Below are positions 1 to 55,216 of a stretch of 55,216 nucleotides of DNA, one piece after another. Location of the stretch: positions 1 to 55,216 of the IMG/VR virus record IMGVR_UViG_3300047274_000273; one strand, given 5' to 3'. The first letter of the stretch is position 1, and every line of letters begins with the position of its first letter. The DNA comes from a virus. Under the pieces are notes generated by a model. It saw only the letters and a list, made by a program, of their open reading frames with translations. It was not told the origin of the DNA and searched no databases. The translations under genes and the position numbers were made by a program.

Positions 1-531
1 GAATCAGTATACGAAAGATTACCAGGAGTTATATACGATATCAATCCTAGATTAAGACTCAATGGAACATTGAATCTTCTAGCAAACAAGTATTGTGACC
101 AGTACGAGTATATTTGTTTTATGGGGGACGACCATCGTCCAAGAACAAAAGATTGGGATGTTGCATTGTACGAGTCTATTAAAGACAAAAAATATGGAAT
201 AGCCTACGGTAACGATTTGATCAAAGGGCACAAATTACCTACTGCGGTATTTTTAGATTCTAAAATTGTAAAACAATTAGGATATATGGCGCCTCCAGAA
301 CTAACACATTTATATCTTGACGACTTTTGGAGAGACTTGGGTAATAAAATCGGAACTTTAGTATATTCAGAAAGTGTTGTATTAGAACATATGCATTATA
401 TAAGAGGAAAATCAGAGTTAGACGAAATATATGCAGAAGTAAATTCAAAAGAAATGAAACACAAAGATAAAGATGCATACGAGACTTATCTAAGAGAAAA
501 TTTTGATAATGACATAAGGAAGTTAGTATGA
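1..531 (+). CDS. glycosyltransferase-like protein (5' partial)
   Basis: The reading frame is open from the first base of the window, so the true start lies upstream; a TTG at 70 is only an internal candidate. A hydrophobic strand running into FMGDDHRP resembles the metal-binding acidic motif of GT-A glycosyltransferases, which transfer sugars from nucleotide-sugar donors. It ends in a 4-base ATGA overlap with the epimerase gene and is followed by a methyltransferase, which fits a surface-glycan cassette. The donor and acceptor cannot be told. GT-A assignment rests on the acidic motif and context. Confidence 0.6.
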   Translation, partial: ESVYERLPGVIYDINPRLRLNGTLNLLANKYCDQYEYICFMGDDHRPRTKDWDVALYESIKDKKYGIAYGNDLIKGHKLPTAVFLDSKIVKQLGYMAPPELTHLYLDDFWRDLGNKIGTLVYSESVVLEHMHYIRGKSELDEIYAEVNSKEMKHKDKDAYETYLRENFDNDIRKLV

Positions 532-1388
532 AAATTTTAATAACAGGACATAAGGGTTTTGTTGGCAAATACTTTATGAAAAAGTATGCTGAGCATACTA
601 TTACTGGTGTAGATTTAAAAGATGGTAATGATTGTCGAGATTTTTTTAAACAACATCCAGATACATATTTTGACTTAGTAATTCATTTAGCAGCAATCGT
701 AGGCGGTAGAATGACTATTGAAGGCAATCCTTTAGCAGTTGCTGATGACCTTTCGATTGACGCTGAATTTATGCAATGGTGTTTGAAAACAAAACCAGAA
801 AAAGTAGTTTATTTTTCATCTTCGGCCGCATACCCTACAAATTTACAAGAACAGCCTTATAAATTAAAAGAATCCGACATTGATCTATCAAATGTCCGTA
901 GCCCTGACTTAACTTATGGCTGGGCAAAATTAACAGGTGAATATTGTCTGCAATTTTTACAATCAGAAAATATTAGAACACATGTCTTTAGACCGTTTAG
1001 TGGTTACGGAGCTGACCAAGATCTAACATATCCGTTTCCGTCGTTTATTAATCGTGCTAGATTGAAGTTAGACCCGTTCGAAATTTGGGGTGACGGAAAT
1101 CAGGTTAGAGATTTTATTCATATACTAGATATTGTAGATGCGGTAGATATCGCAATTCAAGAAAACATTCAAGGTCCAGTAAATCTTGGCTGGGGCCGCC
1201 CAACATCATTTAACGAGCTAAAAGATATTGTTTGCAAAATTGCAGGGTATACTCCACAAACACAACATATCATCAATGCACCAAAGGGTGTTGACTATAG
1301 ATGTTCTGATAACTCTAAAATGCTAAGTTTTTATAAACCAAAAATTAGTTTAGAAGAAGGCATCGAAATTTCGTTAAGGGGGCTGTAA
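528..1388 (+). CDS. NAD-dependent sugar epimerase/dehydratase (extended SDR)
   Basis: A 286-residue extended short-chain dehydrogenase/reductase of the type that epimerises or dehydrates nucleotide-sugars. The N-terminal dinucleotide motif reads GHKGFVG at residues 7-13, a Ser-rich catalytic strand reads YFSSSAAYP near 100, and the YxxxK pair is in YGWAKLTGEY near residue 136. Length is normal for the GDP-fucose synthase/UDP-glucose epimerase class. The start overlaps the previous stop (ATGA), implying translational coupling. Family is clear; substrate is not. Confidence 0.85.
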   Translation: MKILITGHKGFVGKYFMKKYAEHTITGVDLKDGNDCRDFFKQHPDTYFDLVIHLAAIVGGRMTIEGNPLAVADDLSIDAEFMQWCLKTKPEKVVYFSSSAAYPTNLQEQPYKLKESDIDLSNVRSPDLTYGWAKLTGEYCLQFLQSENIRTHVFRPFSGYGADQDLTYPFPSFINRARLKLDPFEIWGDGNQVRDFIHILDIVDAVDIAIQENIQGPVNLGWGRPTSFNELKDIVCKIAGYTPQTQHIINAPKGVDYRCSDNSKMLSFYKPKISLEEGIEISLRGL

Positions 1389-1969
1389 TGGAATGGAAAT
1401 TATTTGAAGGTGACACTTCTATTAAAACTACAAAAGAATGGTACTCTGAAAGAGAAGCTGCTCATCACCTAGAAGAAAATAAACATATTCCTAGATTAAC
1501 ACAAAGCGCATTGTTAGTTAAAGATTGTATAGATCTAGGAGCGTCGTCTGTAGTTGATTTAGGATGCGGTGACGGCGGATTTCTTTCTTTAATCAAAGAG
1601 TTTAATATTAAATCTTGGGGTTATGATATATCGATAAAAAATGTCGAATATGCTAAAACAGTTCGTAATGTTGATTGTCGATATACTGATTTTAGTAACG
1701 ACTCGGGTATAGAATATGGTGATGTTGCAGTATTAACAGAAGTTCTTGAACATTTAGCAGATCCGCATACTGTTATAAAAAATCTTCCTGCAAAATACCT
1801 TATTGCTAGCAGCCCGTGTAACGAGACTGACCAAACTCATTATGTTCATCATTTATGGGCGTGGGATGAAGAAGGATTTGAAAACTTATTAAAACTAGGC
1901 AATTATAAAATAATAAAAAAATTTATTCTATCAAAAAAGTTTCAACTAGTTTTAGCTGTAAAAGAATAA
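1388..1969 (+). CDS. class I SAM-dependent methyltransferase
   Basis: A 193-residue protein with the SAM-binding motif VVDLGCGDGGF near residues 55-65 and the later EVLEHLADP motif typical of UbiE/small-molecule methyltransferases. The ATG shares its first base with the epimerase stop codon (TAATG). Being third in a glycan cassette, a sugar or glycan precursor is the likeliest substrate, but this is inference. The convergent gene ends one base beyond its stop. Confidence 0.8.
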   Translation: MEWKLFEGDTSIKTTKEWYSEREAAHHLEENKHIPRLTQSALLVKDCIDLGASSVVDLGCGDGGFLSLIKEFNIKSWGYDISIKNVEYAKTVRNVDCRYTDFSNDSGIEYGDVAVLTEVLEHLADPHTVIKNLPAKYLIASSPCNETDQTHYVHHLWAWDEEGFENLLKLGNYKIIKKFILSKKFQLVLAVKE

Positions 1970-1970
1970 T

Positions 1971-2654
1971 TTACGGTTTGTATTTCACCCAGAACGACCC
2001 TCTAGTTAAACTTCGCTTACCGTCTTTCTTAGTCAATGCTATTCCCATTACGTAATTATGAATTTGTATTCTTACGTGATGCTGATTTATAGCATTGTCA
2101 GCAGGTAAGCAAGTTTTGCTATAAATTTCTAATAGTTTCTTTGCAGCGTGCGGTTTAATTGCATATCCGCAATTTCCTGGCATAGAACTTTGATGATAGT
2201 CTGCTGCAACTGGTGCACCTTCCGGTTTATCTAAGTAATGTCTATATTTTTCAGTTTTGCTAGGATGTCCTAGTGCAAGCACTAACACATCTTCCCATTC
2301 TACTGGCTGATAGCCTCTACTCAATACAATATCGTCTTCCCATATTGCAATAGGTTCGTTTAATTCAACGCACTTCTGCCACATCCTATAATGACTATAA
2401 AAACAGCCCTGTTCACCAATAGTTAAGTCTACATCTCTAAAAGGAATCTCAATTATTCCGTCTGCCGGAGGTCCTTTAATACCCCAAGGGTGCATTTTAC
2501 GACCTTCTTCTTCTATTAATTTAACTGCATCAGTGCCGTAGGTGCCTTCAAACAATTCTACAGTTTCACCGTACTCTTCTAATTGATTTCTAAGAGTGGT
2601 GGCCGTTTTTAACGAAGCTTCGATCTTAGAAAGACATATAATAAAATTTTTCAT
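1971..2654 (-). CDS. glycosyltransferase family 25 protein
   Basis: Resembles GT25 (LPS-type) glycosyltransferases: GEQGCFYSHYRMW, then the acidic IWEDD motif, GNCGYAIKPHAAK and a PADN motif all occur in family order. The chosen ATG at 2654 forms an ATGA overlap with the upstream gene's stop; an in-frame TTG two codons earlier is less likely. Probably modifies a host or virion glycan. Third gene of a three-gene minus-strand cassette starting at 3849. Confidence 0.8.
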   Translation of the reverse strand: MKNFIICLSKIEASLKTATTLRNQLEEYGETVELFEGTYGTDAVKLIEEEGRKMHPWGIKGPPADGIIEIPFRDVDLTIGEQGCFYSHYRMWQKCVELNEPIAIWEDDIVLSRGYQPVEWEDVLVLALGHPSKTEKYRHYLDKPEGAPVAADYHQSSMPGNCGYAIKPHAAKKLLEIYSKTCLPADNAINQHHVRIQIHNYVMGIALTKKDGKRSLTRGSFWVKYKP

Positions 2655-3457
2655 TGCCAATATGCCTCTTTTCTTTTTATCTTAAGATCGTTAGACTTAC
2701 TACGCCCTAGATCTTTTCGATCACCTTTGAGATGATCCAGATAAGCACCCCATTCGGAATTAATCAGCGGATGTCCTTCACCCTTGACTATACCCTCGCT
2801 CCAGTTATGTTGTTTCAAGAAGGGAAATTTCCTACGAACAGCATCAAATACAAAACTGTCATGCCACTCTTCTAGTGTAAAGATTCCCGATTCAGCTTTG
2901 TCATACATTCGCTGGAATTCCATTAGAAACATACGTGTCTGTTCAGACCGTAGATTCATAGAATATAATCCGCATTCTGAATATTTGCCTTCTCGACCTA
3001 GATAGGCAAGATCTATTCCGGAAGAACAAAGTTGCTGTAATCGTTCTAGGGCGATCGGGCTATGACAAACAGTATCGGCGTCCATCCACAGCAGTATATC
3101 GGCATCTGTTTGTCTAGCACAGTCGAATATAGCATAGACCTTGTGAGCGAACCTCACAGCGTCCCACTTAAATCCCTTGCCTGCATCTTTTCTACGACTA
3201 CGCACAGGATCGTCAGTGACATCACCGTTGGCCTTGGGTACACCTTTCCACTGTTCTTTGAATTTTTTTAGTTCTTCAACTTCTTCAAGCCGTTTGAGTG
3301 TAATTCTACTGTGATCGAATATTCGGGGATTGCATTCTTCCGGATATAGATGCAGGGTAACTTCTTTAGGCCAGTTCTGCATGAAAGTATCGATCATGCG
3401 CTGACCATATTGCCTAAGGCCCTTGTCATTGAATGTGGTAACCACGCTAATTTTCAT
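2651..3457 (-). CDS. glycosyltransferase-like protein with DxD motif
   Basis: A protein of about 268 residues with a Rossmann-like N terminus (MKISVVTTFNDKG) and an LLWMDADTV strand carrying the DxD metal motif of GT-A glycosyltransferases. I start it at the ATG at 3457, which overlaps the preceding stop (ATGA); an ATG four codons upstream is also possible. It sits between a small Rossmann-like protein and a GT25 gene, so a joint role in glycan assembly is likely. Specific activity unknown. Confidence 0.65.
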   Translation of the reverse strand: MKISVVTTFNDKGLRQYGQRMIDTFMQNWPKEVTLHLYPEECNPRIFDHSRITLKRLEEVEELKKFKEQWKGVPKANGDVTDDPVRSRRKDAGKGFKWDAVRFAHKVYAIFDCARQTDADILLWMDADTVCHSPIALERLQQLCSSGIDLAYLGREGKYSECGLYSMNLRSEQTRMFLMEFQRMYDKAESGIFTLEEWHDSFVFDAVRRKFPFLKQHNWSEGIVKGEGHPLINSEWGAYLDHLKGDRKDLGRSKSNDLKIKRKEAYWQ

Positions 3458-3849
3458 TGCATCTTCCATATATGATATTTTTTTGTGTAATCTACTACTT
3501 GAAACCTTTCTTTACGTAAAAATTTTACCTGCTCGCTGCTGCTTGACGGATCGCCCTCGATTATCAACAAACATCTGTTGCGTTTCCATAACGGTGCCAG
3601 TTCTCTGACTAGGTTAATCTGATCCGCATCTATCAAAACAAAATCTATTTCATAAAGACTGTATATTGATTCTAAATTTTCGCGATAGATTAGATTTTTC
3701 GCCCTAACTTCTGGATCTTTAGCATATACGATAAACACTGTGGCAGTATTCTCTAATAGATCTTCGAGATTTCCAAAACCTGAACCTATAACCAGCCCGT
3801 ATCGAACATGCTGACTGATTTTTTTTATTCTTTTTGAGAACTTTCCCAT
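3454..3849 (-). CDS. small Rossmann-like protein, possibly methyltransferase-related
   Basis: A 131-residue protein with a glycine-rich LVIGSGFGN loop near residue 20 and a later IDFVLIDAD strand, the pattern of a class I methyltransferase core, but shorter than usual. First gene of a minus-strand glycan cassette; a late-promoter-like TAAATA lies in the 36-bp gap before the divergent gene. The methyltransferase link is inference from two motifs only. Confidence 0.5.
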   Translation of the reverse strand: MGKFSKRIKKISQHVRYGLVIGSGFGNLEDLLENTATVFIVYAKDPEVRAKNLIYRENLESIYSLYEIDFVLIDADQINLVRELAPLWKRNRCLLIIEGDPSSSSEQVKFLRKERFQVVDYTKKYHIWKMQ

Positions 3850-3857
3850 AAAATTTT

Positions 3858-3865
3858 ATTAAATA
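3858..3865 (+). promoter_or_regulatory. candidate late promoter (ATTAAATA)
   Basis: Near-match to the T4 late -10 box TATAAATA, about 20 bases before the ATG at 3886. No -35 is expected for this class. Short motif in AT-rich DNA, so tentative. Confidence 0.3.
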
Positions 3866-3871
3866 CTACTA

Positions 3872-3879
3872 TATTTAGT
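3872..3879 (-). promoter_or_regulatory. candidate late promoter (ACTAAATA)
   Basis: Minus-strand copy of the late-type motif, 22 bases before the ATG at 3849 and back-to-back with the plus-strand copy at 3858, as expected for a divergent late control region. Confidence 0.3.
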
Positions 3880-3885
3880 GAAGAT

Positions 3886-4725
3886 ATGAAAGTCAAAATT
3901 TATAAAGAATACGGAGCATTAAATAGCTCGCCTGTGTTTGCCGCTGTTGAACAGGGGTTCAAGAAACTAGGCTGTGATATCGTGGAAGAAAACCCAGATA
4001 TAGAAGTCATCTGGTCTGTGCTCTTCCAGGGCAGGATGCTGCCTAACAAACAGGTCTATGAACAGGCCAAAGCTAATAATCGACCTGTGATGATCGTCGA
4101 GGTCAGCAACTTCCAACGAGGAAAATTGTGGAGACTATCTTGGGATAATGTTAACGGACTAGGCGACTTTGCCAACAAAGACGATCTGGATCTTGATCGA
4201 CCAAAAAAACTAGGAATTAATCTTAAACCCTTGGTTACTGACAAAAGACCCGAGATCATAATCATAGGACAACATCAAAATAGTCTGCAATGGACCGGAA
4301 AACCCAAAATGGTCGACTGGGTCAAAGACACAATCAACGAAATCAAGAAATATACTGATAGACAGATACTAGTGAGACCACATCCTAGACATCAGTTTAC
4401 TCTGGCCTATCAGAGAGTGATCATGCAGTATCCCAAAGCTGTGTCTTTTACTTACGACGAATTTAATTTTGATCCTAATTATCATTGTATCGTGAATTTC
4501 AACAGCGGTCCTGCCTTGAGAGCCGCAGTCGCCGGCGTTCCTGTGATTACTGATGGCTCTAGCCTTGCATATCCAGTAAGTGATCGCATGGAAAATATCG
4601 ACAATCCGCAACTACTGCCAAGAGATCAATGGTTTATAGAGATCTGTCATACCGAATGGACTATTCCGGAAATCGAACAAGGTATTCCACAAAAAAGATT
4701 GCTAGAGAGTCTTAAAAAATCTTGA
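3886..4725 (+). CDS. glycosyltransferase-like protein (GT-B / capsule-type)
   Basis: A 279-residue protein. The C-terminal half has an ILVRPHPRHQ motif and later NSGPALRAAVAGVPVIT, which recalls the nucleotide-binding region of capsule/Kdo-type GT-B transferases, where a conserved Ser/Gly loop precedes a Gly-Val-Pro-Val strand. The N-terminal half is not recognisable. Starts 20 bases after a late-type motif and ends just before the promoter of the next operon. Donor sugar unknown. Confidence 0.55.
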   Translation: MKVKIYKEYGALNSSPVFAAVEQGFKKLGCDIVEENPDIEVIWSVLFQGRMLPNKQVYEQAKANNRPVMIVEVSNFQRGKLWRLSWDNVNGLGDFANKDDLDLDRPKKLGINLKPLVTDKRPEIIIIGQHQNSLQWTGKPKMVDWVKDTINEIKKYTDRQILVRPHPRHQFTLAYQRVIMQYPKAVSFTYDEFNFDPNYHCIVNFNSGPALRAAVAGVPVITDGSSLAYPVSDRMENIDNPQLLPRDQWFIEICHTEWTIPEIEQGIPQKRLLESLKKS

Positions 4726-4750
4726 CTTTAAGACAAAAATTTGCTATCAT
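4722..4750 (+). promoter_or_regulatory. sigma70-type promoter, leaderless class
   Basis: TTGACT, 17 bp, TATCAT. The ATG at 4757 begins after exactly 6 intervening bases, where transcription should start, so there is no room for a ribosome-binding site. It lies upstream of the 13-gene overlapping operon 4757-12602. Confidence 0.75.
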
Positions 4751-4756
4751 AGCAAT

Positions 4757-5944
4757 ATGACCTCTCCGGTATATGTTGAAGACATTTTCTTAAAGTTTTT
4801 CGATCTTGCTTGTTTAGATAAGATTGAACTTCTCCCCTATGATTGGAATATTTGTAGCAGTCTCAAGCAACAGCTGACTGATCAAAAACAGATCACTGCT
4901 AATCAGGGAAATTTTATTCTCAAGCTGTTGGGTAAACATGCGGCGATATCGGCAGAACAGGGCCTCGACTACGAGGATCAACTTCAAGTGCCGGTTTGGA
5001 AAAACGAATTTCGTGTGCTTGATCTAGAAAAGCGAGTTTTTCTAGAAAAAACCGACTCGGGCATTAATATCTGTTTCAAATTTCCCTACTCTCTAAAAAA
5101 TCTTTTCGATAAAGAGATCGACACAGACACGACATTTGGATCTAGCACTTGGGATAACGAAAGAAAACTTCGAGTCTGTAATTTTTACAATTATAATATC
5201 ATACGAGTCCATGAATTTTGCAAAAAACATGGATTCCATATGGACGAAAACTTCCTCGATGTGGTCAGTCAGGTCGAAGAAATCTGGGACCAACACGAAG
5301 AAATTGATTTCAGATCAAAGATCGAAGACAACGATGTTGTTTTAATCAATGCTCCTGAAGATACCCGCAATCAGTGGCAGGAAATCAAGACCGGTGATGT
5401 GTTCAAAGACAGTTTTTCGGCAAAATCTATGGGATATCCGGTCAAGTACGACCATGTGCCTAACACGGTCTTTGAGAAAATCTGTTCTGCGTCGGAAAAA
5501 CTGTTCTGGTTGAAAACCTATGAAGATTTTTTCTCAGTGCATCAAGCTGCGGGAGGCATTTCGGTAATCTTATTAGATAGGAATACCAAAGATATCGTGG
5601 AATATCTCAAAAAATTGGTTTCAACGGCTGATAATTTTGTAGATCGATCTGATATTAAAATTTGTTTCAGAGAAGAAAAATCAGAAAATTCGAATCTCAA
5701 TAACTGGATCAAATCTTCGGGTCTAGGCGGTAAGGTTGATCAGGGAAAAATCTTGATTTTCCTCCATAAACCTGCCAAGTGGTTGTTTGCTAAGAGCATA
5801 GATGTTAAAATTATAGGTACTAATAGTTATACCCCGCACATGGAACCTATCTCTGCCAGCTGGATACAGAGCCATCCCTGCATTTTATACGTAGACGATG
5901 TGAAACCAACATCGCCGAGGAACAAAAAAATTGTCAACTTGTAA
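4757..5944 (+). CDS. hypothetical protein, first gene of the uvsW operon
   Basis: A 395-residue soluble protein I cannot assign. It has no P-loop, zinc site or membrane segment; hydrophobic strands recur after residue 190, and the C terminus is basic. It sits directly behind a leaderless promoter and overlaps the UvsW start by 14 bases, so it is presumably made early together with recombination and replication proteins. A DNA-metabolism role is only guilt by association. Confidence 0.75.
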   Translation: MTSPVYVEDIFLKFFDLACLDKIELLPYDWNICSSLKQQLTDQKQITANQGNFILKLLGKHAAISAEQGLDYEDQLQVPVWKNEFRVLDLEKRVFLEKTDSGINICFKFPYSLKNLFDKEIDTDTTFGSSTWDNERKLRVCNFYNYNIIRVHEFCKKHGFHMDENFLDVVSQVEEIWDQHEEIDFRSKIEDNDVVLINAPEDTRNQWQEIKTGDVFKDSFSAKSMGYPVKYDHVPNTVFEKICSASEKLFWLKTYEDFFSVHQAAGGISVILLDRNTKDIVEYLKKLVSTADNFVDRSDIKICFREEKSENSNLNNWIKSSGLGGKVDQGKILIFLHKPAKWLFAKSIDVKIIGTNSYTPHMEPISASWIQSHPCILYVDDVKPTSPRNKKIVNL

Positions 5945-7385
5945 ACTTATCATCAAAGATGAAGTCAATATCAAGATAGAAGGACTGGCCGTTGAAACAA
6001 GACGAAAGATCGTCAACGAACTAAAGTTTGATCTGCCCTATGCAAGGCATATGCCAGCATATAAACTAGGAAGATGGGATGGAACAAAAACCTATTTTGG
6101 AATTGGCGGTAATGGTTATCTTGCTCATCTTGATGTTATACTTCCTATTATAGAAGACTCCGGATACGACATAGAGATAGAAGATCTCCGGCAACATCAG
6201 TCTCTTAAATTCCAACCCATAGGCGAAAATTATTGGGCCGATCAAGGCAAGACTTGGCCTAAAGGTCATCCACAGGCCGGAACGCCCATCGTATTGAGAG
6301 ATTATCAATACGATGTGGTTAATAAATTTTTAGAAAATCCACAATCATTACAGGAGGTAGCCACTGGTGCCGGTAAAACTATTACTACTGCGACGTTATC
6401 GCATCTTTGTGAGGTATATGGCCGTACGATGGTTATTGTTCCGAACAAATCGCTTGTTGTACAGACTGAAGAAGACTATAAAAATCTCGGACTAGATGTT
6501 GGGGTTTACTTTGGTGATCGTAAAGAATTAAATCGTACACATACTATCTGCACATGGCAGAGTCTTAATGTGCTAGACAAGAAAAGTTATGATGATGAGA
6601 CCTTGACCCTGGCAGAGTTTTGTGACGGTGTGGTAGCCATCATCGTAGACGAAGTTCATCAGGCCAAGGCCGATGTATTGACTAAGTTGCTGACACAAAA
6701 CTTTAGACACTGCGCCATACGTTGGGGTCTAACAGGTACAGTGCCCAGAGAAAAATGGGAGTTTCAAGGTATCCTTGCCAGCATAGGTCCTGTGATAAAT
6801 CAAGTATCTGCACATGATCTACAGCAAAAAGATGTGCTGGCACAACTCCATATCAATGTACTACAGACTACTGACGTTCAGGTATTTAGAAGCTATCAAG
6901 AAGAATATACATATTTGGTCACAGATGCTGCGAGAATTGATTGGTTTGGTAATAAGATCAAAGAAATATCACAAACAGGTAATACACTGATATTAGTCAA
7001 TAGGATCGATACTGGAAATAAGCTAATGACTTTATTACCCGAAGCAGTGTTTATTTCAGGCGCAGTAAAACTAGACGATAGAAAAGAAGAGTATGACGAA
7101 ATTAAAACAAGTGATAACAAGATTATTGTGGCGACTTACGGTGTGGCCGCTGTGGGTATTAATATCCCACGTATTTTTAATCTGGTTCTTCTTGAGCCCG
7201 GAAAGAGCTTTGTCCGCGTTATACAAAGTATTGGACGAGGCATTAGAAAAGCCGAAGACAAGGACTTCGTTCAAATTTGGGACATCACGAGCACCTGTAA
7301 GTACGCCAAGCGGCATCTTACGGAGAGGAAGAAATTTTATAAAGAAGCGAAATATCCCTTTACAGTAACCAAGGTAACAATATGA
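5931..7385 (+). CDS. uvsW: UvsW-like DNA/RNA helicase
   Basis: Superfamily 2 helicase like T4 UvsW, which unwinds branched DNA and R-loops and helps switch replication from origin-initiated to recombination-driven mode. An N-terminal substrate domain covers about residues 1-115; Walker A is ATGAGKT at 144-150, the DEVH box is at 240-243, and motif VI reads QSIGRGIRKAED near the C terminus. At 484 residues it is close to T4 UvsW. The start is a TTG inside the previous gene, with no in-frame ATG nearby. Confidence 0.92.
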   Translation: MSTCKLIIKDEVNIKIEGLAVETRRKIVNELKFDLPYARHMPAYKLGRWDGTKTYFGIGGNGYLAHLDVILPIIEDSGYDIEIEDLRQHQSLKFQPIGENYWADQGKTWPKGHPQAGTPIVLRDYQYDVVNKFLENPQSLQEVATGAGKTITTATLSHLCEVYGRTMVIVPNKSLVVQTEEDYKNLGLDVGVYFGDRKELNRTHTICTWQSLNVLDKKSYDDETLTLAEFCDGVVAIIVDEVHQAKADVLTKLLTQNFRHCAIRWGLTGTVPREKWEFQGILASIGPVINQVSAHDLQQKDVLAQLHINVLQTTDVQVFRSYQEEYTYLVTDAARIDWFGNKIKEISQTGNTLILVNRIDTGNKLMTLLPEAVFISGAVKLDDRKEEYDEIKTSDNKIIVATYGVAAVGINIPRIFNLVLLEPGKSFVRVIQSIGRGIRKAEDKDFVQIWDITSTCKYAKRHLTERKKFYKEAKYPFTVTKVTI

Positions 7386-7888
7386 AAATTTTAACACTAA
7401 ACAACAGATCTTTTGATCTCAATGAATTACCGGACGAAGTTGACGAAGACACTAGATTCTCAGTTTTAGACAATAGTAATGCAGCTGAACCAGATTTCTT
7501 CTTCATGCCGCTGATTTTTTTAGAATCTTTTAATAGTCCTGCTATTTTATTGAATATCGGTGGCCATGAAGTGCAGATGCCCCTAGACTGGTGTATGGTT
7601 GTTGGGGATCGAGACTGCGGCCTAGACCCAGAAGTTCTTCCTCTAACTAGCCTGAATGAGCGAGGGTTCGATGCCTTTGTCTTTAATCCTATTGGAGGAT
7701 TTAAATGCGAATACATGCCCATTGAAATAGTAAATATCTATCAAGATGTCCGATGGTATTTTCCTAAAATGAAAAACGGACAGTTGTTGACTGTGCCCTT
7801 ACACGACGACGAGAATCCTCCCTGTGTGTTTTTTGTTAAAGAGATTTCGAGACAAAGCGAAATAATCCAATTGGACAAATTGATCTAA
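7382..7888 (+). CDS. conserved-looking phage protein of unknown function
   Basis: A 168-residue acidic protein with Trp/Cys-rich segments (PLDWCMVVGDRDCG) and a C-terminal ValPheLeuHis-type strand pattern. No catalytic motif is recognisable. It overlaps the UvsW stop by ATGA and the next gene by one base, so translation is probably coupled to UvsW. Function unknown. Confidence 0.7.
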   Translation: MKILTLNNRSFDLNELPDEVDEDTRFSVLDNSNAAEPDFFFMPLIFLESFNSPAILLNIGGHEVQMPLDWCMVVGDRDCGLDPEVLPLTSLNERGFDAFVFNPIGGFKCEYMPIEIVNIYQDVRWYFPKMKNGQLLTVPLHDDENPPCVFFVKEISRQSEIIQLDKLI

Positions 7889-8121
7889 TGCCTATGGATA
7901 GTCTCATGTGGAATAACGCTGATTTTAAACGTCGATGTATAGGTTGGCAATTAAAATTCAGCGTTTTTCCTCGTAGGTGTTTTTACACAGGAAAGTTTCT
8001 TTGGCTCAAAAAAGCATATTTTGGAGTAGGTATGATATGTGGACCAGGAGAGCCGGTCTATGAATATAGATGGTGTGAACGAAACAATTATCTATTCTTA
8101 AAAATGCAAGGAATCATATGA
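7888..8121 (+). CDS. small hypothetical protein
   Basis: A 77-residue basic, Trp/Tyr/Cys-rich protein (six Trp and Cys residues between 17 and 65). Its ATG shares a base with the previous stop, and it overlaps the following methyltransferase by ATGA. Cysteines are not spaced like a known zinc finger. Real gene by position and absence of any competing frame. Confidence 0.65.
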   Translation: MPMDSLMWNNADFKRRCIGWQLKFSVFPRRCFYTGKFLWLKKAYFGVGMICGPGEPVYEYRWCERNNYLFLKMQGII

Positions 8122-8654
8122 AAGTAGGAAAAAAACTGCTGTCTGTGCCGGCCACACACACTACTAAGAATGCAGCTAATAGAAGAGAATTGTTTCTGAA
8201 CGATCTAGTTAGACATTTTCAGTGGACCGTAGGAGCAGAAATAGGAGTCCGAGAAGGTAGAACTTCATTTTGTCTTCTCGACAATAACGCCAACTTAAAA
8301 ATCTATGCAGTAGACAAGGATATTTCACAATTTTACGGTTCTCAGGTACGTGAAAAATATCAAAGCAGGCTAGTGGCGCTGGAAGGCATCAGTTGGGAAG
8401 TCTCAGCTGCTGTGGAAGATCAAAGTTTAGATTTTGTGTTTATAGATGCAGGGCATGGATACAAATCTGTGATCAGAGATCTAGAAGCATGGACGCCAAA
8501 ATTAAAAAAATCAGGATGGTTAATAGGTCATGACATCAATTTTCCTGCGGTACATCAAGCAGTATCGGAACGTTGTAAAGATTTTAAAATAGGGCCAGAC
8601 AATGTTTGGTTCTTGTCGCCCAACGGCGATTATAACATGTTGGAGAAACTATGA
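8118..8654 (+). CDS. class I methyltransferase (Methyltransf_24-like)
   Basis: A 178-residue SAM-dependent methyltransferase: GAEIGVREGRTS near residue 39 is the SAM loop, and LDFVFIDAGHGYKSVIRDLE near 110 matches the Asp/His-rich motif of the CmcI/Methyltransf_24 group, which methylates sugars or small metabolites. Lies within the overlapping operon between two small genes and a cupin, so it may act with the cupin on a nucleotide-sugar. Substrate not determinable. Confidence 0.8.
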   Translation: MKVGKKLLSVPATHTTKNAANRRELFLNDLVRHFQWTVGAEIGVREGRTSFCLLDNNANLKIYAVDKDISQFYGSQVREKYQSRLVALEGISWEVSAAVEDQSLDFVFIDAGHGYKSVIRDLEAWTPKLKKSGWLIGHDINFPAVHQAVSERCKDFKIGPDNVWFLSPNGDYNMLEKL

Positions 8655-9004
8655 TATCAGGTAAAGTATGGGGTAAAACAGAGCTGCTGGAAGCCAACGG
8701 AGTGTTGGAATTCCATAGGATCGAAACCAAGAAAGGTGGTGTTTGTTCAAAACATAAACACAGACATAAGTGGAATGGTTTCTTTGTAGAAAAAGGTGCC
8801 TTATTAATTCGTGTATGGAAAAACAACTACGATCTAGTCGACGAGACTGTATTAATGGACGGAATGTATACCAAGGTAGCACCCGGAGAATACCATCAGT
8901 TCGAAGCTCTAGAAGATACGATAGCATTTGAATTATATTGGGCTGAGTTCGATCACGACGATATAGAAAGAGAAACCGTAGGATATAAAAGTGGGAACTC
9001 TTAA
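8651..9004 (+). CDS. cupin-fold protein
   Basis: A 117-residue single-domain cupin. Motif 1 is visible as CSKHKHRHKWNGFFVEKG (residues 34-51), giving several His metal ligands and the expected Glu, and motif 2 as PGEYHQFEAL near 79-88. Such proteins are sugar isomerases, dioxygenases or binding proteins; the neighbouring methyltransferase suggests sugar-nucleotide chemistry. ATGA overlap with the upstream gene. Confidence 0.75.
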   Translation: MISGKVWGKTELLEANGVLEFHRIETKKGGVCSKHKHRHKWNGFFVEKGALLIRVWKNNYDLVDETVLMDGMYTKVAPGEYHQFEALEDTIAFELYWAEFDHDDIERETVGYKSGNS

Positions 9005-9239
9005 ACCTGGTGCGACCTATATCTATGAGCATGCCGATGGCATAACCTATGCTCGAGAAGCAGGTGCACCAGCTAGTGAGAGATTTGAAATCGGAAGATC
9101 GCTGGGTAGACAAGATCTGGACGATCATAAAGAATGGATAGAAATTAGATCAGCAGCCAAAGATAATCCGGCCTTGCAAAAAGCAGTAGATCATGTTAAA
9201 GTATTGTATAAGATAATTAAAGACCATGGGAAAAAATAA
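8991..9239 (+). CDS. small phage protein of unknown function
   Basis: An 82-residue protein starting at GTG inside the cupin gene (14-base overlap). The central segment YEHADGITYAREAGAP looks like a short conserved phage family I have seen in T4-like marine phages, but I know no function for it. Overlaps the next gene by 14 bases. Confidence 0.65.
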   Translation: MGTLKPGATYIYEHADGITYAREAGAPASERFEIGRSLGRQDLDDHKEWIEIRSAAKDNPALQKAVDHVKVLYKIIKDHGKK

Positions 9240-9705
9240 ACACGTAGATCTTTTCAAGGACATGATCCCAGCAGTAGACATGGGGTTAAAAGAGCTTTGG
9301 GATGCTGCCACAGAAGATGGTCGAAAAGAAATCAAAGGCGATCTATGGAATCTGAATCGTTATATCAGCAGTGTGAAAACAAACAACAAAGAACTACAAG
9401 AGCATTATGTTCTCACTGTAAATGAATTCTATAATAAGAATTGGAATGAGATTTCTAAACATCCCAAGCTTCAATGGATGACTCTAACATTGGCCAGCCA
9501 CGAGAGTAAGAAAACTCAGTTCCATGAATGGCTTCCTCTTAAGAGAGAGAAAAACAAGAAAGAAGAATTCTTAGCCGGCCTATTTCCTAATATGAAATGG
9601 GCTGATATCGAAACCTTGGCAGCAACCACTACAGACAAAGAAATCAAAGAATACTGCGCACTGTTGGGTTGGGATAAGAAACAAATTGCAGAACTCAAAT
9701 TATAA
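9226..9705 (+). CDS. hypothetical protein
   Basis: A 159-residue mainly helical, Lys- and Trp-rich soluble protein. Its position beside replication genes made me consider a clamp-loader small subunit (gp62), but I see no convincing match, so I leave it unassigned. It overlaps the next gene by 20 bases. Confidence 0.65.
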   Translation: MGKNKHVDLFKDMIPAVDMGLKELWDAATEDGRKEIKGDLWNLNRYISSVKTNNKELQEHYVLTVNEFYNKNWNEISKHPKLQWMTLTLASHESKKTQFHEWLPLKREKNKKEEFLAGLFPNMKWADIETLAATTTDKEIKEYCALLGWDKKQIAELKL

Positions 9706-10372
9706 GTGTGAATACTGCGGCAAAGACTTTGCCAGAGAAAAAACTCTAGCCGTGCATATCTGCGAACAAAAACGCAGGCATCTCAGCAAGGCAGAAAAGC
9801 ATGTACAGGCCGGTCTTTTAACCTTTCAGCGATTTTATGATATCGCACAGAAAGGCAAGAGTAAAAAAACATTTGACGAATTCGCCCAGAGTCCTTATTA
9901 TACAGCCTTTGTTAAGTTTGGTAGTTTCTTAGTCAACACTGCTCCTATCTATCCTGAAAGATTTATCGACTTTGTAGTTAAGAGTGGGGTAAAATTAGAT
10001 CATTGGTGTAGAGACGAACTCTATGAACAGTATGTCTCGGAAATGATCAAAGCAGAACCTGCAGATGGGGCTATACAGCGTACTATCAAAACTATGATGG
10101 ACTGGGGAGATGCTAACAATGCTCCTTGGGAACATTATTTCCAATATGTAAACCTCAACAGGGCCACACACGATATCAAAGAAGGACTGGTCAGTCCGTG
10201 GATGGTGTTAAATAGCAAGTCAGGTAAAGATATGCTTAAAAAGATGAATGACGAACAATTAGAAATTATTGGACCTATTATAGATCCTCAATTCTGGTTA
10301 AGGCGATTCAGAGCATTGCCTGCAGATGTTGAGCTTATCAAAGATGTAATCAAAGAAGGTAAAATTTTATAA
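9686..10372 (+). CDS. zinc-finger-containing phage protein
   Basis: A 228-residue protein whose N terminus carries CEYCGKDF followed by HICEQKRR, a Cys2-His-Cys zinc-finger arrangement at residues 8-28. The rest is helical without a known motif. The only plausible start is a TTG overlapping the previous gene by 20 bases, the same arrangement as UvsW; no ATG occurs before the zinc finger. Nucleic-acid binding is likely but unproven. Confidence 0.7.
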   Translation: MQNSNYKCEYCGKDFAREKTLAVHICEQKRRHLSKAEKHVQAGLLTFQRFYDIAQKGKSKKTFDEFAQSPYYTAFVKFGSFLVNTAPIYPERFIDFVVKSGVKLDHWCRDELYEQYVSEMIKAEPADGAIQRTIKTMMDWGDANNAPWEHYFQYVNLNRATHDIKEGLVSPWMVLNSKSGKDMLKKMNDEQLEIIGPIIDPQFWLRRFRALPADVELIKDVIKEGKIL

Positions 10373-10599
10373 TGCCTAAAAGACCCAAGCTAGAACCGCA
10401 AGTAGAAGAAGAATTATCCGAGAATGAAGAATTTATTTCTAGAGATGATATCGATATAGAAGTGGTAGTGGCAGAAGATGCTCCAGATGTATATGTAAAA
10501 TTTTCCGGGTTTGATGATCACGAGGATGCTGAAGAATATGCTCAATTTTTAGCAGACACCCTACCTTTACTACTTTTTGAAACAACGAGGTTACAATGA
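10372..10599 (+). CDS. small acidic protein
   Basis: A 75-residue strongly acidic protein with a Pro/Lys N terminus and a run of Glu/Asp through residues 10-60. Overlaps both neighbours by 1-4 bases. Acidity could indicate DNA mimicry or a structural adaptor, but there is no specific evidence for either. Confidence 0.65.
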   Translation: MPKRPKLEPQVEEELSENEEFISRDDIDIEVVVAEDAPDVYVKFSGFDDHEDAEEYAQFLADTLPLLLFETTRLQ

Positions 10600-11456
10600 A
10601 AAAAATATTAATCATGGGATTGCCCGGTTCGGGTAAAACTTACTTTGCCGAGAGATTGAAAAAATTTCTCGAAGAAAATTCAACCATAGATCATATTCCT
10701 CCCGAAGGATTGATGTATCTAGAAATGTTACCGCATTCGTGGACGGCCAAAGTCAAATGGTTCAATGCTGACGAAGTTAGACAACGATACAACGACTGGG
10801 ATTTCAGTAGGGAAGGTCGAATTAGGCAAAGTATACGAATGGCCGAATTCGCACTAAAGTCTAATGCTGATTTCGTGATCTGTGACTTTGTTGCTCCGTT
10901 GCCTGAGATGCGACACAATTTCAAAGCAGACTGGACTATCTGGATCGATACTATCAGCGAAGGTAGATACGAAGATACTAACAAAGCATTTATACCGCCA
11001 GATGTCTATGACTTCAGGATCACCGAACAAAATGCTGAAAAATGGGTTGAGTTTGTAGGCATGCATATCTTGGAGAACAGACGCCGCCCAAAATTTGACT
11101 GGCAAAAGGAAACTGTGCAGATGCTAGGACGTTGGCAACCTTGGCATGACGGACATCGAGCACTATTTGAGAGAGCCATCGCTAAAACTGGCCAAGTAGT
11201 TATACAGATCCGTGATTGTCAAGGCTGGCAAGGCTCTAATCCTTTTGCAATTGAGCAGGTTAAAAACTTCATTAAAAAAGATTTAGATCCTATCTATCAA
11301 GGACAATACGAAATACAAGTAGTACCTAACGTTGTAAACATTACCTACGGTAGAGATGTAGGCTATAAGATCGAACAAGAAACATTCGATGAGTCAGTTA
11401 CTTCTATTTCTGCCACGGCTATTCGTAAACAACTTAAAGCAGCAGGTAAGCTCTAA
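10596..11456 (+). CDS. fused APS-kinase-like kinase / HxGH nucleotidyltransferase
   Basis: A 286-residue two-domain protein. Residues 1-165 form a P-loop kinase: GLPGSGKT at 8-15, then FNADEVRQRYNDWDFSREGR at 56-75 and CDFVAPLPEMR at 96-106, which match the order of APS-kinase motifs. Residues 175-286 form a nucleotidyltransferase with HDGH at 184-187 and ISATAIR at 271-277, the cytidylyltransferase/NMN-adenylyltransferase signature. NadR joins similar domains in the opposite order. It could phosphorylate and then nucleotidylate one metabolite; the substrate is unknown. Confidence 0.82.
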   Translation: MKKILIMGLPGSGKTYFAERLKKFLEENSTIDHIPPEGLMYLEMLPHSWTAKVKWFNADEVRQRYNDWDFSREGRIRQSIRMAEFALKSNADFVICDFVAPLPEMRHNFKADWTIWIDTISEGRYEDTNKAFIPPDVYDFRITEQNAEKWVEFVGMHILENRRRPKFDWQKETVQMLGRWQPWHDGHRALFERAIAKTGQVVIQIRDCQGWQGSNPFAIEQVKNFIKKDLDPIYQGQYEIQVVPNVVNITYGRDVGYKIEQETFDESVTSISATAIRKQLKAAGKL

Positions 11457-12034
11457 TGCCAGACATTGACATAGATTTTGTAGACCGAGAACAGGCACTA
11501 AAACATTTAAATTTTGTAGGTGCCAGCAGATTAGACGATAACCGTCTGGTCAAACACAATACCGGAGTTTATCTTCATGAAGTTCCGGTAGATGCGGTCA
11601 CAGGTCTGTGTCAAGTTCCCTATGAGCAAGCAGAAGAATTGGGTTACTTTAAGATTGATTTTTTAAATGTTGGAATCTACAAGGGTGTTCGTAGTGAAGA
11701 GCATCTTGTTCAGTTAATGTCAACGGAGCCATTATGGGATTTATTACAACAAACCGAATTTGTCGATCTGTTATTTCACTTGAACGGGCATGGGGATGTT
11801 CTGAAGAAGACCTGCCCTACTTCCGTGGAACAATTAGCTGCGGTCCTCGCTATGATCCGCCCAGCCAAACGTTATCTGATTGGGAAGCCATGGACGACGA
11901 TCATGCAGGAAGTTTGGACCAAGCCAGAGACTGGTGATTATTATTTTAAGAAAAGCCACGCTACTGCTTATGCTGTGGCCATCGTTGTGCAGATGAATCT
12001 AATCTGCGAAGGTGTGAGCTATGGCTTTAGTTGA
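11456..12034 (+). CDS. miniature C-family DNA polymerase (DnaE core-like)
   Basis: A 192-residue protein that reads as a condensed DNA polymerase III alpha subunit, normally about 1,100 residues. It begins with PDIDIDF (residues 2-8), matching the PDxDxDF catalytic Asp motif of DnaE; KIDFL at 66-70 matches the strand bearing the third catalytic Asp; ILAMIRPAK-like sequence near 140 matches ALVALFRPG; and FKKSHATAYA near 168 matches FNKSHSAAYA. PHP, thumb, HhH and OB domains are absent. The ATG overlaps the previous stop. Whether it polymerises DNA or is a decoy or regulator is unknown. Confidence 0.75.
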   Translation: MPDIDIDFVDREQALKHLNFVGASRLDDNRLVKHNTGVYLHEVPVDAVTGLCQVPYEQAEELGYFKIDFLNVGIYKGVRSEEHLVQLMSTEPLWDLLQQTEFVDLLFHLNGHGDVLKKTCPTSVEQLAAVLAMIRPAKRYLIGKPWTTIMQEVWTKPETGDYYFKKSHATAYAVAIVVQMNLICEGVSYGFS

Positions 12035-12602
12035 TCTAGACATCGATGCTTTTGCATCATCTCAGATTCAAAGTAAATTATGGCTTGTAAAAACTTTAGA
12101 AAAAACTCTACAAGAACATGAGCCGATCGAGCACGATCGAGGATATAAGATTTGGATATTGGCTGGTTGGTACGGTCTAGTAAATTTTCTTTTACAGGTA
12201 AGAAGTAACATTCGAATCGATCAAGTAAGATCATTTGATGTTGACCCTTCGTGTGCAGGTATCGCAGATCGAATCAACAGTTTATGGGTTTGGAAAAATT
12301 GGCAGTTCAAGGCCGAAGTTTATGATATTAACGAATTAAACTACAATAATCCCCCTGACATCGTAGTCAATAGTTCTGTAGAACATATGGCTCTAGATCT
12401 ATGGTGGGAGAAGATTCCAACAGGTACGGTGGTTTGCCTACAGGCCAGCGATATGGATCACGACGATCATGTTAATAAATTCCATAGCACACACGACATG
12501 CTAGTGTCTTATCCATTAAGTGATCTATACTACGAAGGCGTGAAAAGATTTGAATACGATGATTTCTCTTTTCATCGTTTTATGATAATAGGTGTTAAGT
12601 AG
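12021..12602 (+). CDS. SAM-methyltransferase-like protein
   Basis: A 193-residue protein, last of the overlapping operon. WILAGWYGLVNFLL replaces the usual SAM loop, followed by VRSFDVDPSCAGIADRIN, which matches the acidic motif that binds the ribose hydroxyls of SAM, and DIVVNSSVEHM in the motif IV position. The first motif is degenerate, so catalytic activity is uncertain. Starts 14 bases inside the DnaE-like gene and ends against the convergent gene. Confidence 0.65.
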   Translation: MALVDLDIDAFASSQIQSKLWLVKTLEKTLQEHEPIEHDRGYKIWILAGWYGLVNFLLQVRSNIRIDQVRSFDVDPSCAGIADRINSLWVWKNWQFKAEVYDINELNYNNPPDIVVNSSVEHMALDLWWEKIPTGTVVCLQASDMDHDDHVNKFHSTHDMLVSYPLSDLYYEGVKRFEYDDFSFHRFMIIGVK

Positions 12603-12966
12603 GTTTTCGTACTAGAGTAATACTTTTACGCTTGATTCTCTTAACAATAATATCATTAAGGCTGGTACATGGTCCTAGATTGACCTTGACATCTTTGGTA
12701 GAAAAATTCCGTATAGCGTAGCGAAATTCAGCTATTTCTTTGAGTAGAAATATGTTGATCGGAATTTGACGGTTACTTTCCCACCACCATACTTCACCTA
12801 GTTCTAAAAACTTTGCTTTATCTGGATCGCTTTTAATCAGGCTATAATCATACATACTAGTGACTTGAGAATCCTGATTTATGATGATGCCTACATATTC
12901 CTGATCTACGTGAGTTAGTATACTGATAAATGGAAAATTTTGTTGTAAGTTTTCTGTTATTCTCAT
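12595..12966 (-). CDS. hypothetical protein
   Basis: A 123-residue protein on the strand opposite to its neighbours, overlapping the end of the preceding plus-strand gene by 8 bases. It has a central Trp-rich segment (VWWWESN) and a basic C terminus, with no recognised motif. Its start is 29 bases from the divergent virion-type gene, so the two probably share a control region. Confidence 0.65.
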   Translation of the reverse strand: MRITENLQQNFPFISILTHVDQEYVGIIINQDSQVTSMYDYSLIKSDPDKAKFLELGEVWWWESNRQIPINIFLLKEIAEFRYAIRNFSTKDVKVNLGPCTSLNDIIVKRIKRKSITLVRKPT

Positions 12967-12967
12967 A

Positions 12968-12975
12968 GATAAATA
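12968..12975 (+). promoter_or_regulatory. candidate late promoter (GATAAATA)
   Basis: One mismatch to T4 late TATAAATA, 20 bases before the ATG at 12996 of a virion-type gene, with a purine-rich AAGGG between. This is the best functional context among the late-type candidates. Confidence 0.5.
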
Positions 12976-12995
12976 TTGCTAAGGGTCCAAAAATT

Positions 12996-13823
12996 ATGCA
13001 AGCAATTTCAGTTTATTTATATCCAAACAAACTAGATGTATTTACTAATTTACCAGACTCTTGGACTTCAGAGAGGTATCGCAGAGTGTACAATAGAACA
13101 TTAAAATTATATCGTGGTGTAACTAACAAGGTAGATATCCAGGTTAGAAATTCTGATGAAAAAGCCCTAGACATCACAGGCTACACTCTAGTCTTTAATC
13201 TAATCAACCAAGAAACTAAAGAACTTATCCTACAACAAGATTTCCAACCGATCGACGGTAGTAGTCTTTTAAGAGGTAGATTAAGTGTCAATCTAAGCGA
13301 ATCAGCTCTAGAAGGAGTTGAGCCAGGCTTCTATAACTACACAATAGTCAAAGAAATAAGAACCCAAATTGGCAATAATTACACTGTGACAGAAAGAACA
13401 CCTCTGTACATAGACAGCCAATATGGAACTTTTGCTGCTCTTGAGATCCACGATAATTTACTCGGAGAACCGCTAGACAGTGAAAAAATTATAGCATTCA
13501 ATCAATACAATCCGTTTGAAGATCCTAAATATTTTATCAGTAGTATCATTGATGCGAGACCAGAACTGTCGACTACACAGAGCCTACATACTTTCCAATT
13601 TAATATGACTCAGTATCACGGGCAAATCGTTATACAAGGTTCCCAGAGTGAGGGCGGTAATCCACAGATTTGGGTCGATCTTGAAGACGGAACCTTTGAT
13701 CTCTCAGGCGAATCTATAGCCTACAAAAACATCGTCGGTAAATTCAATTGGTTTAGGATAAAGCATTTACCAGATACTTCTATTAACAATTACGGATCAG
13801 TTGACAGCGTACTATACAGATAG
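12996..13823 (+). CDS. putative virion structural protein (baseplate/tail type)
   Basis: A 275-residue beta-rich protein. The N-terminal part (LYRGVTNKVDIQVRNSDEKALDITGYTLVF) has the layout of the immunoglobulin-like N domain of BppU-type upper baseplate proteins, and the remainder has repeated short strands with Gly/Asn turns. A late-type promoter motif precedes it, as expected for a morphogenesis gene. It lies alone between replication genes. Structural role is likely; exact location in the virion is not known. Confidence 0.6.
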   Translation: MQAISVYLYPNKLDVFTNLPDSWTSERYRRVYNRTLKLYRGVTNKVDIQVRNSDEKALDITGYTLVFNLINQETKELILQQDFQPIDGSSLLRGRLSVNLSESALEGVEPGFYNYTIVKEIRTQIGNNYTVTERTPLYIDSQYGTFAALEIHDNLLGEPLDSEKIIAFNQYNPFEDPKYFISSIIDARPELSTTQSLHTFQFNMTQYHGQIVIQGSQSEGGNPQIWVDLEDGTFDLSGESIAYKNIVGKFNWFRIKHLPDTSINNYGSVDSVLYR

Positions 13824-13829
13824 TATACT
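13801..13829 (+). promoter_or_regulatory. sigma70-type promoter, leaderless class
   Basis: TTGACA, 17 bp, TATACT, inside the end of the previous gene. ATG of the primase at 13836 follows the -10 after exactly 6 bases. Confidence 0.8.
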
Positions 13830-13835
13830 GTTTGT

Positions 13836-14864
13836 ATGACCCTGGTTGTTGACAAATTTCGTTCGCTACTCCCACCTCGAGCTAAACACAGCCCTTCTGG
13901 CTGGACTAGCTTTAATGCTCCTTGCTGCCAACATCGAGGTCATAGCCCTGACACACGTAAGCGAGCAGGAGTTCGATTCGACGGCAGCGGTATTGTCTAT
14001 AATTGTTTCAACTGTAAATTTACCACAGGTTGGCAACCAGGATCGCCTTTTGGCGAAAAGATGAAAACCTTATCTCGATGGTTAGGTGCCAACGACGATG
14101 ATATCAAAACCATGACCTTCGAAGCTCTTAAGACCGAAGGCGAAGAATATCAGCCCACCGAATATCAACACAAAGTAGATTTTGAAGAAAAATCTCTGCC
14201 AGACCATGCCATGTCGTTAATGGAGTGGAGCGGAATCATCGAAGGTGAAATTGAAGAACAGCTAGGCGCCCAATTTGTTGAAGTGCTACGATATCTTATG
14301 AATAGGGGCTATGATAACCCGTTTAATCATGATTTTTATTGGAGCCCTACTCCGGGCTATATTGATCGTGTTATCATTCCGTTTCGATGGCAAGGTAGAA
14401 TAGTAGGCAATACTGCGAGAAAGATCACCACCGGTAAACCTAAATATCTTTCTGATCAACATCCTTATTTTGTTTTTAATGTTGATACACAAAAAGAAGA
14501 ACATCAGTATGTGTTTGTCTGCGAAGGCCCGTTTGATGCGCTAGCCATAGGTGGAGTTGCTCTACTCACTAACGAAGTTAGTCCACAACAAGCTCGAATA
14601 ATTAATAGTATAGGCAAACAAGTAATAGTGATTCCCGATCAGGATCGGGCAGGTATTGTATTGATTTCACAGGCAGCTGAATTGGGTTGGTCCGTGGCAT
14701 TTCCTAATTGGCAAGACGATGTAAAAGACTGTGCAGAAGCGGTATCAAAATACGGAAAATTATTTACTATAGTCGATGCTATTGAAACATCAACTAATAA
14801 TCTTGCAAAAATAGAAATAGAAAAAAGAAGATTATTAACGAAATTGGAGATATCGAATGTATAA
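13836..14864 (+). CDS. 61: DNA primase, gp61/DnaG type
   Basis: A 342-residue primase that makes RNA primers for lagging-strand synthesis with the gp41 helicase. The N-terminal zinc site is seen as CCQHRGH at residues 30-36 paired with CFNC at 57-60. The TOPRIM domain has VFVCEGPFDALAIGG near 230 and VIVIPDQDRAG near 265. Length matches T4 gp61. It is transcribed from its own leaderless promoter and lies two genes upstream of the helicase. Confidence 0.93.
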   Translation: MTLVVDKFRSLLPPRAKHSPSGWTSFNAPCCQHRGHSPDTRKRAGVRFDGSGIVYNCFNCKFTTGWQPGSPFGEKMKTLSRWLGANDDDIKTMTFEALKTEGEEYQPTEYQHKVDFEEKSLPDHAMSLMEWSGIIEGEIEEQLGAQFVEVLRYLMNRGYDNPFNHDFYWSPTPGYIDRVIIPFRWQGRIVGNTARKITTGKPKYLSDQHPYFVFNVDTQKEEHQYVFVCEGPFDALAIGGVALLTNEVSPQQARIINSIGKQVIVIPDQDRAGIVLISQAAELGWSVAFPNWQDDVKDCAEAVSKYGKLFTIVDAIETSTNNLAKIEIEKRRLLTKLEISNV

Positions 14865-14973
14865 AAAGATTTTAGATTTTTTGTTATATCCCATAACAAA
14901 ATATAGAGAACATCGGGCTTGGAAAAAACGTCTAGCTGAGCTTAAGAAGCGTGATCCATTTATCTACAAATGA
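14857..14973 (+). CDS. 38-residue phage protein after primase
   Basis: A very small basic protein beginning MYKKILDFLLYPITKYR and ending KKRDPFIYK. It overlaps the primase stop by 8 bases, and its own stop overlaps the ATG of the carbamoyltransferase (ATGA). I recall similar short proteins in T4-like marine phages, without known function. Confidence 0.65.
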   Translation: MYKKILDFLLYPITKYREHRAWKKRLAELKKRDPFIYK

Positions 14974-15940
14974 TTACCTGGGGAATAAATGCATTAAATC
15001 ACGATGCCAGCATTGCTGTAATGGTTGATAACGAACTACGTTTCTGGAGAAGAGCCAGCGAATATTCGAATATCAAAGGCGACGATAAACTAAACAGCGG
15101 ATTGATCAGAGATGCACACTAAATGCCGGTGGCGGGCGAGGTCCGGGAGATATTGTTTGGTATGAAAGACCATGGTTAAAAAAATCTAGGCAGTTGTATG
15201 CAGGACAGTATCGTTGGGCATTTGATTTTACAGAATTACCATCTGTGTACCTGAAAAAATTTAAATTAGATTATGCCAAGATACACTACATACCACACCA
15301 TCTAAGTCATGCTGCTGCAGGATTCTTAACTTCGCCGTTTACTGATGCAGTGGTTGTGGTATTAGATGCCATGGGTGAATGGGAGTCTGCAACTATCTGG
15401 CAGGGCCATCAGAATAGTCTTAAAAAATTATGGAGTCGCAGTTATCCTACTAGTCTTGGCTTGTTCTATTCTGCATTCACAGATCTTATAGGACTGCAAC
15501 CAGTAGGAGAAGAGCATTTCTTACAACAGATGAGTGAGAGAGGAGACCCTCATCGATACGGTGGAACCGTTTACGCATATTGGAAACGAAATTGGCGGTT
15601 GAAACACAATCTCCATAGAGGTGTAAGAAATTGGCCGCACCCCATACAAACAGATCAAGATCGATACGATATTGCTGCTGCTGTGCAATCTGTTTTTGAA
15701 CTGCAGGCCTATGAAGTCATACAGACAGCTAAACATCTGTCCACTAGCAGGAATCTAGTATATATGGGAGGTTGCGCCATGAACTCTAAATTCAATAAAA
15801 TATTGCCCGATGAGTTTGATCATACATGGAGTTTACCTATCCCAGGTGATGCAGCCAGTTCAATGGGTGCTGCTTTATACTTTAAAAAGACCAGACACAG
15901 ATACAAGGGCGATCTTGCAAAACACTTAGAAATCAAGTAA
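14970..15940 (+). pseudogene. carbamoyltransferase (NodU/CmcH type), interrupted by a frameshift
   Basis: Residues 1-49 (start MITWGINALNHDASIAV) match the N terminus of NodU/CmcH O-carbamoyltransferases, which transfer carbamoyl from carbamoyl-phosphate to sugars or antibiotics. A TAA at 15120 stops this frame. From 15119 the homologous sequence continues in another frame (LNAGGGRGPGDIVWYERPW) through the conserved HHLSHAAAGF, SERGDPHRYGG and GGCAMNSKFN segments to 15940. Removing one AC from the GCACACTA at 15114-15121 restores one continuous frame. There is no classical slippery heptamer, so a true inactivating indel or a sequence error is likelier than programmed frameshifting. Confidence 0.8.
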
Positions 15941-15943
15941 AAT
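15915..15943 (+). promoter_or_regulatory. sigma70-type promoter, leaderless class
   Basis: TTGCAA, 17 bp, TAAAAT, overlapping the end of the carbamoyltransferase. The helicase ATG at 15950 follows after exactly 6 bases. Confidence 0.65.
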
Positions 15944-15949
15944 AACTAT

Positions 15950-17374
15950 ATGATAAAAGATTACGGATACGAGATACAAAAACTTTATCTAGAATTGATG
16001 CTGGCAGATGCAGAAATATTTGTACGCTGTCAGGGTATTTTCGATCATACACTATTTGATCGTAAGCTACAAGATGCTGCCGAATTCATTAATATCTATG
16101 CTAAAGAATACAATGTTCTGCCCGAGTATGACATGGTCAATGCCAGTTGCAGAATCGACCTTAAGCGTCCAGAGGAAATAAAACAAGGACACAACGATTG
16201 GCTCATGGATGAGTTTGAAAATTTTACTCGTCATAAAGCCCTAGAACGTGCGATCATCAATTCGGCAGATTTACTTGAAAAGAAAGATTATGGCCAAGTA
16301 GAATCTATGATCAAAGAAGCAGTTCAGATTAGTTTGACCAAAGATCTAGGCACTGACTACTTTGAAGATCCTAGAGCACGTCTCATGCGCATCAAAGATA
16401 AAAATGGTCAGATCAGCACAGGTTGGCCTAGTCTTGATCGTAGGCTATTTGGCGGTATGAACAGAGGCGAATTGAACATCTTTGCAGGCGGATCAGGTGC
16501 AGGTAAATCTTTGTTCTTGGCGAACTTGGGCGTGAACTGGTGTTTGCAGGGACTGAATGTTCTGTATCTAACATTAGAACTTTCCGAAGATCTAGTCGCC
16601 ATGCGTATTGACGCGATGACCACCGGCATATCAACAAAAGAGATTTTTAAAGATCTAGAAAATGTTGAAATGAAGGTTAGGGTGATCGGTAAGAAAGCAG
16701 GTAAGCTACAGATCAAATACATGCCATCGGGTAAGACTGCCAACGACCTACGTGCATATATGAAAGAATTTGAAATTAAGACCGGCAGTAAAATTGATGT
16801 GCTGTTAGTCGACTACTTAGACTTATTAATGCCGGCTAGTCGTAAGATTTCCGCAGAAAACCTGTTTATCAAAGACAAATATGTGTCAGAAGAACTGCGT
16901 AACCTAGCAATGGAAAAACAATGTATTCTTGTAACCGCAGCACAGTTAAATCGCGGTGCTGTTGAAGAAGTGGAGTTCGATCACAGTCATATCTCGGGTG
17001 GACTGTCAAAGATCCAAACAGCAGATAACGTGTTTGGTATTTTTACATCCCGGGCTATGCGTGAGCGTGGCAGATATCAAATCCAGTTGATGAAGACTCG
17101 TTCATCTAGCGGTGTTGGACAAAAGGTTGATCTAGAATTTAATCTAGAAACACTTAAGATCAGCGATTTACCTGAAGAAGAACAAGAAAGTCATAACGGT
17201 GCTAGTCGCGGTAGTTCTAGCATCATTGAACAGATCAAACGTAAGACAGAAGTACAGCGTGAGGAACCATCAGACGGCACACCAGCTCCTAAAGTAAGAG
17301 CCCACGTAGAAAGTACCAAACTACGTGAGATTCTTAACAACATGGGCGGTGATGATGAAGACTCACCGTTTTGA
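15950..17374 (+). CDS. 41: replicative DNA helicase, gp41/DnaB type
   Basis: A 474-residue RecA-fold hexameric helicase that travels 5'-3' on the lagging strand and works with primase gp61. An N-terminal helical domain is followed by STGWPSLDRRLFGGM and Walker A GGSGAGKS at 180-187; a VLLVDYLDLL Walker B strand lies near 285 and SHISGGLSKIQTADNV matches the DnaB-like motif around residue 350. The C-terminal 70 residues are charged and low-complexity. Length equals T4 gp41. Next gene starts inside its last codons. Confidence 0.93.
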   Translation: MIKDYGYEIQKLYLELMLADAEIFVRCQGIFDHTLFDRKLQDAAEFINIYAKEYNVLPEYDMVNASCRIDLKRPEEIKQGHNDWLMDEFENFTRHKALERAIINSADLLEKKDYGQVESMIKEAVQISLTKDLGTDYFEDPRARLMRIKDKNGQISTGWPSLDRRLFGGMNRGELNIFAGGSGAGKSLFLANLGVNWCLQGLNVLYLTLELSEDLVAMRIDAMTTGISTKEIFKDLENVEMKVRVIGKKAGKLQIKYMPSGKTANDLRAYMKEFEIKTGSKIDVLLVDYLDLLMPASRKISAENLFIKDKYVSEELRNLAMEKQCILVTAAQLNRGAVEEVEFDHSHISGGLSKIQTADNVFGIFTSRAMRERGRYQIQLMKTRSSSGVGQKVDLEFNLETLKISDLPEEEQESHNGASRGSSSIIEQIKRKTEVQREEPSDGTPAPKVRAHVESTKLREILNNMGGDDEDSPF

Positions 17375-17606
17375 AATAGCTCGTTACTTTCCCGGAGAAT
17401 CAGACGGCACGGGCAATATCTATATAGATTGGCCCAGTGTACACAAGCAGGCAGGAATCGATCATATACAATGGATTACAAATCAAGATCCTCTAAAATG
17501 TCAGATGGTCTTAGAACGGCGTCCCGACGATTCTTATGTGTATGTGATAGCTGAAATTTACTCAGATAAGCTAGCTACACTCTACGGACTGTTATGGGCT
17601 AAATAA
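17352..17606 (+). CDS. hypothetical protein
   Basis: An 84-residue protein starting at tandem ATGs within the helicase's final codons (23-base overlap); a GTG at 17325 is a less likely start. Contains IYIDWPSVHKQAGIDHIQW and an alternating strand pattern near the C terminus. No known motif. Probably co-translated with the helicase. Confidence 0.65.
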   Translation: MMKTHRFEIARYFPGESDGTGNIYIDWPSVHKQAGIDHIQWITNQDPLKCQMVLERRPDDSYVYVIAEIYSDKLATLYGLLWAK

Positions 17607-17609
17607 TGG

Positions 17610-18323
17610 ATGCGTTTAAGAGAATTAAAAGAACGATCAGAGGTCGTGACCGTAAATCGTCGTCTAAATCCCAAGATTTGGAACGATGCTGCCCTCAAGC
17701 CAGAAGTTAAATCTAAACTCATAGAAATCGCCCGTGCATTCGAAGAATTTGTGGGCATAGAGCTGGAAGTTGAAGATTATACTATCACTGGTTCTAATGC
17801 CAATTATACCTGGACTGAGTACAGCGATCTAGATCTGCATTTGATCATTCCCGGCACCCCCAGCGACGAGCAGCGAGAACTATTCAATGCTAAAAAAGCT
17901 CTATGGAGCGAACAGCATGATATCTCTATCAAGGGTCTACCTGTAGAATGCTATGTACAGGGCCAAGACGAACCGCATCATTCAACTGGTGTATATTCTC
18001 TTACCAAGAACGATTGGTTAGTCAAACCCAAGAAAGTTAAACCTAAGATTGACGATGCAGCCATCGAAGCTAAAAAAGATGCTATTCTAGCACAGATAGA
18101 ACATGCTCTACTCAGCAAAGATCTAGATCGCCTTAGAGCAGTTAAAGATAAAATCACACAGATGCGCAAAGCAGGTCTAGAACGTGCCGGTGAATGGTCA
18201 GTGGAAAACCTAGTGTTTAAGATTCTGCGCAATCTAGGTCTTATTGATCAAATCACAGAAAAAATAAGAGAGCTGGAAGATTCCGAGCTCTCTTTAGAAC
18301 AACAAGATAATCTTTTAGATTAA
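17610..18323 (+). CDS. nucleotidyltransferase-fold protein (Pol-beta superfamily)
   Basis: A 237-residue protein with ITGSNANYTWTEYSDLDLHLI around residues 57-77. The GS followed by the DxD of SDLDLH is the catalytic signature of Pol-beta-type nucleotidyltransferases (MNT, CCA-adding, OAS-like enzymes). The C-terminal half is helical and charged. It is last in the primase-helicase block, so it may modify a nucleotide or tRNA, or be part of a defence/counter-defence function; the target is unknown. Confidence 0.7.
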   Translation: MRLRELKERSEVVTVNRRLNPKIWNDAALKPEVKSKLIEIARAFEEFVGIELEVEDYTITGSNANYTWTEYSDLDLHLIIPGTPSDEQRELFNAKKALWSEQHDISIKGLPVECYVQGQDEPHHSTGVYSLTKNDWLVKPKKVKPKIDDAAIEAKKDAILAQIEHALLSKDLDRLRAVKDKITQMRKAGLERAGEWSVENLVFKILRNLGLIDQITEKIRELEDSELSLEQQDNLLD

Positions 18324-18454
18324 TCCATTCGATAACACTCGTACACATCCCAGCTAGAAATTTTATATACCATAAAATCTGTGGCCTGGGCAAGAGTTTC
18401 AAAAATTCTTGAGGACAATGTGCCTCCAGTCATGTAATAAGATACCTTATACAT
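18320..18454 (-). CDS. 44-residue hypothetical protein
   Basis: Starts MYKVSYYMTGGTLSSRIFETL and ends in a basic/aromatic stretch. The ATG shares one base with the BI-1 stop codon (TGATG) and the gene ends 4 bases into the end of the convergent plus gene, filling the gap exactly. No known function; the tight junctions argue it is real and translated with BI-1. Confidence 0.6.
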   Translation of the reverse strand: MYKVSYYMTGGTLSSRIFETLAQATDFMVYKISSWDVYECYRMD

Positions 18455-19140
18455 CAGTCTTTGCGTTCACCGAACAGTTGTAGTAGGCTTAAGAACAGAT
18501 TGATGAAATCTAGATACAGAGTCAATGCACCCCAGATCTCAAATTTACCATCACTTTCATAACTGACTATTTCACGGATCTTTTGTGTGTCGTAGGCAGT
18601 AAGACCTGTAAAGATCAATACAGCGATCGCTGAAATAACCATCTGCATCACAGAACTACCAATAAAGATATTAACGATGCTGGCGATGATGATAGCGATA
18701 AGACCAATGAATAAAAACTGTCCTAGACTGGTTAGATCTCGTTTAGTAAAGTATCCGTAGAAGCTCATAACACCAAACAAGATAGCACCACTCATAAATG
18801 CACTCACGATCGAGCCTAGATTATAGACCACAAAGATAGTGGCAAAACTCAGTCCCATCAGTGCGGCAAACCCGTGTAGGAAAAACTGTAGCGTGGTCTT
18901 GCTCATCTTTTCAAAGGCAAAGCCTGCTACCAAGATAGCTACCAAGGGTGCGAAGATCACTATCCATTTCATAGCGCCTGTGAAGAAAAACGCCATAGCC
19001 GCTGGCGAACCTGCTACCAGCATAGAAACGATCATACTGGTCAACACAGCCAATCCCATGTGACCATATACTCTACCCATGGCAGAGTTGATATCGCTGG
19101 CCGAACGAGAAATGCCCTGTGTCATAGTTGTGTCAAACAT
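18454..19140 (-). CDS. Bax inhibitor-1 / YccA family membrane protein
   Basis: A 228-residue integral membrane protein with about seven hydrophobic helices. The C terminus has the family signature TGLTAYDTQKIRE and LYLDFINLFLSLLQLFG. Bacterial homologues (YccA, YbhL) sit in the inner membrane; YccA restrains FtsH, and others conduct calcium in a pH-dependent way. A phage copy may protect the membrane or modulate FtsH, which is inference. It has a perfect-consensus promoter and a GGAG Shine-Dalgarno 6 bases before ATG. Confidence 0.9.
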   Translation of the reverse strand: MFDTTMTQGISRSASDINSAMGRVYGHMGLAVLTSMIVSMLVAGSPAAMAFFFTGAMKWIVIFAPLVAILVAGFAFEKMSKTTLQFFLHGFAALMGLSFATIFVVYNLGSIVSAFMSGAILFGVMSFYGYFTKRDLTSLGQFLFIGLIAIIIASIVNIFIGSSVMQMVISAIAVLIFTGLTAYDTQKIREIVSYESDGKFEIWGALTLYLDFINLFLSLLQLFGERKD

Positions 19141-19170
19141 ATTGGACTCCTTTAAGTTGTTTATATGTTT

Positions 19171-19199
19171 ATTATAGTGTAAAATATTTAATATGTCAA
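19171..19199 (-). promoter_or_regulatory. perfect-consensus sigma70 promoter for BI-1
   Basis: TTGACA, 17 bp, TATAAT on the minus strand with an AT-rich spacer, about 30 bases upstream of the ATG at 19140. It should be strong and early. Confidence 0.9.
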
Positions 19200-19238
19200 G
19201 CCTAAAATGTCTGTAAAATCAGGTTTTTTAGTGAAGAT

Positions 19239-19246
19239 AATAAATA
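19239..19246 (+). promoter_or_regulatory. candidate late promoter (AATAAATA)
   Basis: One or two mismatches to TATAAATA, 22 bases upstream of ATG 19269, followed by an AAGG ribosome-binding site. Confidence 0.4.
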
Positions 19247-19268
19247 CGCATATAATAAGGTTGAAAAA

Positions 19269-19703
19269 ATGTTGCACATCATCGATAATCTACAAGATAC
19301 CCTACTTTCATTGATCAAAGACGATCCAGTACGTCCCGAAATTCCTGCAGACTTTCGGGTAGATCAACATGGGAAAATCTTCGTGCTCAAAGATGAAGAA
19401 GGCCATCCGTTGGCCGTGACCTGTGTGAAATTTTTAGCCGACATTCCACAAAATGTCGAAGACCTTACCACCCTAGCAGTGAACTCAAACACTGCTGTAT
19501 TCTATACTATTTGGTCGTATGCTTCGGGCGCAGGCCGTGAATTGATCGGTGAAGCCCAGTCTTGGATACGCAGCAATCGCCCTGAGGTGAACACCTATGT
19601 TACTCTAAGTCCAAAAACAGAAATGGCTAGGAAGTTTCATCACAAGAACGGTGCTACTACCTATAGAGAAAATCCAGATACTGTAAATTATCTGTATCAA
19701 TAA
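19269..19703 (+). CDS. GNAT-like acyltransferase fold protein
   Basis: A 144-residue protein with the topology of GCN5-type N-acetyltransferases: VTCVKFLADIP strand, then VFYTIWSYASGAGRELIGEAQSWI where a Gly-containing turn precedes a long helix, and ARKFHHKNGA near the C terminus, matching the usual xxFYxKxGF element. It is isolated on the plus strand after a late-type motif. Substrate unknown; fold assignment moderately sure. Confidence 0.6.
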   Translation: MLHIIDNLQDTLLSLIKDDPVRPEIPADFRVDQHGKIFVLKDEEGHPLAVTCVKFLADIPQNVEDLTTLAVNSNTAVFYTIWSYASGAGRELIGEAQSWIRSNRPEVNTYVTLSPKTEMARKFHHKNGATTYRENPDTVNYLYQ

Positions 19704-19709
19704 CGTATA

Positions 19710-20597
19710 TCATCCGAGTATTCGGTCTATGCCTGTTTTGATTTTCCAGACTGTATTTTTATAATCGCGCTTACTTACATCTTTGAGGAATATCTCTATA
19801 CTCTTAGGGTTTAGCTCATTAGAGCATAATTCTGGATTTTCGTACCAATGTTCCCCGATGAGATCGGTTTTGAAATCTTGTTCTAGATCAAGCTTCTGAT
19901 CATTGACCAGTGCTGATAATAATTTATCTACTAGGATATCGTGATTGGTCAAGCATAGATGATTGTACCTACAGTCAAAGCCGTTGAACCAATTAGTTAA
20001 ACCTTTGTTATAGCGATCGCTTAGGAGATCTCGATGACTGTATTCTTCACCTTGTACTTTAGTTAAAAAACCTCGAGCTATATTCAGATCAGGGTAGTGC
20101 TCAGCAGATCCTAGATTCTGTGCGAATCCTTTGATTATCAGCGGTCTACGAAGACCACGTGCTGCACATTCATAGGCAATGTTAGCCAATCGATTTACGG
20201 TATGCAGATGATCTATTTCATCTCGCTGGATATGTTTGATATAATATTCTACAGCTTTAGCTTGATCAACAGTTATCCACTGATCGAAATCGATAATATT
20301 CCAATTAGTAAGATCTGGTTTATCTTTGAAAAACCAGTACCTTTGAGGACTAGTGAGGATCACTATCACATAATCGTTTTCTTTCATTAGGTGTGCGTTT
20401 TCAAGAAACTGTAGAGTTATCCAATCTTGAGAGCAGCCTATAAGACTATGATTTCTTAGCTGTACTGGATGGTTAATGCTGTTGCTTAACCGGTGACTCA
20501 GTTGACGAGTCCATACACGTTCGGGATCTGTCTGAGGGCTTAATGCACTCCAACTATCACCGAAAATCCACAAGCGAGTAAAATTATCCTGATCCAT
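19710..20597 (-). CDS. SGNH/GDSL-like hydrolase
   Basis: A 295-residue protein with WIFGDSWSAL at residues 9-18, matching block I (GDS) of SGNH hydrolases, and a NHLCLTNHD segment near 217 that could supply the C-terminal His/Asp. These enzymes remove acyl groups from glycans, lipids or peptides. A second protein of this type is at 54118. The glycan genes at the window's left end make carbohydrate deacylation plausible, but it could be structural. Confidence 0.6.
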   Translation of the reverse strand: MDQDNFTRLWIFGDSWSALSPQTDPERVWTRQLSHRLSNSINHPVQLRNHSLIGCSQDWITLQFLENAHLMKENDYVIVILTSPQRYWFFKDKPDLTNWNIIDFDQWITVDQAKAVEYYIKHIQRDEIDHLHTVNRLANIAYECAARGLRRPLIIKGFAQNLGSAEHYPDLNIARGFLTKVQGEEYSHRDLLSDRYNKGLTNWFNGFDCRYNHLCLTNHDILVDKLLSALVNDQKLDLEQDFKTDLIGEHWYENPELCSNELNPKSIEIFLKDVSKRDYKNTVWKIKTGIDRILG

Positions 20598-20601
20598 GAT
20601 C

Positions 20602-20609
20602 AGTATATA
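20602..20609 (-). promoter_or_regulatory. candidate late, near-leaderless promoter (TATATACT)
   Basis: The motif ends 4 bases before ATG 20597 with no ribosome-binding site between. Same layout as at 25329, 43818 and 44362. Confidence 0.4.
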
Positions 20610-20631
20610 TCTCGTGTCATTGAGCTAGAAC

Positions 20632-20823
20632 TTAACTACGAGTTTCGTAGATGTCTACTTCCGCTGCCCACTGTTCTCCAGTGACTTTTTCTTGTTGTTC
20701 AGCCAGAGCATGTGCCAATCTCCAGGCTTCGCTTTCATCTGTGACAGGCAGTCCTGATAATGTATTTCGCTCGATTCGTTGGCGTGTTTTAAGATTTCTA
20801 GCTAATATTCTATATGCTTGCAT
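20632..20823 (-). CDS. small hypothetical protein
   Basis: A 63-residue charged, helical protein (MQAYRILARNLKTRQRIER...). It has an excellent AGGAGG Shine-Dalgarno 7 bases before ATG. A TAAATATA late-type motif lies 15 bases upstream. No motif recognised. Confidence 0.65.
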   Translation of the reverse strand: MQAYRILARNLKTRQRIERNTLSGLPVTDESEAWRLAHALAEQQEKVTGEQWAAEVDIYETRS

Positions 20824-20837
20824 TTCCGGCCTCCTAG

Positions 20838-20845
20838 TATATTTA
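20838..20845 (-). promoter_or_regulatory. candidate late promoter (TAAATATA)
   Basis: Minus-strand late-type motif just upstream of the AGGAGG of the gene starting at 20823, overlapping the end of the upstream oxygenase gene. Confidence 0.35.
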
Positions 20846-21418
20846 CCGAGGATCAGCTACAAAATTCCATACTAAACACGGACGATGTGCTGTGGTTTCT
20901 GGACGCCCGTCTGTGCGCCAATGAGTACCGTCAAATTCGTAGTAGGTATTGGCCACAGGCTCTATCTGCTGAGGCTCACCAAATTCTTCCGGCATATCCC
21001 AATTCTGCATCCAACTGCGCTCAGGATATACTAGTGTAGAACCATGACTAGTGACTGGAAACCACAGCGCAGTCTGATGAGGTCCGGTTATGTCTATATG
21101 AGGTCTAGTATCTGCCAACGATCCTGGAAAACTATTGATCAATCTGACCTTGAATAGATTAGTCAATTTACGATTGCTCTGTTCTAATGCCTGTGCTAGT
21201 ATCATAAGGCTGAGATCCATTAGGTGACTGTTTTCGTTGTCGGAATCATAGATTATGTGCTGCATTTGATACCAATTATATCGTCTAAGATCCATGGCCA
21301 CGCCAGGTGGAAACCATCCGTAATTGAGCAGTGGATCTAGTAATCTCTCACGGGCTAGGTCTAGTTGATTAGCTCCCAGCAGATTTTCGATGGTAATAAT
21401 TTTCGCTGACTCTTGCAT
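20843..21418 (-). CDS. 2OG-Fe(II) oxygenase-like protein
   Basis: A 191-residue protein with HIDITGPHQTALWFPV near residue 106, giving the HxD iron ligands, and a C-terminal AHRPCLVWNF where a His and Arg would bind iron and 2-oxoglutarate. This is the double-stranded beta-helix dioxygenase pattern. Marine T4-like phages often carry several such enzymes of unknown substrate. GGAG lies 6 bases before ATG. A second member is encoded divergently at 21476. Confidence 0.7.
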   Translation of the reverse strand: MQESAKIITIENLLGANQLDLARERLLDPLLNYGWFPPGVAMDLRRYNWYQMQHIIYDSDNENSHLMDLSLMILAQALEQSNRKLTNLFKVRLINSFPGSLADTRPHIDITGPHQTALWFPVTSHGSTLVYPERSWMQNWDMPEEFGEPQQIEPVANTYYEFDGTHWRTDGRPETTAHRPCLVWNFVADPR

Positions 21419-21436
21419 ATATTCTCCTTGTGCCAG

Positions 21437-21444
21437 TATTTATG
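21437..21444 (-). promoter_or_regulatory. candidate late promoter (CATAAATA)
   Basis: One mismatch to TATAAATA on the minus strand, 18 bases before ATG 21418, followed by AAGGAG. Confidence 0.45.
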
Positions 21445-21462
21445 ATGATAAAAGTATCAGTT

Positions 21463-21470
21463 TATAAGTA
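21463..21470 (+). promoter_or_regulatory. candidate late, near-leaderless promoter (TATAAGTA)
   Basis: One mismatch to TATAAATA on the plus strand; ATG 21476 follows after 5 bases. Together with 21437 it makes a divergent late control region between two oxygenase genes. Confidence 0.4.
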
Positions 21471-21475
21471 CTGAC

Positions 21476-22069
21476 ATGCAATCAAGTCAAGTAATGGGAA
21501 TATTTCCCGAACCAATAGCTAGATACAGTGTTTGGCCAGGCACATGGCCAGATCAGTTAGACCAAGTGGGCATGGAGTTTCGAGACAGCCACAGCTACAG
21601 TCAAGATCACCATGTATTGGATCAATGGCCTAGTCTAAAAAACACTATTGAATTATGTGTCCAGGCCTTTGCCCGAGAAATCATGGCTTTTCGTGATGTT
21701 CCCCGTATCACGCAGAGTTGGATCAATAGATACCAATCCGACCAATACATACATCAACACAATCACCCCAATAGCATGATCTCAGCTACATGGTATTGGC
21801 GTCTAGACAGCGAAGCTGAAATACTTTTCCATAAGCACGGATTAAACACTGGAACTACCTGGGTTCAAAAATTTGATAGAGATACCAACAAGGCCACAGG
21901 ATTTTCTGTAGAAACTACCAGCATCCGAGTCAGCGAAGGAGATCTGTTGATATGGCCCAGCTATCTCATACACTCTGTGCCTGCTTGGCAGGGCGTCGGG
22001 GAACGCTGTTCTCTGAGTCTAAATGCTCAGCCTGAAACTTGGGGTTCGGATCTATATCGAAGCCGTTGA
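21476..22069 (+). CDS. 2OG-Fe(II) oxygenase
   Basis: A 197-residue protein of the 2OG-FeII_Oxy_5 type: HQHNHPNSMISATWYW near residue 97 supplies the N-terminal His ligand region, EGDLLIWPSYLIHSVPAW near 160 the distal His, and GERCSLSLNA the Arg that binds 2-oxoglutarate. It hydroxylates an unknown substrate; protein prolyl or sugar hydroxylation are options. No ribosome-binding site, in keeping with a leaderless late transcript. Confidence 0.82.
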   Translation: MQSSQVMGIFPEPIARYSVWPGTWPDQLDQVGMEFRDSHSYSQDHHVLDQWPSLKNTIELCVQAFAREIMAFRDVPRITQSWINRYQSDQYIHQHNHPNSMISATWYWRLDSEAEILFHKHGLNTGTTWVQKFDRDTNKATGFSVETTSIRVSEGDLLIWPSYLIHSVPAWQGVGERCSLSLNAQPETWGSDLYRSR

Positions 22070-22071
22070 AT

Positions 22072-22302
22072 TTATCTAAAGCCAAACCAATAAATCAAGG
22101 CAGGAATTATGATAAAGAACTGCGGTAGAAAATTCATGATCAAAGCACGTTCTTGCCAACGCCAGCCCACATAGGTCCACCCCGCAGCACCCACTAACTG
22201 TAGAAGACTATTCCAGGGCGTCCAGCCCATGACATGGAATACCATGGCCACTAGGATCGTGGCCGCACTCAGCCATTTGATCCACCAGACATGATCTCTC
22301 AC
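22072..22302 (-). CDS. small three-helix membrane protein
   Basis: A 76-residue protein with hydrophobic segments at about 10-26, 33-48 and 56-74 and a PWN motif between the first two. It shares that layout and motif with the 76-residue protein at 27413-27643, so the two look like paralogues. Overlaps the upstream gene by ATGA. Function unknown; likely inner membrane. Confidence 0.7.
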   Translation of the reverse strand: MRDHVWWIKWLSAATILVAMVFHVMGWTPWNSLLQLVGAAGWTYVGWRWQERALIMNFLPQFFIIIPALIYWFGFR

Positions 22303-22976
22303 TGAGCTATCCGTTGCTGTCTAGTGGGCTGGCAGCCTGCTAGTGTGATGTCATCTAGCCAATGATGCTCTATGCCCTGTACATATTTGTGATTGGCATC
22401 CGCTTCTATGAATCTCATGATATTAGGATCATCCCAGGCTATGGGGAAGTCTAGGATCCTGCTGACCCAACGTAGATAATGCTGTTGATGTAGGAAGAAT
22501 GCTTCGTGGTCTAGGAAGTGATAGTCGATGCCCGAAGGTATCAAGTGGTTGTAGTAGTAGTCCTGTGCTATGGGTGTGGTGTGCTGACCTCTGACACGTT
22601 CCTGCTGTACCCTGTTGATATTTTGATCACGTACTATGATGGCCACGCTGACCCGGATGCCCAGGCTCTGGGCTTGTTTGGCCACTTCGACGATCTTGGG
22701 CACATGCCTGACTCCGTCAAAGAAAAAAGGACAGCTGACATTGGCCAGATGATACTGCTTATGGGCGAAATGTTCAGCTGTGAGTAATTCGGGCCTTAGC
22801 CAATATTCCGCAAAGGGTTCTTGGTCGCTGGGCACCCAATATTCTTCTAAGAGCTTTTCCCAACCCTGTACTTCAGGGTGTAGGCTTAACAGCCTAGAAA
22901 AAATATGGTTACCCGAGCCCTGAGGCCCGGTGACGATCAATAGTCGTTTATCTTGCGTATCTCTGTTGTCCAACAT
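22299..22976 (-). CDS. sulfotransferase-like P-loop protein
   Basis: A 225-residue protein with LLIVTGPQGSGNHIFSRLL at residues 12-30. The GPxGSGNxxxSRLL loop resembles the PAPS-binding 5'-phosphosulfate loop of sulfotransferases, which move sulfate from PAPS to sugars or lipids, more than an ATP Walker A. AIIVRDQN near 113 could be the 3'-phosphate motif. Starts 29 bases inside the cupin gene. Sulfation of a surface glycan is a reasonable guess. Confidence 0.65.
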   Translation of the reverse strand: MLDNRDTQDKRLLIVTGPQGSGNHIFSRLLSLHPEVQGWEKLLEEYWVPSDQEPFAEYWLRPELLTAEHFAHKQYHLANVSCPFFFDGVRHVPKIVEVAKQAQSLGIRVSVAIIVRDQNINRVQQERVRGQHTTPIAQDYYYNHLIPSGIDYHFLDHEAFFLHQQHYLRWVSRILDFPIAWDDPNIMRFIEADANHKYVQGIEHHWLDDITLAGCQPTRQQRIAQ

Positions 22977-23607
22977 AGGTTCTTACTTTCAATGGATTGA
23001 TTTCGTCTGTGGGGCCCGTACCAGAATCCGGAGCGAACACAAACAGGACCACTGGTTCCTCTTCAGTGATAAAGTTATGTAGCTCATTTCTACGCATGTA
23101 GAAAATTTCTCCCTGATTGATGTGGAAGTACTCATTGTTGTCCAATTCGATCTTGCCTCGACCCTGTAGCACTAGGCCAATCCTATGGCTGGGATGTGTG
23201 TGCAGAGTCTGATACATGTGTGCGGGGAAATGCACGTAGTTCACCACAGGATCACCCAACCTTCCAGGATTTACCGCTGTGGTATTGGTGCCTCCGTCCA
23301 TGTAGCTGAGATTGCCCATGTCTAGGTCATTCTGTACATAGTATCTGTTTTCAAGGCAGTGTAGACCGGGATAGTCTATGACGCAGGCCGTGCCTGAGCC
23401 CGTGTCAATGGTAAACTCGTCTGTGACCGCGAAGGCTGCTGTGACCTCAGTGAATCCTGCTTGGCTGCTGCGATAGCTGGCCTGGTTGAGCAGAACATAG
23501 CGTGTGCCCTGGGCGGCTGCAAATGTCTGTGTGTGATTGGCATTAACTTTGTGTATGGTCAGGGGCCAACGATCCCGGACCTCAAGTGTTGCTGTGACGT
23601 TAATCAT
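22948..23607 (-). CDS. cupin-domain protein
   Basis: A protein of about 219 residues with a C-terminal cupin: TLHTHPSHRIGLVLQGRGKIEL (motif 1) and GEIFYMRRNELHNF (motif 2). I start it at ATG 23607, which has GAGG a few bases upstream; the longer frame from a GTG runs into the terminator of the previous gene. The N-terminal half may be a second, degenerate cupin. Lies with a sulfotransferase-like gene, suggesting small-molecule or sugar chemistry. Confidence 0.72.
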   Translation of the reverse strand: MINVTATLEVRDRWPLTIHKVNANHTQTFAAAQGTRYVLLNQASYRSSQAGFTEVTAAFAVTDEFTIDTGSGTACVIDYPGLHCLENRYYVQNDLDMGNLSYMDGGTNTTAVNPGRLGDPVVNYVHFPAHMYQTLHTHPSHRIGLVLQGRGKIELDNNEYFHINQGEIFYMRRNELHNFITEEEPVVLFVFAPDSGTGPTDEINPLKVRTYVGQQRYAR

Positions 23608-23624
23608 ATGTCCTCGTTGATCAG

Positions 23625-23654
23625 AAAAAAAAGCGAGTGGGGGTACCACTCGCT
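23625..23654 (-). terminator. Rho-independent terminator
   Basis: On the minus strand a 9-bp stem (AGCGAGTGG / CCACTCGCT, arms 23646-23654 and 23632-23640) with a 5-base loop is followed by eight T. It lies 17 bases after the ferritin-like gene's stop. Confidence 0.9.
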
Positions 23655-23670
23655 CCTTGGGGTCAGTGGA

Positions 23671-24369
23671 TTACCAACCGTAGGCGTCTGCTACCAATGC
23701 GCGACCGCTTTCGCTGGCCACGGTGTTACGGCAGCTGATGTCGTAGAGATCACGACGCATACGAGCGGCTAGCTCTAGTGCGCGATCAGCATCTGCATCA
23801 GTCTTGATCAATTGCTCTAGCTTTAGAGCACCGATGTTAGCGTGGAAGCCTTCATCGCGAGCGATCTTAGCATAGGTTGAGCTGATGAACTCGTCGCTGA
23901 CGCAGCGAGCCATTTCATCCCACACAGCTTCTGCACGACCTTCAGCTACTAGTTGATAAGCAGCTAGGGCGATAGCATCGTCAGCAGCACCGTACTGCTC
24001 TAGAAGACCTGCACCTTTGGCAGTTGGCTTGGCTGTTTCAGCAGCGATAGCAGCTTCAACATCTAGCTCTTGACCAGTGATGTGCTCAATGACTTCCTTG
24101 ACCATACGGAAGTGATTAGCTTCGTCGTGGGCCTGTTTGGTCAATAGTTGTAGTTCTTCTACAGAAGTGTCTGCAGGCATCTGGGCGATGGCTTGGCTGA
24201 TTTCAACCATGTTCATGCGCTCGTTGACCATACGACCGATAAAGTGTGTGACTAGTTCTTCTTGAGCTGGCTTAGAATCAAAGTAAGCTCTGACGTTGTG
24301 TTGGCTGGCAGCGAAAAGAGCTTGGTTTTCTTCGCGGATCTGCGCAACCACTTGACGTGCTTGTGACAT
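23671..24369 (-). CDS. ferritin-like di-iron protein
   Basis: A 232-residue all-helical protein with the two-repeat ligand pattern of di-iron carboxylate proteins: Glu50, then Glu83-x-x-His86, a Glu near 147-152, and Glu173-x-x-His176. Members include ferritin-like oxidases and oxygenases; the exact subfamily is not clear. Codons look strongly selected (mostly GCT/GCA, CGT, CTT), hinting at high expression. It has AAGGAG before ATG, an 80-base leader with a late-type motif and a palindrome, and its own terminator, so it behaves as an independent unit. Confidence 0.72.
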   Translation of the reverse strand: MSQARQVVAQIREENQALFAASQHNVRAYFDSKPAQEELVTHFIGRMVNERMNMVEISQAIAQMPADTSVEELQLLTKQAHDEANHFRMVKEVIEHITGQELDVEAAIAAETAKPTAKGAGLLEQYGAADDAIALAAYQLVAEGRAEAVWDEMARCVSDEFISSTYAKIARDEGFHANIGALKLEQLIKTDADADRALELAARMRRDLYDISCRNTVASESGRALVADAYGW

Positions 24370-24406
24370 ATAGATTTCTCCTTAAAAATATGCTTGGGTG
24401 ATCGAA

Positions 24407-24424
24407 ATTTTTAGATATCTAAAA
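24407..24424. repeat. 18-bp perfect palindrome in a leader
   Basis: TTTTTAGATATCTAAAAA lies between the late-type motif at 24448 and the ATG at 24369. It could be an operator or an RNA hairpin in the 5' leader; its AT-rich stem would be weak. Confidence 0.5.
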
Positions 24425-24447
24425 AAATTTTGTTCCTATCACGAAAT

Positions 24448-24455
24448 TATTTATC
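24448..24455 (-). promoter_or_regulatory. candidate late promoter (GATAAATA)
   Basis: One mismatch to TATAAATA on the minus strand, 78 bases upstream of the ferritin-like gene. Confidence 0.4.
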
Positions 24456-24488
24456 TTTTAGAAAAAATTTCAGGGAGAAATGGATTTT

Positions 24489-25097
24489 TTATCCTCGTTC
24501 CCATACAGAAAACAGTCGATATCGATCTGCTCGACGGTGGTAGTCCCAGCAGAGTTCTGTGACGCGAAATGCAAAATGATCAGCCCACCAACGCACACGA
24601 TGTTCAGTCCAACAATAGGGCACACATTGATCCGGATCCATGAACAGTCCGCTCTGCTGCCGTTGTTTTAGAGTCACTAATCCCTGACGACTGCCCGCGC
24701 CCTGTGCGTTCTGTGCCAAGCGTAGATAGATCCTAGATCTGGGCTTGAGGCAACGTACTGTGGCAGCGATCTGGCGCTGTATGTCGTTGTGTGTGCCCCA
24801 ATTAAACACACTGAGGCAGAAAGCCACATCAAACAGGTCTTCCGGCGCATAGTCCTCGATCCTAGACTGATGATCCGCGGCCGCGAATGCGGGATCTATG
24901 CCCACTACGTTGGGCAAGAGTTGTTTGAACACATTGTTGGCACAGCCCACGTCCAGCACACGTTCCCCGGGCTGTATGCGATCAGCTAGACTAAGTCCGC
25001 TGAGAGGCCAGACCGAGGGATCTTCTCGCCATCCTCGGGAAGTGTTCTGTCTCCGGGTCTTGTAGTGTTCAAATATGACGTTTTGTTCAAAGCTCAT
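24489..25097 (-). CDS. class I SAM-dependent methyltransferase
   Basis: A 202-residue protein: VLDVGCANNVFKQLLPNVVGIDP around 47-69 holds the SAM loop and acidic motif, and FDVAFCLSVFNW near 89 is motif IV. Many rare, GC-rich codons compared with left-hand genes. It follows the gene at 25100 by two bases. Substrate unknown. Confidence 0.8.
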   Translation of the reverse strand: MSFEQNVIFEHYKTRRQNTSRGWREDPSVWPLSGLSLADRIQPGERVLDVGCANNVFKQLLPNVVGIDPAFAAADHQSRIEDYAPEDLFDVAFCLSVFNWGTHNDIQRQIAATVRCLKPRSRIYLRLAQNAQGAGSRQGLVTLKQRQQSGLFMDPDQCVPYCWTEHRVRWWADHFAFRVTELCWDYHRRADRYRLFSVWERG

Positions 25098-25099
25098 GT

Positions 25100-25324
25100 C
25101 TAGTCCAATAGTGTGCGTATGATCCTAGACTCTTCGGGATACTTCATGAGCCAGATATCCGCATAGAGAGGATTTGAAAACAACAGCCACCAATCCACGG
25201 GTATGGCCATGTTGTAGATGTCAGTGTGTGCGTAGCTTCTTGGCCAATAGTGAACCCAAGATTGCCAACTGGTCAATAGATCCAGCTGAGTCTTTTGGAA
25301 CTGTGTAAGGTACACGATCAGCAT
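25100..25324 (-). CDS. small Trp-rich hypothetical protein
   Basis: A 74-residue protein rich in Trp, Tyr and Leu. No domain recognised. The ATG follows the late-type motif GATAAATA after 4 bases and has no ribosome-binding site, which suggests leaderless late expression together with the methyltransferase just downstream. Confidence 0.6.
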   Translation of the reverse strand: MLIVYLTQFQKTQLDLLTSWQSWVHYWPRSYAHTDIYNMAIPVDWWLLFSNPLYADIWLMKYPEESRIIRTLLD

Positions 25325-25328
25325 CCAG

Positions 25329-25336
25329 TATTTATC
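25329..25336 (-). promoter_or_regulatory. candidate late, near-leaderless promoter (GATAAATA)
   Basis: One mismatch to TATAAATA, 4 bases upstream of ATG 25324. Confidence 0.45.
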
Positions 25337-25361
25337 GGCGGAGCCGCGCGAGATTCTAGCA

Positions 25362-25381
25362 AGCGCGAAGCGCAGCGCAGC
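25362..25381 (-). repeat. GC-rich 20-mer, copy A
   Basis: Reads GCTGCGCTGCGCTTCGCGCT on the minus strand. A copy with one mismatch is on the plus strand at 44292. Both lie after a stop codon and before a late-type promoter. It contains the small hairpin GCGCTTCGCGC. Confidence 0.75.
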
Positions 25382-25423
25382 AAAAAGGGGTAAGCGGTTT
25401 TCTAGTGGAGTTATCAGCGTAGT

Positions 25424-25678
25424 TTATTCGACGCCGAGATCTCGATCCAGCGTGTCAGCAAGGCCCGTGACCGGATCTGTGTGTGATGGAACCCTAGGAC
25501 AGTGATCAGCCCAGGTCAGCAAAAACTCTAAGAGCTGCTGTGGATCTGTGATCACAAAACGAGTGCGATTAAGGTGTGGATCAAGATCTATGTGCCGTGC
25601 TGACAACCATTCTATGACTTGAGCAAAATAGGGACTCTGCGAGTAGACACAGTATTGATTTAGTGTGTGCTGAGCCAT
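25424..25678 (-). CDS. hypothetical protein
   Basis: An 84-residue protein starting MAQHTLNQYCVYSQSPYFAQ, acidic at its C terminus. No motif found. It overlaps the end of the small membrane gene upstream by 19 bases, forming an overlapping three-gene chain 25960-25424. Confidence 0.6.
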   Translation of the reverse strand: MAQHTLNQYCVYSQSPYFAQVIEWLSARHIDLDPHLNRTRFVITDPQQLLEFLLTWADHCPRVPSHTDPVTGLADTLDRDLGVE

Positions 25679-25767
25679 AGATTCAAGAGATCACGTATGG
25701 GTATGAGTTCCCAGTGTACACAGACAGCCAGCACTATGAGCACTGTGATGATCATGCGATTAAGCAT
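25660..25767 (-). CDS. 35-residue single-pass membrane protein
   Basis: A very small protein (MLNRMIITVLIVLAVCVHW...) with one hydrophobic helix at about residues 4-20. The ATG at 25767 lies inside the upstream gene's last codons and the end overlaps the next gene, so it fills the reading space exactly. A longer in-frame extension upstream is less likely. Function unknown. Confidence 0.55.
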   Translation of the reverse strand: MLNRMIITVLIVLAVCVHWELIPIRDLLNLWLSTH

Positions 25768-25960
25768 GCAGAGACTCCCGAAAAGACTGCCAAGCTGTGG
25801 CAAAACCCTCAGTGTAGAGATATGACTCTTCTGAGCGCCATACACGAGGATAGTAGTCCTGTATGATCTGGACTAGATCTTCATCCGTGAATGGCTTGAG
25901 ATGTCCTTTGACTGTGTAGAACAGCCAGTAGGCGAATTCGCGATCCTGATCTGTGAGCAT
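25760..25960 (-). CDS. hypothetical protein
   Basis: A 66-residue acidic, aromatic-rich protein (DQDREFAYWLFYTVKGHLKPF). First gene of a three-gene overlapping chain. A weak TAAGTA late-type sequence is upstream. No motif recognised. Confidence 0.6.
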   Translation of the reverse strand: MLTDQDREFAYWLFYTVKGHLKPFTDEDLVQIIQDYYPRVWRSEESYLYTEGFATAWQSFRESLHA

Positions 25961-26113
25961 ATAAGATACTTAGCGGAAAGGGGAGTACAGCTCTAAAATT
26001 TGGCCGCGCAAAAAAATTAGATCCCGAAAAAGTTTTCAGGGTGGTGATTTTAGACCCCATACCAAAAAGTTAGCGCACACTTACGTATACGCTGTATACC
26101 GGTCGGCCACCAC
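25961..26113. other. 153-bp intergenic gap
   Basis: No gene, consensus promoter or clear terminator was found. The sequence contains A/T-rich patches followed by a GC-rich inverted CCGGTCGGCC...CCGATCGG segment near 26100-26125. Confidence 0.4.
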
Positions 26114-26335
26114 TCAACACCGATCGGTCTGACCTGGTCGCCTCTGGTCGGGTCTCAGGTGAGCGCCACATCTCCTGACAGCTCGATCATCCCAAGCGGG
26201 CAGTTGATCTATGAGCTGACCTTGGCTGGGCCGGGGATCCCAGGGTGCATCTCTGTGATCCTTGTGCAGGACTGTGCAGCCCTGTAGCAGGACTAGGCTA
26301 ACAGTAGCGGCTAAGAACGTCTTGCGCGGCCGCAT
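26114..26335 (-). CDS. small lipoprotein
   Basis: A 73-residue protein with a lipoprotein signal: basic MRPRK, hydrophobic core, then the lipobox LLQGC ending at Cys20. The mature part is short, proline- and charge-rich. It would be anchored in a membrane facing the periplasm. Following a signal-bearing gene in the same operon it could be a spanin-like component, but without clear support. Overlaps the upstream gene by 38 bases. Confidence 0.6.
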   Translation of the reverse strand: MRPRKTFLAATVSLVLLQGCTVLHKDHRDAPWDPRPSQGQLIDQLPAWDDRAVRRCGAHLRPDQRRPGQTDRC

Positions 26336-26537
26336 AGTCCGTGTCCTCTTCTGTGTAGCGATCGATGACCTCTGCCATGATCAGCTGCTGTAGGCACTGG
26401 GCTCTCTGCTGATACTCTGGAGGCAACAGCCGGATCACTGCTTCGGGATTGGGGGCTGGGGAGTTCCACAGTAGGTCGCAGATCTTGACATCCTCTGCTG
26501 TGAGTCCCTGTATATTGATCTGGAATTCTTTCATCAT
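26298..26537 (-). CDS. hypothetical protein
   Basis: A 79-residue acidic helical protein; a middle segment NPEAVIRLLPPEYQQRAQCLQQL suggests two helices. The start is one of tandem ATGs overlapping the upstream stop. No known domain. Third gene of the operon started by the promoter at 26975. Confidence 0.6.
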   Translation of the reverse strand: MMKEFQINIQGLTAEDVKICDLLWNSPAPNPEAVIRLLPPEYQQRAQCLQQLIMAEVIDRYTEEDTDYAAAQDVLSRYC

Positions 26538-26758
26538 CTGGGCAGTGCTCCTAGGCGCCAATTCTTTTCTATCTGTAGCTGTTCACGCCAGTATTCACGA
26601 CCCTTTTCGCTGGTCAGGTACTCGAGGCGCTGCGCCTGGGCATGTGCGACGCGAGCTTGATCTATGACATTTGGCGATGGGCTCTGTGGTATGTGATGCT
26701 GCTGTGCCTGTCCTGTGGCTATCACAGTGGCAGTGATCACCGTGGCTAGTAGGTCCAT
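26534..26758 (-). CDS. hypothetical exported or membrane-anchored protein
   Basis: A 74-residue protein whose first 17 residues (MDLLATVITATVIATGQ) look like a signal or anchor, followed by a Gln/Pro-rich linker and a charged helix. It could reach the periplasm. The GTTAT-ATG junction follows the upstream stop by one base. Function unknown. Confidence 0.55.
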   Translation of the reverse strand: MDLLATVITATVIATGQAQQHHIPQSPSPNVIDQARVAHAQAQRLEYLTSEKGREYWREQLQIEKNWRLGALPR

Positions 26759-26759
26759 G

Positions 26760-26942
26760 TTATTGCTCCCTGCGCATCATCAGGGTAGCCGCCCACATCA
26801 GGAGCAGACCTAGGCCCGATACTGCCAGGCTCTGAAGCAGCTCTGTGTTCGTGATTGAGTTCTCTACACCGCCCACGCCCAACATGGTCAGTAGTATGCC
26901 CATGATCACGAAGAAGAATACTCGTGTGTCTGATCTAGCCAT
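26760..26942 (-). CDS. 60-residue two-helix membrane protein
   Basis: Hydrophobic helices at about 8-26 and 36-54. The segment GILLTMLGVGGVEN is close to GLLLTFGAVGGMED in the protein at 28407-28601, so these are paralogues of one small phage membrane family. First gene of its operon, with a consensus promoter and GGAG Shine-Dalgarno. Confidence 0.7.
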   Translation of the reverse strand: MARSDTRVFFFVIMGILLTMLGVGGVENSITNTELLQSLAVSGLGLLLMWAATLMMRREQ

Positions 26943-26974
26943 TTCGCTCTCCTTGTTTGTTTGTGTATGTGTCT

Positions 26975-27003
26975 AGTATACGATCTTTGGGCTCAGTTGT
27001 CAA
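26975..27003 (-). promoter_or_regulatory. sigma70-type early promoter
   Basis: GGTTGACA, 17 bp, TATACT. The spacer differs by only two bases from that of the promoter at 27388, so the pair probably arose by duplication. Confidence 0.9.
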
Positions 27004-27008
27004 CCAAT

Positions 27009-27356
27009 TTAATCCAGACGTGAGCCAGCGTAGGCTTCGAAGCCGTACTTCTTGAACACTTGGGCCGCAGCTTCAGCACCCTTCTCAAGTGTATCCACGT
27101 TCTGGCAACCAAACTTTGAAGGATTCCACATCTGGAGCCCGCCTGAGTAGCTTGGACGGATATCGCAGGCTTTCAAGGCCTTGCCCAGTTTGGTATTGCC
27201 TTTGATGCCATAGATGTTCACCCAGGCAAAGCCGCAGGCGAAACGATCTTGACCGCCTAGTACCTTCTGGAAGTACTCAGAGGCCGCAGCGTAAGCAGCA
27301 GCTTCAGCTTCACGGACGATTTGGGGGATCTGCTCGGGGGTTGCTGTTACGGACAT
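27009..27356 (-). CDS. hypothetical phage protein
   Basis: A 115-residue Ala-rich protein (AEAAAYAAASEYFQK) with CGFAWVNIYGIKGNTKLG in the middle. I recognise the general type from phage genomes but no function. It has its own promoter and GGAGCG leader, and ends 6 bases before the next promoter. Confidence 0.7.
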   Translation of the reverse strand: MSVTATPEQIPQIVREAEAAAYAAASEYFQKVLGGQDRFACGFAWVNIYGIKGNTKLGKALKACDIRPSYSGGLQMWNPSKFGCQNVDTLEKGAEAAAQVFKKYGFEAYAGSRLD

Positions 27357-27387
27357 AGTTCGCTCCTAAGTTGTTTACAGTGTTTAC

Positions 27388-27416
27388 AGTATATGATCTT
27401 CGGGCTCAGTTGTCAA
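27388..27416 (-). promoter_or_regulatory. sigma70-type early promoter
   Basis: GGTTGACA, 17 bp, TATACT; leader ends AGGAGCGAACT before ATG 27356. Confidence 0.9.
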
Positions 27417-27643
27417 CCAAAATGTTTCAATAGCCCGCCGAAGCATAGGGTTATCGCCACCACATTTATGACCATCTGCGGATAGTTCTTGACCCTTAGG
27501 GTCCAGATGAAATAGCTGATCCCGCCTAAGAGTCCGAAGACCACGTTCCAGGGATGCAGTTGCGGGAAGTAGCTCATCAGCACATACATCACGAGGATGA
27601 ATGCTGTGCCTACCCATTGTATCGTGTCGTTTATCTTGTCCAT
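27413..27643 (-). CDS. small three-helix membrane protein
   Basis: A 76-residue protein with three hydrophobic segments and a PWN motif, paralogous to 22072-22302. Its ATG is placed 6 bases after a TACAAT -10, so it should be translated from a leaderless mRNA. Its stop lies inside the -35 region of the next promoter. Confidence 0.72.
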   Translation of the reverse strand: MDKINDTIQWVGTAFILVMYVLMSYFPQLHPWNVVFGLLGGISYFIWTLRVKNYPQMVINVVAITLCFGGLLKHFG

Positions 27644-27649
27644 GTAGTT

Positions 27650-27678
27650 ATTGTACGATCTTTAGCCCAATTTGTCAA
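27650..27678 (-). promoter_or_regulatory. sigma70-type promoter, leaderless class
   Basis: GGTTGACA, 17 bp, TACAAT, 6 bases, then ATG 27643. Lies within the last codons of the upstream gene. Confidence 0.85.
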
Positions 27679-27907
27679 CCTTTTGGCTGTTGCAGAATTG
27701 CCACATCTTGAGCTCGGCTCCCCGCAGTCCCAGCAAGACTCCCTCGAAGTCTCGATAGGAACAGCAGCCTGCCACGTTCGGATACACGGTGTAGCCATAG
27801 AACTGATTGTCCCTCCGCGCCCGAGTAACAGCAGCCTTGGCGGGTCCTGGCTTCTTATAATACTTGACCAGGTTCCCATTCTCGTCGTAGGTTACCCAGC
27901 CACCCAT
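27662..27907 (-). CDS. hypothetical protein
   Basis: An 81-residue protein beginning MGGWVTYDENGNLVKYYKKPG, with CCSYRDFEG near the middle. The ATG shares one base with the upstream stop (TGATG). Its last seven codons overlap the next promoter. Function unknown. Confidence 0.65.
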   Translation of the reverse strand: MGGWVTYDENGNLVKYYKKPGPAKAAVTRARRDNQFYGYTVYPNVAGCCSYRDFEGVLLGLRGAELKMWQFCNSQKVDKLG

Positions 27908-28143
27908 CAAGCCACCTCTTTGTAGACCCGGTAGCCGTAGATTGCGAGTTTGCGGATCGCGGCCTGGATATCCTGATGATCCAACTCTAGGTCTTCCAGG
28001 CACTTCTTGGCTTCCTTGATGGTGTCTGCGGTGCAGGTCAGACCTGAGTAGATATGGCGGCAGTCGTAGTAGCGATCACCATCGTCTGTGACCAGTTGGT
28101 AAGTACCAAAGGTCTTGTACATGATCATTTCGCCTGTTTTCAT
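27907..28143 (-). CDS. hypothetical protein
   Basis: A 78-residue protein with DDGDRYYDCRHIYSGLTC and a helical acidic middle (ADTIKEAKKCLEDLEL). Leader AAAAGGAGCGAACT before ATG. No known domain. Confidence 0.68.
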   Translation of the reverse strand: MKTGEMIMYKTFGTYQLVTDDGDRYYDCRHIYSGLTCTADTIKEAKKCLEDLELDHQDIQAAIRKLAIYGYRVYKEVA

Positions 28144-28173
28144 AGTTCGCTCCTTTTGTGTTACTGTGTGTGT

Positions 28174-28202
28174 ATTATATGGTCTTTTGGATAACCCGTC
28201 AA
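28174..28202 (-). promoter_or_regulatory. sigma70-type early promoter
   Basis: GGTTGACG, 17 bp, TATAAT. The TGA in the -35 region is also the stop codon of the upstream gene. Confidence 0.87.
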
Positions 28203-28405
28203 CCAGCCATTCTCATCAGCTGCATCAAGCGGTTCTGCAGCTGATCTACCTCTGAGTTCTCCACGTAGAAGTCCGTGGTGGGATCCCAGTACTGGCCCTG
28301 TCCGGGATCATAGTACAAGACTCGATCTACGAACCAGAACGGACCTTCCAGTCCTGGTCTAGGCTGCCACCGGCGATCGCGATCGGCCACTGTGATCCAG
28401 CCCAT
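28199..28405 (-). CDS. hypothetical protein
   Basis: A 68-residue protein (MGWITVADRDRRWQPRPG...) rich in Trp and Tyr, ending in a Met-rich helix. Start at ATG 28405 with GAGG upstream, two bases after the previous stop. Its stop TGA is embedded in the next gene's -35. Confidence 0.62.
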   Translation of the reverse strand: MGWITVADRDRRWQPRPGLEGPFWFVDRVLYYDPGQGQYWDPTTDFYVENSEVDQLQNRLMQLMRMAG

Positions 28406-28406
28406 G

Positions 28407-28601
28407 TTAACCTCTCTGATCGTAGTGGTCTGAGTTCTGCAGCGCCAGGCTGCCACAGGCCATCAGGGCCAGACCCAATATGGCCACTATGATCTGCTCA
28501 ATGAAGTAGGCTTCTTTGGCGGGGTCTTCCATGCCGCCCACTGCGCCAAAGGTTAAAAGTAGTCCAAACATGGCCATGGCAGCTGCTGTGCGAGTTTTCA
28601 T
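28407..28601 (-). CDS. 64-residue two-helix membrane protein
   Basis: Paralogue of 26760-26942: GLLLTFGAVGGMED between two hydrophobic helices. It has its own consensus promoter and a GGAGC Shine-Dalgarno. Likely an inner-membrane protein made early. Confidence 0.7.
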   Translation of the reverse strand: MKTRTAAAMAMFGLLLTFGAVGGMEDPAKEAYFIEQIIVAILGLALMACGSLALQNSDHYDQRG

Positions 28602-28635
28602 TTAACGTGCTCCTAGTTGTTTAGTGTATGTGTGT

Positions 28636-28664
28636 ATTATAGCAAGGTTAGTCCAATCTGTCAA
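28636..28664 (-). promoter_or_regulatory. sigma70-type early promoter
   Basis: GGTTGACA, 17 bp, TATAAT, perfect consensus; leader AACAACTAGGAGC. Confidence 0.92.
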
Positions 28665-28683
28665 CCAATTTGTTGTTGCGTTT

Positions 28684-29244
28684 TTACAACTGGTCGAAGT
28701 ATTCTAGTTCTTCTAGGCTCAGGGCGGGTCTGCGTTTAGCACCATTGAGGCGGCACTGGCCTTTGGCTATGCGTGTTTCTAGGATGCGTGTTTCCATGGC
28801 AGCGATCTTCTCTTTGCCCACGCCTTCTAGATTGATGAAGCGGATGTATAACCGATCTAGGATCGTGGGCAGATCATAGCCCAGATCATGTAGATCTTTT
28901 CTCAGGGCTGCGAACTCTCGGGTGTCTGCCACGCGGCCCTTTGATGGTGCGCCCGAGACGGGATCTGCGAAGGATATGCCCGTGAGCTTGAAAGCATGGC
29001 TGAGCCAGCGTTGCTTGACCCCTTCGCGAGCGGTCTGCTTGTCCGCTCCGGAGATGCCTAGGTACAGCATACCGAATCCTGGGGTAGCTTCCGTGCCCTC
29101 TAACCATAGGGTGTAGATGCCCTTGGGCATCTTGGTATCGGAGTTGGTGCGGATGGTCTTCTTGTCGCCCTTGCTGCTGTCAGTGACATAGACGTGATCA
29201 GTGAAGGGGATCCGCTGTTTGAATTGCTCGATGATCTTGCTCAT
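28684..29244 (-). CDS. GIY-YIG-like protein
   Basis: A 186-residue protein with GIYTLWLEG near residue 42 and MLYLGISG about 16 residues later, then GVKQRWLSHAF carrying the Arg, and EKIAAMETRILETRIAKG near 148 offering the metal-binding Glu. This is the GIY-YIG nuclease layout. Catalytic motif slightly degenerate (YLGIS). Could be a nicking enzyme or a non-catalytic relative. Confidence 0.55.
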   Translation of the reverse strand: MSKIIEQFKQRIPFTDHVYVTDSSKGDKKTIRTNSDTKMPKGIYTLWLEGTEATPGFGMLYLGISGADKQTAREGVKQRWLSHAFKLTGISFADPVSGAPSKGRVADTREFAALRKDLHDLGYDLPTILDRLYIRFINLEGVGKEKIAAMETRILETRIAKGQCRLNGAKRRPALSLEELEYFDQL

Positions 29245-29251
29245 AGGCTGT

Positions 29252-29365
29252 TCACAGAGCTGCTATGTTGACTAACAGTGCTGAGGTCAACAGCAGTGCG
29301 GCTTGGATGATGCCAGTGATCCAACCCACGTAGACCACAGCGATAAAACCGATCAGTTTCAACAT
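29252..29365 (-). CDS. 37-residue membrane protein
   Basis: MLKLIGFIAVVYVGWITGIIQ followed by a Leu/Ala-rich tail: essentially all hydrophobic, one or two helices. It has a consensus promoter and AAAGGAGCGC before ATG, which strongly supports a real gene despite its size. Confidence 0.7.
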   Translation of the reverse strand: MLKLIGFIAVVYVGWITGIIQAALLLTSALLVNIAAL

Positions 29366-29394
29366 ATGCGCTCCTTTTCTATCTAAGTGTTTGT

Positions 29395-29423
29395 AGTATA
29401 CAACCAATCGGAGGCTTTGTCAA
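29395..29423 (-). promoter_or_regulatory. sigma70-type early promoter
   Basis: GGTTGACA, 17 bp, TATACT; leader contains AAAGGAGCG before ATG 29365. Confidence 0.9.
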
Positions 29424-29428
29424 CCAAT

Positions 29429-29791
29429 TTATCCGTGGCTTTTTTGCAACAGTTCTGCGTCTGCGCCCTGTATCACGAAGTTCTCTGTGGGGAATCTCTT
29501 TTGGATGATCTGGAACAGCTCGTCCTGATCTCGCCCTTGGCCTAGGAACTGTTCTGTGTCTGCTCGGAAAGCATACAGGGTATCAGCATGGCACTCCAAG
29601 CGGATCTGGATCCTAGTCCCACCTACTTTAACTGCAGGCTGTCCCGTGATCTCGGAGTGTATGGCTTCCAGTTGCTGATCTTTGATGTCCAGCTTCTGCA
29701 TCAGGGAAGTGAACGCAGTGGTCATGAACCACTCACAGACCCTCCATCCGATGACTAGACCTAGGCTAAGGCCTATAAAGAAATCAATCAT
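29429..29791 (-). CDS. membrane-anchored hypothetical protein
   Basis: A 120-residue protein: N-terminal helix (MIDFFIGLSLGLVIGWRV), then a coiled region and a C-terminal globular part with LYAFRADTEQFLGQGRDQDEL. The start at 29791 overlaps the upstream stop (TAATG); longer upstream extensions run through another gene. Probably one domain tethered to the inner membrane facing the cytoplasm. Confidence 0.65.
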   Translation of the reverse strand: MIDFFIGLSLGLVIGWRVCEWFMTTAFTSLMQKLDIKDQQLEAIHSEITGQPAVKVGGTRIQIRLECHADTLYAFRADTEQFLGQGRDQDELFQIIQKRFPTENFVIQGADAELLQKSHG

Positions 29792-30117
29792 TAGGTTCTC
29801 CGGGGTTTGAGCAGAGCCTGCGATTCCTTGCGTAGTAGTCCTGCTCTGCGGTACATGTCGTCGGCTTCTCGATTCATGGCATCTGATCTGGCTTCTGCGA
29901 GCTTGCTGCCGCCGAACTCTCGATCGACGTAGTATTGGATAAGGCTGTTCTTGATCATAGTGGGCAGATCGTGTCCTGTGTCCTCGGGACAGACGAAGCG
30001 TACAGGGCAACGGCCCCATCCACCATACTCTAGGAACTCTGCGTAGTAGCGTCTATGATCTTTGTTGTAGGGATCGAAGGCCACTAAGGGCCTACAAAGG
30101 AACTCAAGTTTGCTCAT
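29791..30117 (-). CDS. conserved-looking phage protein
   Basis: A 108-residue protein: FLCRPLVAFDPYNKDHRRYYAEFL and GRCPVRFVC in the first half, charged helical second half. I recall similar proteins in T4-like cyanophages, with no known role. Own promoter; leader with GAGAGGCGC. Confidence 0.68.
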   Translation of the reverse strand: MSKLEFLCRPLVAFDPYNKDHRRYYAEFLEYGGWGRCPVRFVCPEDTGHDLPTMIKNSLIQYYVDREFGGSKLAEARSDAMNREADDMYRRAGLLRKESQALLKPRRT

Positions 30118-30158
30118 TTACTATTGTGCGCCTCTCGGATTGTTACTTATATATCATT

Positions 30159-30187
30159 ATTATACTGAAAGTATTGACTGATGTCAA
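30159..30187 (-). promoter_or_regulatory. sigma70-type early promoter
   Basis: GGTTGACA, 17 bp, TATAAT, perfect consensus, immediately behind the terminator of the upstream gene. Confidence 0.92.
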
Positions 30188-30193
30188 CCTTGT

Positions 30194-30226
30194 AAAAAAA
30201 CCCTAGTGTACGTGTGTACACTAGGG
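30194..30226 (-). terminator. Rho-independent terminator
   Basis: An 11-bp perfect stem (CCCTAGTGTAC / GTACACTAGGG) with a 4-base loop, followed on the minus strand by seven T. It ends the transcript of the gene at 30260. Confidence 0.92.
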
Positions 30227-30243
30227 CACCAAGTTGCCGTTTT

Positions 30244-30261
30244 CCGGGAGCGAATCGGATT
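30244..30261 (-). promoter_or_regulatory. anti-Shine-Dalgarno motif in 3'UTR, copy 1
   Basis: The minus transcript reads AATCCGATTCGCTCCCGG right after the stop codon. GATTCGCTCC is complementary to GGAGCGAATC, covering the Shine-Dalgarno of many early genes. An identical 18-mer is at 37048. Confidence 0.55.
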
Positions 30262-30565
30262 AAGCGGCAACCGCTGCTGTCTTCGCGACAGTAGCCTTGA
30301 TCACTGCCTTAGGAGCAGGATTCTTCTTCTCTGCGTAGGCGATCGCAGCTTCCACAGCTGGATTACCTGCGCCGAAGCCAATGGTCTTGAGGTGTTGTAC
30401 AGCCTCAGCCTTGGTCATCTCTGTGGGCAGCTCCACGAGCTCCACATCCTTGTGGCCGTTCTTGGCCAGGATCTTGATACGCATGGTATCATTGGCAAAA
30501 CGCAGCTTGGTCTTGCCTTCAAGGGTTGAAACACCTGCAACCGCGAACTTTTTATCTGTAGCCAT
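30260..30565 (-). CDS. small basic phage protein
   Basis: A 101-residue protein (MATDKKFAVAGVSTLEGKTKLRFAND...) with an Ala/Lys-rich C-terminal tail. I recall relatives in marine T4-like phages without a function. Its Shine-Dalgarno is GGAGAT, not the common GGAGCG, its leader is unusually long (about 55 bases), and its 3'UTR carries an anti-GGAGCG motif before a strong terminator. This suggests a dedicated regulatory role for its mRNA. Confidence 0.75.
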   Translation of the reverse strand: MATDKKFAVAGVSTLEGKTKLRFANDTMRIKILAKNGHKDVELVELPTEMTKAEAVQHLKTIGFGAGNPAVEAAIAYAEKKNPAPKAVIKATVAKTAAVAA

Positions 30566-30622
30566 TTTACTAATCTCCAAAGTGTGTGTATGAAATAGCC
30601 AATCCATTTATTGGCATAGTTT

Positions 30623-30651
30623 ACTATAGCACAACTATCCAAGTAAGTCAA
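30623..30651 (-). promoter_or_regulatory. sigma70-type promoter, weaker variant
   Basis: GGTTGACT, 17 bp, TATAGT. Both hexamers deviate from consensus. The TGA of the -35 is the upstream gene's stop. Confidence 0.8.
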
Positions 30652-30839
30652 CCATTTGGTTGCCCAAATTGCGGGGTTACTTGGATAGTCACGCTCTCCT
30701 TCTCGTCTAGGGCGGCGATAAACTCGTCGTCCATGACCAGATCCTGCATGGCCAAATCGATCATCGATTCGACCCTATCTAGATCGGCTGCACCGTCACC
30801 GGCACAGCTCACCGTGAATGTATAGGTCAGAGTCCTCAT
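30648..30839 (-). CDS. small acidic hypothetical protein
   Basis: A 63-residue acidic protein with a beta-strand start (MRTLTYTFTVSCAGDG) and Asp/Glu-rich helix. ATGA overlap with the YubB-like gene. Its stop codon lies in the -35 of the next promoter. Confidence 0.62.
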   Translation of the reverse strand: MRTLTYTFTVSCAGDGAADLDRVESMIDLAMQDLVMDDEFIAALDEKESVTIQVTPQFGQPNG

Positions 30840-31462
30840 GATGTCTTCAACTCCAATTTGTCACTACCTTCTTTGACGAAGCGATAGAGTTCTTCATCCA
30901 TACGCTGTTCCTCTTCGTATTCTGCTTGATTCTCAGAGATAGCGAAGAACTCGTCCAACTCCTCGGGCAACATGTCTTTGGCACCCTGGCTATCACCCCA
31001 ATCGGAGTAGCAGTCATCTGCGCCGTTGTCGTAGACGCCAGCGAAGCACATACCACCTTCATAGTAGTAGGCACGCACCGTGAAACCCTGTTCAACCAGA
31101 GCATCGTAGGCTCCGATGGGAGGGGCCCAGGCACTGTCGAAACTTGCGGTCAACATCAGACCGTCATCACGCACATCCAAGGTGCCATCATCACCACCTA
31201 CATCCCACTTAGTGCCCCAACGGCTAGTCTGGAAATCATACCAGTCCTTGGCACCGTAGAGTTCTAGGTTACGCTTCATCTGAGCCTCATGCTCAGCTCG
31301 CCGGTCTTCACCTACGAATCCTGACACTGTGTCAGTGAGGTCTTTGGGTGTGGGAATCGCGTAGTTGCAGAACTCACCGCGTTTGTAGGCTTCGGCTAGA
31401 TCTGTGATCTTCTGCGGGTCTTCGTGTCCCACTTCTACAAAATTACTGCACCAATTAGGCAT
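30836..31462 (-). CDS. YubB-like (DUF1281) ferredoxin-fold protein
   Basis: A 208-residue acidic protein starting MPNWCSNFVEV, the hallmark N terminus of the YubB/DUF1281 ferredoxin-like family found on plasmids and phages, with DWYDFQTSRWGTKWD in the middle and a Tyr/Trp-rich C-terminal half. Function of the family is unknown. Own perfect promoter and AAAGGAGCG leader. Confidence 0.78.
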   Translation of the reverse strand: MPNWCSNFVEVGHEDPQKITDLAEAYKRGEFCNYAIPTPKDLTDTVSGFVGEDRRAEHEAQMKRNLELYGAKDWYDFQTSRWGTKWDVGGDDGTLDVRDDGLMLTASFDSAWAPPIGAYDALVEQGFTVRAYYYEGGMCFAGVYDNGADDCYSDWGDSQGAKDMLPEELDEFFAISENQAEYEEEQRMDEELYRFVKEGSDKLELKTS

Positions 31463-31487
31463 AAGTCGCTCCTTTCACTATAAACAT

Positions 31488-31516
31488 ATTATAGCATCAT
31501 TGACTCAAAATGTCAA
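31488..31516 (-). promoter_or_regulatory. sigma70-type early promoter
   Basis: GGTTGACA, 17 bp, TATAAT, perfect consensus; overlaps the last codons of the upstream gene. Confidence 0.92.
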
Positions 31517-31721
31517 CCAATTTCTTGTTCTGCAGATCCTGATAGTTGCGTGTGATCTGGGCATCTACAGCACCGATGAGATTCAGCTCGATGTCTGTGG
31601 CATTTTTGCCACAGATCTGTTCTAGAGTCCTTAAGACCTTACGCTGTGCCATAGGAGTCATTTCAGGATCTTCCAGTGCGGTCACGGCACGGCGAATGTA
31701 TTCGAATTCACTGGGGGTCAT
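31497..31721 (-). CDS. hypothetical protein
   Basis: A 74-residue helical protein (MTPSEFEYIRRAVTALEDPEM...). Starts 14 bases inside the upstream gene, and its last eight codons (KLVDILSQ) encode the next promoter's -35 and spacer. No motif. Confidence 0.62.
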   Translation of the reverse strand: MTPSEFEYIRRAVTALEDPEMTPMAQRKVLRTLEQICGKNATDIELNLIGAVDAQITRNYQDLQNKKLVDILSQ

Positions 31722-31923
31722 ATTCTTTCACCATCCTATAAAGTGGGTCCAATTCTTCGGTATCTTCTAGCTCGAAATCGTCTGTGGCCCAATCGATCCA
31801 TTCTTCGGAGAACACATCGACACTGCCGTCTCTGAGCATCTCACGTGCGGCCTCTTCGGTTTCAGCCTCTACGATGTAGGTTTCTGAGACAATGGCATTG
31901 CGCCAAAAAGTAAATCGTTTCAT
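31708..31923 (-). CDS. acidic hypothetical phage protein
   Basis: A 71-residue protein, MKRFTFWRNAIVSETYIVEAET then Glu/Asp-rich with Trp. A beta-strand pair plus helix is likely. I recall similar proteins in T4-like phages; no function known. One-base overlap (TGATG) with the upstream gene. Confidence 0.65.
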   Translation of the reverse strand: MKRFTFWRNAIVSETYIVEAETEEAAREMLRDGSVDVFSEEWIDWATDDFELEDTEELDPLYRMVKEYDPQ

Positions 31924-32165
31924 CAGAAATCCGCAGTCATCGCGTGAGTCGCATGATCGTACTTGACAAAGACTTTGCCCGTTTCTACTCCCGTACCTGC
32001 ATCATCATGGTAAGTGACCTTGTAGCAGAAGTCCCCACCATTGGTGATGCCTAGGAACTCTGCTGTGTCAAATGAGCACATAGAGTAGCCGCTTTTGTCT
32101 AAGATCACAGCCAGGCCTTTAGGGCCGAATGAAGTAAGGGTTTTCAGTGTGTCTGCTAGAATCAT
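31923..32165 (-). CDS. hypothetical protein
   Basis: An 80-residue protein beginning MILADTLKTLTSFGPKGLAV. The start at 32165 follows AAAGGAGCGAATA; a longer frame upstream would cross the promoter. Alternating strand pattern near the C terminus. Unknown function. Confidence 0.65.
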   Translation of the reverse strand: MILADTLKTLTSFGPKGLAVILDKSGYSMCSFDTAEFLGITNGGDFCYKVTYHDDAGTGVETGKVFVKYDHATHAMTADF

Positions 32166-32189
32166 TATTCGCTCCTTTACTATACCTAT

Positions 32190-32218
32190 AGTATAGCATC
32201 GTCCATCCAATCTGTCAA
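32190..32218 (-). promoter_or_regulatory. sigma70-type early promoter
   Basis: GGTTGACA, 17 bp, TATACT. The -35 TGA is the stop codon of the SWIM protein gene. Confidence 0.92.
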
Positions 32219-32556
32219 CCGATTTCTGCCACGTGCTTGCAGTTACCACGGAAAGTGAATCCTGGGCAGGTACAGGTCCGTTCCTCTACATTAACGAAGT
32301 AGGAGTTGCCTTTGCTGCCCTTGACTTCTAGAACCATTGGCTCTTTCTTCTGGACGAGGGCTTTGAAAGGGTTAGGCTCGAGCTTTTCGAACTTACGTCC
32401 ACGCCGATCGATCTTGATCGTGCCTTTGAGGACTCGGATCTCTCCTGTGCCCCAAGGCCTGTAGGCAACCACTCGATCCCCGTCGAGCAGGTAGTCGTGG
32501 TTGGGTTGCCGATATTCAACGCCCGTCCAAACAGTGGTTTCACGTAGGGCCTCCAT
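32215..32556 (-). CDS. SWIM-type zinc-finger protein
   Basis: A 113-residue protein whose C terminus ends CTCPGFTFRGNCKHV: Cys95, Cys97, Cys106 and His108 form the CxCxnCxH SWIM zinc site, known for DNA or protein binding. The first 60 residues resemble a small SH3-like barrel. The SWIM is placed at the extreme C terminus. It overlaps the upstream stop (TAATG). Likely DNA-binding or an adaptor. Confidence 0.78.
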   Translation of the reverse strand: MEALRETTVWTGVEYRQPNHDYLLDGDRVVAYRPWGTGEIRVLKGTIKIDRRGRKFEKLEPNPFKALVQKKEPMVLEVKGSKGNSYFVNVEERTCTCPGFTFRGNCKHVAEIG

Positions 32557-32822
32557 TAACGGTAGTCCTTCTTGTCACCATAGCGTTCGTTGTAGTCATA
32601 GCCTTCGTTGTATTCAGCTCGGCTTAATTCGTCTGTGACTTCAACGCGGGGACCACTGTCTCCACCAACACCACCATAGTGAGCACCACGTGGACGACCA
32701 TAGTAGGAATCGGCACTGCCACGATCATAGAGGCTACCGTGATTTGTGCGGATGAACTGCCAACCACGCAGTGCTCGTACCACCTGCTTCTGCTCGTCTT
32801 CGGTCATGATATGTAGGTACAT
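32556..32822 (-). CDS. hypothetical Gly/Tyr-rich protein
   Basis: An 88-residue protein; the second half is rich in Gly, Tyr, Arg and Asp (RGAHYGGVGGDSGPR...), suggesting disorder. The first half (TEDEQKQVVRALRGW) is helical. Starts after ACAAGGAGCGAAAG. Function unknown. Confidence 0.65.
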   Translation of the reverse strand: MYLHIMTEDEQKQVVRALRGWQFIRTNHGSLYDRGSADSYYGRPRGAHYGGVGGDSGPRVEVTDELSRAEYNEGYDYNERYGDKKDYR

Positions 32823-32852
32823 CTTTCGCTCCTTGTTATTCACTATACCCAT

Positions 32853-32881
32853 AGTATAGCACCGAGTAGCCAAAAGGTCAA
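32853..32881 (-). promoter_or_regulatory. sigma70-type early promoter
   Basis: GGTTGACC, 17 bp, TATACT. Confidence 0.85.
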
Positions 32882-32899
32882 CCAAAATATCGAAAGACC

Positions 32900-33256
32900 C
32901 TAGACGATCACGGGTTTCCTGGCAGGTGCCCGATCATCCCAGATCCGGTAGCTGTGGTTGGCACGTACCCAGTCTGCGAATGTCTGCGGCTCAGTCTTGA
33001 ACCATGCCATAATGTCGTCGGGTCCTATGTCATCCTGGCTGGTGAACACATAGATCTCGTAGTGCCTATGTGTGTTATACTGTGCCCTGAGCTTGAGCGC
33101 AGTGAGGTTGAAGCTCACGGGCTTCTCAACTCGCTTGCTCTGTTTGATGCTGTCAAACAGATGGTTCTTAGCCCAGTTGTCGGGGTGATGTTCCGTGATT
33201 TCTTCAAAGAACTCCACACCCTCACAGTCCCAAGAGACTAGGTAGTAGCGTGTCAT
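32900..33256 (-). CDS. hypothetical protein
   Basis: A 118-residue protein starting MTRYYLVSWDCEGVEFFEEIT. The ATG overlaps the stop of the small HTH-like gene (ATGA), which makes it preferable to upstream in-frame starts. It has HYEIYVFTSQDDIGPDDI and ends basic. No known domain. Confidence 0.65.
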   Translation of the reverse strand: MTRYYLVSWDCEGVEFFEEITEHHPDNWAKNHLFDSIKQSKRVEKPVSFNLTALKLRAQYNTHRHYEIYVFTSQDDIGPDDIMAWFKTEPQTFADWVRANHSYRIWDDRAPARKPVIV

Positions 33257-33426
33257 GAATTGACTGTGTTGTGCGGGTCGAACTCGTCGGCTTCGTCCAA
33301 GGACTCTGACTGCATCCAATCATAGACTAGTTGCAGAGGACAGTCTAGGATCTTAGCGATCATCTTAGGACCGTGTCCTTCGATATACAGTTGCTCGATG
33401 TCGTAGGCAAGATCACTCACGCTCAT
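33253..33426 (-). CDS. 57-residue HTH-like phage protein
   Basis: MSVSDLAYDIEQLYIEGHGPKMIAKILDCPLQLVYDWM reads as a compact helix-turn-helix (helices at about 3-14, 19-27, 31-39), the layout of small phage transcription-associated proteins. The acidic tail follows. Overlaps both neighbours by ATGA. Could regulate early genes; no direct evidence. Confidence 0.62.
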   Translation of the reverse strand: MSVSDLAYDIEQLYIEGHGPKMIAKILDCPLQLVYDWMQSESLDEADEFDPHNTVNS

Positions 33427-33548
33427 TGCGCGGTCTCCTTCATGATAACCTGGGTTTTACTCACAGCCTTGTCAATGGCAGATGCTACACCCGACACACC
33501 TACCGTGGCCACAAACATACCTGCGATGAATGCTAGTAGAATTTTCAT
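33423..33548 (-). CDS. 41-residue membrane or exported protein
   Basis: MKILLAFIAGMFVATVGVSG then a charged tail. One hydrophobic helix, possibly a signal sequence cut at ASA. Shine-Dalgarno TAAGGAGCGATC lies right behind the preceding stop. Real by its ribosome site and overlap. Confidence 0.62.
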   Translation of the reverse strand: MKILLAFIAGMFVATVGVSGVASAIDKAVSKTQVIMKETAQ

Positions 33549-33557
33549 GATCGCTCC

Positions 33558-33650
33558 TTAGCCTACAAAGATCCAATAAGAACCTACGGCAATCGCATAG
33601 ACCGCGACCGCGTAGCCCAATAGCTTGATGTCTTCGATTAACCACTCCAT
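33558..33650 (-). CDS. 30-residue membrane protein
   Basis: MEWLIEDIKLLGYAVAVYAIAV... one hydrophobic helix. It is the first gene after a consensus promoter and has AAAGGAGCG before ATG, so it is likely translated despite being among the smallest here. Confidence 0.65.
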   Translation of the reverse strand: MEWLIEDIKLLGYAVAVYAIAVGSYWIFVG

Positions 33651-33682
33651 TTTGACGCTCCTTTCTTAACTGTCTAGCCTAT

Positions 33683-33711
33683 AGTATAACACCAATCTGT
33701 CTAGATGTCAA
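33683..33711 (-). promoter_or_regulatory. sigma70-type early promoter
   Basis: TTGACA, 17 bp, TATACT; lacks the GG before TTGACA seen in most others. Confidence 0.9.
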
Positions 33712-33739
33712 GTTCGGATTTACGCACACACGTAGCAGC

Positions 33740-33768
33740 GGGGTCTGTGGCTAAAAAGCCACAACCCC
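33740..33768 (-). terminator. stem-loop after the VWA gene
   Basis: GGGGTTGTGGCT and AGCCACAGACCCC form a long stem around a T-rich loop, 10 bases after the stop at 33778. No T-run follows, so intrinsic termination is uncertain. Confidence 0.5.
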
Positions 33769-33777
33769 TGGCACTCT

Positions 33778-34989
33778 TCAGGCCGCTTCCTTTTCGTAGA
33801 TCACAGTCTGTCCAAAGGGCGCCTCTGCCTGCGTATTACCCTTGACAACGAAGATCGTGTCGCAGTAGTCCTCTTCACCCCAACCACCGCAGGGATAGCC
33901 GTCTGTGAACATGATGAACTTCTTGGGCTGGATATCGTTGTCACGCATGAACTCCCAATTGACTTCAAAGGAAGTACCGCCGCCACCCTGAGGTTCGTAG
34001 TTGACAAGGTCTTCTGAGTTGTCATGAGTCACAGTCTGGTGATTGTAGATCTCAGTGTCAAAGCACCAGATATTGACCTTGAAGTCTTCGAACTGATCCA
34101 TGATGCCCTTGACCTCTGACAAGAACACTGAAGCATCTTCCTCACCGATCGAACCTGACATATCAATGCCAATGGCTACGTCGATGGTAGTTGCTTCCTT
34201 CATGCCCGGAAGGATCGCACCACTGTGAGCACTCTTACGGTTGAAGCGTTGGAACGAGAAGTCGTTGCGAACGATGCTTTGGATCTCTTGACGCACAAGT
34301 TCACGCCAGGAAATCTTAGGCTCAGTCATAGACTTGATCATACGCATGATGCCTGCAGGAGTCTTACCTGCACCAGCGGCCGCGGCACTCTGGATCATGG
34401 CTTCTTTGATCTCATCCTTGATGCGTTGTGCATCTTCCTTAGAGATCTTAGGACGACCCTTGCCATCCTTGTCGCCATCGCCATCACCTTCGCCGTTCTC
34501 ACCATCACCTTCTTTGATGTGCTCGTCGAGCAGGTCACCCAATTGCTTGAGCAGTTCGGGCATACTGATCTTCTCTGCTTTGTCGTAGAGATCATCGTAG
34601 ATCTCTTCCCAAGCCATGCCACGGTACTTTGGATCGTAGCAGATCTTGACCTGGGTGATCTTGTCACCGATACGCTCATCTACAAGGATTTGGTTTACGG
34701 CATAGTCTTGTGCGATGTTGCTGAGCTGACGATCACGGCTACCTACGCGACCAAAGTGGTCAAACACGCAGTGGCAGATCTCGTGACCAAACAAGAATTC
34801 AAGTTGTTTGATCGAGAGCTTTTCTACGAACTTGGTATTGTAATAAAAGTCACGACCGTTAGTGGCCGCGGTTGGGCACCAGTCGTCTGCATTGATCAAA
34901 CGCATACGAGTGGCCATGTTGCCGAAGAAAGGTGCTTTGAGTAGCAGTCCTACTCGGGCAGTGGTTAGTTTATCGATGATCGGGTCCAT
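33778..34989 (-). CDS. VWA-domain putative metallopeptidase (DUF2201-type)
   Basis: A 403-residue protein. Residues 1-130 resemble a putative metallopeptidase domain with HEICH at 69-73 (HExxH zinc site). An acidic Gly/Asp/Lys linker spans about 158-185. The C-terminal part is a von Willebrand A domain with MIDAS DMSGS at 276-280 and FTDGYPCGG later. Such proteins pair with MoxR AAA+ ATPases as chaperone-like complexes, and a MoxR gene lies directly upstream. Own perfect promoter. Confidence 0.88.
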   Translation of the reverse strand: MDPIIDKLTTARVGLLLKAPFFGNMATRMRLINADDWCPTAATNGRDFYYNTKFVEKLSIKQLEFLFGHEICHCVFDHFGRVGSRDRQLSNIAQDYAVNQILVDERIGDKITQVKICYDPKYRGMAWEEIYDDLYDKAEKISMPELLKQLGDLLDEHIKEGDGENGEGDGDGDKDGKGRPKISKEDAQRIKDEIKEAMIQSAAAAGAGKTPAGIMRMIKSMTEPKISWRELVRQEIQSIVRNDFSFQRFNRKSAHSGAILPGMKEATTIDVAIGIDMSGSIGEEDASVFLSEVKGIMDQFEDFKVNIWCFDTEIYNHQTVTHDNSEDLVNYEPQGGGGTSFEVNWEFMRDNDIQPKKFIMFTDGYPCGGWGEEDYCDTIFVVKGNTQAEAPFGQTVIYEKEAA

Positions 34990-35013
34990 TCGCTCTCCTT
35001 ACTGTATGTATCT

Positions 35014-35042
35014 ATTATAGCACCTTCTGGCACCCTTGTCAA
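35014..35042 (-). promoter_or_regulatory. sigma70-type early promoter
   Basis: GGTTGACA, 17 bp, TATAAT, perfect consensus, directly after the MoxR terminator. Confidence 0.92.
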
Positions 35043-35044
35043 CC

Positions 35045-35083
35045 AAAAAAGGCGGGCTAGAGCCCTGGGTGAGCCCTAGCCCT
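35045..35083 (-). terminator. Rho-independent terminator after moxR-like gene
   Basis: GGGCTAG / CTAGCCC arms (35076-35082 and 35054-35060) with inner pairing, followed on the minus strand by six T. It separates MoxR from the VWA gene, which then has its own promoter. Confidence 0.82.
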
Positions 35084-35098
35084 ACGATGGACGAGGTC

Positions 35099-36184
35099 TT
35101 AATTCTCCATCGCACTCAAAACATACTTGCCGAAACGCTTGTGGAACTCGTCGAAGCTCGTCATCTTAGTAGCGTCAAAGGGCAGGTTGTAGTTGGTAAG
35201 ACCGGTCTTGGCACCCATGACCACCAGCTCAGTCGGGAAGTTATCCATCATGTAGCGGAAGAAACGGTCTGCCTTCTCGTCAAACTTCTTGTCCTTCTTC
35301 TCAGCGGCATCCTTGAGCTCGTAGCAGAGGCTCACAGTCAAAGAATACATGGCTGACACTTCTTTGATAGCCAAGTCCTTGACCTTGCCGTCGAGGATGT
35401 CTTCTGCCTTGGGCAGTTTACCTGCGATCTTACGGTGAGCCATGAACTTGACAGCAAGACCGTCACCGATAGCACCTGCGACCAAAGTAGTCAGGGTCTC
35501 GTTGTCAACATCGTCGTCGTTGAGCAGGTCGCTGACGAAAACCCAAGAACGAGGAGTTGCGAAACTCTTGCTAGGGCTCTTAGGATCGAAGTCATAGAGG
35601 TCCTGCTTGGCGAAACCCACATAACCAACAACCTCAGGGTGAACATTGTTCATCACAGCCCACTCTTGGAAGTCATCGAAGTCTACCTTCATTTCCAAGT
35701 GCAGGAAGCGGTTAGCCAACGGAGCAGGCATACGGTAGGTAACACCACGGTCACCTTCGCGGTTACCAGCGGCAACGATGTCAACACCCTTAGGCAGAGT
35801 GTAGGTGCCAACGCGGCGGTTCAGGATCAACTGATAGGCCGCGGCCTGTACCGCAGGAGGAGCAGAGTTCAGCTCGTCCAAGAAGATCAGTGCGGTGGAC
35901 TCTGGGTCCGTAGGAAGCTCTGCAGGGGGAGCCCAGACCATCTTGCCTTGTTCTGCGTTGTAATAAGGAATACCCTTGATGTCGGTGGGCTCCCAAAGTG
36001 CTAGGCGAACGTCGATGACTTCGCGACCAGCATCTTCACCGATCTGCTTGACGAGATCGGATTTGCCAATACCCGGAGGACCCCACAGGAATACAGGACG
36101 GCGAACTGAAATCGCCTTACGGATCGCCTTCTTGGCCGACTTAGGACCAACTTGACGGACGGAAATATCTTGTGCTTTTGCCAT
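35099..36184 (-). CDS. MoxR-family AAA+ ATPase
   Basis: A 361-residue AAA+ protein: Walker A GPPGIGKS at 35-42, Walker B LIFLDE at 99-104, and a sensor AAGNREGDRGV near 140. The MoxR type remodels or matures protein complexes with VWA partners; the neighbour at 33778 is such a partner. Starts after a long leader with ACGAGG, differing from the GGAGCG class. Confidence 0.9.
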   Translation of the reverse strand: MAKAQDISVRQVGPKSAKKAIRKAISVRRPVFLWGPPGIGKSDLVKQIGEDAGREVIDVRLALWEPTDIKGIPYYNAEQGKMVWAPPAELPTDPESTALIFLDELNSAPPAVQAAAYQLILNRRVGTYTLPKGVDIVAAGNREGDRGVTYRMPAPLANRFLHLEMKVDFDDFQEWAVMNNVHPEVVGYVGFAKQDLYDFDPKSPSKSFATPRSWVFVSDLLNDDDVDNETLTTLVAGAIGDGLAVKFMAHRKIAGKLPKAEDILDGKVKDLAIKEVSAMYSLTVSLCYELKDAAEKKDKKFDEKADRFFRYMMDNFPTELVVMGAKTGLTNYNLPFDATKMTSFDEFHKRFGKYVLSAMEN

Positions 36185-36236
36185 CTAAGACCTCGTTAAA
36201 AAAAGTTGAACTACTAATTGCTTTCCCAGTGTTAGT

Positions 36237-36265
36237 ATTGTAGCACCAAACCACTCAGTTGTCAA
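36237..36265 (-). promoter_or_regulatory. sigma70-type early promoter
   Basis: GGTTGACA, 17 bp, TACAAT. TGA of the -35 is the stop of the upstream gene. Confidence 0.9.
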
Positions 36266-36906
36266 CCACTGATTTTCACATAGTTGAGCTGTGTTGTTTT
36301 ATCGCCACGGATGTTCTTGATCTTGCCCTTGATGCGCAGGGTAGCGTCCTTGGCTAGATCTTTGTTGAACCAGAAGTCCACGAAGCTTTCACCCATGCGG
36401 GCTTGGATCTTGAACTTGTTGAAATTAACATTGTAACGGCTGTTGATGACCACGATGTCACCTTGTACAGCATCCCCTTCAGCTCCTTGGAGCTGTTCCG
36501 AGGTATAGATTTCCCTCTTGAGCTCGGTACGCTGCTGATCACGTTGAGCCACAGAGGGCAAACAGCTGACCACAGCAAAGTCGTAGAGATCGCGTCCCGT
36601 GAATTGATCTTTGGCAGCGATCCGCATGGCAGTCTTTTGGAAGTCATTGAGCTGCCCTGTGAGCGCCAGCAGGGTATAGCTTTTGAAGTGATCCCGCGCC
36701 GAGCGACCTGCAGCATAGTCGGCCTCGGTGACTTCTACGAAGTTGCCGGTACGAAGCCAATCCTTGACCATGTTCTTGTTGGCTTCACGACCACGGCAGG
36801 GAGGAACAGCATTGGGTAACCATTCGGTTTCTTTGAGGTAGGCTCCGTTGATACGCTGCGCGGCAGCAGCACAGGCCCAGACTTGATCAGCAGTAAATTC
36901 CATCAT
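36262..36906 (-). CDS. hypothetical protein, possible OB-fold
   Basis: A 214-residue protein: helical first half (MMEFTADQVWACAAAAQRING...) and a strand-rich C-terminal part (IVVINSRYNVNFNKFKIQARM ... LRIKGKIKNIRG) consistent with an OB-fold nucleic-acid binding domain. No enzymatic motif. Could be a single-strand-binding accessory; unproven. Starts at tandem ATGs after TAGGAGCG. Confidence 0.65.
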   Translation of the reverse strand: MMEFTADQVWACAAAAQRINGAYLKETEWLPNAVPPCRGREANKNMVKDWLRTGNFVEVTEADYAAGRSARDHFKSYTLLALTGQLNDFQKTAMRIAAKDQFTGRDLYDFAVVSCLPSVAQRDQQRTELKREIYTSEQLQGAEGDAVQGDIVVINSRYNVNFNKFKIQARMGESFVDFWFNKDLAKDATLRIKGKIKNIRGDKTTQLNYVKISG

Positions 36907-36932
36907 CGCTCCTAATCTCTTAGTATGCGTCT

Positions 36933-36961
36933 ATTATAACACTATGTATCCAAAGTGTCAA
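36933..36961 (-). promoter_or_regulatory. sigma70-type early promoter
   Basis: GGTTGACA, 17 bp, TATAAT, perfect consensus. Confidence 0.92.
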
Positions 36962-37010
36962 CCACTTTTGGGAGTGCCGGCGGCTGTGGCTTTTTCGCAA
37001 CAAAGAGGTC

Positions 37011-37037
37011 AAAAAAACAGGGTCCTAAGACCCTGTT
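37011..37037 (-). terminator. Rho-independent terminator
   Basis: A 9-bp perfect stem AACAGGGTC / GACCCTGTT with a 4-base loop, then seven T on the minus strand. Ends the HTH gene's transcript. Confidence 0.92.
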
Positions 37038-37047
37038 CAAAACCGCC

Positions 37048-37083
37048 CCGGGAGCGAATCGGATTGGTTTTGAGGAGCGAACC
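37048..37083 (-). promoter_or_regulatory. double anti-Shine-Dalgarno motif in 3'UTR
   Basis: The transcript after the HTH gene stop contains GGTTCGCTCCTC (37072-37083) and the 18-mer AATCCGATTCGCTCCCGG (37048-37065). They are complementary to AGGAGCGAAC and GGAGCGAAT, the two common Shine-Dalgarno variants of early genes. Confidence 0.6.
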
Positions 37084-37359
37084 TTAGGCTACGGTCCAAC
37101 CAGCAGCCTTGGCCATGTAACCAAGTGCTACGATTTCGCGGCTAGGTTGACCCATTTCGTACTCGGTAACCTGCACACCATTGCCAGCCTTGCGACTGTT
37201 GCTGTAGACAGCATAGCCACCCTTGCGGATGCGGCTAGCTTCTGCGGCTAGATTCTTTACACCAAAACGCTTCTCAGCTTGTGAGGCTGTAAGAGTTTCA
37301 CCATTGTAAAGAGCTTGGAAGACCTTGAAAGTCTTGGTTTCGGGATTGAATCGCTTCAT
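37084..37359 (-). CDS. winged-HTH protein (HTH_39-like)
   Basis: A 91-residue protein: FKVFQALYNGETLTASQAEKRFGVKNLAAEASRIRKGGYAVYS matches the HTH_39 pattern, where a helix pair, a recognition helix and a wing strand bind DNA. Likely a small regulator. Its Shine-Dalgarno is GAGGAA rather than GGAGCG, its promoter is a variant, its leader is about 50 bases, and its 3'UTR has two anti-GGAGCG motifs. Confidence 0.78.
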   Translation of the reverse strand: MKRFNPETKTFKVFQALYNGETLTASQAEKRFGVKNLAAEASRIRKGGYAVYSNSRKAGNGVQVTEYEMGQPSREIVALGYMAKAAGWTVA

Positions 37360-37411
37360 TTTTTTTCCTCTATATGTTAACAGCTGATTACTTGTTCTTC
37401 AGCGTTCTTAT

Positions 37412-37440
37412 AATATACTAGAATCCAAAGTATAATGCAA
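37412..37440 (-). promoter_or_regulatory. sigma70-type promoter, variant
   Basis: TTGCAT, 17 bp, TATATT. It departs from the shared GGTTGACA element, so this regulator gene may be differently timed. Confidence 0.7.
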
Positions 37441-37457
37441 GAACTGTGATCGCCAAA

Positions 37458-37661
37458 TTACTTTTTGCTAACCTTCACGCTGGGCACCGCCATGATGATC
37501 GCAGCGGCCAACCATGTCCAGAACGTGTAGGGTAGCACAGATTCAGGCCAAAGATACCGCCCAAATTCATTTATGGCCCAGATAAAGGCCAAAGGTCCGA
37601 TGGCCACGAAGAACACGATCACGGCCACTAAACCAACGATAGTCATAAGTTTACTCATCAT
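37458..37661 (-). CDS. 67-residue two-helix membrane protein
   Basis: Hydrophobic helices at about 4-28 (including GPLAFIWAIN) and 42-60. Starts at tandem ATGs overlapping the end of the GcrA-like gene. I recall similar proteins in T4-like marine phages. Inner membrane; role unknown. Confidence 0.68.
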   Translation of the reverse strand: MMSKLMTIVGLVAVIVFFVAIGPLAFIWAINEFGRYLWPESVLPYTFWTWLAAAIIMAVPSVKVSKK

Positions 37662-37881
37662 CTGCCTCCTGTGCAGCGGCCAAAGCAGCGATCTCGGCGT
37701 CGATGGCCTTTTCTTTCTTCTTACCAGCCAGGGCAGTGCCTCGCTGATAGACTCGCCAGTAGTGTTCACCGCAGTAGGCCTTGCCCTCTAGGGTCTTGGC
37801 ACCACAGTAATGAACAGGCCCCTTGCGGGGATCCTGTTCAGGACCAATCCACTGGCACTCACGGATTGGAATATCAATCAT
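37651..37881 (-). CDS. GcrA-like zinc-motif protein
   Basis: A 76-residue protein with CQWIG at 9-13, HYCGAKTLEGKAYCGEHYW at 24-42 and VYQRG at 44-48. This is the Cys-x-Trp ... Cys-Gly ... Tyr-Cys-xx-His pattern of the GcrA family C terminus. GcrA is an alphaproteobacterial sigma70-binding cell-cycle regulator. The phage version lacks the N-terminal HTH, so it could compete for RNA polymerase. Family match is from the motif only. Confidence 0.65.
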   Translation of the reverse strand: MIDIPIRECQWIGPEQDPRKGPVHYCGAKTLEGKAYCGEHYWRVYQRGTALAGKKKEKAIDAEIAALAAAQEADDE

Positions 37882-39008
37882 TAATGCATCCCCTTCATAA
37901 CAGTGACCTTGGCCATGTTCTGCCAGTTAGTAGGAAAGCTCTTGCGAAGATCCGCGACCTTGAGCACAGTACGCAGGCTCAGCTCACGCATTTGAGCACG
38001 ATGCTCTTTGATGAAGTTAACCACTTCGTCCTTAGCGATCTGCTCAAGCTCGTAGCTATCCAACATACCGTCCTTGACGATCTGCTCAATGCGCAAGACC
38101 TTCTCGCGATCAGTGTCCATGCGCAGGTCAATGTAGTGGCAACGGCTTTCAAGAGCGGCAAGGTGTTCTTGCAGTTTCTTGCTTCGCACATTCTCGAACT
38201 TCAAGTTCGTGATAAAGATAGCACCACCCTTGAACTCGAAACGATCTGGCACACCTTCCGAACGAAGCAGACGGCTGTCAGTGTTCCACGAGATAGTACG
38301 CTTCTTGGATGAATCCAAAGCGGCCTTCAAGATGTTCAAAGACACATCGTCCAACAGGATGCTGTCACAGTCATCAAACACAAGAATGCTCTTAGCGTCT
38401 GAGTACTTGTAGAGCTTGGTGTAGAGTCCAATGGCACTCATAGCACCCTTGACGATCTCGTACTTGGGCTTGCGTTCGCCCAGGGTGTTGAACAGATCTT
38501 CTTTGCTTAGTACTTCTTCAACACCAAAGCTCTTGCCCACGCCTGGAGGGCCAGTGACGATCATAGCACGAACATCACCGCCTTTGACAGCCTTGGTCAT
38601 CTCAGTGAGGATCTCAAAGCGCATGCGAGTACGCTCGATGATCTGCTCATCGGTCTCGTGTGCTACAGCCTCATCAGAAACCTTAACTTGGGTGAAGTCC
38701 GTGACTTCGACACCCTTGACGGGCTTGCTCTTAAGAGCTGTCAGCATTGCTACTCCTTGTGGAATGGGTTTGGCACTACCTGCAACATTGTAGGCACCCT
38801 GCTCGCAACGGATGCGGATGCTACGATCAGGGAAGCCAGGCTGGCTAGCACCTTCGACAGTGACATAGCCTGTACCGTCTTTGGCTACCTTGTAGTCTTC
38901 TACTAGTTTAAAAGTAAGCCCTGCAACATTGGTGGGTTGACCCTTGATGTTGTAGTAACCCTCAGTGAAAGTAATATACACAGTTCGCTCCTGTTGTTTA
39001 TTGAACAT
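37881..39008 (-). CDS. AAA ATPase
   Basis: Up to 375 residues. The first 115 are strand-rich; then Walker A GPPGVGKS at 153-160, Walker B ILVFDDCDS near 208, and a sensor-like ITNLKFE near 267. Single AAA domain of unknown partner. Two starts compete: ATG 39008 lies 6 bases after the -10 (leaderless), whereas GTG 38981 has GGAGCGAACT just upstream like other early genes. The protein would then be 366 residues. Confidence 0.85.
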   Translation of the reverse strand: MFNKQQERTVYITFTEGYYNIKGQPTNVAGLTFKLVEDYKVAKDGTGYVTVEGASQPGFPDRSIRIRCEQGAYNVAGSAKPIPQGVAMLTALKSKPVKGVEVTDFTQVKVSDEAVAHETDEQIIERTRMRFEILTEMTKAVKGGDVRAMIVTGPPGVGKSFGVEEVLSKEDLFNTLGERKPKYEIVKGAMSAIGLYTKLYKYSDAKSILVFDDCDSILLDDVSLNILKAALDSSKKRTISWNTDSRLLRSEGVPDRFEFKGGAIFITNLKFENVRSKKLQEHLAALESRCHYIDLRMDTDREKVLRIEQIVKDGMLDSYELEQIAKDEVVNFIKEHRAQMRELSLRTVLKVADLRKSFPTNWQNMAKVTVMKGMH

Positions 39009-39014
39009 ACCTCT

Positions 39015-39043
39015 ATTATATTACCAAACAGGGCTGTTGTCAA
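39015..39043 (-). promoter_or_regulatory. sigma70-type promoter, leaderless class with downstream SD
   Basis: GGTTGACA, 17 bp, TATAAT, 6 bases, ATG 39008. A second start, GTG 38981, has its own GGAGCG. Confidence 0.88.
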
Positions 39044-39054
39044 CCCCGTTCAGT

Positions 39055-39081
39055 AATAACCCTACGATCTCTAGGGTTATT
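39055..39081 (-). terminator. stem-loop at gene end
   Basis: AATAACCCTA / TAGGGTTATT, 10-bp perfect stem, includes the stop codon of the gene at 39077. No T-run follows, so it may act as a weak terminator or mRNA stabiliser. Confidence 0.5.
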
Positions 39082-39520
39082 CGTCCTCTGCTACCTTGGC
39101 TTCTTCCAGGGCCTGTGCCAGAGGGCCGTCATAGCGTCCGTAGAACTCTACATACCACTGATCGTCCAACCGATAGCAGTAGTTGTATTCCTCGAACTGT
39201 GCTTCGGAACGATACTCTGCGTAGTTCTTGAACACGCGAGCTTCAACACCTGCTTCGCCACGATCTCGTCCGTAGGCCACGCACCAATCCTCTCGCTTAT
39301 CACCCTCGGTATAGCGAGCATCAAAATCGTGTGTCTCGCCGATCTCTTTGCGTAGGCTGCTGACATCTCCCAAGAGCATGAGTGCCAAGATCTTAGCACG
39401 ATCCTTGTAGTGTGTCTGCAGGATCTCACCGTTGTTATCCAGGTAACCGTCCCAGTGGCAGTAGATCTGCATGATCTCACCGTTGGGCTGTTCCATTGCA
39501 ATAGTGCTACGAGTTGCCAT
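39077..39520 (-). CDS. conserved-looking phage protein
   Basis: A 147-residue acidic protein: MATRSTIAMEQPNGEIMQIYCHWDGYLDNNGEIL. This N terminus (MATRSxI ... YCHWDGY ... NG) is common in phage proteins of unknown function. The C-terminal half is Tyr/Glu-rich. Leader ACAGGAGCGAAC. Confidence 0.75.
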   Translation of the reverse strand: MATRSTIAMEQPNGEIMQIYCHWDGYLDNNGEILQTHYKDRAKILALMLLGDVSSLRKEIGETHDFDARYTEGDKREDWCVAYGRDRGEAGVEARVFKNYAEYRSEAQFEEYNYCYRLDDQWYVEFYGRYDGPLAQALEEAKVAEDE

Positions 39521-39550
39521 GTTCGCTCCTGTTTGTTTAACTTAGCCTAG

Positions 39551-39579
39551 AGTATAACACGGGCCGGAGCCCGTGTCAA
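39551..39579 (-). promoter_or_regulatory. sigma70-type promoter with palindromic spacer
   Basis: GGTTGACA, 17 bp, TATACT. An 8-bp inverted repeat ACACGGGC-TCCG-GCCCGTGT starts at the ACA of the -35 and ends just before the -10. Confidence 0.9.
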
Positions 39580-39587
39580 CCAATTTG

Positions 39588-39941
39588 TTAAATACCCTGG
39601 AACGCTGTCAGGGCTTTCTGTGCATCCGCGTCCAGCATACAGGCGTCCATGGCTTTCTGCTTTTCTGCTTCCACGGTCTTGCGATATGCCGCCAGCTCTG
39701 CGACCTTGGCTTCCATAGCAGGCCACACTACATCGGATGGGTTGAGGTAAGGACCAGTATAGTCCACCTTGTCCTCTTTAAGGGTGATCTCGCCTGAGCG
39801 GATGCCCTCAAACACCATGCCCCAAGTAGGCTGTTCCGGACGTCCTGCAGGGCCATAGAGTTCCACTGCCTTGGCCTGCACCTTTTCACGTGCGATCTCG
39901 TTGAGACGACGCACAAAATACTCACGCTGGGTTTGTTCCAT
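39588..39941 (-). CDS. hypothetical protein
   Basis: A 117-residue helical protein (REYFVRRLNEIAREKVQAKAVELYG) with coiled-coil-like second half. No known domain. Own promoter, TAGGAGCGAAAA leader; ends just before the palindromic promoter. Confidence 0.67.
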   Translation of the reverse strand: MEQTQREYFVRRLNEIAREKVQAKAVELYGPAGRPEQPTWGMVFEGIRSGEITLKEDKVDYTGPYLNPSDVVWPAMEAKVAELAAYRKTVEAEKQKAMDACMLDADAQKALTAFQGI

Positions 39942-39973
39942 TTTTCGCTCCTAAGTTGTTTAAAGGAAGTGCT

Positions 39974-40002
39974 AGTATAGCACCTTAACTGCCAGTTGTC
40001 AA
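39974..40002 (-). promoter_or_regulatory. sigma70-type early promoter
   Basis: GGTTGACA, 17 bp, TATACT, overlapping the last codons of the upstream gene. Confidence 0.92.
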
Positions 40003-40476
40003 CCGGATTTGGTGTGGCTGATCTGCCACAGTGTAGAACGCCTCGATGAAGATGTGATGATCGTCGCCCGAACCTCGGATGCAGCGATCAGCAGCTGAGT
40101 AGAGATCACGCCACGTGGGTCCTTCGATGGGTTCAATGACCGCAGCTTCACCCCAGTGGTCCTTGTAGCAGATCTCACGTGCTGCTGTGTAGGAATGCGG
40201 CTGGTTAAGGTCTTGGACATCAAAGATGCTCCAGATTGAGCGCAGTCCCAGCTCTTCTTGCACGGTACTATAGTGCTCCATCTTGTCCTCAAACGCACGA
40301 TTGTCCTGCGCATAGGCATCTTCAAGTCCCGCTTCAAAGCTCTTGATCACCCTGTGCAGCTGACCAGCGAGGTCATCACTGATGATGCCGGTCAGTCTCT
40401 CCTGTATGGTGCGCAGCTCGCAGAGAGTGTTATGTACAGTGGTAAAGTCTCGGCCCTGAATGGTCACGGTTTCCAT
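39985..40476 (-). CDS. hypothetical protein
   Basis: A 163-residue protein; helical N half (LCELRTIQERLTGIISDDLAGQ) and a C half with GDDHHIFIEAFYTV. Its last codons encode the next promoter. GGAGC Shine-Dalgarno. No recognised family. Confidence 0.66.
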   Translation of the reverse strand: METVTIQGRDFTTVHNTLCELRTIQERLTGIISDDLAGQLHRVIKSFEAGLEDAYAQDNRAFEDKMEHYSTVQEELGLRSIWSIFDVQDLNQPHSYTAAREICYKDHWGEAAVIEPIEGPTWRDLYSAADRCIRGSGDDHHIFIEAFYTVADQPHQIRLTTGS

Positions 40477-40503
40477 GGTCTGCTCCTTGTTTGCTCAGTG
40501 TCT

Positions 40504-40532
40504 ATTGTATGCTCAGGCAGGGACTGTGTCAA
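40504..40532 (-). promoter_or_regulatory. sigma70-type early promoter
   Basis: GGTTGACA, 17 bp, TACAAT, inside the last codons of the upstream gene. Confidence 0.9.
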
Positions 40533-40875
40533 CCACTTTGGCTAAAGACCCTATGAGCCTGCGGGCTTCTTCACGTGCTTCCCGCATAGCTTCGTGGATC
40601 AGGTCCTCAGCAGTGCCGTCCTTGAGTACTTCACGGGCATCTTCGTAGCAGCATCCGCCCAAGTAGTGTGAGCCCAACTCATGCCCGTCAAGCATGACTC
40701 GTACACGCAGCATGAACCAATCAAGATCGTACGAATCGATCTTACGGCAAAGCTCGTCGAGGTCTGTGACAGTGTCATCAAAGCAGTCACGAGGGCTGAT
40801 GTCTTCCCAGGTCTTGTCTACGATGATGTCAAAGCCATCGCGCTGCATAGCAGCTAGAGTGTCCCAGTGTCTCAT
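40513..40875 (-). CDS. hypothetical acidic protein
   Basis: A 120-residue protein: strands (DGFDIIVDKTWEDISPRDCF, WFMLRVRVMLDGHELGSHYLGGCCY) then an acidic helix (EDLIHEAMREAREEARRLI). ATGA overlap with the upstream gene. Unknown. Confidence 0.65.
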   Translation of the reverse strand: MRHWDTLAAMQRDGFDIIVDKTWEDISPRDCFDDTVTDLDELCRKIDSYDLDWFMLRVRVMLDGHELGSHYLGGCCYEDAREVLKDGTAEDLIHEAMREAREEARRLIGSLAKVVDTVPA

Positions 40876-41192
40876 CGTGGAATCCTCACTACCATGCCCT
40901 GGGCTGTGGATACCACTTCATAGCCTTTAGACTCTAGGATGCTGACTGCCTCTCGGGCCAGCGCACGATCACGCTTTATGGCACCCGCTATCTTTACCGC
41001 TATGAACTTCTTGCGATAATTGATATAGCTCTCTGCGTAGGCATAAGCAGTGTCCAGCAGGTCCAGGGCTCGCTGCGCTAGGCATTGCTGGGAGAGTGTG
41101 TAGGTCGCTGCCATCTCGCGATTGCGATAGTAGGCATTTACGGCTGCGCCACGGCCATTGTCCTCGGCGTCTCTGTATCTCAGTTGCTTCAT
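40872..41192 (-). CDS. hypothetical basic helical protein
   Basis: A 106-residue Ala/Arg/Tyr-rich helical protein ending in two strands (GYEVVSTAQGMVVRIPR). AGGAGCGAACT leader, fully complementary to the anti-SD motif at 37072. Confidence 0.65.
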   Translation of the reverse strand: MKQLRYRDAEDNGRGAAVNAYYRNREMAATYTLSQQCLAQRALDLLDTAYAYAESYINYRKKFIAVKIAGAIKRDRALAREAVSILESKGYEVVSTAQGMVVRIPR

Positions 41193-41222
41193 AGTTCGCT
41201 CCTATTTGTTCACTGTTTTAAT

Positions 41223-41251
41223 AGTATAGCACCTCTAGCCCAAACTGTCAA
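41223..41251 (-). promoter_or_regulatory. sigma70-type early promoter
   Basis: GGTTGACA, 17 bp, TATACT. Confidence 0.92.
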
Positions 41252-41254
41252 CCC

Positions 41255-41551
41255 CTACATCGTCCAGTAGAGCTCAGAGCTAGGATCGCAGCTTCGGGGG
41301 GTGTTTGCAGAGATCTCCACTTCAGCTCCGCTCATGAGATTCTTCACGACCCTACGCTTCTCTACGAACTGATGGAAGTAGGCACTGTCAGCGCAGCCCC
41401 AATCGAACAAAGGACCCTCGTTGCTGACGAACGCAGCATCCCGGCGCAGGTACTCGTTTTGCTTACGGGTACGCCATGCCAGTGCAGCAGCGCGGGTCTT
41501 AAGGGTCTTTTGGATCACAGTCGACTCTTTATCGTATACGTACCACATCAT
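41255..41551 (-). CDS. hypothetical protein
   Basis: A 98-residue basic N half (QKTLKTRAAALAWRTRKQNEYL) and Cys/Asp C half. Tandem ATGs overlap the stop of the GIY-YIG gene, so translation is coupled. Unknown function. Confidence 0.63.
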   Translation of the reverse strand: MMWYVYDKESTVIQKTLKTRAAALAWRTRKQNEYLRRDAAFVSNEGPLFDWGCADSAYFHQFVEKRRVVKNLMSGAEVEISANTPRSCDPSSELYWTM

Positions 41552-41886
41552 GCACCTCTCTTGTCTGTGTTATAGAATGGGTTCAAAGCGCGGATCAATT
41601 CACGCTCACGACTGTGAGCAGCTGCCTTGCCCCGGACGATCTCTAAGACACGCACGTCTACCTCATCTTTGCTAGCATACGAGCGCAGTAGCGAGCAAAG
41701 GGCCCATGACTTGGTCTCAGTTTGGGCGCGATAGAAGTGTTTCGCGACACGCGACCGCACTGACTTTAATACAGTTGACTCAGTCTTAGCTGTTACACCG
41801 ATGTAGACACCCTCAGGACCCTGGATGGTGTAGATGATGTGATTACGATCTGATCGCTTGGCTCGCACTGTAGGCTCCTTCAACAT
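41548..41886 (-). CDS. GIY-YIG nuclease-domain protein
   Basis: A 112-residue single-domain protein: HIIYTIQGPEGVYIGVT provides the Y..GVYIG motif pair at about 16-32, SVRSRVAKHF the catalytic-site Arg/His, and SRERELIRALNPFYNTDKRG the C-terminal Glu and the LNPxYN motif typical of GIY-YIG nucleases. ATG 41886 is 6 bases after the -10; an inner GTG preceded by AAGGAG is an alternative start. Confidence 0.75.
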   Translation of the reverse strand: MLKEPTVRAKRSDRNHIIYTIQGPEGVYIGVTAKTESTVLKSVRSRVAKHFYRAQTETKSWALCSLLRSYASKDEVDVRVLEIVRGKAAAHSRERELIRALNPFYNTDKRGA

Positions 41887-41892
41887 ATGTAT

Positions 41893-41921
41893 ATTGTACG
41901 ATCTTCTGCCCAATCTGTCAA
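41893..41921 (-). promoter_or_regulatory. sigma70-type promoter, leaderless class
   Basis: GGTTGACA, 17 bp, TACAAT, 6 bases, ATG 41886. Confidence 0.87.
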
Positions 41922-41971
41922 CCAAAATACCTATAGTTGACCCTGCTCTAGGGTTTCTAGTCGCCCACAAG

Positions 41972-41991
41972 TTATCCACAACTTATCCACA
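41972..41991 (+). other. two tandem DnaA boxes
   Basis: TTATCCACA at 41972-41980 and again at 41983-41991, both exact matches to the strongest DnaA box, on the same strand and 11 bp apart (one helical turn). They lie in non-coding DNA between a promoter and a terminator. Confidence 0.7.
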
Positions 41992-41995
41992 GCCA

Positions 41996-42032
41996 AGAAA
42001 AGACCCTATACCCAACTCGAGTATAGGGTCTT
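41996..42032 (-). terminator. Rho-independent terminator of the tRNA operon
   Basis: A 12-bp perfect stem AAGACCCTATAC / GTATAGGGTCTT, with CTTTTCTT on the minus side, 49 bases after tRNA-Leu. Confidence 0.82.
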
Positions 42033-42080
42033 TCCCGCCTCACACGCGAAGTCTCTGATGCTGCTCAGCTGCTGCTGTCA

Positions 42081-42165
42081 TGGTAGGACCGACCGGAATC
42101 GAACCGGTATGCATTGCTGCGAGGGATTTTAAGTCCCTTGTGTCTACCTATTTCACCACGGTCCC
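42081..42165 (-). tRNA. tRNA-Leu (anticodon TAA)
   Basis: Acceptor GGGACCG pairs with CGGTCCT, encoded CCA, anticodon loop CTTAAAA giving TAA, a long variable arm (class II), and T loop TTCGAAT. Length 85. It reads TTA, suited to AT-rich phage genes. Confidence 0.95.
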
Positions 42166-42211
42166 GTAACGTTGTGCTGCTGTGTGCTGCTGCACACTGC
42201 TGCTGTTGTAG

Positions 42212-42288
42212 TGGCCTGCCCGGAGGGATTCGAACCCCCGACCGCATGCTTAGAAGGCATGTGCTCTATCCAACTGAGCTACGGGCAG
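42212..42288 (-). tRNA. tRNA-Arg (anticodon TCT)
   Basis: 77 bases. Acceptor CTGCCCG pairs with CGGGCAG, discriminator G, encoded CCA, anticodon loop CTTCTAA giving TCT, T loop TTCGAAT. Reads AGA, abundant in the AT-rich genes here. Confidence 0.95.
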
Positions 42289-42340
42289 AAATATACTGTA
42301 AATTTACTTTGGTATTCCCTTAAAATTCACTCTGTTATTG

Positions 42341-42418
<78 letters not shown>

Positions 42419-42430
42419 GTGATCTATATG

Positions 42431-42724
42431 TTACTGTGTGTCTGTGTGGTTGTCAATGCCTTTTTTGATGAATCTGTGTAGATCTTCCATCTTGGTCGCG
42501 AACACATCAGGTGCAGCTTCAGCAGCACGATCTAGATCCCATAGGCTGGGATAGTGGCGCAGCAGGCTGCGTGCCTGTGCCCTAATGGTTTTGGGCACCC
42601 TAGGAGTCTTAGAGGGATCACAGAGATCCCGGAGGAACAGTTGCGTCCAATGTACCGCTCGATATCGCTCATCTGGTAGTGTCATAGAGTGTCTCGCTGC
42701 TGCTAGCCTGCGTTTCTTAAGCAT
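42431..42724 (-). CDS. BPSL0761-like protein
   Basis: A 97-residue basic helical protein with MTLPDERYRAVHWTQLFLRDL, VPKTIRAQARSLLRHYPSLWDLDRA: the pattern of the BPSL0761 family (unknown function) found across bacteria. It sits just upstream of the three tRNAs and probably shares their transcript. ATG lies 6 bases after a perfect -10. Confidence 0.75.
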   Translation of the reverse strand: MLKKRRLAAARHSMTLPDERYRAVHWTQLFLRDLCDPSKTPRVPKTIRAQARSLLRHYPSLWDLDRAAEAAPDVFATKMEDLHRFIKKGIDNHTDTQ

Positions 42725-42730
42725 GTGTAT

Positions 42731-42759
42731 ATTATACGATCATCGTGCCCGTGTGTCAA
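42731..42759 (-). promoter_or_regulatory. sigma70-type promoter, leaderless class
   Basis: GGTTGACA, 17 bp, TATAAT, 6 bases, ATG 42724. Likely promoter of the protein gene plus the tRNA cluster. Confidence 0.9.
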
Positions 42760-42787
42760 CCGGAATCCTGGGCAGACGCCGTGATCG

Positions 42788-42997
42788 CTATAGTCTGCGC
42801 AGCGGGGCCTTGGCAGTTCTGCGATCTAATAACCGCATCTGATCAGTCCTAACTCCTAGACAGCACAATCTATAGTAGTAGTGAGCCACACGCCAACTCT
42901 GTGTTGATACGCACAGTGCGCCAGTGGCATCGTATACAGTATAGTAGGGAACATGCTCACGACGATCAACACAGATAGTTACATGGTGTTCGCTCAT
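42788..42997 (-). CDS. hypothetical protein
   Basis: A 69-residue basic protein (MSEHHVTICVDRREHVPYYTVYDATGALCV) with strand-rich first half and Arg-rich tail. It starts 4 bases after a TAAATA late-type motif without a ribosome site. Confidence 0.6.
   Translation of the reverse strand: MSEHHVTICVDRREHVPYYTVYDATGALCVSTQSWRVAHYYYRLCCLGVRTDQMRLLDRRTAKAPLRRL
42798..42809 (+). repeat. 12-mer CGCAGCGGGGCC, copy 1
   Basis: One of three exact copies within 534 bp (also 43027 and 43320). This one lies in the end of a coding region. Confidence 0.7.
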
Positions 42998-43001
42998 CGT
43001 A

Positions 43002-43009
43002 TATTTACT
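43002..43009 (-). promoter_or_regulatory. candidate late, near-leaderless promoter (AGTAAATA)
   Basis: The motif is 4 bases upstream of ATG 42997. Confidence 0.4.
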
Positions 43010-43026
43010 GTGCGCACATGATCTCA

Positions 43027-43038
43027 CGCAGCGGGGCC
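43027..43038 (+). repeat. 12-mer CGCAGCGGGGCC, copy 2
   Basis: Exact copy; preceded by GCGCAC and followed by GCTGTAT, sequences also seen near copy 3. Confidence 0.7.
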
Positions 43039-43202
43039 GCTGTATACAGGGAGTTTTACAGTCTAAGACGCTGGTCTCATGGTGGATCGTGGTGGGGAAA
43101 TGGTGCCGAAACAGTCAAATCAGGGGGCGAACAGTGGAAAAACACTGTGTGGACAGTGTGTCAGGGTGGTGGTATGACAGGCTATGCTAAAATGGTCACA
43201 CA

Positions 43203-43222
43203 ATTCCACACTATTCCACACT
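43203..43222 (+). repeat. tandem 10-bp repeat ATTCCACACT x2
   Basis: Two immediately adjacent perfect copies, one helical turn each, in non-coding DNA. Could be a protein-binding site. Confidence 0.6.
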
Positions 43223-43319
43223 TTTTACTACTTTTCTGCACTCCACCCCACCGTTTACGACCCATATACGCATGACTCCCATCAGTAGATCACACTTACT
43301 GACCTATCGCGCACGATAC

Positions 43320-43331
43320 CGCAGCGGGGCC
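43320..43331 (+). repeat. 12-mer CGCAGCGGGGCC, copy 3
   Basis: Exact copy just after the end of the 29-residue membrane gene. Confidence 0.7.
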
Positions 43332-43349
43332 GTGGCCAGTGCTGTATGA

Positions 43350-43439
43350 TTATTCACCATCGTCCCCCCACTGACCCCATACTATCAGGGCTATGACTGC
43401 TAGTATGATCAATAAGCTGGCTATTTCTCGTTCACTCAT
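43350..43439 (-). CDS. 29-residue membrane protein
   Basis: MSEREIASLLIILAVIALIVW then an acidic tail. A single hydrophobic helix. Its ATG overlaps the upstream stop (ATGA). Last of an overlapping three-gene chain. Confidence 0.55.
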   Translation of the reverse strand: MSEREIASLLIILAVIALIVWGQWGDDGE

Positions 43440-43570
43440 TCTAGGTCCTCACTCATTCTCAACAACATCAAGAACAAGGGCACTATGATCATCACTGTCC
43501 ATAGTTGATCTGTTCTTGCTGCTGCTACCAATGCCACTGCGAAGTATGCTACTAATAGGCTGTTTCTCAT
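43436..43570 (-). CDS. 44-residue membrane protein
   Basis: Two hydrophobic stretches (LLVAYFAVALVAAA and LWTVMIIVPLFLMLL) separated by ARTDQ. ATGA overlaps at both ends. A holin-like topology is possible but not demonstrable from sequence. Confidence 0.58.
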   Translation of the reverse strand: MRNSLLVAYFAVALVAAARTDQLWTVMIIVPLFLMLLRMSEDLE

Positions 43571-43812
43571 TCCAGTTCCTCTATGTCTAGGGTATCTTCT
43601 ACTATCACATATGTAGCATCAATCACAGTGCCATCCGGTAATTCACAGCGTTCTACTTCCCAGTTATCCACATTAGATCTCTCTACGCGAAGCGTGAAGC
43701 CCAAGCCAGAGTTTCGATGGCGTTGGGCGATCCTTGCGCCAGCAAGAGTCTGATACCAGCGCAGCCTTTGTTCACTGTGTAGATCCACTAGATAGTATAC
43801 TGTCTTATGCAT
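43567..43812 (-). CDS. hypothetical protein
   Basis: An 81-residue protein (MHKTVYYLVDLHSEQRLRWYQTL) with alternating strands and acidic C terminus. Starts 5 bases after a late-type TATATA motif. No known domain. Confidence 0.62.
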   Translation of the reverse strand: MHKTVYYLVDLHSEQRLRWYQTLAGARIAQRHRNSGLGFTLRVERSNVDNWEVERCELPDGTVIDATYVIVEDTLDIEELE

Positions 43813-43817
43813 ATCAG

Positions 43818-43825
43818 TATATAGT
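43818..43825 (-). promoter_or_regulatory. candidate late, near-leaderless promoter (ACTATATA)
   Basis: Minus-strand half of a 36-bp divergent intergenic region; 5 bases before ATG 43812. Confidence 0.4.
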
Positions 43826-43834
43826 CCTGATCAC

Positions 43835-43842
43835 TGTAAATA
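43835..43842 (+). promoter_or_regulatory. candidate late, near-leaderless promoter (TGTAAATA)
   Basis: Plus-strand half of the divergent pair; 6 bases before ATG 43849. The whole control region for two genes is only 36 bp. Confidence 0.45.
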
Positions 43843-43848
43843 CTCAGT

Positions 43849-44037
43849 ATGTACACTCTAGACTACTCACTGGCACAGTTAGATCGACTACAGGACATGA
43901 TTGACTCAGGACAGCCTCTGCAGATCATGCACATCTTGACTTCAGCGGATGACGGCTTCGCTACTCATTGGGAAGATCGCTACATAGTTCTAGTGGACTG
44001 TGACCCTAAAATGTATACCTTATTATGTCTACTCTAG
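43849..44037 (+). CDS. small hypothetical protein
   Basis: A 62-residue protein (MYTLDYSLAQLDRLQDMIDSG) with helix then strands. No ribosome site. Overlaps the next gene by 13 bases. Confidence 0.58.
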   Translation: MYTLDYSLAQLDRLQDMIDSGQPLQIMHILTSADDGFATHWEDRYIVLVDCDPKMYTLLCLL

Positions 44038-44273
44038 ATTCTATATTAAATCCCTCCATTGCCCTTGTGCCACGTAGATTGTTCTGCTATCGTTACTATG
44101 CCTGGGACTCAGACTATGATGAAGAAGCTGTATGGTCAGATGTGCAGCGTTGGGGCGGCCACCTAAGCATACGTCAGGACTGCATAGACTTTTGGATTCC
44201 TCCCCAGTATCAGGTATTCTTTAGGTTAAAATACCCTAGTTTGGTCGCACAGCCTCATCTAGACTACCTATAA
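44025..44273 (+). CDS. hypothetical aromatic-rich protein
   Basis: An 82-residue protein with YRYYAWDSDYDEEAVWSDV and FWIPPQYQVFFRLKYP. No family recognised. Followed by the GC-rich 20-mer repeat. Confidence 0.6.
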   Translation: MSTLDSILNPSIALVPRRLFCYRYYAWDSDYDEEAVWSDVQRWGGHLSIRQDCIDFWIPPQYQVFFRLKYPSLVAQPHLDYL

Positions 44274-44291
44274 AAATCCCTTGAAAAAATC

Positions 44292-44311
44292 GCTGCGCGG
44301 CGCTTCGCGCT
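44292..44311 (+). repeat. GC-rich 20-mer, copy B
   Basis: GCTGCGCGGCGCTTCGCGCT, 19 of 20 identical to the minus-strand copy at 25362. Lies between a stop codon and a late-type promoter. Confidence 0.75.
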
Positions 44312-44361
44312 AGGATAATTGCTGAGCTTCCTGAGGAATTTTGGTGTTTCTCTGCTATTGG

Positions 44362-44369
44362 TGTAAATA
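44362..44369 (+). promoter_or_regulatory. candidate late, near-leaderless promoter (TGTAAATA)
   Basis: 5 bases before ATG 44375; identical octamer to 43835. Confidence 0.45.
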
Positions 44370-44374
44370 CTTGT

Positions 44375-44752
44375 ATGAGAATCATCGTCATCGCCATCAC
44401 CATGCTGCTCGCGGGCTGTGCCACAGTGCAGACCTGGATACCCAGTTTCTGGGACGATAATCAAAGCCGTATGATCACGGATGCCAGGCTCTATGTGGAA
44501 CAGATCGACTGCGCACAGGCACAGGCCCCCCAGCTACAGCCTCTGCAGAGAGAACTGCGACGTTTCCAACTCTATTCAGAAGCCAAGGGCACACTACAGC
44601 GAGATGTTCTGCGAGTCATAGAGCCCATGCAGAGCACGGTCAAAGAGTGGGCAGATCGGGGTGAGGGTTCTCGAGTCTACTGCGAAATCAAACGGAAACT
44701 GTTAATACAACAGGGTGAGCGAGCCAGCCGAGTCATACTAGGGAGATTCTAA
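44375..44752 (+). CDS. lipoprotein
   Basis: A 125-residue protein with a signal peptide and lipobox: MRIIVIAITMLLAGC, Cys15 being the lipidation site. The mature part is Gln/Arg-rich, helical and contains two further Cys. Likely outer-membrane or periplasm-facing. A lysis (outer spanin) or superinfection-exclusion role is conceivable, not shown. Overlaps next gene (TAATG). Confidence 0.75.
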   Translation: MRIIVIAITMLLAGCATVQTWIPSFWDDNQSRMITDARLYVEQIDCAQAQAPQLQPLQRELRRFQLYSEAKGTLQRDVLRVIEPMQSTVKEWADRGEGSRVYCEIKRKLLIQQGERASRVILGRF

Positions 44753-44985
44753 TGATCGAACAACTACAATTCTTATCAACCTGCGGACGTCCCTGGGCTG
44801 AACAGCGAGCACAGTTCGCTCTAGAGATCACTGCTGCTGTTGAGCAGGGTCAGATCTCAGAATCAGAATATCAGGCCCTGATGGCTGACCTGATCCGCTC
44901 AGATAGATTAAACTCAGAAGCAGACGACATGGACATCAAGAACATGTTGGTCGCCTGCGTGATGATTGGAGCCAAATTAGCATGA
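44752..44985 (+). CDS. hypothetical protein
   Basis: A 77-residue acidic helical protein (EQRAQFALEITAAVEQGQISESEYQALMADLI). EF-hand-free. Overlaps both neighbours. No known function. Confidence 0.63.
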   Translation: MIEQLQFLSTCGRPWAEQRAQFALEITAAVEQGQISESEYQALMADLIRSDRLNSEADDMDIKNMLVACVMIGAKLA

Positions 44986-45473
44986 AAATCTCTGAAATCC
45001 TAAGAGAAAATATCTTTACCACGGACTATCACAAGGTCATGAACGCAGTGGCCAAACTCTATCAAGACCACTACGATGTTAACATCTGGGAAAACGGTGA
45101 CGCACACGATGATGCGGCCAAGGTCTTATTAAAAGTACATCCCACAGATGAAGAGCTGGACTATATCCTAGACACCGGAGAACTGCCCGAGCGTTTCATA
45201 GAACTGGACTTTCCCTTGAACGATGAAGTCATGTTTGGAGGCGGGGGCACCAGCGATCAGAACATAGACGAAGAACCCGCTAGCCGAGCACTCTGCACAT
45301 CAGGCAAGCCAGACTCAGCCCTGGGTGCCAGCCAATTGGCCAGCTGTAAGTCACAGGGCTATCGCAGCAGAGAGGGTGGCAAATCACACAAGGTTGGTTC
45401 GGAACGAGTCAAGGTCCGAGGCAAAAAGATCAAGGGCAAGAAGTACGGCGGCCCCTTACCAGACTGGAGTTAA
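44982..45473 (+). CDS. hypothetical protein with basic C-terminal tail
   Basis: A 163-residue protein: acidic N half (KISEILRENIFTTDY..., DDAAKVLLKVHPTDEELDYIL) and a basic C-terminal half (LASCKSQGYRSREGGKSHKVG ... KKIKGKKYGG). The polar/basic tail suggests nucleic-acid or capsid association. Six bases before the TTG of the next gene. Confidence 0.63.
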   Translation: MKISEILRENIFTTDYHKVMNAVAKLYQDHYDVNIWENGDAHDDAAKVLLKVHPTDEELDYILDTGELPERFIELDFPLNDEVMFGGGGTSDQNIDEEPASRALCTSGKPDSALGASQLASCKSQGYRSREGGKSHKVGSERVKVRGKKIKGKKYGGPLPDWS

Positions 45474-45478
45474 CCACG

Positions 45479-46036
45479 TTGTTAGAACTACACGCAGGCG
45501 ATCTACTCATAGCGCCACCTGCCATGCAGGACACCAGATTCCACCACTCAGTATTATTCCTCACACAGCACACCGCCCGTACCAGTTTCGCCCTGGCCAT
45601 AAACAGGCCCACAGAGCATAGAGTCAACGAAATACTAGAGCCCTTGAGCCTAGAGTTCGAAGAGAACCCCTTGATGTATTGGGGTGGGCCCGTGAGCCCC
45701 AGCACGGTATGGATGCTGCATGACAGCGATTGGCAGAGCCAGGGCACAGCCCCGGTCACTGATCAATGGAGCATTACCAGCCATGCACAGATGTTTACCA
45801 ACATACAGCAGTTGGGTTGGCCCCAACGATATAGGCTGATGTTTGGACACTGTGGGTGGGGGCCTGGACAGCTGGCCGCAGAGCTAGAGGGCAGAGAGCC
45901 CTGGTCACATCGCAGCTCGTGGCTGGTGCTACATCAGCCCGACCCAGATTGGTTGGTCAATGGCCCAGTGGATGAACTATGGCGTCAGGCCACGGCCTTC
46001 TGCGGACAGCAGACCGTGGACACATGGATGGCCTGA
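45479..46036 (+). CDS. YqgE/AlgH (UPF0301) family protein
   Basis: A 185-residue protein with GDLLIAPPAMQDTRFHHSVLFLTQH and FALAINRP near the N terminus and GHCGWGPGQLAAEL near 120, the signature order of the YqgE/AlgH family. Bacterial AlgH influences alginate expression in Pseudomonas; biochemical role unsettled. Starts at TTG because no ATG precedes the conserved region. Unusual for a phage. Confidence 0.87.
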   Translation: MLELHAGDLLIAPPAMQDTRFHHSVLFLTQHTARTSFALAINRPTEHRVNEILEPLSLEFEENPLMYWGGPVSPSTVWMLHDSDWQSQGTAPVTDQWSITSHAQMFTNIQQLGWPQRYRLMFGHCGWGPGQLAAELEGREPWSHRSSWLVLHQPDPDWLVNGPVDELWRQATAFCGQQTVDTWMA

Positions 46037-46938
46037 TCACCCTTAGGCCTCGCTGGCCCAGCCCCGACTACGTGATAGATTGGTGGCTGATGAATCACAG
46101 CCGTCGACAGCCCCAGTCATGGCACCCCATACTCTATCAGGGCAACATAGCCCTACCCTGGCTCTCGGACTGCCTACGATTCCTAGATCAAGCACAGGCT
46201 CAGGCCCAACGTCAGGGTCTGGGTCTCACGATCAAATTCACAGGGGGTGAGGTCACAGAGTGGCAGGATTTTCCTGAACTGCTGGCCCAGGCCCATACCA
46301 GGGGTATAAGCACAGAGTTCGTCACTCAGGCCCAGACCCCCGCACTGCTCTGGCAGGAACTCATGATACATGCCCAGGCCGTGACCATGGACTATCATCC
46401 TGGCCTAGCCCAGACCAGTGTGTTCCTGCTTAATCTAGATCGAGCTCTAGCCCAGGGTGTGACAGTACGAGTGAATTTAAACATGACCCGAGAAGCCTGG
46501 GATGACCTGATCGATCTAGAAGCACAGATACGGGCTCGCGATGATCGCGTCGCGGTCTATAGGCATCTGCTGTTTGATGACCCTGTTTTTAATACCCAGC
46601 CCCAGGCCTACAGCCCAGAACAGCTAGCGGCCATGAAAGAACAGCAGTGTGATCTGATCTTGGGTGACCAGCTCACGGACTATACCACCCTGGTCATTGA
46701 AGCTCGCAATCGTTACCAGGGCTGGCAGTGTAGGGCCGGCCTAGATCAATGTATAGTAGATGCTTGGGGTAGGGTCTTCCGTGGCCACTGTAGGTACATG
46801 GGCTACATGGGCAGGATCGCTGACACAGACATCTCGTGGCCCACAGAACCCTTGATCTGTGGTGTAGAGGCCTGTGTCAACGCTTTTGATATAAGATCTG
46901 TTAAACGTCAGCTCGATGCTGCTCAACAGCCAGAGTAA
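46024..46938 (+). CDS. radical-SAM/SPASM-like protein lacking the N-terminal cluster motif
   Basis: A 304-residue protein. IKFTGGEVTEW near residue 65 matches the GGEP SAM-binding strand of radical SAM enzymes, and the C terminus has C-x3-DQCIVDAWGRVFRGHC ... CGVEAC, a SPASM-like cysteine set that would bind an auxiliary cluster. The expected N-terminal CxxxCxxC is missing: that position reads IDWWLMNHSR. It may be inactive, use another cofactor, or act as a recognition protein. Overlaps the previous gene by 13 bases and the convergent gene by 38. Confidence 0.65.
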   Translation: MDGLITLRPRWPSPDYVIDWWLMNHSRRQPQSWHPILYQGNIALPWLSDCLRFLDQAQAQAQRQGLGLTIKFTGGEVTEWQDFPELLAQAHTRGISTEFVTQAQTPALLWQELMIHAQAVTMDYHPGLAQTSVFLLNLDRALAQGVTVRVNLNMTREAWDDLIDLEAQIRARDDRVAVYRHLLFDDPVFNTQPQAYSPEQLAAMKEQQCDLILGDQLTDYTTLVIEARNRYQGWQCRAGLDQCIVDAWGRVFRGHCRYMGYMGRIADTDISWPTEPLICGVEACVNAFDIRSVKRQLDAAQQPE

Positions 46939-47416
46939 GGATCTCTTCCACCATTTTGTTCAAGGTGATGTCGCGATCATGTGCCATCTTCATGATCTGG
47001 AACAGCTCGTGATCTGGAAGATCGATGGGTACCTGTACACGAGTGTCGTAGTCTTGGCCGCTGAGGATAGCTCGAGCCTTGTCCAGCAGGTCTTCTGCTA
47101 GTTCAAGCTCGACGAACTTGATATCGTCCCAGGCCATGTCAGCCCACTCACCGTGTTCGCTGCTTTCCTGCTCGTGAGCAGCGCGGTAATCGGGGTTGGT
47201 CCAGCGATAAGCACGTGAACGGGCATAGTCAAAGGCCTCCAGCTGATAAACGGTCTGTGTGCCTGTGTCAAAGACTATGGTCACGGTATGCCCGTCTTGA
47301 TCTCCGTTCCAACTGTCCAGCCTATAGGCATTTGGACCAAAGCACTGCCAACCGTAGTCACTGCCTTCAGTGATACGAAAGTTCACGGTTTCCATAAAAT
47401 CTCTAAGACTAGTCAT
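46901..47416 (-). CDS. phage protein with RHH-like C terminus
   Basis: A 171-residue protein: MTSLRDFMETVNFRITEGSDYGWQCFGPNAYRLDSWNGDQDG is a segment I recall in T4-like phages. The C terminus (VPIDLPDHELFQIMKMAHDRDITLNKMVEEIL) fits a ribbon-helix-helix. Could bind DNA. Its end overlaps the convergent radical-SAM-like gene. Confidence 0.72.
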   Translation of the reverse strand: MTSLRDFMETVNFRITEGSDYGWQCFGPNAYRLDSWNGDQDGHTVTIVFDTGTQTVYQLEAFDYARSRAYRWTNPDYRAAHEQESSEHGEWADMAWDDIKFVELELAEDLLDKARAILSGQDYDTRVQVPIDLPDHELFQIMKMAHDRDITLNKMVEEILTLAVEQHRADV

Positions 47417-47428
47417 GTGGTTTCCTTG

Positions 47429-47896
47429 TTAAAAATTGTGTTTGTTAGACTGTGCCCAGCGGATTAGGCTGTAGAGATCCTTGCTGCCACCGGGCATCAG
47501 CTTCTTGCGCCAACTGTAGTCACAGTGTAGGCTCTTGTCCTTGAACAAGCGGGCCTTGAAACGAGTACCGGGCTTGGTCACGGTGATATCGTATTCATAG
47601 CCGTAGCCATGCCAGGAACTGCGCATCTTATCGCCACGGAAGGCTCGGATATGATAGCCTTCTGGAGTGCGGACTAGGAAGCCCGTGCCTCCGATCTTGG
47701 GGTTGGGATGTGCCACAGCTTCCCAGGTGTAGCCTTCGCAGACTTCTTGGATCTCTCGGCGATCTTCAGCTTCTTTGTGTAGGGCTACTAGCCTGTTGCC
47801 GATCTGTTGCATGTCGCGAGCAGTGAGACCCATGAGTTGGGCCTGGACTAGGATGCGTTCCTGCTTTTCGGACAGTTTTGCACGTTCACGAGCCAT
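47429..47896 (-). CDS. hypothetical protein
   Basis: A 155-residue basic protein: helical first third (LSEKQERILVQAQLMGLTARDM), then strands with GTGFLVRTPEGYHIRAF. No known domain. Own promoter; GAAGG ribosome site. Confidence 0.68.
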   Translation of the reverse strand: MARERAKLSEKQERILVQAQLMGLTARDMQQIGNRLVALHKEAEDRREIQEVCEGYTWEAVAHPNPKIGGTGFLVRTPEGYHIRAFRGDKMRSSWHGYGYEYDITVTKPGTRFKARLFKDKSLHCDYSWRKKLMPGGSKDLYSLIRWAQSNKHNF

Positions 47897-47927
47897 TTTG
47901 TTACCTTCTGTGTGTTAGTATGGTTAT

Positions 47928-47956
47928 ACTATAACAGAATTTTCACGGACTGTCAA
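47928..47956 (-). promoter_or_regulatory. sigma70-type early promoter
   Basis: TTGACA, 17 bp, TATAGT; its -35 overlaps the stop codon of the upstream gene. Confidence 0.85.
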
Positions 47957-48198
47957 GCGATCCTGCGTTCAGAGCGTTCTTTGCAGTAGATACAGAGTTG
48001 TACACCCGGAACTAACTTTCGACGCTGTTCGGGTATGTCTTCTCCGCACTCGATACAGGACTCAGCTGAAGGCATCTCGGCCTGTTTGGCCAATTGATTC
48101 CTCACAGCATCTACGGCGTTTTGATTAGTGAACAGAGCCTGTATCTGTGCGATCTCAGCTTCTTCTTCGTTATTATACTCAAATACTTCTTGAGACAC
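47953..48198 (-). CDS. DksA/TraR-type zinc-finger protein
   Basis: An 81-residue protein: acidic helical N half and a C4 zinc finger, CIECGEDIPEQRR at 48-60 and CIYCKER at 69-75 (Cys48, 51, 69, 72). Short TraR-like proteins bind the RNA polymerase secondary channel and mimic DksA/ppGpp. I start at the GTG preceded by AAGGAG; the longer frame is inside another gene. Last gene of the ligase operon. Confidence 0.8.
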   Translation of the reverse strand: MSQEVFEYNNEEEAEIAQIQALFTNQNAVDAVRNQLAKQAEMPSAESCIECGEDIPEQRRKLVPGVQLCIYCKERSERRIA

Positions 48199-48200
48199 AG

Positions 48201-48467
48201 TTACTCCTTGTCTGATGTTTTGATTGTAGTTAGTAGACTGTTGCGATGTTCTTGATATTTGGCCCAAGAACTTTTAAAAGCATCCCATATGGCCCATTTC
48301 GTAAAGTAAAAACCAAAAATCGATATAGAAATGCCCAGGATAACGGTCTGTGCCATGCCTTCAGCACTCCATCCTGCACCCAGACAGAACATGGCAAAGA
48401 TCCACCACTTCTGCCAGGTCTCCTGTTGTTGCCATGTCCACCGAGCCCATCCAAAAAATTCACGCAT
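48201..48467 (-). CDS. two-helix membrane protein
   Basis: An 88-residue protein, Trp-rich (FFGWARWTWQQQETWQKWW), with hydrophobic helices at about 22-36 and 42-60 and a charged C terminus. Its last codons carry the next gene's ribosome site. Role unknown. Confidence 0.65.
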   Translation of the reverse strand: MREFFGWARWTWQQQETWQKWWIFAMFCLGAGWSAEGMAQTVILGISISIFGFYFTKWAIWDAFKSSWAKYQEHRNSLLTTIKTSDKE

Positions 48468-48471
48468 AATT

Positions 48472-48711
48472 TCAATCTTTCTTTTTAAGTTGATCTATGA
48501 CCTGTTGTTTGGCACGATCGTTGAGATCGTGATCTTCTGCTTCTTTCATTTTGTAAGCGATCATGTTCATGAACTCTATGACAGCTTCTTTGCCTTCTTC
48601 GGTGAGATGGCTATAGCCTGCACCGACAGATGAATGATAATAGTAGTTGCGATTGTTTAATAACTCTAGCATACCACCATAGCAGAGATCTTTGATAGCA
48701 GACTTTTTCAT
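48472..48711 (-). CDS. hypothetical protein
   Basis: A 79-residue protein from the ATG at 48711 (MKKSAIKDLCYGGMLELLNNRNYYYHSS), one base after the ligase stop. Helical, with HLTEEGKEAVIEFM. Longer in-frame starts lie in the ligase gene. Unknown function. Confidence 0.65.
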   Translation of the reverse strand: MKKSAIKDLCYGGMLELLNNRNYYYHSSVGAGYSHLTEEGKEAVIEFMNMIAYKMKEAEDHDLNDRAKQQVIDQLKKKD

Positions 48712-48712
48712 C

Positions 48713-50041
48713 TTAGATTTTTTCACCTCTCGTAAAGCCACGGAATCTAAGGAACCGTGGAAAGCGTAGCGACCAAGTGTCTTCACTATCTTGGCTCCGA
48801 GTCGCTGCATCTGCACGGACCTCCACGACCTGCCCAATGAGGCTATCTCGAGTCTCCCAAAATTCTGTTCTCTGTTCGTCTGTAAAACCCGAACCAACAT
48901 TGACCACAATTCTTTTATCATCATCGGTTCCTTCACATACGATAGCACCCAGCTTACCTACATTACGTCCTGTACCTTCTTCCACAGCAGTCACCGAAAG
49001 GCTTACTTCGATAAACGGCTTTTGTTTCAACCAGGCCACTGATCGCTTGCCTTGCCACTTGCCGTTGGGGTCCTTGATAAGGATTCCTTCAAAGCCCTGT
49101 TCAACCATGGCCTTGTTATAGTCTTTGAATTCGATTTCGTCTGTGAAAACATCAAGATCAAATTCTCGCTGCGGGATGATATCGATACAACCCGAATCGT
49201 TAAAAATCTTAGTGAAATTCTCACGTAGGAACGATGAACGCCGACGCTGTCCCATGATGGATTCACCTGCTTTGAATTCTACCAACGGTATGATATCAAA
49301 CAAACAGAGCCTAGCATCTGATGCATTAACGTTCTCTTTGCGATGCACGGTCTTCATAAGATCCTGGAAGCTCTTAGACACTACTTCACCATCGAACAAA
49401 TACGACCTAGCGAAGTTATCCATGTTATCTTCAAAGGCCTTGACGATGTGAGGAAAGTTTACTAATTCTTTACCGTTTCGTGTATACATGACCACAGTAC
49501 GACTTTCATAGTCTACCACGGTGAGCACACGAACACCATCTAGCTTAGGCTCTACTAGTTTCTTGCCTGTGATTTTACTTTCATGATTGGCACCATCATG
49601 CGCCAGCATACATTCAAATACAGGAATACTATACTGTGTCTTTTTTTGCTTTTTAGCCACAGTATTAACTGACTTTTCACCAAAACCTGCTCGCATGTCC
49701 TTAATAAGAATGCGACGGTACCAATCATTCCACTGTTGTTTGGTAGCCACATCCATGGCCAATTTGATAGCATCACGTGCGGCATGCCCTGTGAGCTCTC
49801 GACGATACAGGGCTTCGGCTAGCTGTTTGAAATTTGGCCACGAAAGACCTTGTCCGCCTTCTTCAATCTTTTCGGGAACCTGTTTAACACCAAAGGTATA
49901 GAGTTTATCTAAGGCCATTTTGAGTCCTTCAAAGAATTCATCAAGGCCTTCGTCCATAGCTTCAGCCAATATAGCTTCTTTGGCTAGACGACTATTGTCT
50001 GCTTCTAAACGTTGGATAATTGTTTGTGGCTGTGTTCGCAT
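48713..50041 (-). CDS. 30: ATP-dependent DNA ligase, gp30 type
   Basis: A 442-residue ligase that seals nicks, mainly on the lagging strand. The adenylated lysine is in EPKLDGVRV (Lys166) and TRNGKELVNFPH and FDGEVV follow as motifs III and IIIa; FEGILIKDP is motif IV and WLKQKP motif V. Length near T4 gp30 (487). First gene of a four-gene operon; GGAGC lies unusually far (12 bases) from ATG. Confidence 0.93.
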   Translation of the reverse strand: MRTQPQTIIQRLEADNSRLAKEAILAEAMDEGLDEFFEGLKMALDKLYTFGVKQVPEKIEEGGQGLSWPNFKQLAEALYRRELTGHAARDAIKLAMDVATKQQWNDWYRRILIKDMRAGFGEKSVNTVAKKQKKTQYSIPVFECMLAHDGANHESKITGKKLVEPKLDGVRVLTVVDYESRTVVMYTRNGKELVNFPHIVKAFEDNMDNFARSYLFDGEVVSKSFQDLMKTVHRKENVNASDARLCLFDIIPLVEFKAGESIMGQRRRSSFLRENFTKIFNDSGCIDIIPQREFDLDVFTDEIEFKDYNKAMVEQGFEGILIKDPNGKWQGKRSVAWLKQKPFIEVSLSVTAVEEGTGRNVGKLGAIVCEGTDDDKRIVVNVGSGFTDEQRTEFWETRDSLIGQVVEVRADAATRSQDSEDTWSLRFPRFLRFRGFTRGEKI

Positions 50042-50049
50042 CTTAGCCT

Positions 50050-50096
50050 CTGCTCCTAAGTTTTACTATATCAATAGTATAGCATCTTAGGAGCAG
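50050..50096. repeat. 11-bp inverted repeat flanking the ligase -10
   Basis: CTGCTCCTAAG at 50050-50060 and CTTAGGAGCAG at 50086-50096, perfect and centred on the -10. One arm contains the Shine-Dalgarno, the other lies in the promoter spacer. Confidence 0.8.
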
Positions 50097-50104
50097 TCTG
50101 TCAA
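50076..50104 (-). promoter_or_regulatory. sigma70-type early promoter for ligase operon
   Basis: GTTGACA, 17 bp, TATACT. Confidence 0.9.
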
Positions 50105-50108
50105 CGGC

Positions 50109-51146
50109 TTATTGATCTTCCAAAGGAACCGATTTCTTATAGTTCATATGGACCTGTTCTGGGCCCGTAGTGGTTGGACGAGCATCCTCTTTTGGAACAC
50201 GGGCGGGCGGCTCATAGTTCCAATATGGACGATCTTGAACTTCTTCCTGTTCGTCTTCTGCCCAACCTTCGAACAGAGCATGAGCAGGATCTTGATAGGC
50301 CTGTAACTGACTTTTGTGGACAAAGAATCTTTCCATTTCTCTAGGAAACTTGTGCCAAAGTCTACCCGCAGGCTTACCTGTGCTCAGCGTGGGCACATAA
50401 TCACGATCATAAAACCAATCGTAGATCATTTGGCAGTTCCAATTGAAGCGGATCGGCTGATGCTCAACCATTTCTAATTGTACCACAGGAAGATATTTCA
50501 AGATAGTCTGTTCAGCACCCTGCACCACATCGAACTCGTGACCTTCGACATCGATCTTGATGATATCAACATCTTCAAATCCATAGCTGTCTAGAGTTCT
50601 CAATTCCACCTCGACCGTAGGAGGCTCTGTAGGTCGAGTTCTGATCTGACCAGTTCTAGTCGGTAGATGTAGGTTATCCAAATAGTTATGTCCAGCGTTG
50701 TCTTTCTTGATGATTATCTTGCTCTTGCCCGGGGCAGAGCTGAGAGCGACATCGTACATATGGATGTCTGCTGTGACTGTGGTATCTGCATAGCCTGTGG
50801 GGCTGGTAGTATCTTCGTACCAGCCTTTGGCTGAACCTCCCTGTGCCTGTGCTAGAGCTACTGTTCTAGTCAGCATAGAATGTGTCTGTGGTGTAGGCTC
50901 AAAACTATGAACTGTCTTGGCCCAAGTCGCGTACTCGATGGTATTCATACCAATATTCGCACCCACATCAATGATAGTACGAGCATTTGGTTTTAGATCA
51001 CGCAGCCTGATCAGATTTTTCTTTTGATAGGGGCCTGCATTGGCAATGCGTTGTTGATAGAACACATCATCGGAATAGATCCAGTACTGGCGTCCGTGGG
51101 TGTTCGTTACTAGAGACTCCGCAAAGGGAGTGAGAGGCTTTGACAT
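50109..51146 (-). CDS. FkbM-family methyltransferase
   Basis: A 345-residue SAM-dependent O-methyltransferase: IIDVGANIGMNTIEYA near 58, EPTPQ acidic motif near 83, and DIIKIDVEGHEFDVVQGAE near 197, all FkbM hallmarks. Such enzymes methylate sugars or metabolites. The last 50 residues are disordered and Pro/Glu-rich. Preceded by AAGGAG and a late-type motif. Confidence 0.88.
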   Translation of the reverse strand: MSKPLTPFAESLVTNTHGRQYWIYSDDVFYQQRIANAGPYQKKNLIRLRDLKPNARTIIDVGANIGMNTIEYATWAKTVHSFEPTPQTHSMLTRTVALAQAQGGSAKGWYEDTTSPTGYADTTVTADIHMYDVALSSAPGKSKIIIKKDNAGHNYLDNLHLPTRTGQIRTRPTEPPTVEVELRTLDSYGFEDVDIIKIDVEGHEFDVVQGAEQTILKYLPVVQLEMVEHQPIRFNWNCQMIYDWFYDRDYVPTLSTGKPAGRLWHKFPREMERFFVHKSQLQAYQDPAHALFEGWAEDEQEEVQDRPYWNYEPPARVPKEDARPTTTGPEQVHMNYKKSVPLEDQ

Positions 51147-51217
51147 ATTTTTCTCCTTGGTGTCGTTTACACAATGCTTCCCAAACGTGGGAACAAGGTT
51201 GTGTTGTATTGCGTTTT

Positions 51218-51225
51218 TATTTATG
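51218..51225 (-). promoter_or_regulatory. candidate late promoter (CATAAATA)
   Basis: One mismatch to TATAAATA, 71 bases upstream of FkbM gene start. Confidence 0.4.
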
Positions 51226-51255
51226 ATTCGTACCGTTATTCAAAGAAATTTGCTA

Positions 51256-51780
51256 TCAATCTTCGACGTCAAAGATCGAGTTGAACATCTGATCAGTTAC
51301 TCTAGGCTTTTTAGCGATCTTTCGTTCGTCTCGAATATTACCAATTGGTAGATATCCAAAAGATCTTGCATGAAGATCTAGCAAAACTCGTTCGCACTCT
51401 AGAACTTCTTCTTTTGGACAATCCTGTACGGCGAACGGATAGCCAGTCATATCCCAGATCTTTATACAGACATTGGATTTATTGATGCCCGGAAAATGTT
51501 TGATAACATCTAGCATATCGTTACCGGCACTTTTTGGACTAGGCTTGGTAGGCCAACCTGGAATTTGAAATGCCTGTCGATATACCCTTTCACCATAACT
51601 GCCTCTCATCCAATCGTTGTCAGCACTCATGCCATATTTCATGACAACATTGTTGTAGAGAAATGCATAGGTATAGTATTTGATGCCAGCATTCTTCATT
51701 TCGGTTTTGATCTGTGCCGCATGCAGACATTGATTCAAGTCTATGATCGCGGTAGGTAGTTTTGAAATGTCAATGGTCAT
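51256..51780 (-). CDS. GIY-YIG-like protein
   Basis: A 174-residue protein with YYTYAFLYNNVVMKYGMSADN around 35-55, the strand-loop-strand of GIY-YIG domains, GERVYRQAF with the Arg, and ECERVLLDLH near 127 with the Glu. The canonical GIY and YIG are altered (YTY, KYG). ATGA overlap with the upstream gene. Confidence 0.5.
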   Translation of the reverse strand: MTIDISKLPTAIIDLNQCLHAAQIKTEMKNAGIKYYTYAFLYNNVVMKYGMSADNDWMRGSYGERVYRQAFQIPGWPTKPSPKSAGNDMLDVIKHFPGINKSNVCIKIWDMTGYPFAVQDCPKEEVLECERVLLDLHARSFGYLPIGNIRDERKIAKKPRVTDQMFNSIFDVED

Positions 51781-52169
51781 TTGGTTTCATCCTTTGAAAT
51801 CTTATAGCCCACATCGTCTTGTGTGATCGGAAAGTTTGCTGATAAAGGAGAGATATGGAACCTCCATCCAGCTATGGTTTGATTGACCTGTTCTATGATC
51901 TGATCGAGACCTTTGTCTTCGACCCATTCGCTCTCTCCTAGTTTATCGCTGGCGATATCCCAATGATAATGATTTTTAAGAGCTTGTTCGAGCTTGTCAA
52001 TTTGTTCAGCAGGCCCTTCCCACACATAGTCAAAGCATGCTCTATGACGTTTAGCACTATAGGCGCATTGATAGGTGCCTAGGCGAGATTTAGGATTGCT
52101 GGTAATACCAATTTTAACATCCAAAGACCCCATAGGGTCTTTGAACGCATATAGCCATTTCTTTGCCAT
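51777..52169 (-). CDS. GIY-YIG / T5orf172-like protein
   Basis: A 130-residue protein: WLYAFKDPMGSLDVKIGITSNPKSRLGTYQ matches the T5orf172/MUG113 branch (xxKIGxTxxPxxRL), and KLEQALKNHYHW supplies the conserved Glu and His. Likely a nuclease. ATG overlaps the upstream stop (TAATG). Confidence 0.68.
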   Translation of the reverse strand: MAKKWLYAFKDPMGSLDVKIGITSNPKSRLGTYQCAYSAKRHRACFDYVWEGPAEQIDKLEQALKNHYHWDIASDKLGESEWVEDKGLDQIIEQVNQTIAGWRFHISPLSANFPITQDDVGYKISKDETK

Positions 52170-53395
52170 TACACACTCCAAACATAGTCTGCTTGGGGAA
52201 TAACAGCCAATCGGCCACAGTTCTGATTGTACAGATTGATCAGACCATTCATAACGATTTCTGTGTCGTTCTTGAGCAATCTGCCGCGACCTAGATTATT
52301 CGTGATGGCATTTTCATAACTTCTCTTGATGGCCAACTGCGAAGTTTCTGGATCACCATACTTGTTGGCGAGAATCGTTTCGAGCTCTTTGTCAAAGTCA
52401 TCGTCAAGCTCGTAATCGCCATGTTCAAATGCCTGATACAGATAACTCATTGGACGGAAGATCTCAAGAGTTAACGGAGCCATCGGCCACACTGTGCGAT
52501 GGAACTCTAGGGCGTGTTTCCAAAACACACCATTGCTGGCTTTGCCGTTGCCCAGCAGAAGGTCATAGCATTCTTCTCCAGAATTGATCTGTGTCCACGA
52601 TCCCGGAATCTTTGCCTTGCGTTTGATCACGCAGTTGGTAGTTTGAATGATACGATCTATCTTGATAGCTTTAGTATCACGTGTGTCAAATTGTATCATG
52701 AAACGGTCATAGTGTTCAAGACCACGCTTGTTAGTAGAGTTGATACGGATCATGTTCCGTCCTGCTAACCAGCAGCCGTATTGGATACGTCCTTCTTCTG
52801 TGTCAGCGAACCCTGCTGCTGTAACGACCTTGCCGTCGACTTCGTCAATATCGATATACCATACAGGAAACTCTGAATAGTTGCGCAAGCGAGCAGTCTG
52901 TACAGTGTGATGCCCGTCCCAAAGGCAGTAATAAACTTTTCCTTCCCAGGTAAACTTGATCGCGCAGGGAATGATCACAGCAGTGTCGTCCCAGTCTTTG
53001 TAAATCTTAGCCACATGCTTGGGGGCTAGATCACGCTGGAAGATGGAATATAGAAACAGTTCGTCCCACTTAACATAACCAAACTTAGGACGGAGCCCGT
53101 CACCTTTGACTTCTGCGTTGAAAACCAAATAGCCGTTGTTGCTAACGTTGGGTTGAAACTTGTTAGGATTATAATTAGGACCTAGAACACAAAGCAGTGC
53201 TTGATGAATGTCTTCTAGCGGAATGATTCCGTGAGTCACGGAATAGTTTTGACTCATCGTGCGCAGATCGATGATATCTGATTCAATATCAAACTTTATC
53301 TGGTAGTTGAGTAAAAAGTTACGAATTGCTGTCTTTTGATTCCAGACAGGCGTCCGTTGTTTGCTGGCGATCAGCGCCGCGGTTTGAGTTTTCAT
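52169..53395 (-). CDS. ParB-like domain protein
   Basis: A 408-residue protein. WDGHHTVQTARLRNYSEFPVWYID at 159-182 resembles the DGxHR-AA-Gxx-VPVxV core of ParB/Srx domains, here with a second His for Arg. The C-terminal half is helical. ParB-like domains bind nucleotides and can be nucleases. Starts after GGAAA. First of a three-gene overlapping operon with two GIY-YIG-like proteins. Confidence 0.65.
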   Translation of the reverse strand: MKTQTAALIASKQRTPVWNQKTAIRNFLLNYQIKFDIESDIIDLRTMSQNYSVTHGIIPLEDIHQALLCVLGPNYNPNKFQPNVSNNGYLVFNAEVKGDGLRPKFGYVKWDELFLYSIFQRDLAPKHVAKIYKDWDDTAVIIPCAIKFTWEGKVYYCLWDGHHTVQTARLRNYSEFPVWYIDIDEVDGKVVTAAGFADTEEGRIQYGCWLAGRNMIRINSTNKRGLEHYDRFMIQFDTRDTKAIKIDRIIQTTNCVIKRKAKIPGSWTQINSGEECYDLLLGNGKASNGVFWKHALEFHRTVWPMAPLTLEIFRPMSYLYQAFEHGDYELDDDFDKELETILANKYGDPETSQLAIKRSYENAITNNLGRGRLLKNDTEIVMNGLINLYNQNCGRLAVIPQADYVWSV

Positions 53396-53467
53396 ATTTT
53401 TCCTTTGTCATTTGTAGAACAAAATTTTGTGCTAAGCCTACTTCAACCGTTTCGGCGCACAGTACAT

Positions 53468-53496
53468 ACTTTAACAGGACCCGAAGGTCCTGTCAA
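53468..53496 (-). promoter_or_regulatory. sigma70-type promoter with palindromic spacer
   Basis: TTGACA, 17 bp, TAAAGT. ACAGGACC-TTCG-GGTCCTGT starts in the -35 and ends at the -10, the same geometry as 39551. Confidence 0.75.
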
Positions 53497-53505
53497 GCTG
53501 TCAAT

Positions 53506-54024
53506 TTACTCAATACCCAGGTAGTCTGCCCAACTTGGGTGATGGATATGATAACCTCGTTTCTTACGTTTGGCTACCAAATCCCAGAAGTGAGGCTTAT
53601 AAGGAGCCTGTTTTGGCTTCATCTTACCCACATGAGCAGCCTTACGATAGTTACAGGGCTTACAGGCTGTGGTAGAGTTTTCCCACGTGGTCTTGCCGCC
53701 TAAGCTCACAGGATGCACATGGTCTAATGTCGCAGTGGATTCTGTGACTTCACAGCCACAGTATTGGCAGGTGTACTCATCTCGCAAGAACACATTGCGT
53801 TTTGAAAGACGCATAGTATGTTTTGGTTTTTGGTATTCTTTGAGCAGCAGAACAGCAGGCACGGGAGTTTCCCAACGTGCTGAACGAACGATCCAATCAT
53901 TGTGCCATTCTAGAACTTCGGCCTTGTCCAAGACCATGTAGCGTATGGCTTCCTGCCAATCCACAATAGACAGTGGAAGCAGGCTGATTGGTTGCATGTC
54001 TGCGTTTAATAATAGTGTACTCAT
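53506..54024 (-). CDS. HNH endonuclease
   Basis: A 172-residue protein: an N-terminal domain common to bacterial HNH proteins (LLLNADMQPISLLPLSIVDWQEA), then CQYCG, TLDHVHPVSLGG, WENSTTACKPCN: the Cys4 zinc site with the HNH active site. It cuts or nicks DNA; may be free-standing or genome-processing. Start at ATG 54024, not the upstream TTG. Confidence 0.88.
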   Translation of the reverse strand: MSTLLLNADMQPISLLPLSIVDWQEAIRYMVLDKAEVLEWHNDWIVRSARWETPVPAVLLLKEYQKPKHTMRLSKRNVFLRDEYTCQYCGCEVTESTATLDHVHPVSLGGKTTWENSTTACKPCNYRKAAHVGKMKPKQAPYKPHFWDLVAKRKKRGYHIHHPSWADYLGIE

Positions 54025-54047
54025 GATTGTATTGCTCGAAGACAAAG

Positions 54048-54055
54048 TATTTAAG
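54048..54055 (-). promoter_or_regulatory. candidate late promoter (CTTAAATA)
   Basis: Two mismatches to TATAAATA; 23 bases before ATG 54024. Confidence 0.3.
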
Positions 54056-54104
54056 CCAATTCATATTATATACTCAGATAACGTCATTGTAAAGCTGTTT
54101 TTAT

Positions 54105-54112
54105 CATAAGTA
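54105..54112 (+). promoter_or_regulatory. candidate late, near-leaderless promoter (CATAAGTA)
   Basis: 5 bases before ATG 54118, no ribosome site. Confidence 0.35.
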
Positions 54113-54117
54113 CGATT

Positions 54118-54927
54118 ATGAGCAAATTTAAAAGATTAGTGGCCTACGGCTGTAGTTTCACCCAAGGTGGCGAACTCGTAGACGAAGATTGGTTTCCCGG
54201 AGCTGAAGAATTTAAAAAATCAAAAGGTATGTCTAAGTTCAACGATTTAACAAAAACGAAATTAGGCAATGAGGGAAAATTATGGGAATACCTCAATGAT
54301 TCAAAAAAGTTTTCCTGGGCGAATATTCTAGCAGAAAAAATGAATCTAGAATGTTCAAATCTGGCCGTGCCCGGAAATAGTATGTTAAGGTTAGTCTATC
54401 AGATAGAAAAAGATCTTTCCGAGAGCAATATAACTTCAGAAGATTTAATCGTAATCGGATTAACCACTCCTAATCGTTTATGTTGGTTGAGAGAAATAAA
54501 TTCTTCTATAAACCCGGCGAACATGCATCTTGCATGGCCAGATTCATTTCCTAAAGAATTGAAATCAGGCCATGAATATTTCGTTACTTGGTTTAACCTA
54601 GAAACTTCAAAATTCTTTCAAACAATCTTATTATCTCACCTGTTACGTCTTGCCAATACTACTCTATCGGGTAGGCTTTATTTTGTGGAATGTTATCCAT
54701 TTGAAGGTTTCCGAGGTATGCAAGATAATCATTGCGAAGAATATAACAGAGTCATCCAACGGATTTTTTCAGAATTCAAATCTTCAGGATTGATACTTTC
54801 TACATACAACCTGTTTGAAAAAACATCATTGAGCGACATACATGCAGGAGGTCATCCAATGCGACATATACACGATCGGTGGGCCAAACACATTTATGAA
54901 AATTGTCAAAAACTAGGTTTGACTTAG
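54118..54927 (+). CDS. SGNH-hydrolase-like protein
   Basis: A 269-residue protein with LVAYGCSFTQGGE at 7-19, where Ser14 stands in the SGNH block I position (GxSxT variant), NLAVPGNSM near 81 as the block III Asn-Gly region, and a C-terminal HAGGHPMRHIHDRWA giving His. Related by layout to 19710. Possibly a glycan deacylase; could be structural. Confidence 0.62.
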   Translation: MSKFKRLVAYGCSFTQGGELVDEDWFPGAEEFKKSKGMSKFNDLTKTKLGNEGKLWEYLNDSKKFSWANILAEKMNLECSNLAVPGNSMLRLVYQIEKDLSESNITSEDLIVIGLTTPNRLCWLREINSSINPANMHLAWPDSFPKELKSGHEYFVTWFNLETSKFFQTILLSHLLRLANTTLSGRLYFVECYPFEGFRGMQDNHCEEYNRVIQRIFSEFKSSGLILSTYNLFEKTSLSDIHAGGHPMRHIHDRWAKHIYENCQKLGLT

Positions 54928-54947
54928 AACAACAAATACTTTATAAT
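54919..54947 (+). promoter_or_regulatory. sigma70-type promoter for clpP
   Basis: TTGACT, 17 bp, TATAAT, starting in the end of the preceding gene; AAGGA lies 6 bases before ATG 54971. An overlapping ACAAATAC late-like sequence is present. Confidence 0.85.
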
Positions 54948-54970
54948 AAACAGATCTATAAGGAATAAAC

Positions 54971-55216
54971 ATGACACTAGTACCAATGGTAGTTGAATCA
55001 ACATCAAAGGGTGAACGTGCTTTTGATATCTATAGCAGACTTCTAAAAGAGCGGATCATCATGCTGAATGGCCCAGTCGAGGACAATATGGCAAATTTGA
55101 TTGTTGCCCAATTATTGTTTCTCGAAAGCGAAAACCCAGATAAGGATATCAATTTATTCATCAATAGCCCGGGCGGAGTAGTCACTGCGGGACTGGCGAT
55201 TTACGACACTATACAG
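54971..55216 (+). CDS. clpP: ClpP-like serine protease (3' partial)
   Basis: 82 residues before the window ends. [37 protein letters not shown] and [21 protein letters not shown] match the N-terminal half of ClpP almost residue for residue. The catalytic Ser and His would lie beyond the window. Phage ClpP could use host ClpX/ClpA or act in head processing. Confidence 0.93.

Follow-up and report, generated by a model that had tools for sequence, protein, structure and literature searches.

Two early genes of an uncultured phage are followed, between stop codon and terminator, by the same short sequence, which is complementary to the Shine-Dalgarno leaders of other early genes in the same DNA. 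Does the phage turn down its own early genes by RNA-RNA pairing? An earlier note on this DNA had suggested that processed 3'UTR RNAs shut off early translation in trans. We addressed the question in a window of 55,216 nt (the whole stretch of DNA that was analysed; IMG/VR record IMGVR_UViG_3300047274_000273) and in related viral contigs.

The 18-mer AATCCGATTCGCTCCCGG, described as following the stops of 30260-30565 and 37084-37359, is found at both places (30244-30261 and 37048-37065, minus strand, both exact). At up to three mismatches it has 2 matches in the whole window, against 0.01 expected from shuffles. The further complementary motif reported after the second stop was confirmed as GGTTCGCTCCTC at 37072-37083 (minus strand), and each 3'UTR indeed ends in a strong hairpin and a run of seven T. 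Overlooked in the earlier note was that each 18-mer is itself a hairpin inside an outer stem, in which CCG/CGG closes the loop AUUCGCUCC or UUCGCUC. The outer stem of the first hairpin extends into the final codons of 30260-30565. The elements are arranged as follows.

30260-30565, minus strand: source gene 1, 101 aa, no Pfam or PHROG family; leader GGAGATTAGTAAA without target motif
30232-30272, minus strand: hairpin 1 in the 3'UTR, outer stem GGUUGCCG/CGGCAACU, inner stem CCG/CGG
30247-30255, minus strand: loop of hairpin 1, AUUCGCUCC, complement of GGAGCGAAU
30193-30227, minus strand: intrinsic terminator with seven T, directly 3' of hairpin 1
37084-37359, minus strand: source gene 2, 91 aa, winged-helix HTH_39, phrog_4973; leader GAGGAAAAAAA without target motif
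37072-37083, minus strand: extra, mostly unpaired copy GGUUCGCUCCUC after the stop of source gene 2
37037-37073, minus strand: hairpin 2 in the 3'UTR, outer stem CAAAACC/GGUUUUG, inner stem CCG/CGG
37051-37059, minus strand: loop of hairpin 2, AUUCGCUCC
37010-37036, minus strand: intrinsic terminator with seven T, directly 3' of hairpin 2

The window hairpins thus sit between stop codon and intrinsic terminator, as in 3'UTR-derived sRNAs, and no separate promoter for a dedicated RNA was seen upstream of either. Copies resembling GGUUCGCUCCUC also stand after the stop codon in L123, in L159 and in a sister clade. The source genes differ from the rest of the block in the ways that had been proposed: their Shine-Dalgarno sequences are GGAGATTAGTAAA (30260-30565) and GAGGAAAAAAA (37084-37359), their promoters keep 10/12 and 9/12 consensus positions against 10-12/12 in the rest of the block, and their leaders measure about 50-65 nt against about 20-25 nt for the others. 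The product of 37084-37359, announced as a HTH protein, scores as winged-helix HTH_39. Another motif, CCGGCACTCC, lies at 36972-36980 (minus strand) as a single window copy, within chance expectation; in many relatives it follows the HTH gene, lying past the terminator and ahead of the early promoter that comes next (GGTTGACA).

On the side of the leaders, GGAGCGAA occurs 13 times in the window against 1.3 expected, and 8 of the 13 copies lie on the minus strand, preceding start codons of the early block. The complementary sites reported before the genes starting at 27356, 28143, 32165 and 41192 are present. The target and target-like leaders are listed below.

26943-26949, minus strand: target GAGCGAA, leader of the gene starting at 26942
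27359-27366, minus strand: target GGAGCGAA, leader of 27009-27356
28146-28153, minus strand: target GGAGCGAA, leader of 27907-28143
31465-31472, minus strand: target-like GGAGCGAC, leader of 30836-31462
32168-32175, minus strand: target GGAGCGAA, leader of the gene starting at 32165
32825-32832, minus strand: target GGAGCGAA, leader of the gene starting at 32822
33550-33557, minus strand: target-like GGAGCGAT, leader of the gene starting at 33548
34989-34995, minus strand: target GAGCGAA, leader of 33778-34989 (DUF2201 VWA/metallopeptidase-like)
36905-36912, minus strand: target-like GGAGCGAT, leader of 36262-36903
38984-38991, minus strand: target GGAGCGAA, leader of a NrdC.10-like ATPase
39522-39529, minus strand: target GGAGCGAA, leader of 39077-39520
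39944-39951, minus strand: target GGAGCGAA, leader of 39588-39941
41195-41202, minus strand: target GGAGCGAA, leader of 40872-41192

The predicted hairpin-leader pairing in the window amounts to about -14 to -18 kcal/mol for the target leaders. The leaders of the two source genes reach -8 to -9 kcal/mol, equal to shuffled leaders (mean -8.8). The 1% tail of the shuffled leaders extends down to -16.9 kcal/mol, so that pairing energy alone would not be proof. The position of the motif is that of the Shine-Dalgarno sequence: 98 leader copies are in sense and 11 in antisense orientation, and the spacing to the AUG has a sharp mode at 2 nt, identical in the two classes of loop and leader (A and B) described below. 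This fixed orientation and spacing argue against a double-stranded DNA operator, in which a phage protein, perhaps HTH_39 itself, would bind GGAGCGAA/TTCGCTCC and the complementarity would simply reflect the two strands of one site. That one carrier gene encodes a winged-helix protein speaks for such an operator. However, the 3' copies lie in the loops of hairpins with compensatory stem changes, and an operator needs no stems; several class B records, which are fragments, also lack a recognisable HTH gene. We regard the operator as very unlikely.

A few features of the same DNA deserve mention in their own right. The gene 33778-34989 (minus strand) carries the PHROG label of an HNH endonuclease, yet Pfam assigns it a DUF2201 metallopeptidase and a VWA-like domain; it adjoins a MoxR-type ATPase (35099-36184), making an ATPase-VWA pair. 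A cluster of three tRNAs lies beside the early block at 42084-42418 (minus strand). Outside the window, the same viral record holds CsgG-like, curlin-repeat and FecR-domain genes in a row (L254:13355-16356; G000, about 108154-111155), the curlin-repeat gene having a GGAGCGAA leader, and a full-length Hsp70 gene (G000, about 102022-103911). Either the phage carries unusual cargo here or the contig is a host/phage chimera.

The bearers of the hairpin form a large family of uncultured, T4-like phages. The element follows orthologues of both source genes in dozens of viral contigs; among the IMG/VR relatives it is present after the stop in most of the HTH set and in nearly all of the 101-aa set. 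For covariation we used 33 distinct sites, which had to lie in the 3'UTR of a gene with an orthologous protein and to contain UCGCU as an anchor; pairing was not a criterion. Each of the five stem pairs examined has changed on both of its sides (0/500 shuffles), for example CTGG/CCAG, TCAG/CTGA and TCG/CGA, and the stem covariation is 0.189 against 0.134 in shuffled sites (3/500). The loop U-UCGCU-C is near-invariant, U and C flanking the UCGCU on which the sites were selected in nearly all of them. With one to two copies per 3'UTR in class A and two to four in class B, variable stems are combined with unpaired anti-Shine-Dalgarno loops, several per 3'UTR, as in the "cuckoo" type of RNA discussed below. 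No Rfam family matched at the hairpin sites; the Rfam search gave tRNAs only at the gathering score, and its other matches were weak and of the chance kind. The c4 antisense RNA is an Rfam family, and its model likewise gave no match at the gathering score.

The earlier note had asked for conservation in related phages, and most relatives keep the genes and the complementarity together. GGAGCGA is among the commonest Shine-Dalgarno leaders of early genes only where the hairpin is present. If the sampled DNA of a relative lacks the hairpin, matching leaders are rare in it too, although one or two are present in several such relatives. HTH relatives such as L151-L153 were discarded as examples of "no hairpin, no motif", their full records holding hairpins elsewhere. 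The escape of the source genes extends family-wide: GAGCG is found in 0/26 distinct leaders of the HTH gene and 0/29 of the 101-aa gene.

An exact 15-mer scan of viral contigs, a source of leads that surely includes chance matches and carries no statistics, gave the first ATPase-linked examples among the matches listed. These led to an AAA ATPase of about 290 aa as a third carrier gene. It is the orthologue of NrdC.10 of the T4 group and of a window gene:

37881-39008, minus strand: NrdC.10-like AAA ATPase, phrog_1250; leader GGAGCGAACTGTG, likely start GTG at about 38981

In many relatives the ATPase 3'UTR contains one or two hairpins, of which the last often doubles as the terminator. The window ATPase has no 3'UTR hairpin, though its leader has the target. 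The ATPase leader nearly always carries the target, and it matches its own 3'UTR loop in every class A and class B locus listed. The escape of sources proposed by the earlier note thus stands for the HTH and 101-aa genes and fails as a rule, since the ATPase leader holds the target; judged from these leaders, two carriers are predicted to escape and the ATPase to be self-targeted. PA5oct, the closest cultured phage by its ATPase, has neither a hairpin at the ATPase gene nor an enriched leader motif. Orthologues of this ATPase are labelled "thioredoxin" in several phage records (e.g. MK797984 EST35_0359), probably by name transfer from nrdC.

The match between ATPase leader and ATPase hairpin in both classes would also be expected if the hairpin acted in cis only, pairing with the leader of its own mRNA and controlling translation or decay of the carrier, the other leaders being similar merely by shared type. 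Such a restriction is improbable in our view: the HTH and 101-aa carriers keep their hairpins with own leaders free of the target, and the motif is present in many leaders of non-carrier genes. As the ATPase leader does hold the target, feedback on the carrier mRNA belongs in the account as well.

Further evidence for pairing comes from a matched change of loop and leader between lineages. In class A, whose code the window shares, the loop UUCGCUC is complementary to leaders GAGCGAA. In a sister lineage (class B) the loop at the same ATPase 3'UTR is UGCCCUC and the early leaders read GAGGGCA; the loop is mostly unpaired in the predicted folds of both classes alike. A first ATPase sample consisted of loci found by protein alone, except that G017, one of the seven class B loci, was added from outside the scan list. 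Its GAGCGAA:GAGGGCA leader counts are 80:0 for the 19 loci with UUCGCUC, 1:36 for the 7 with UGCCCUC and 2:2 for the 21 without either hairpin (Fisher 2e-29 for the association of class and leader, ignoring the relatedness of loci). In a second sample of 27 loci found by protein, the same counts are 17:0 (3 class A loci), 0:45 (10 class B loci) and 0:2 (14 loci without hairpin); at least one of its class B loci (L468) lies on a contig already in the first sample, and two of its class A loci have identical ATPases. L459, from a GTDB scan and not found by motif, has UGCCCUC hairpins, with GAGGGCA as its top leader heptamer (12 against 1.1 expected).

G017, a 357-kb relative with no hairpin in its HTH 3'UTR, was dropped as a negative control since it bears the second code: its early leaders read GAGGGCA, and the hairpin loops in its ATPase 3'UTR, UGCCCUC, are the exact complement. 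Only 1/133 of its GGAG leaders are GGAGCGA, against 14/89 in the window's phage. Many early leaders in G017:12265-23328 (L276, L277) contain AGGGCA twice, near the presumed transcript start (TAATAAGAACATAGGGCAAAC) and as the Shine-Dalgarno sequence, and the same phage has several UGCCCUC loops in the ATPase 3'UTR; double-site pairing is possible there.

Complementarity to the translation starts of several mRNAs is thus kept through compensatory change, as expected of a trans-acting sRNA. The hairpins adjoin or lie within terminators, and one might suppose that they are terminator parts whose match to the leaders is accidental. With loop and leader changing together, the loop near-invariant while the stems vary, and the low expectation for the 18-mer, such an accident is scarcely credible.

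Class B probably occurs in one clade, within which three entries have neither the hairpin nor the leaders. The change from A to B was probably one evolutionary event. As there is about one clear A/B switch, with correlated losses, the large counts and Fisher values are not independent evidence. Exceptions also exist. The sister clade of the window's phage, with GGAGCA leaders, fits only in part: of its members, only the loop of G030 (UUGCUCC, after the HTH gene) matches its leaders, and four other members combine a CGCUCC element with GGAGCA leaders, a match of 5-6 nt. L460 combines UGCCCUC hairpins with leaders that are mostly GAGGAGCA, and L370 has UCGCUCC loops with GGAGCA leaders. For the leaders GGAGCAA/GAGCAAG of the L149 group a matching hairpin was not found. 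The HTH 3'UTRs of sister-clade members L436-L440 show another conserved hairpin, AAGTCC(C/T)GGGGGTAGTGTCCC(G/A)GG, after an unpaired xxCGCTCC element 3' of the stop.

From these comparisons it is very likely that pairing between the hairpin RNA and early Shine-Dalgarno sequences is under selection, and likely that it represses the translation of early genes. In the mechanism that we propose, a few early genes would carry multi-copy anti-Shine-Dalgarno hairpins in their 3'UTRs, namely the HTH_39 and 101-aa genes in the window and the NrdC.10-like ATPase in relatives. The apical loop (UUCGCUC or UGCCCUC) would pair in the cell over 7-9 bp with the extended Shine-Dalgarno sequence (GAGCGAA or GAGGGCA), blocking 30S loading and so lowering the translation of the target early genes. 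The RNA may reach its targets in trans while still part of the mRNA 3' end, or after being processed to a fragment that the terminator protects, with a timing that would correspond to early shut-off. The ATPase mRNA, also a target, would be under negative feedback, and the HTH and 101-aa carriers, having no target, would continue to be translated. As a whole, with 3'UTR hairpins repressing the coded early leaders in trans and with ATPase feedback, we consider this mechanism probable.

The pairing is symmetrical in sequence, and one may turn its direction round: abundant early leaders could act as a sponge for the 3'UTR RNA, for instance controlling the HTH and ATPase transcripts through their stability or termination. 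The lack of self-targets in the HTH and 101-aa mRNAs would agree with this. We nevertheless find a sponge quite unlikely, because the site covers the Shine-Dalgarno sequence of each target at ribosome-loading distance, which makes competition with the ribosome the simplest effect.

In the literature, of which most subscription papers and preprints were outside our coverage, no description of the phage element was found. By published description, the closest likeness is with the α-r14 "cuckoo" sRNAs of Rhizobiales (e.g. NfeR1), which have three hairpins with hypervariable stems and unpaired anti-Shine-Dalgarno loops, and whose redundant motifs address many targets at translation start regions (PMC7143759). 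Both have multiple variable-stem hairpins with anti-Shine-Dalgarno loops and many start-region targets. However, the α-r14 RNAs are bacterial sRNA genes acting on cell mRNAs, whereas the phage element is viral, lies in 3'UTRs and faces the phage's own early leaders. Its loop and leaders changed together between lineages, and no match to a curated RNA family (Rfam) was found.

At the start sites of about 30 mRNAs, the RegA protein of T4-related phages is in competition with ribosomes (PMC3014915); one regulator for many starts is the kind of role that we propose here. RegA is a protein acting on A+U-rich start regions, whereas the phage hairpin is an RNA facing the Shine-Dalgarno sequence. A search for regA (PF01818) in 11 records gave no match, with the built-in controls also silent and the records possibly fragments. 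In P1/P7, the loops of the c4 antisense RNA are thought to pair around a ribosome binding site on an mRNA of the same phage (PMC12197685). That RNA controls an antirepressor in temperate phages, whereas in the present phages a single leader code is common to many early genes. CisR, a host 3'UTR-derived sRNA acting on a gene of phage CTXphi (PMC13250501), resembles the present case as a regulatory RNA from an mRNA 3' end; it is host-encoded, whereas here both partners are phage-encoded and the release of an sRNA is putative.

The candidate codes are GAGCGAA-UUCGCUC, GAGGGCA-UGCCCUC and perhaps GGAGCA-UUGCUCC. If each lineage has a private code, an established phage could silence a co-infecting relative of the same code. 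That the hairpins do so while sparing relatives of other codes, and that this interference drives code switches, is a speculation to which we give little credence. The code is directly testable, with several target genes per genome and classes A and B as ready swap controls, and the covariation of loop and leader amounts to compensatory-mutation evidence provided by nature. The design would be compact, one anti-Shine-Dalgarno loop controlling many genes. A known global early repressor of T4-like phages is a protein, RegA; the present comparisons make a strong case for an RNA counterpart in related large phages, whose early genes are probably turned down by pairing with RNA of the same phage.
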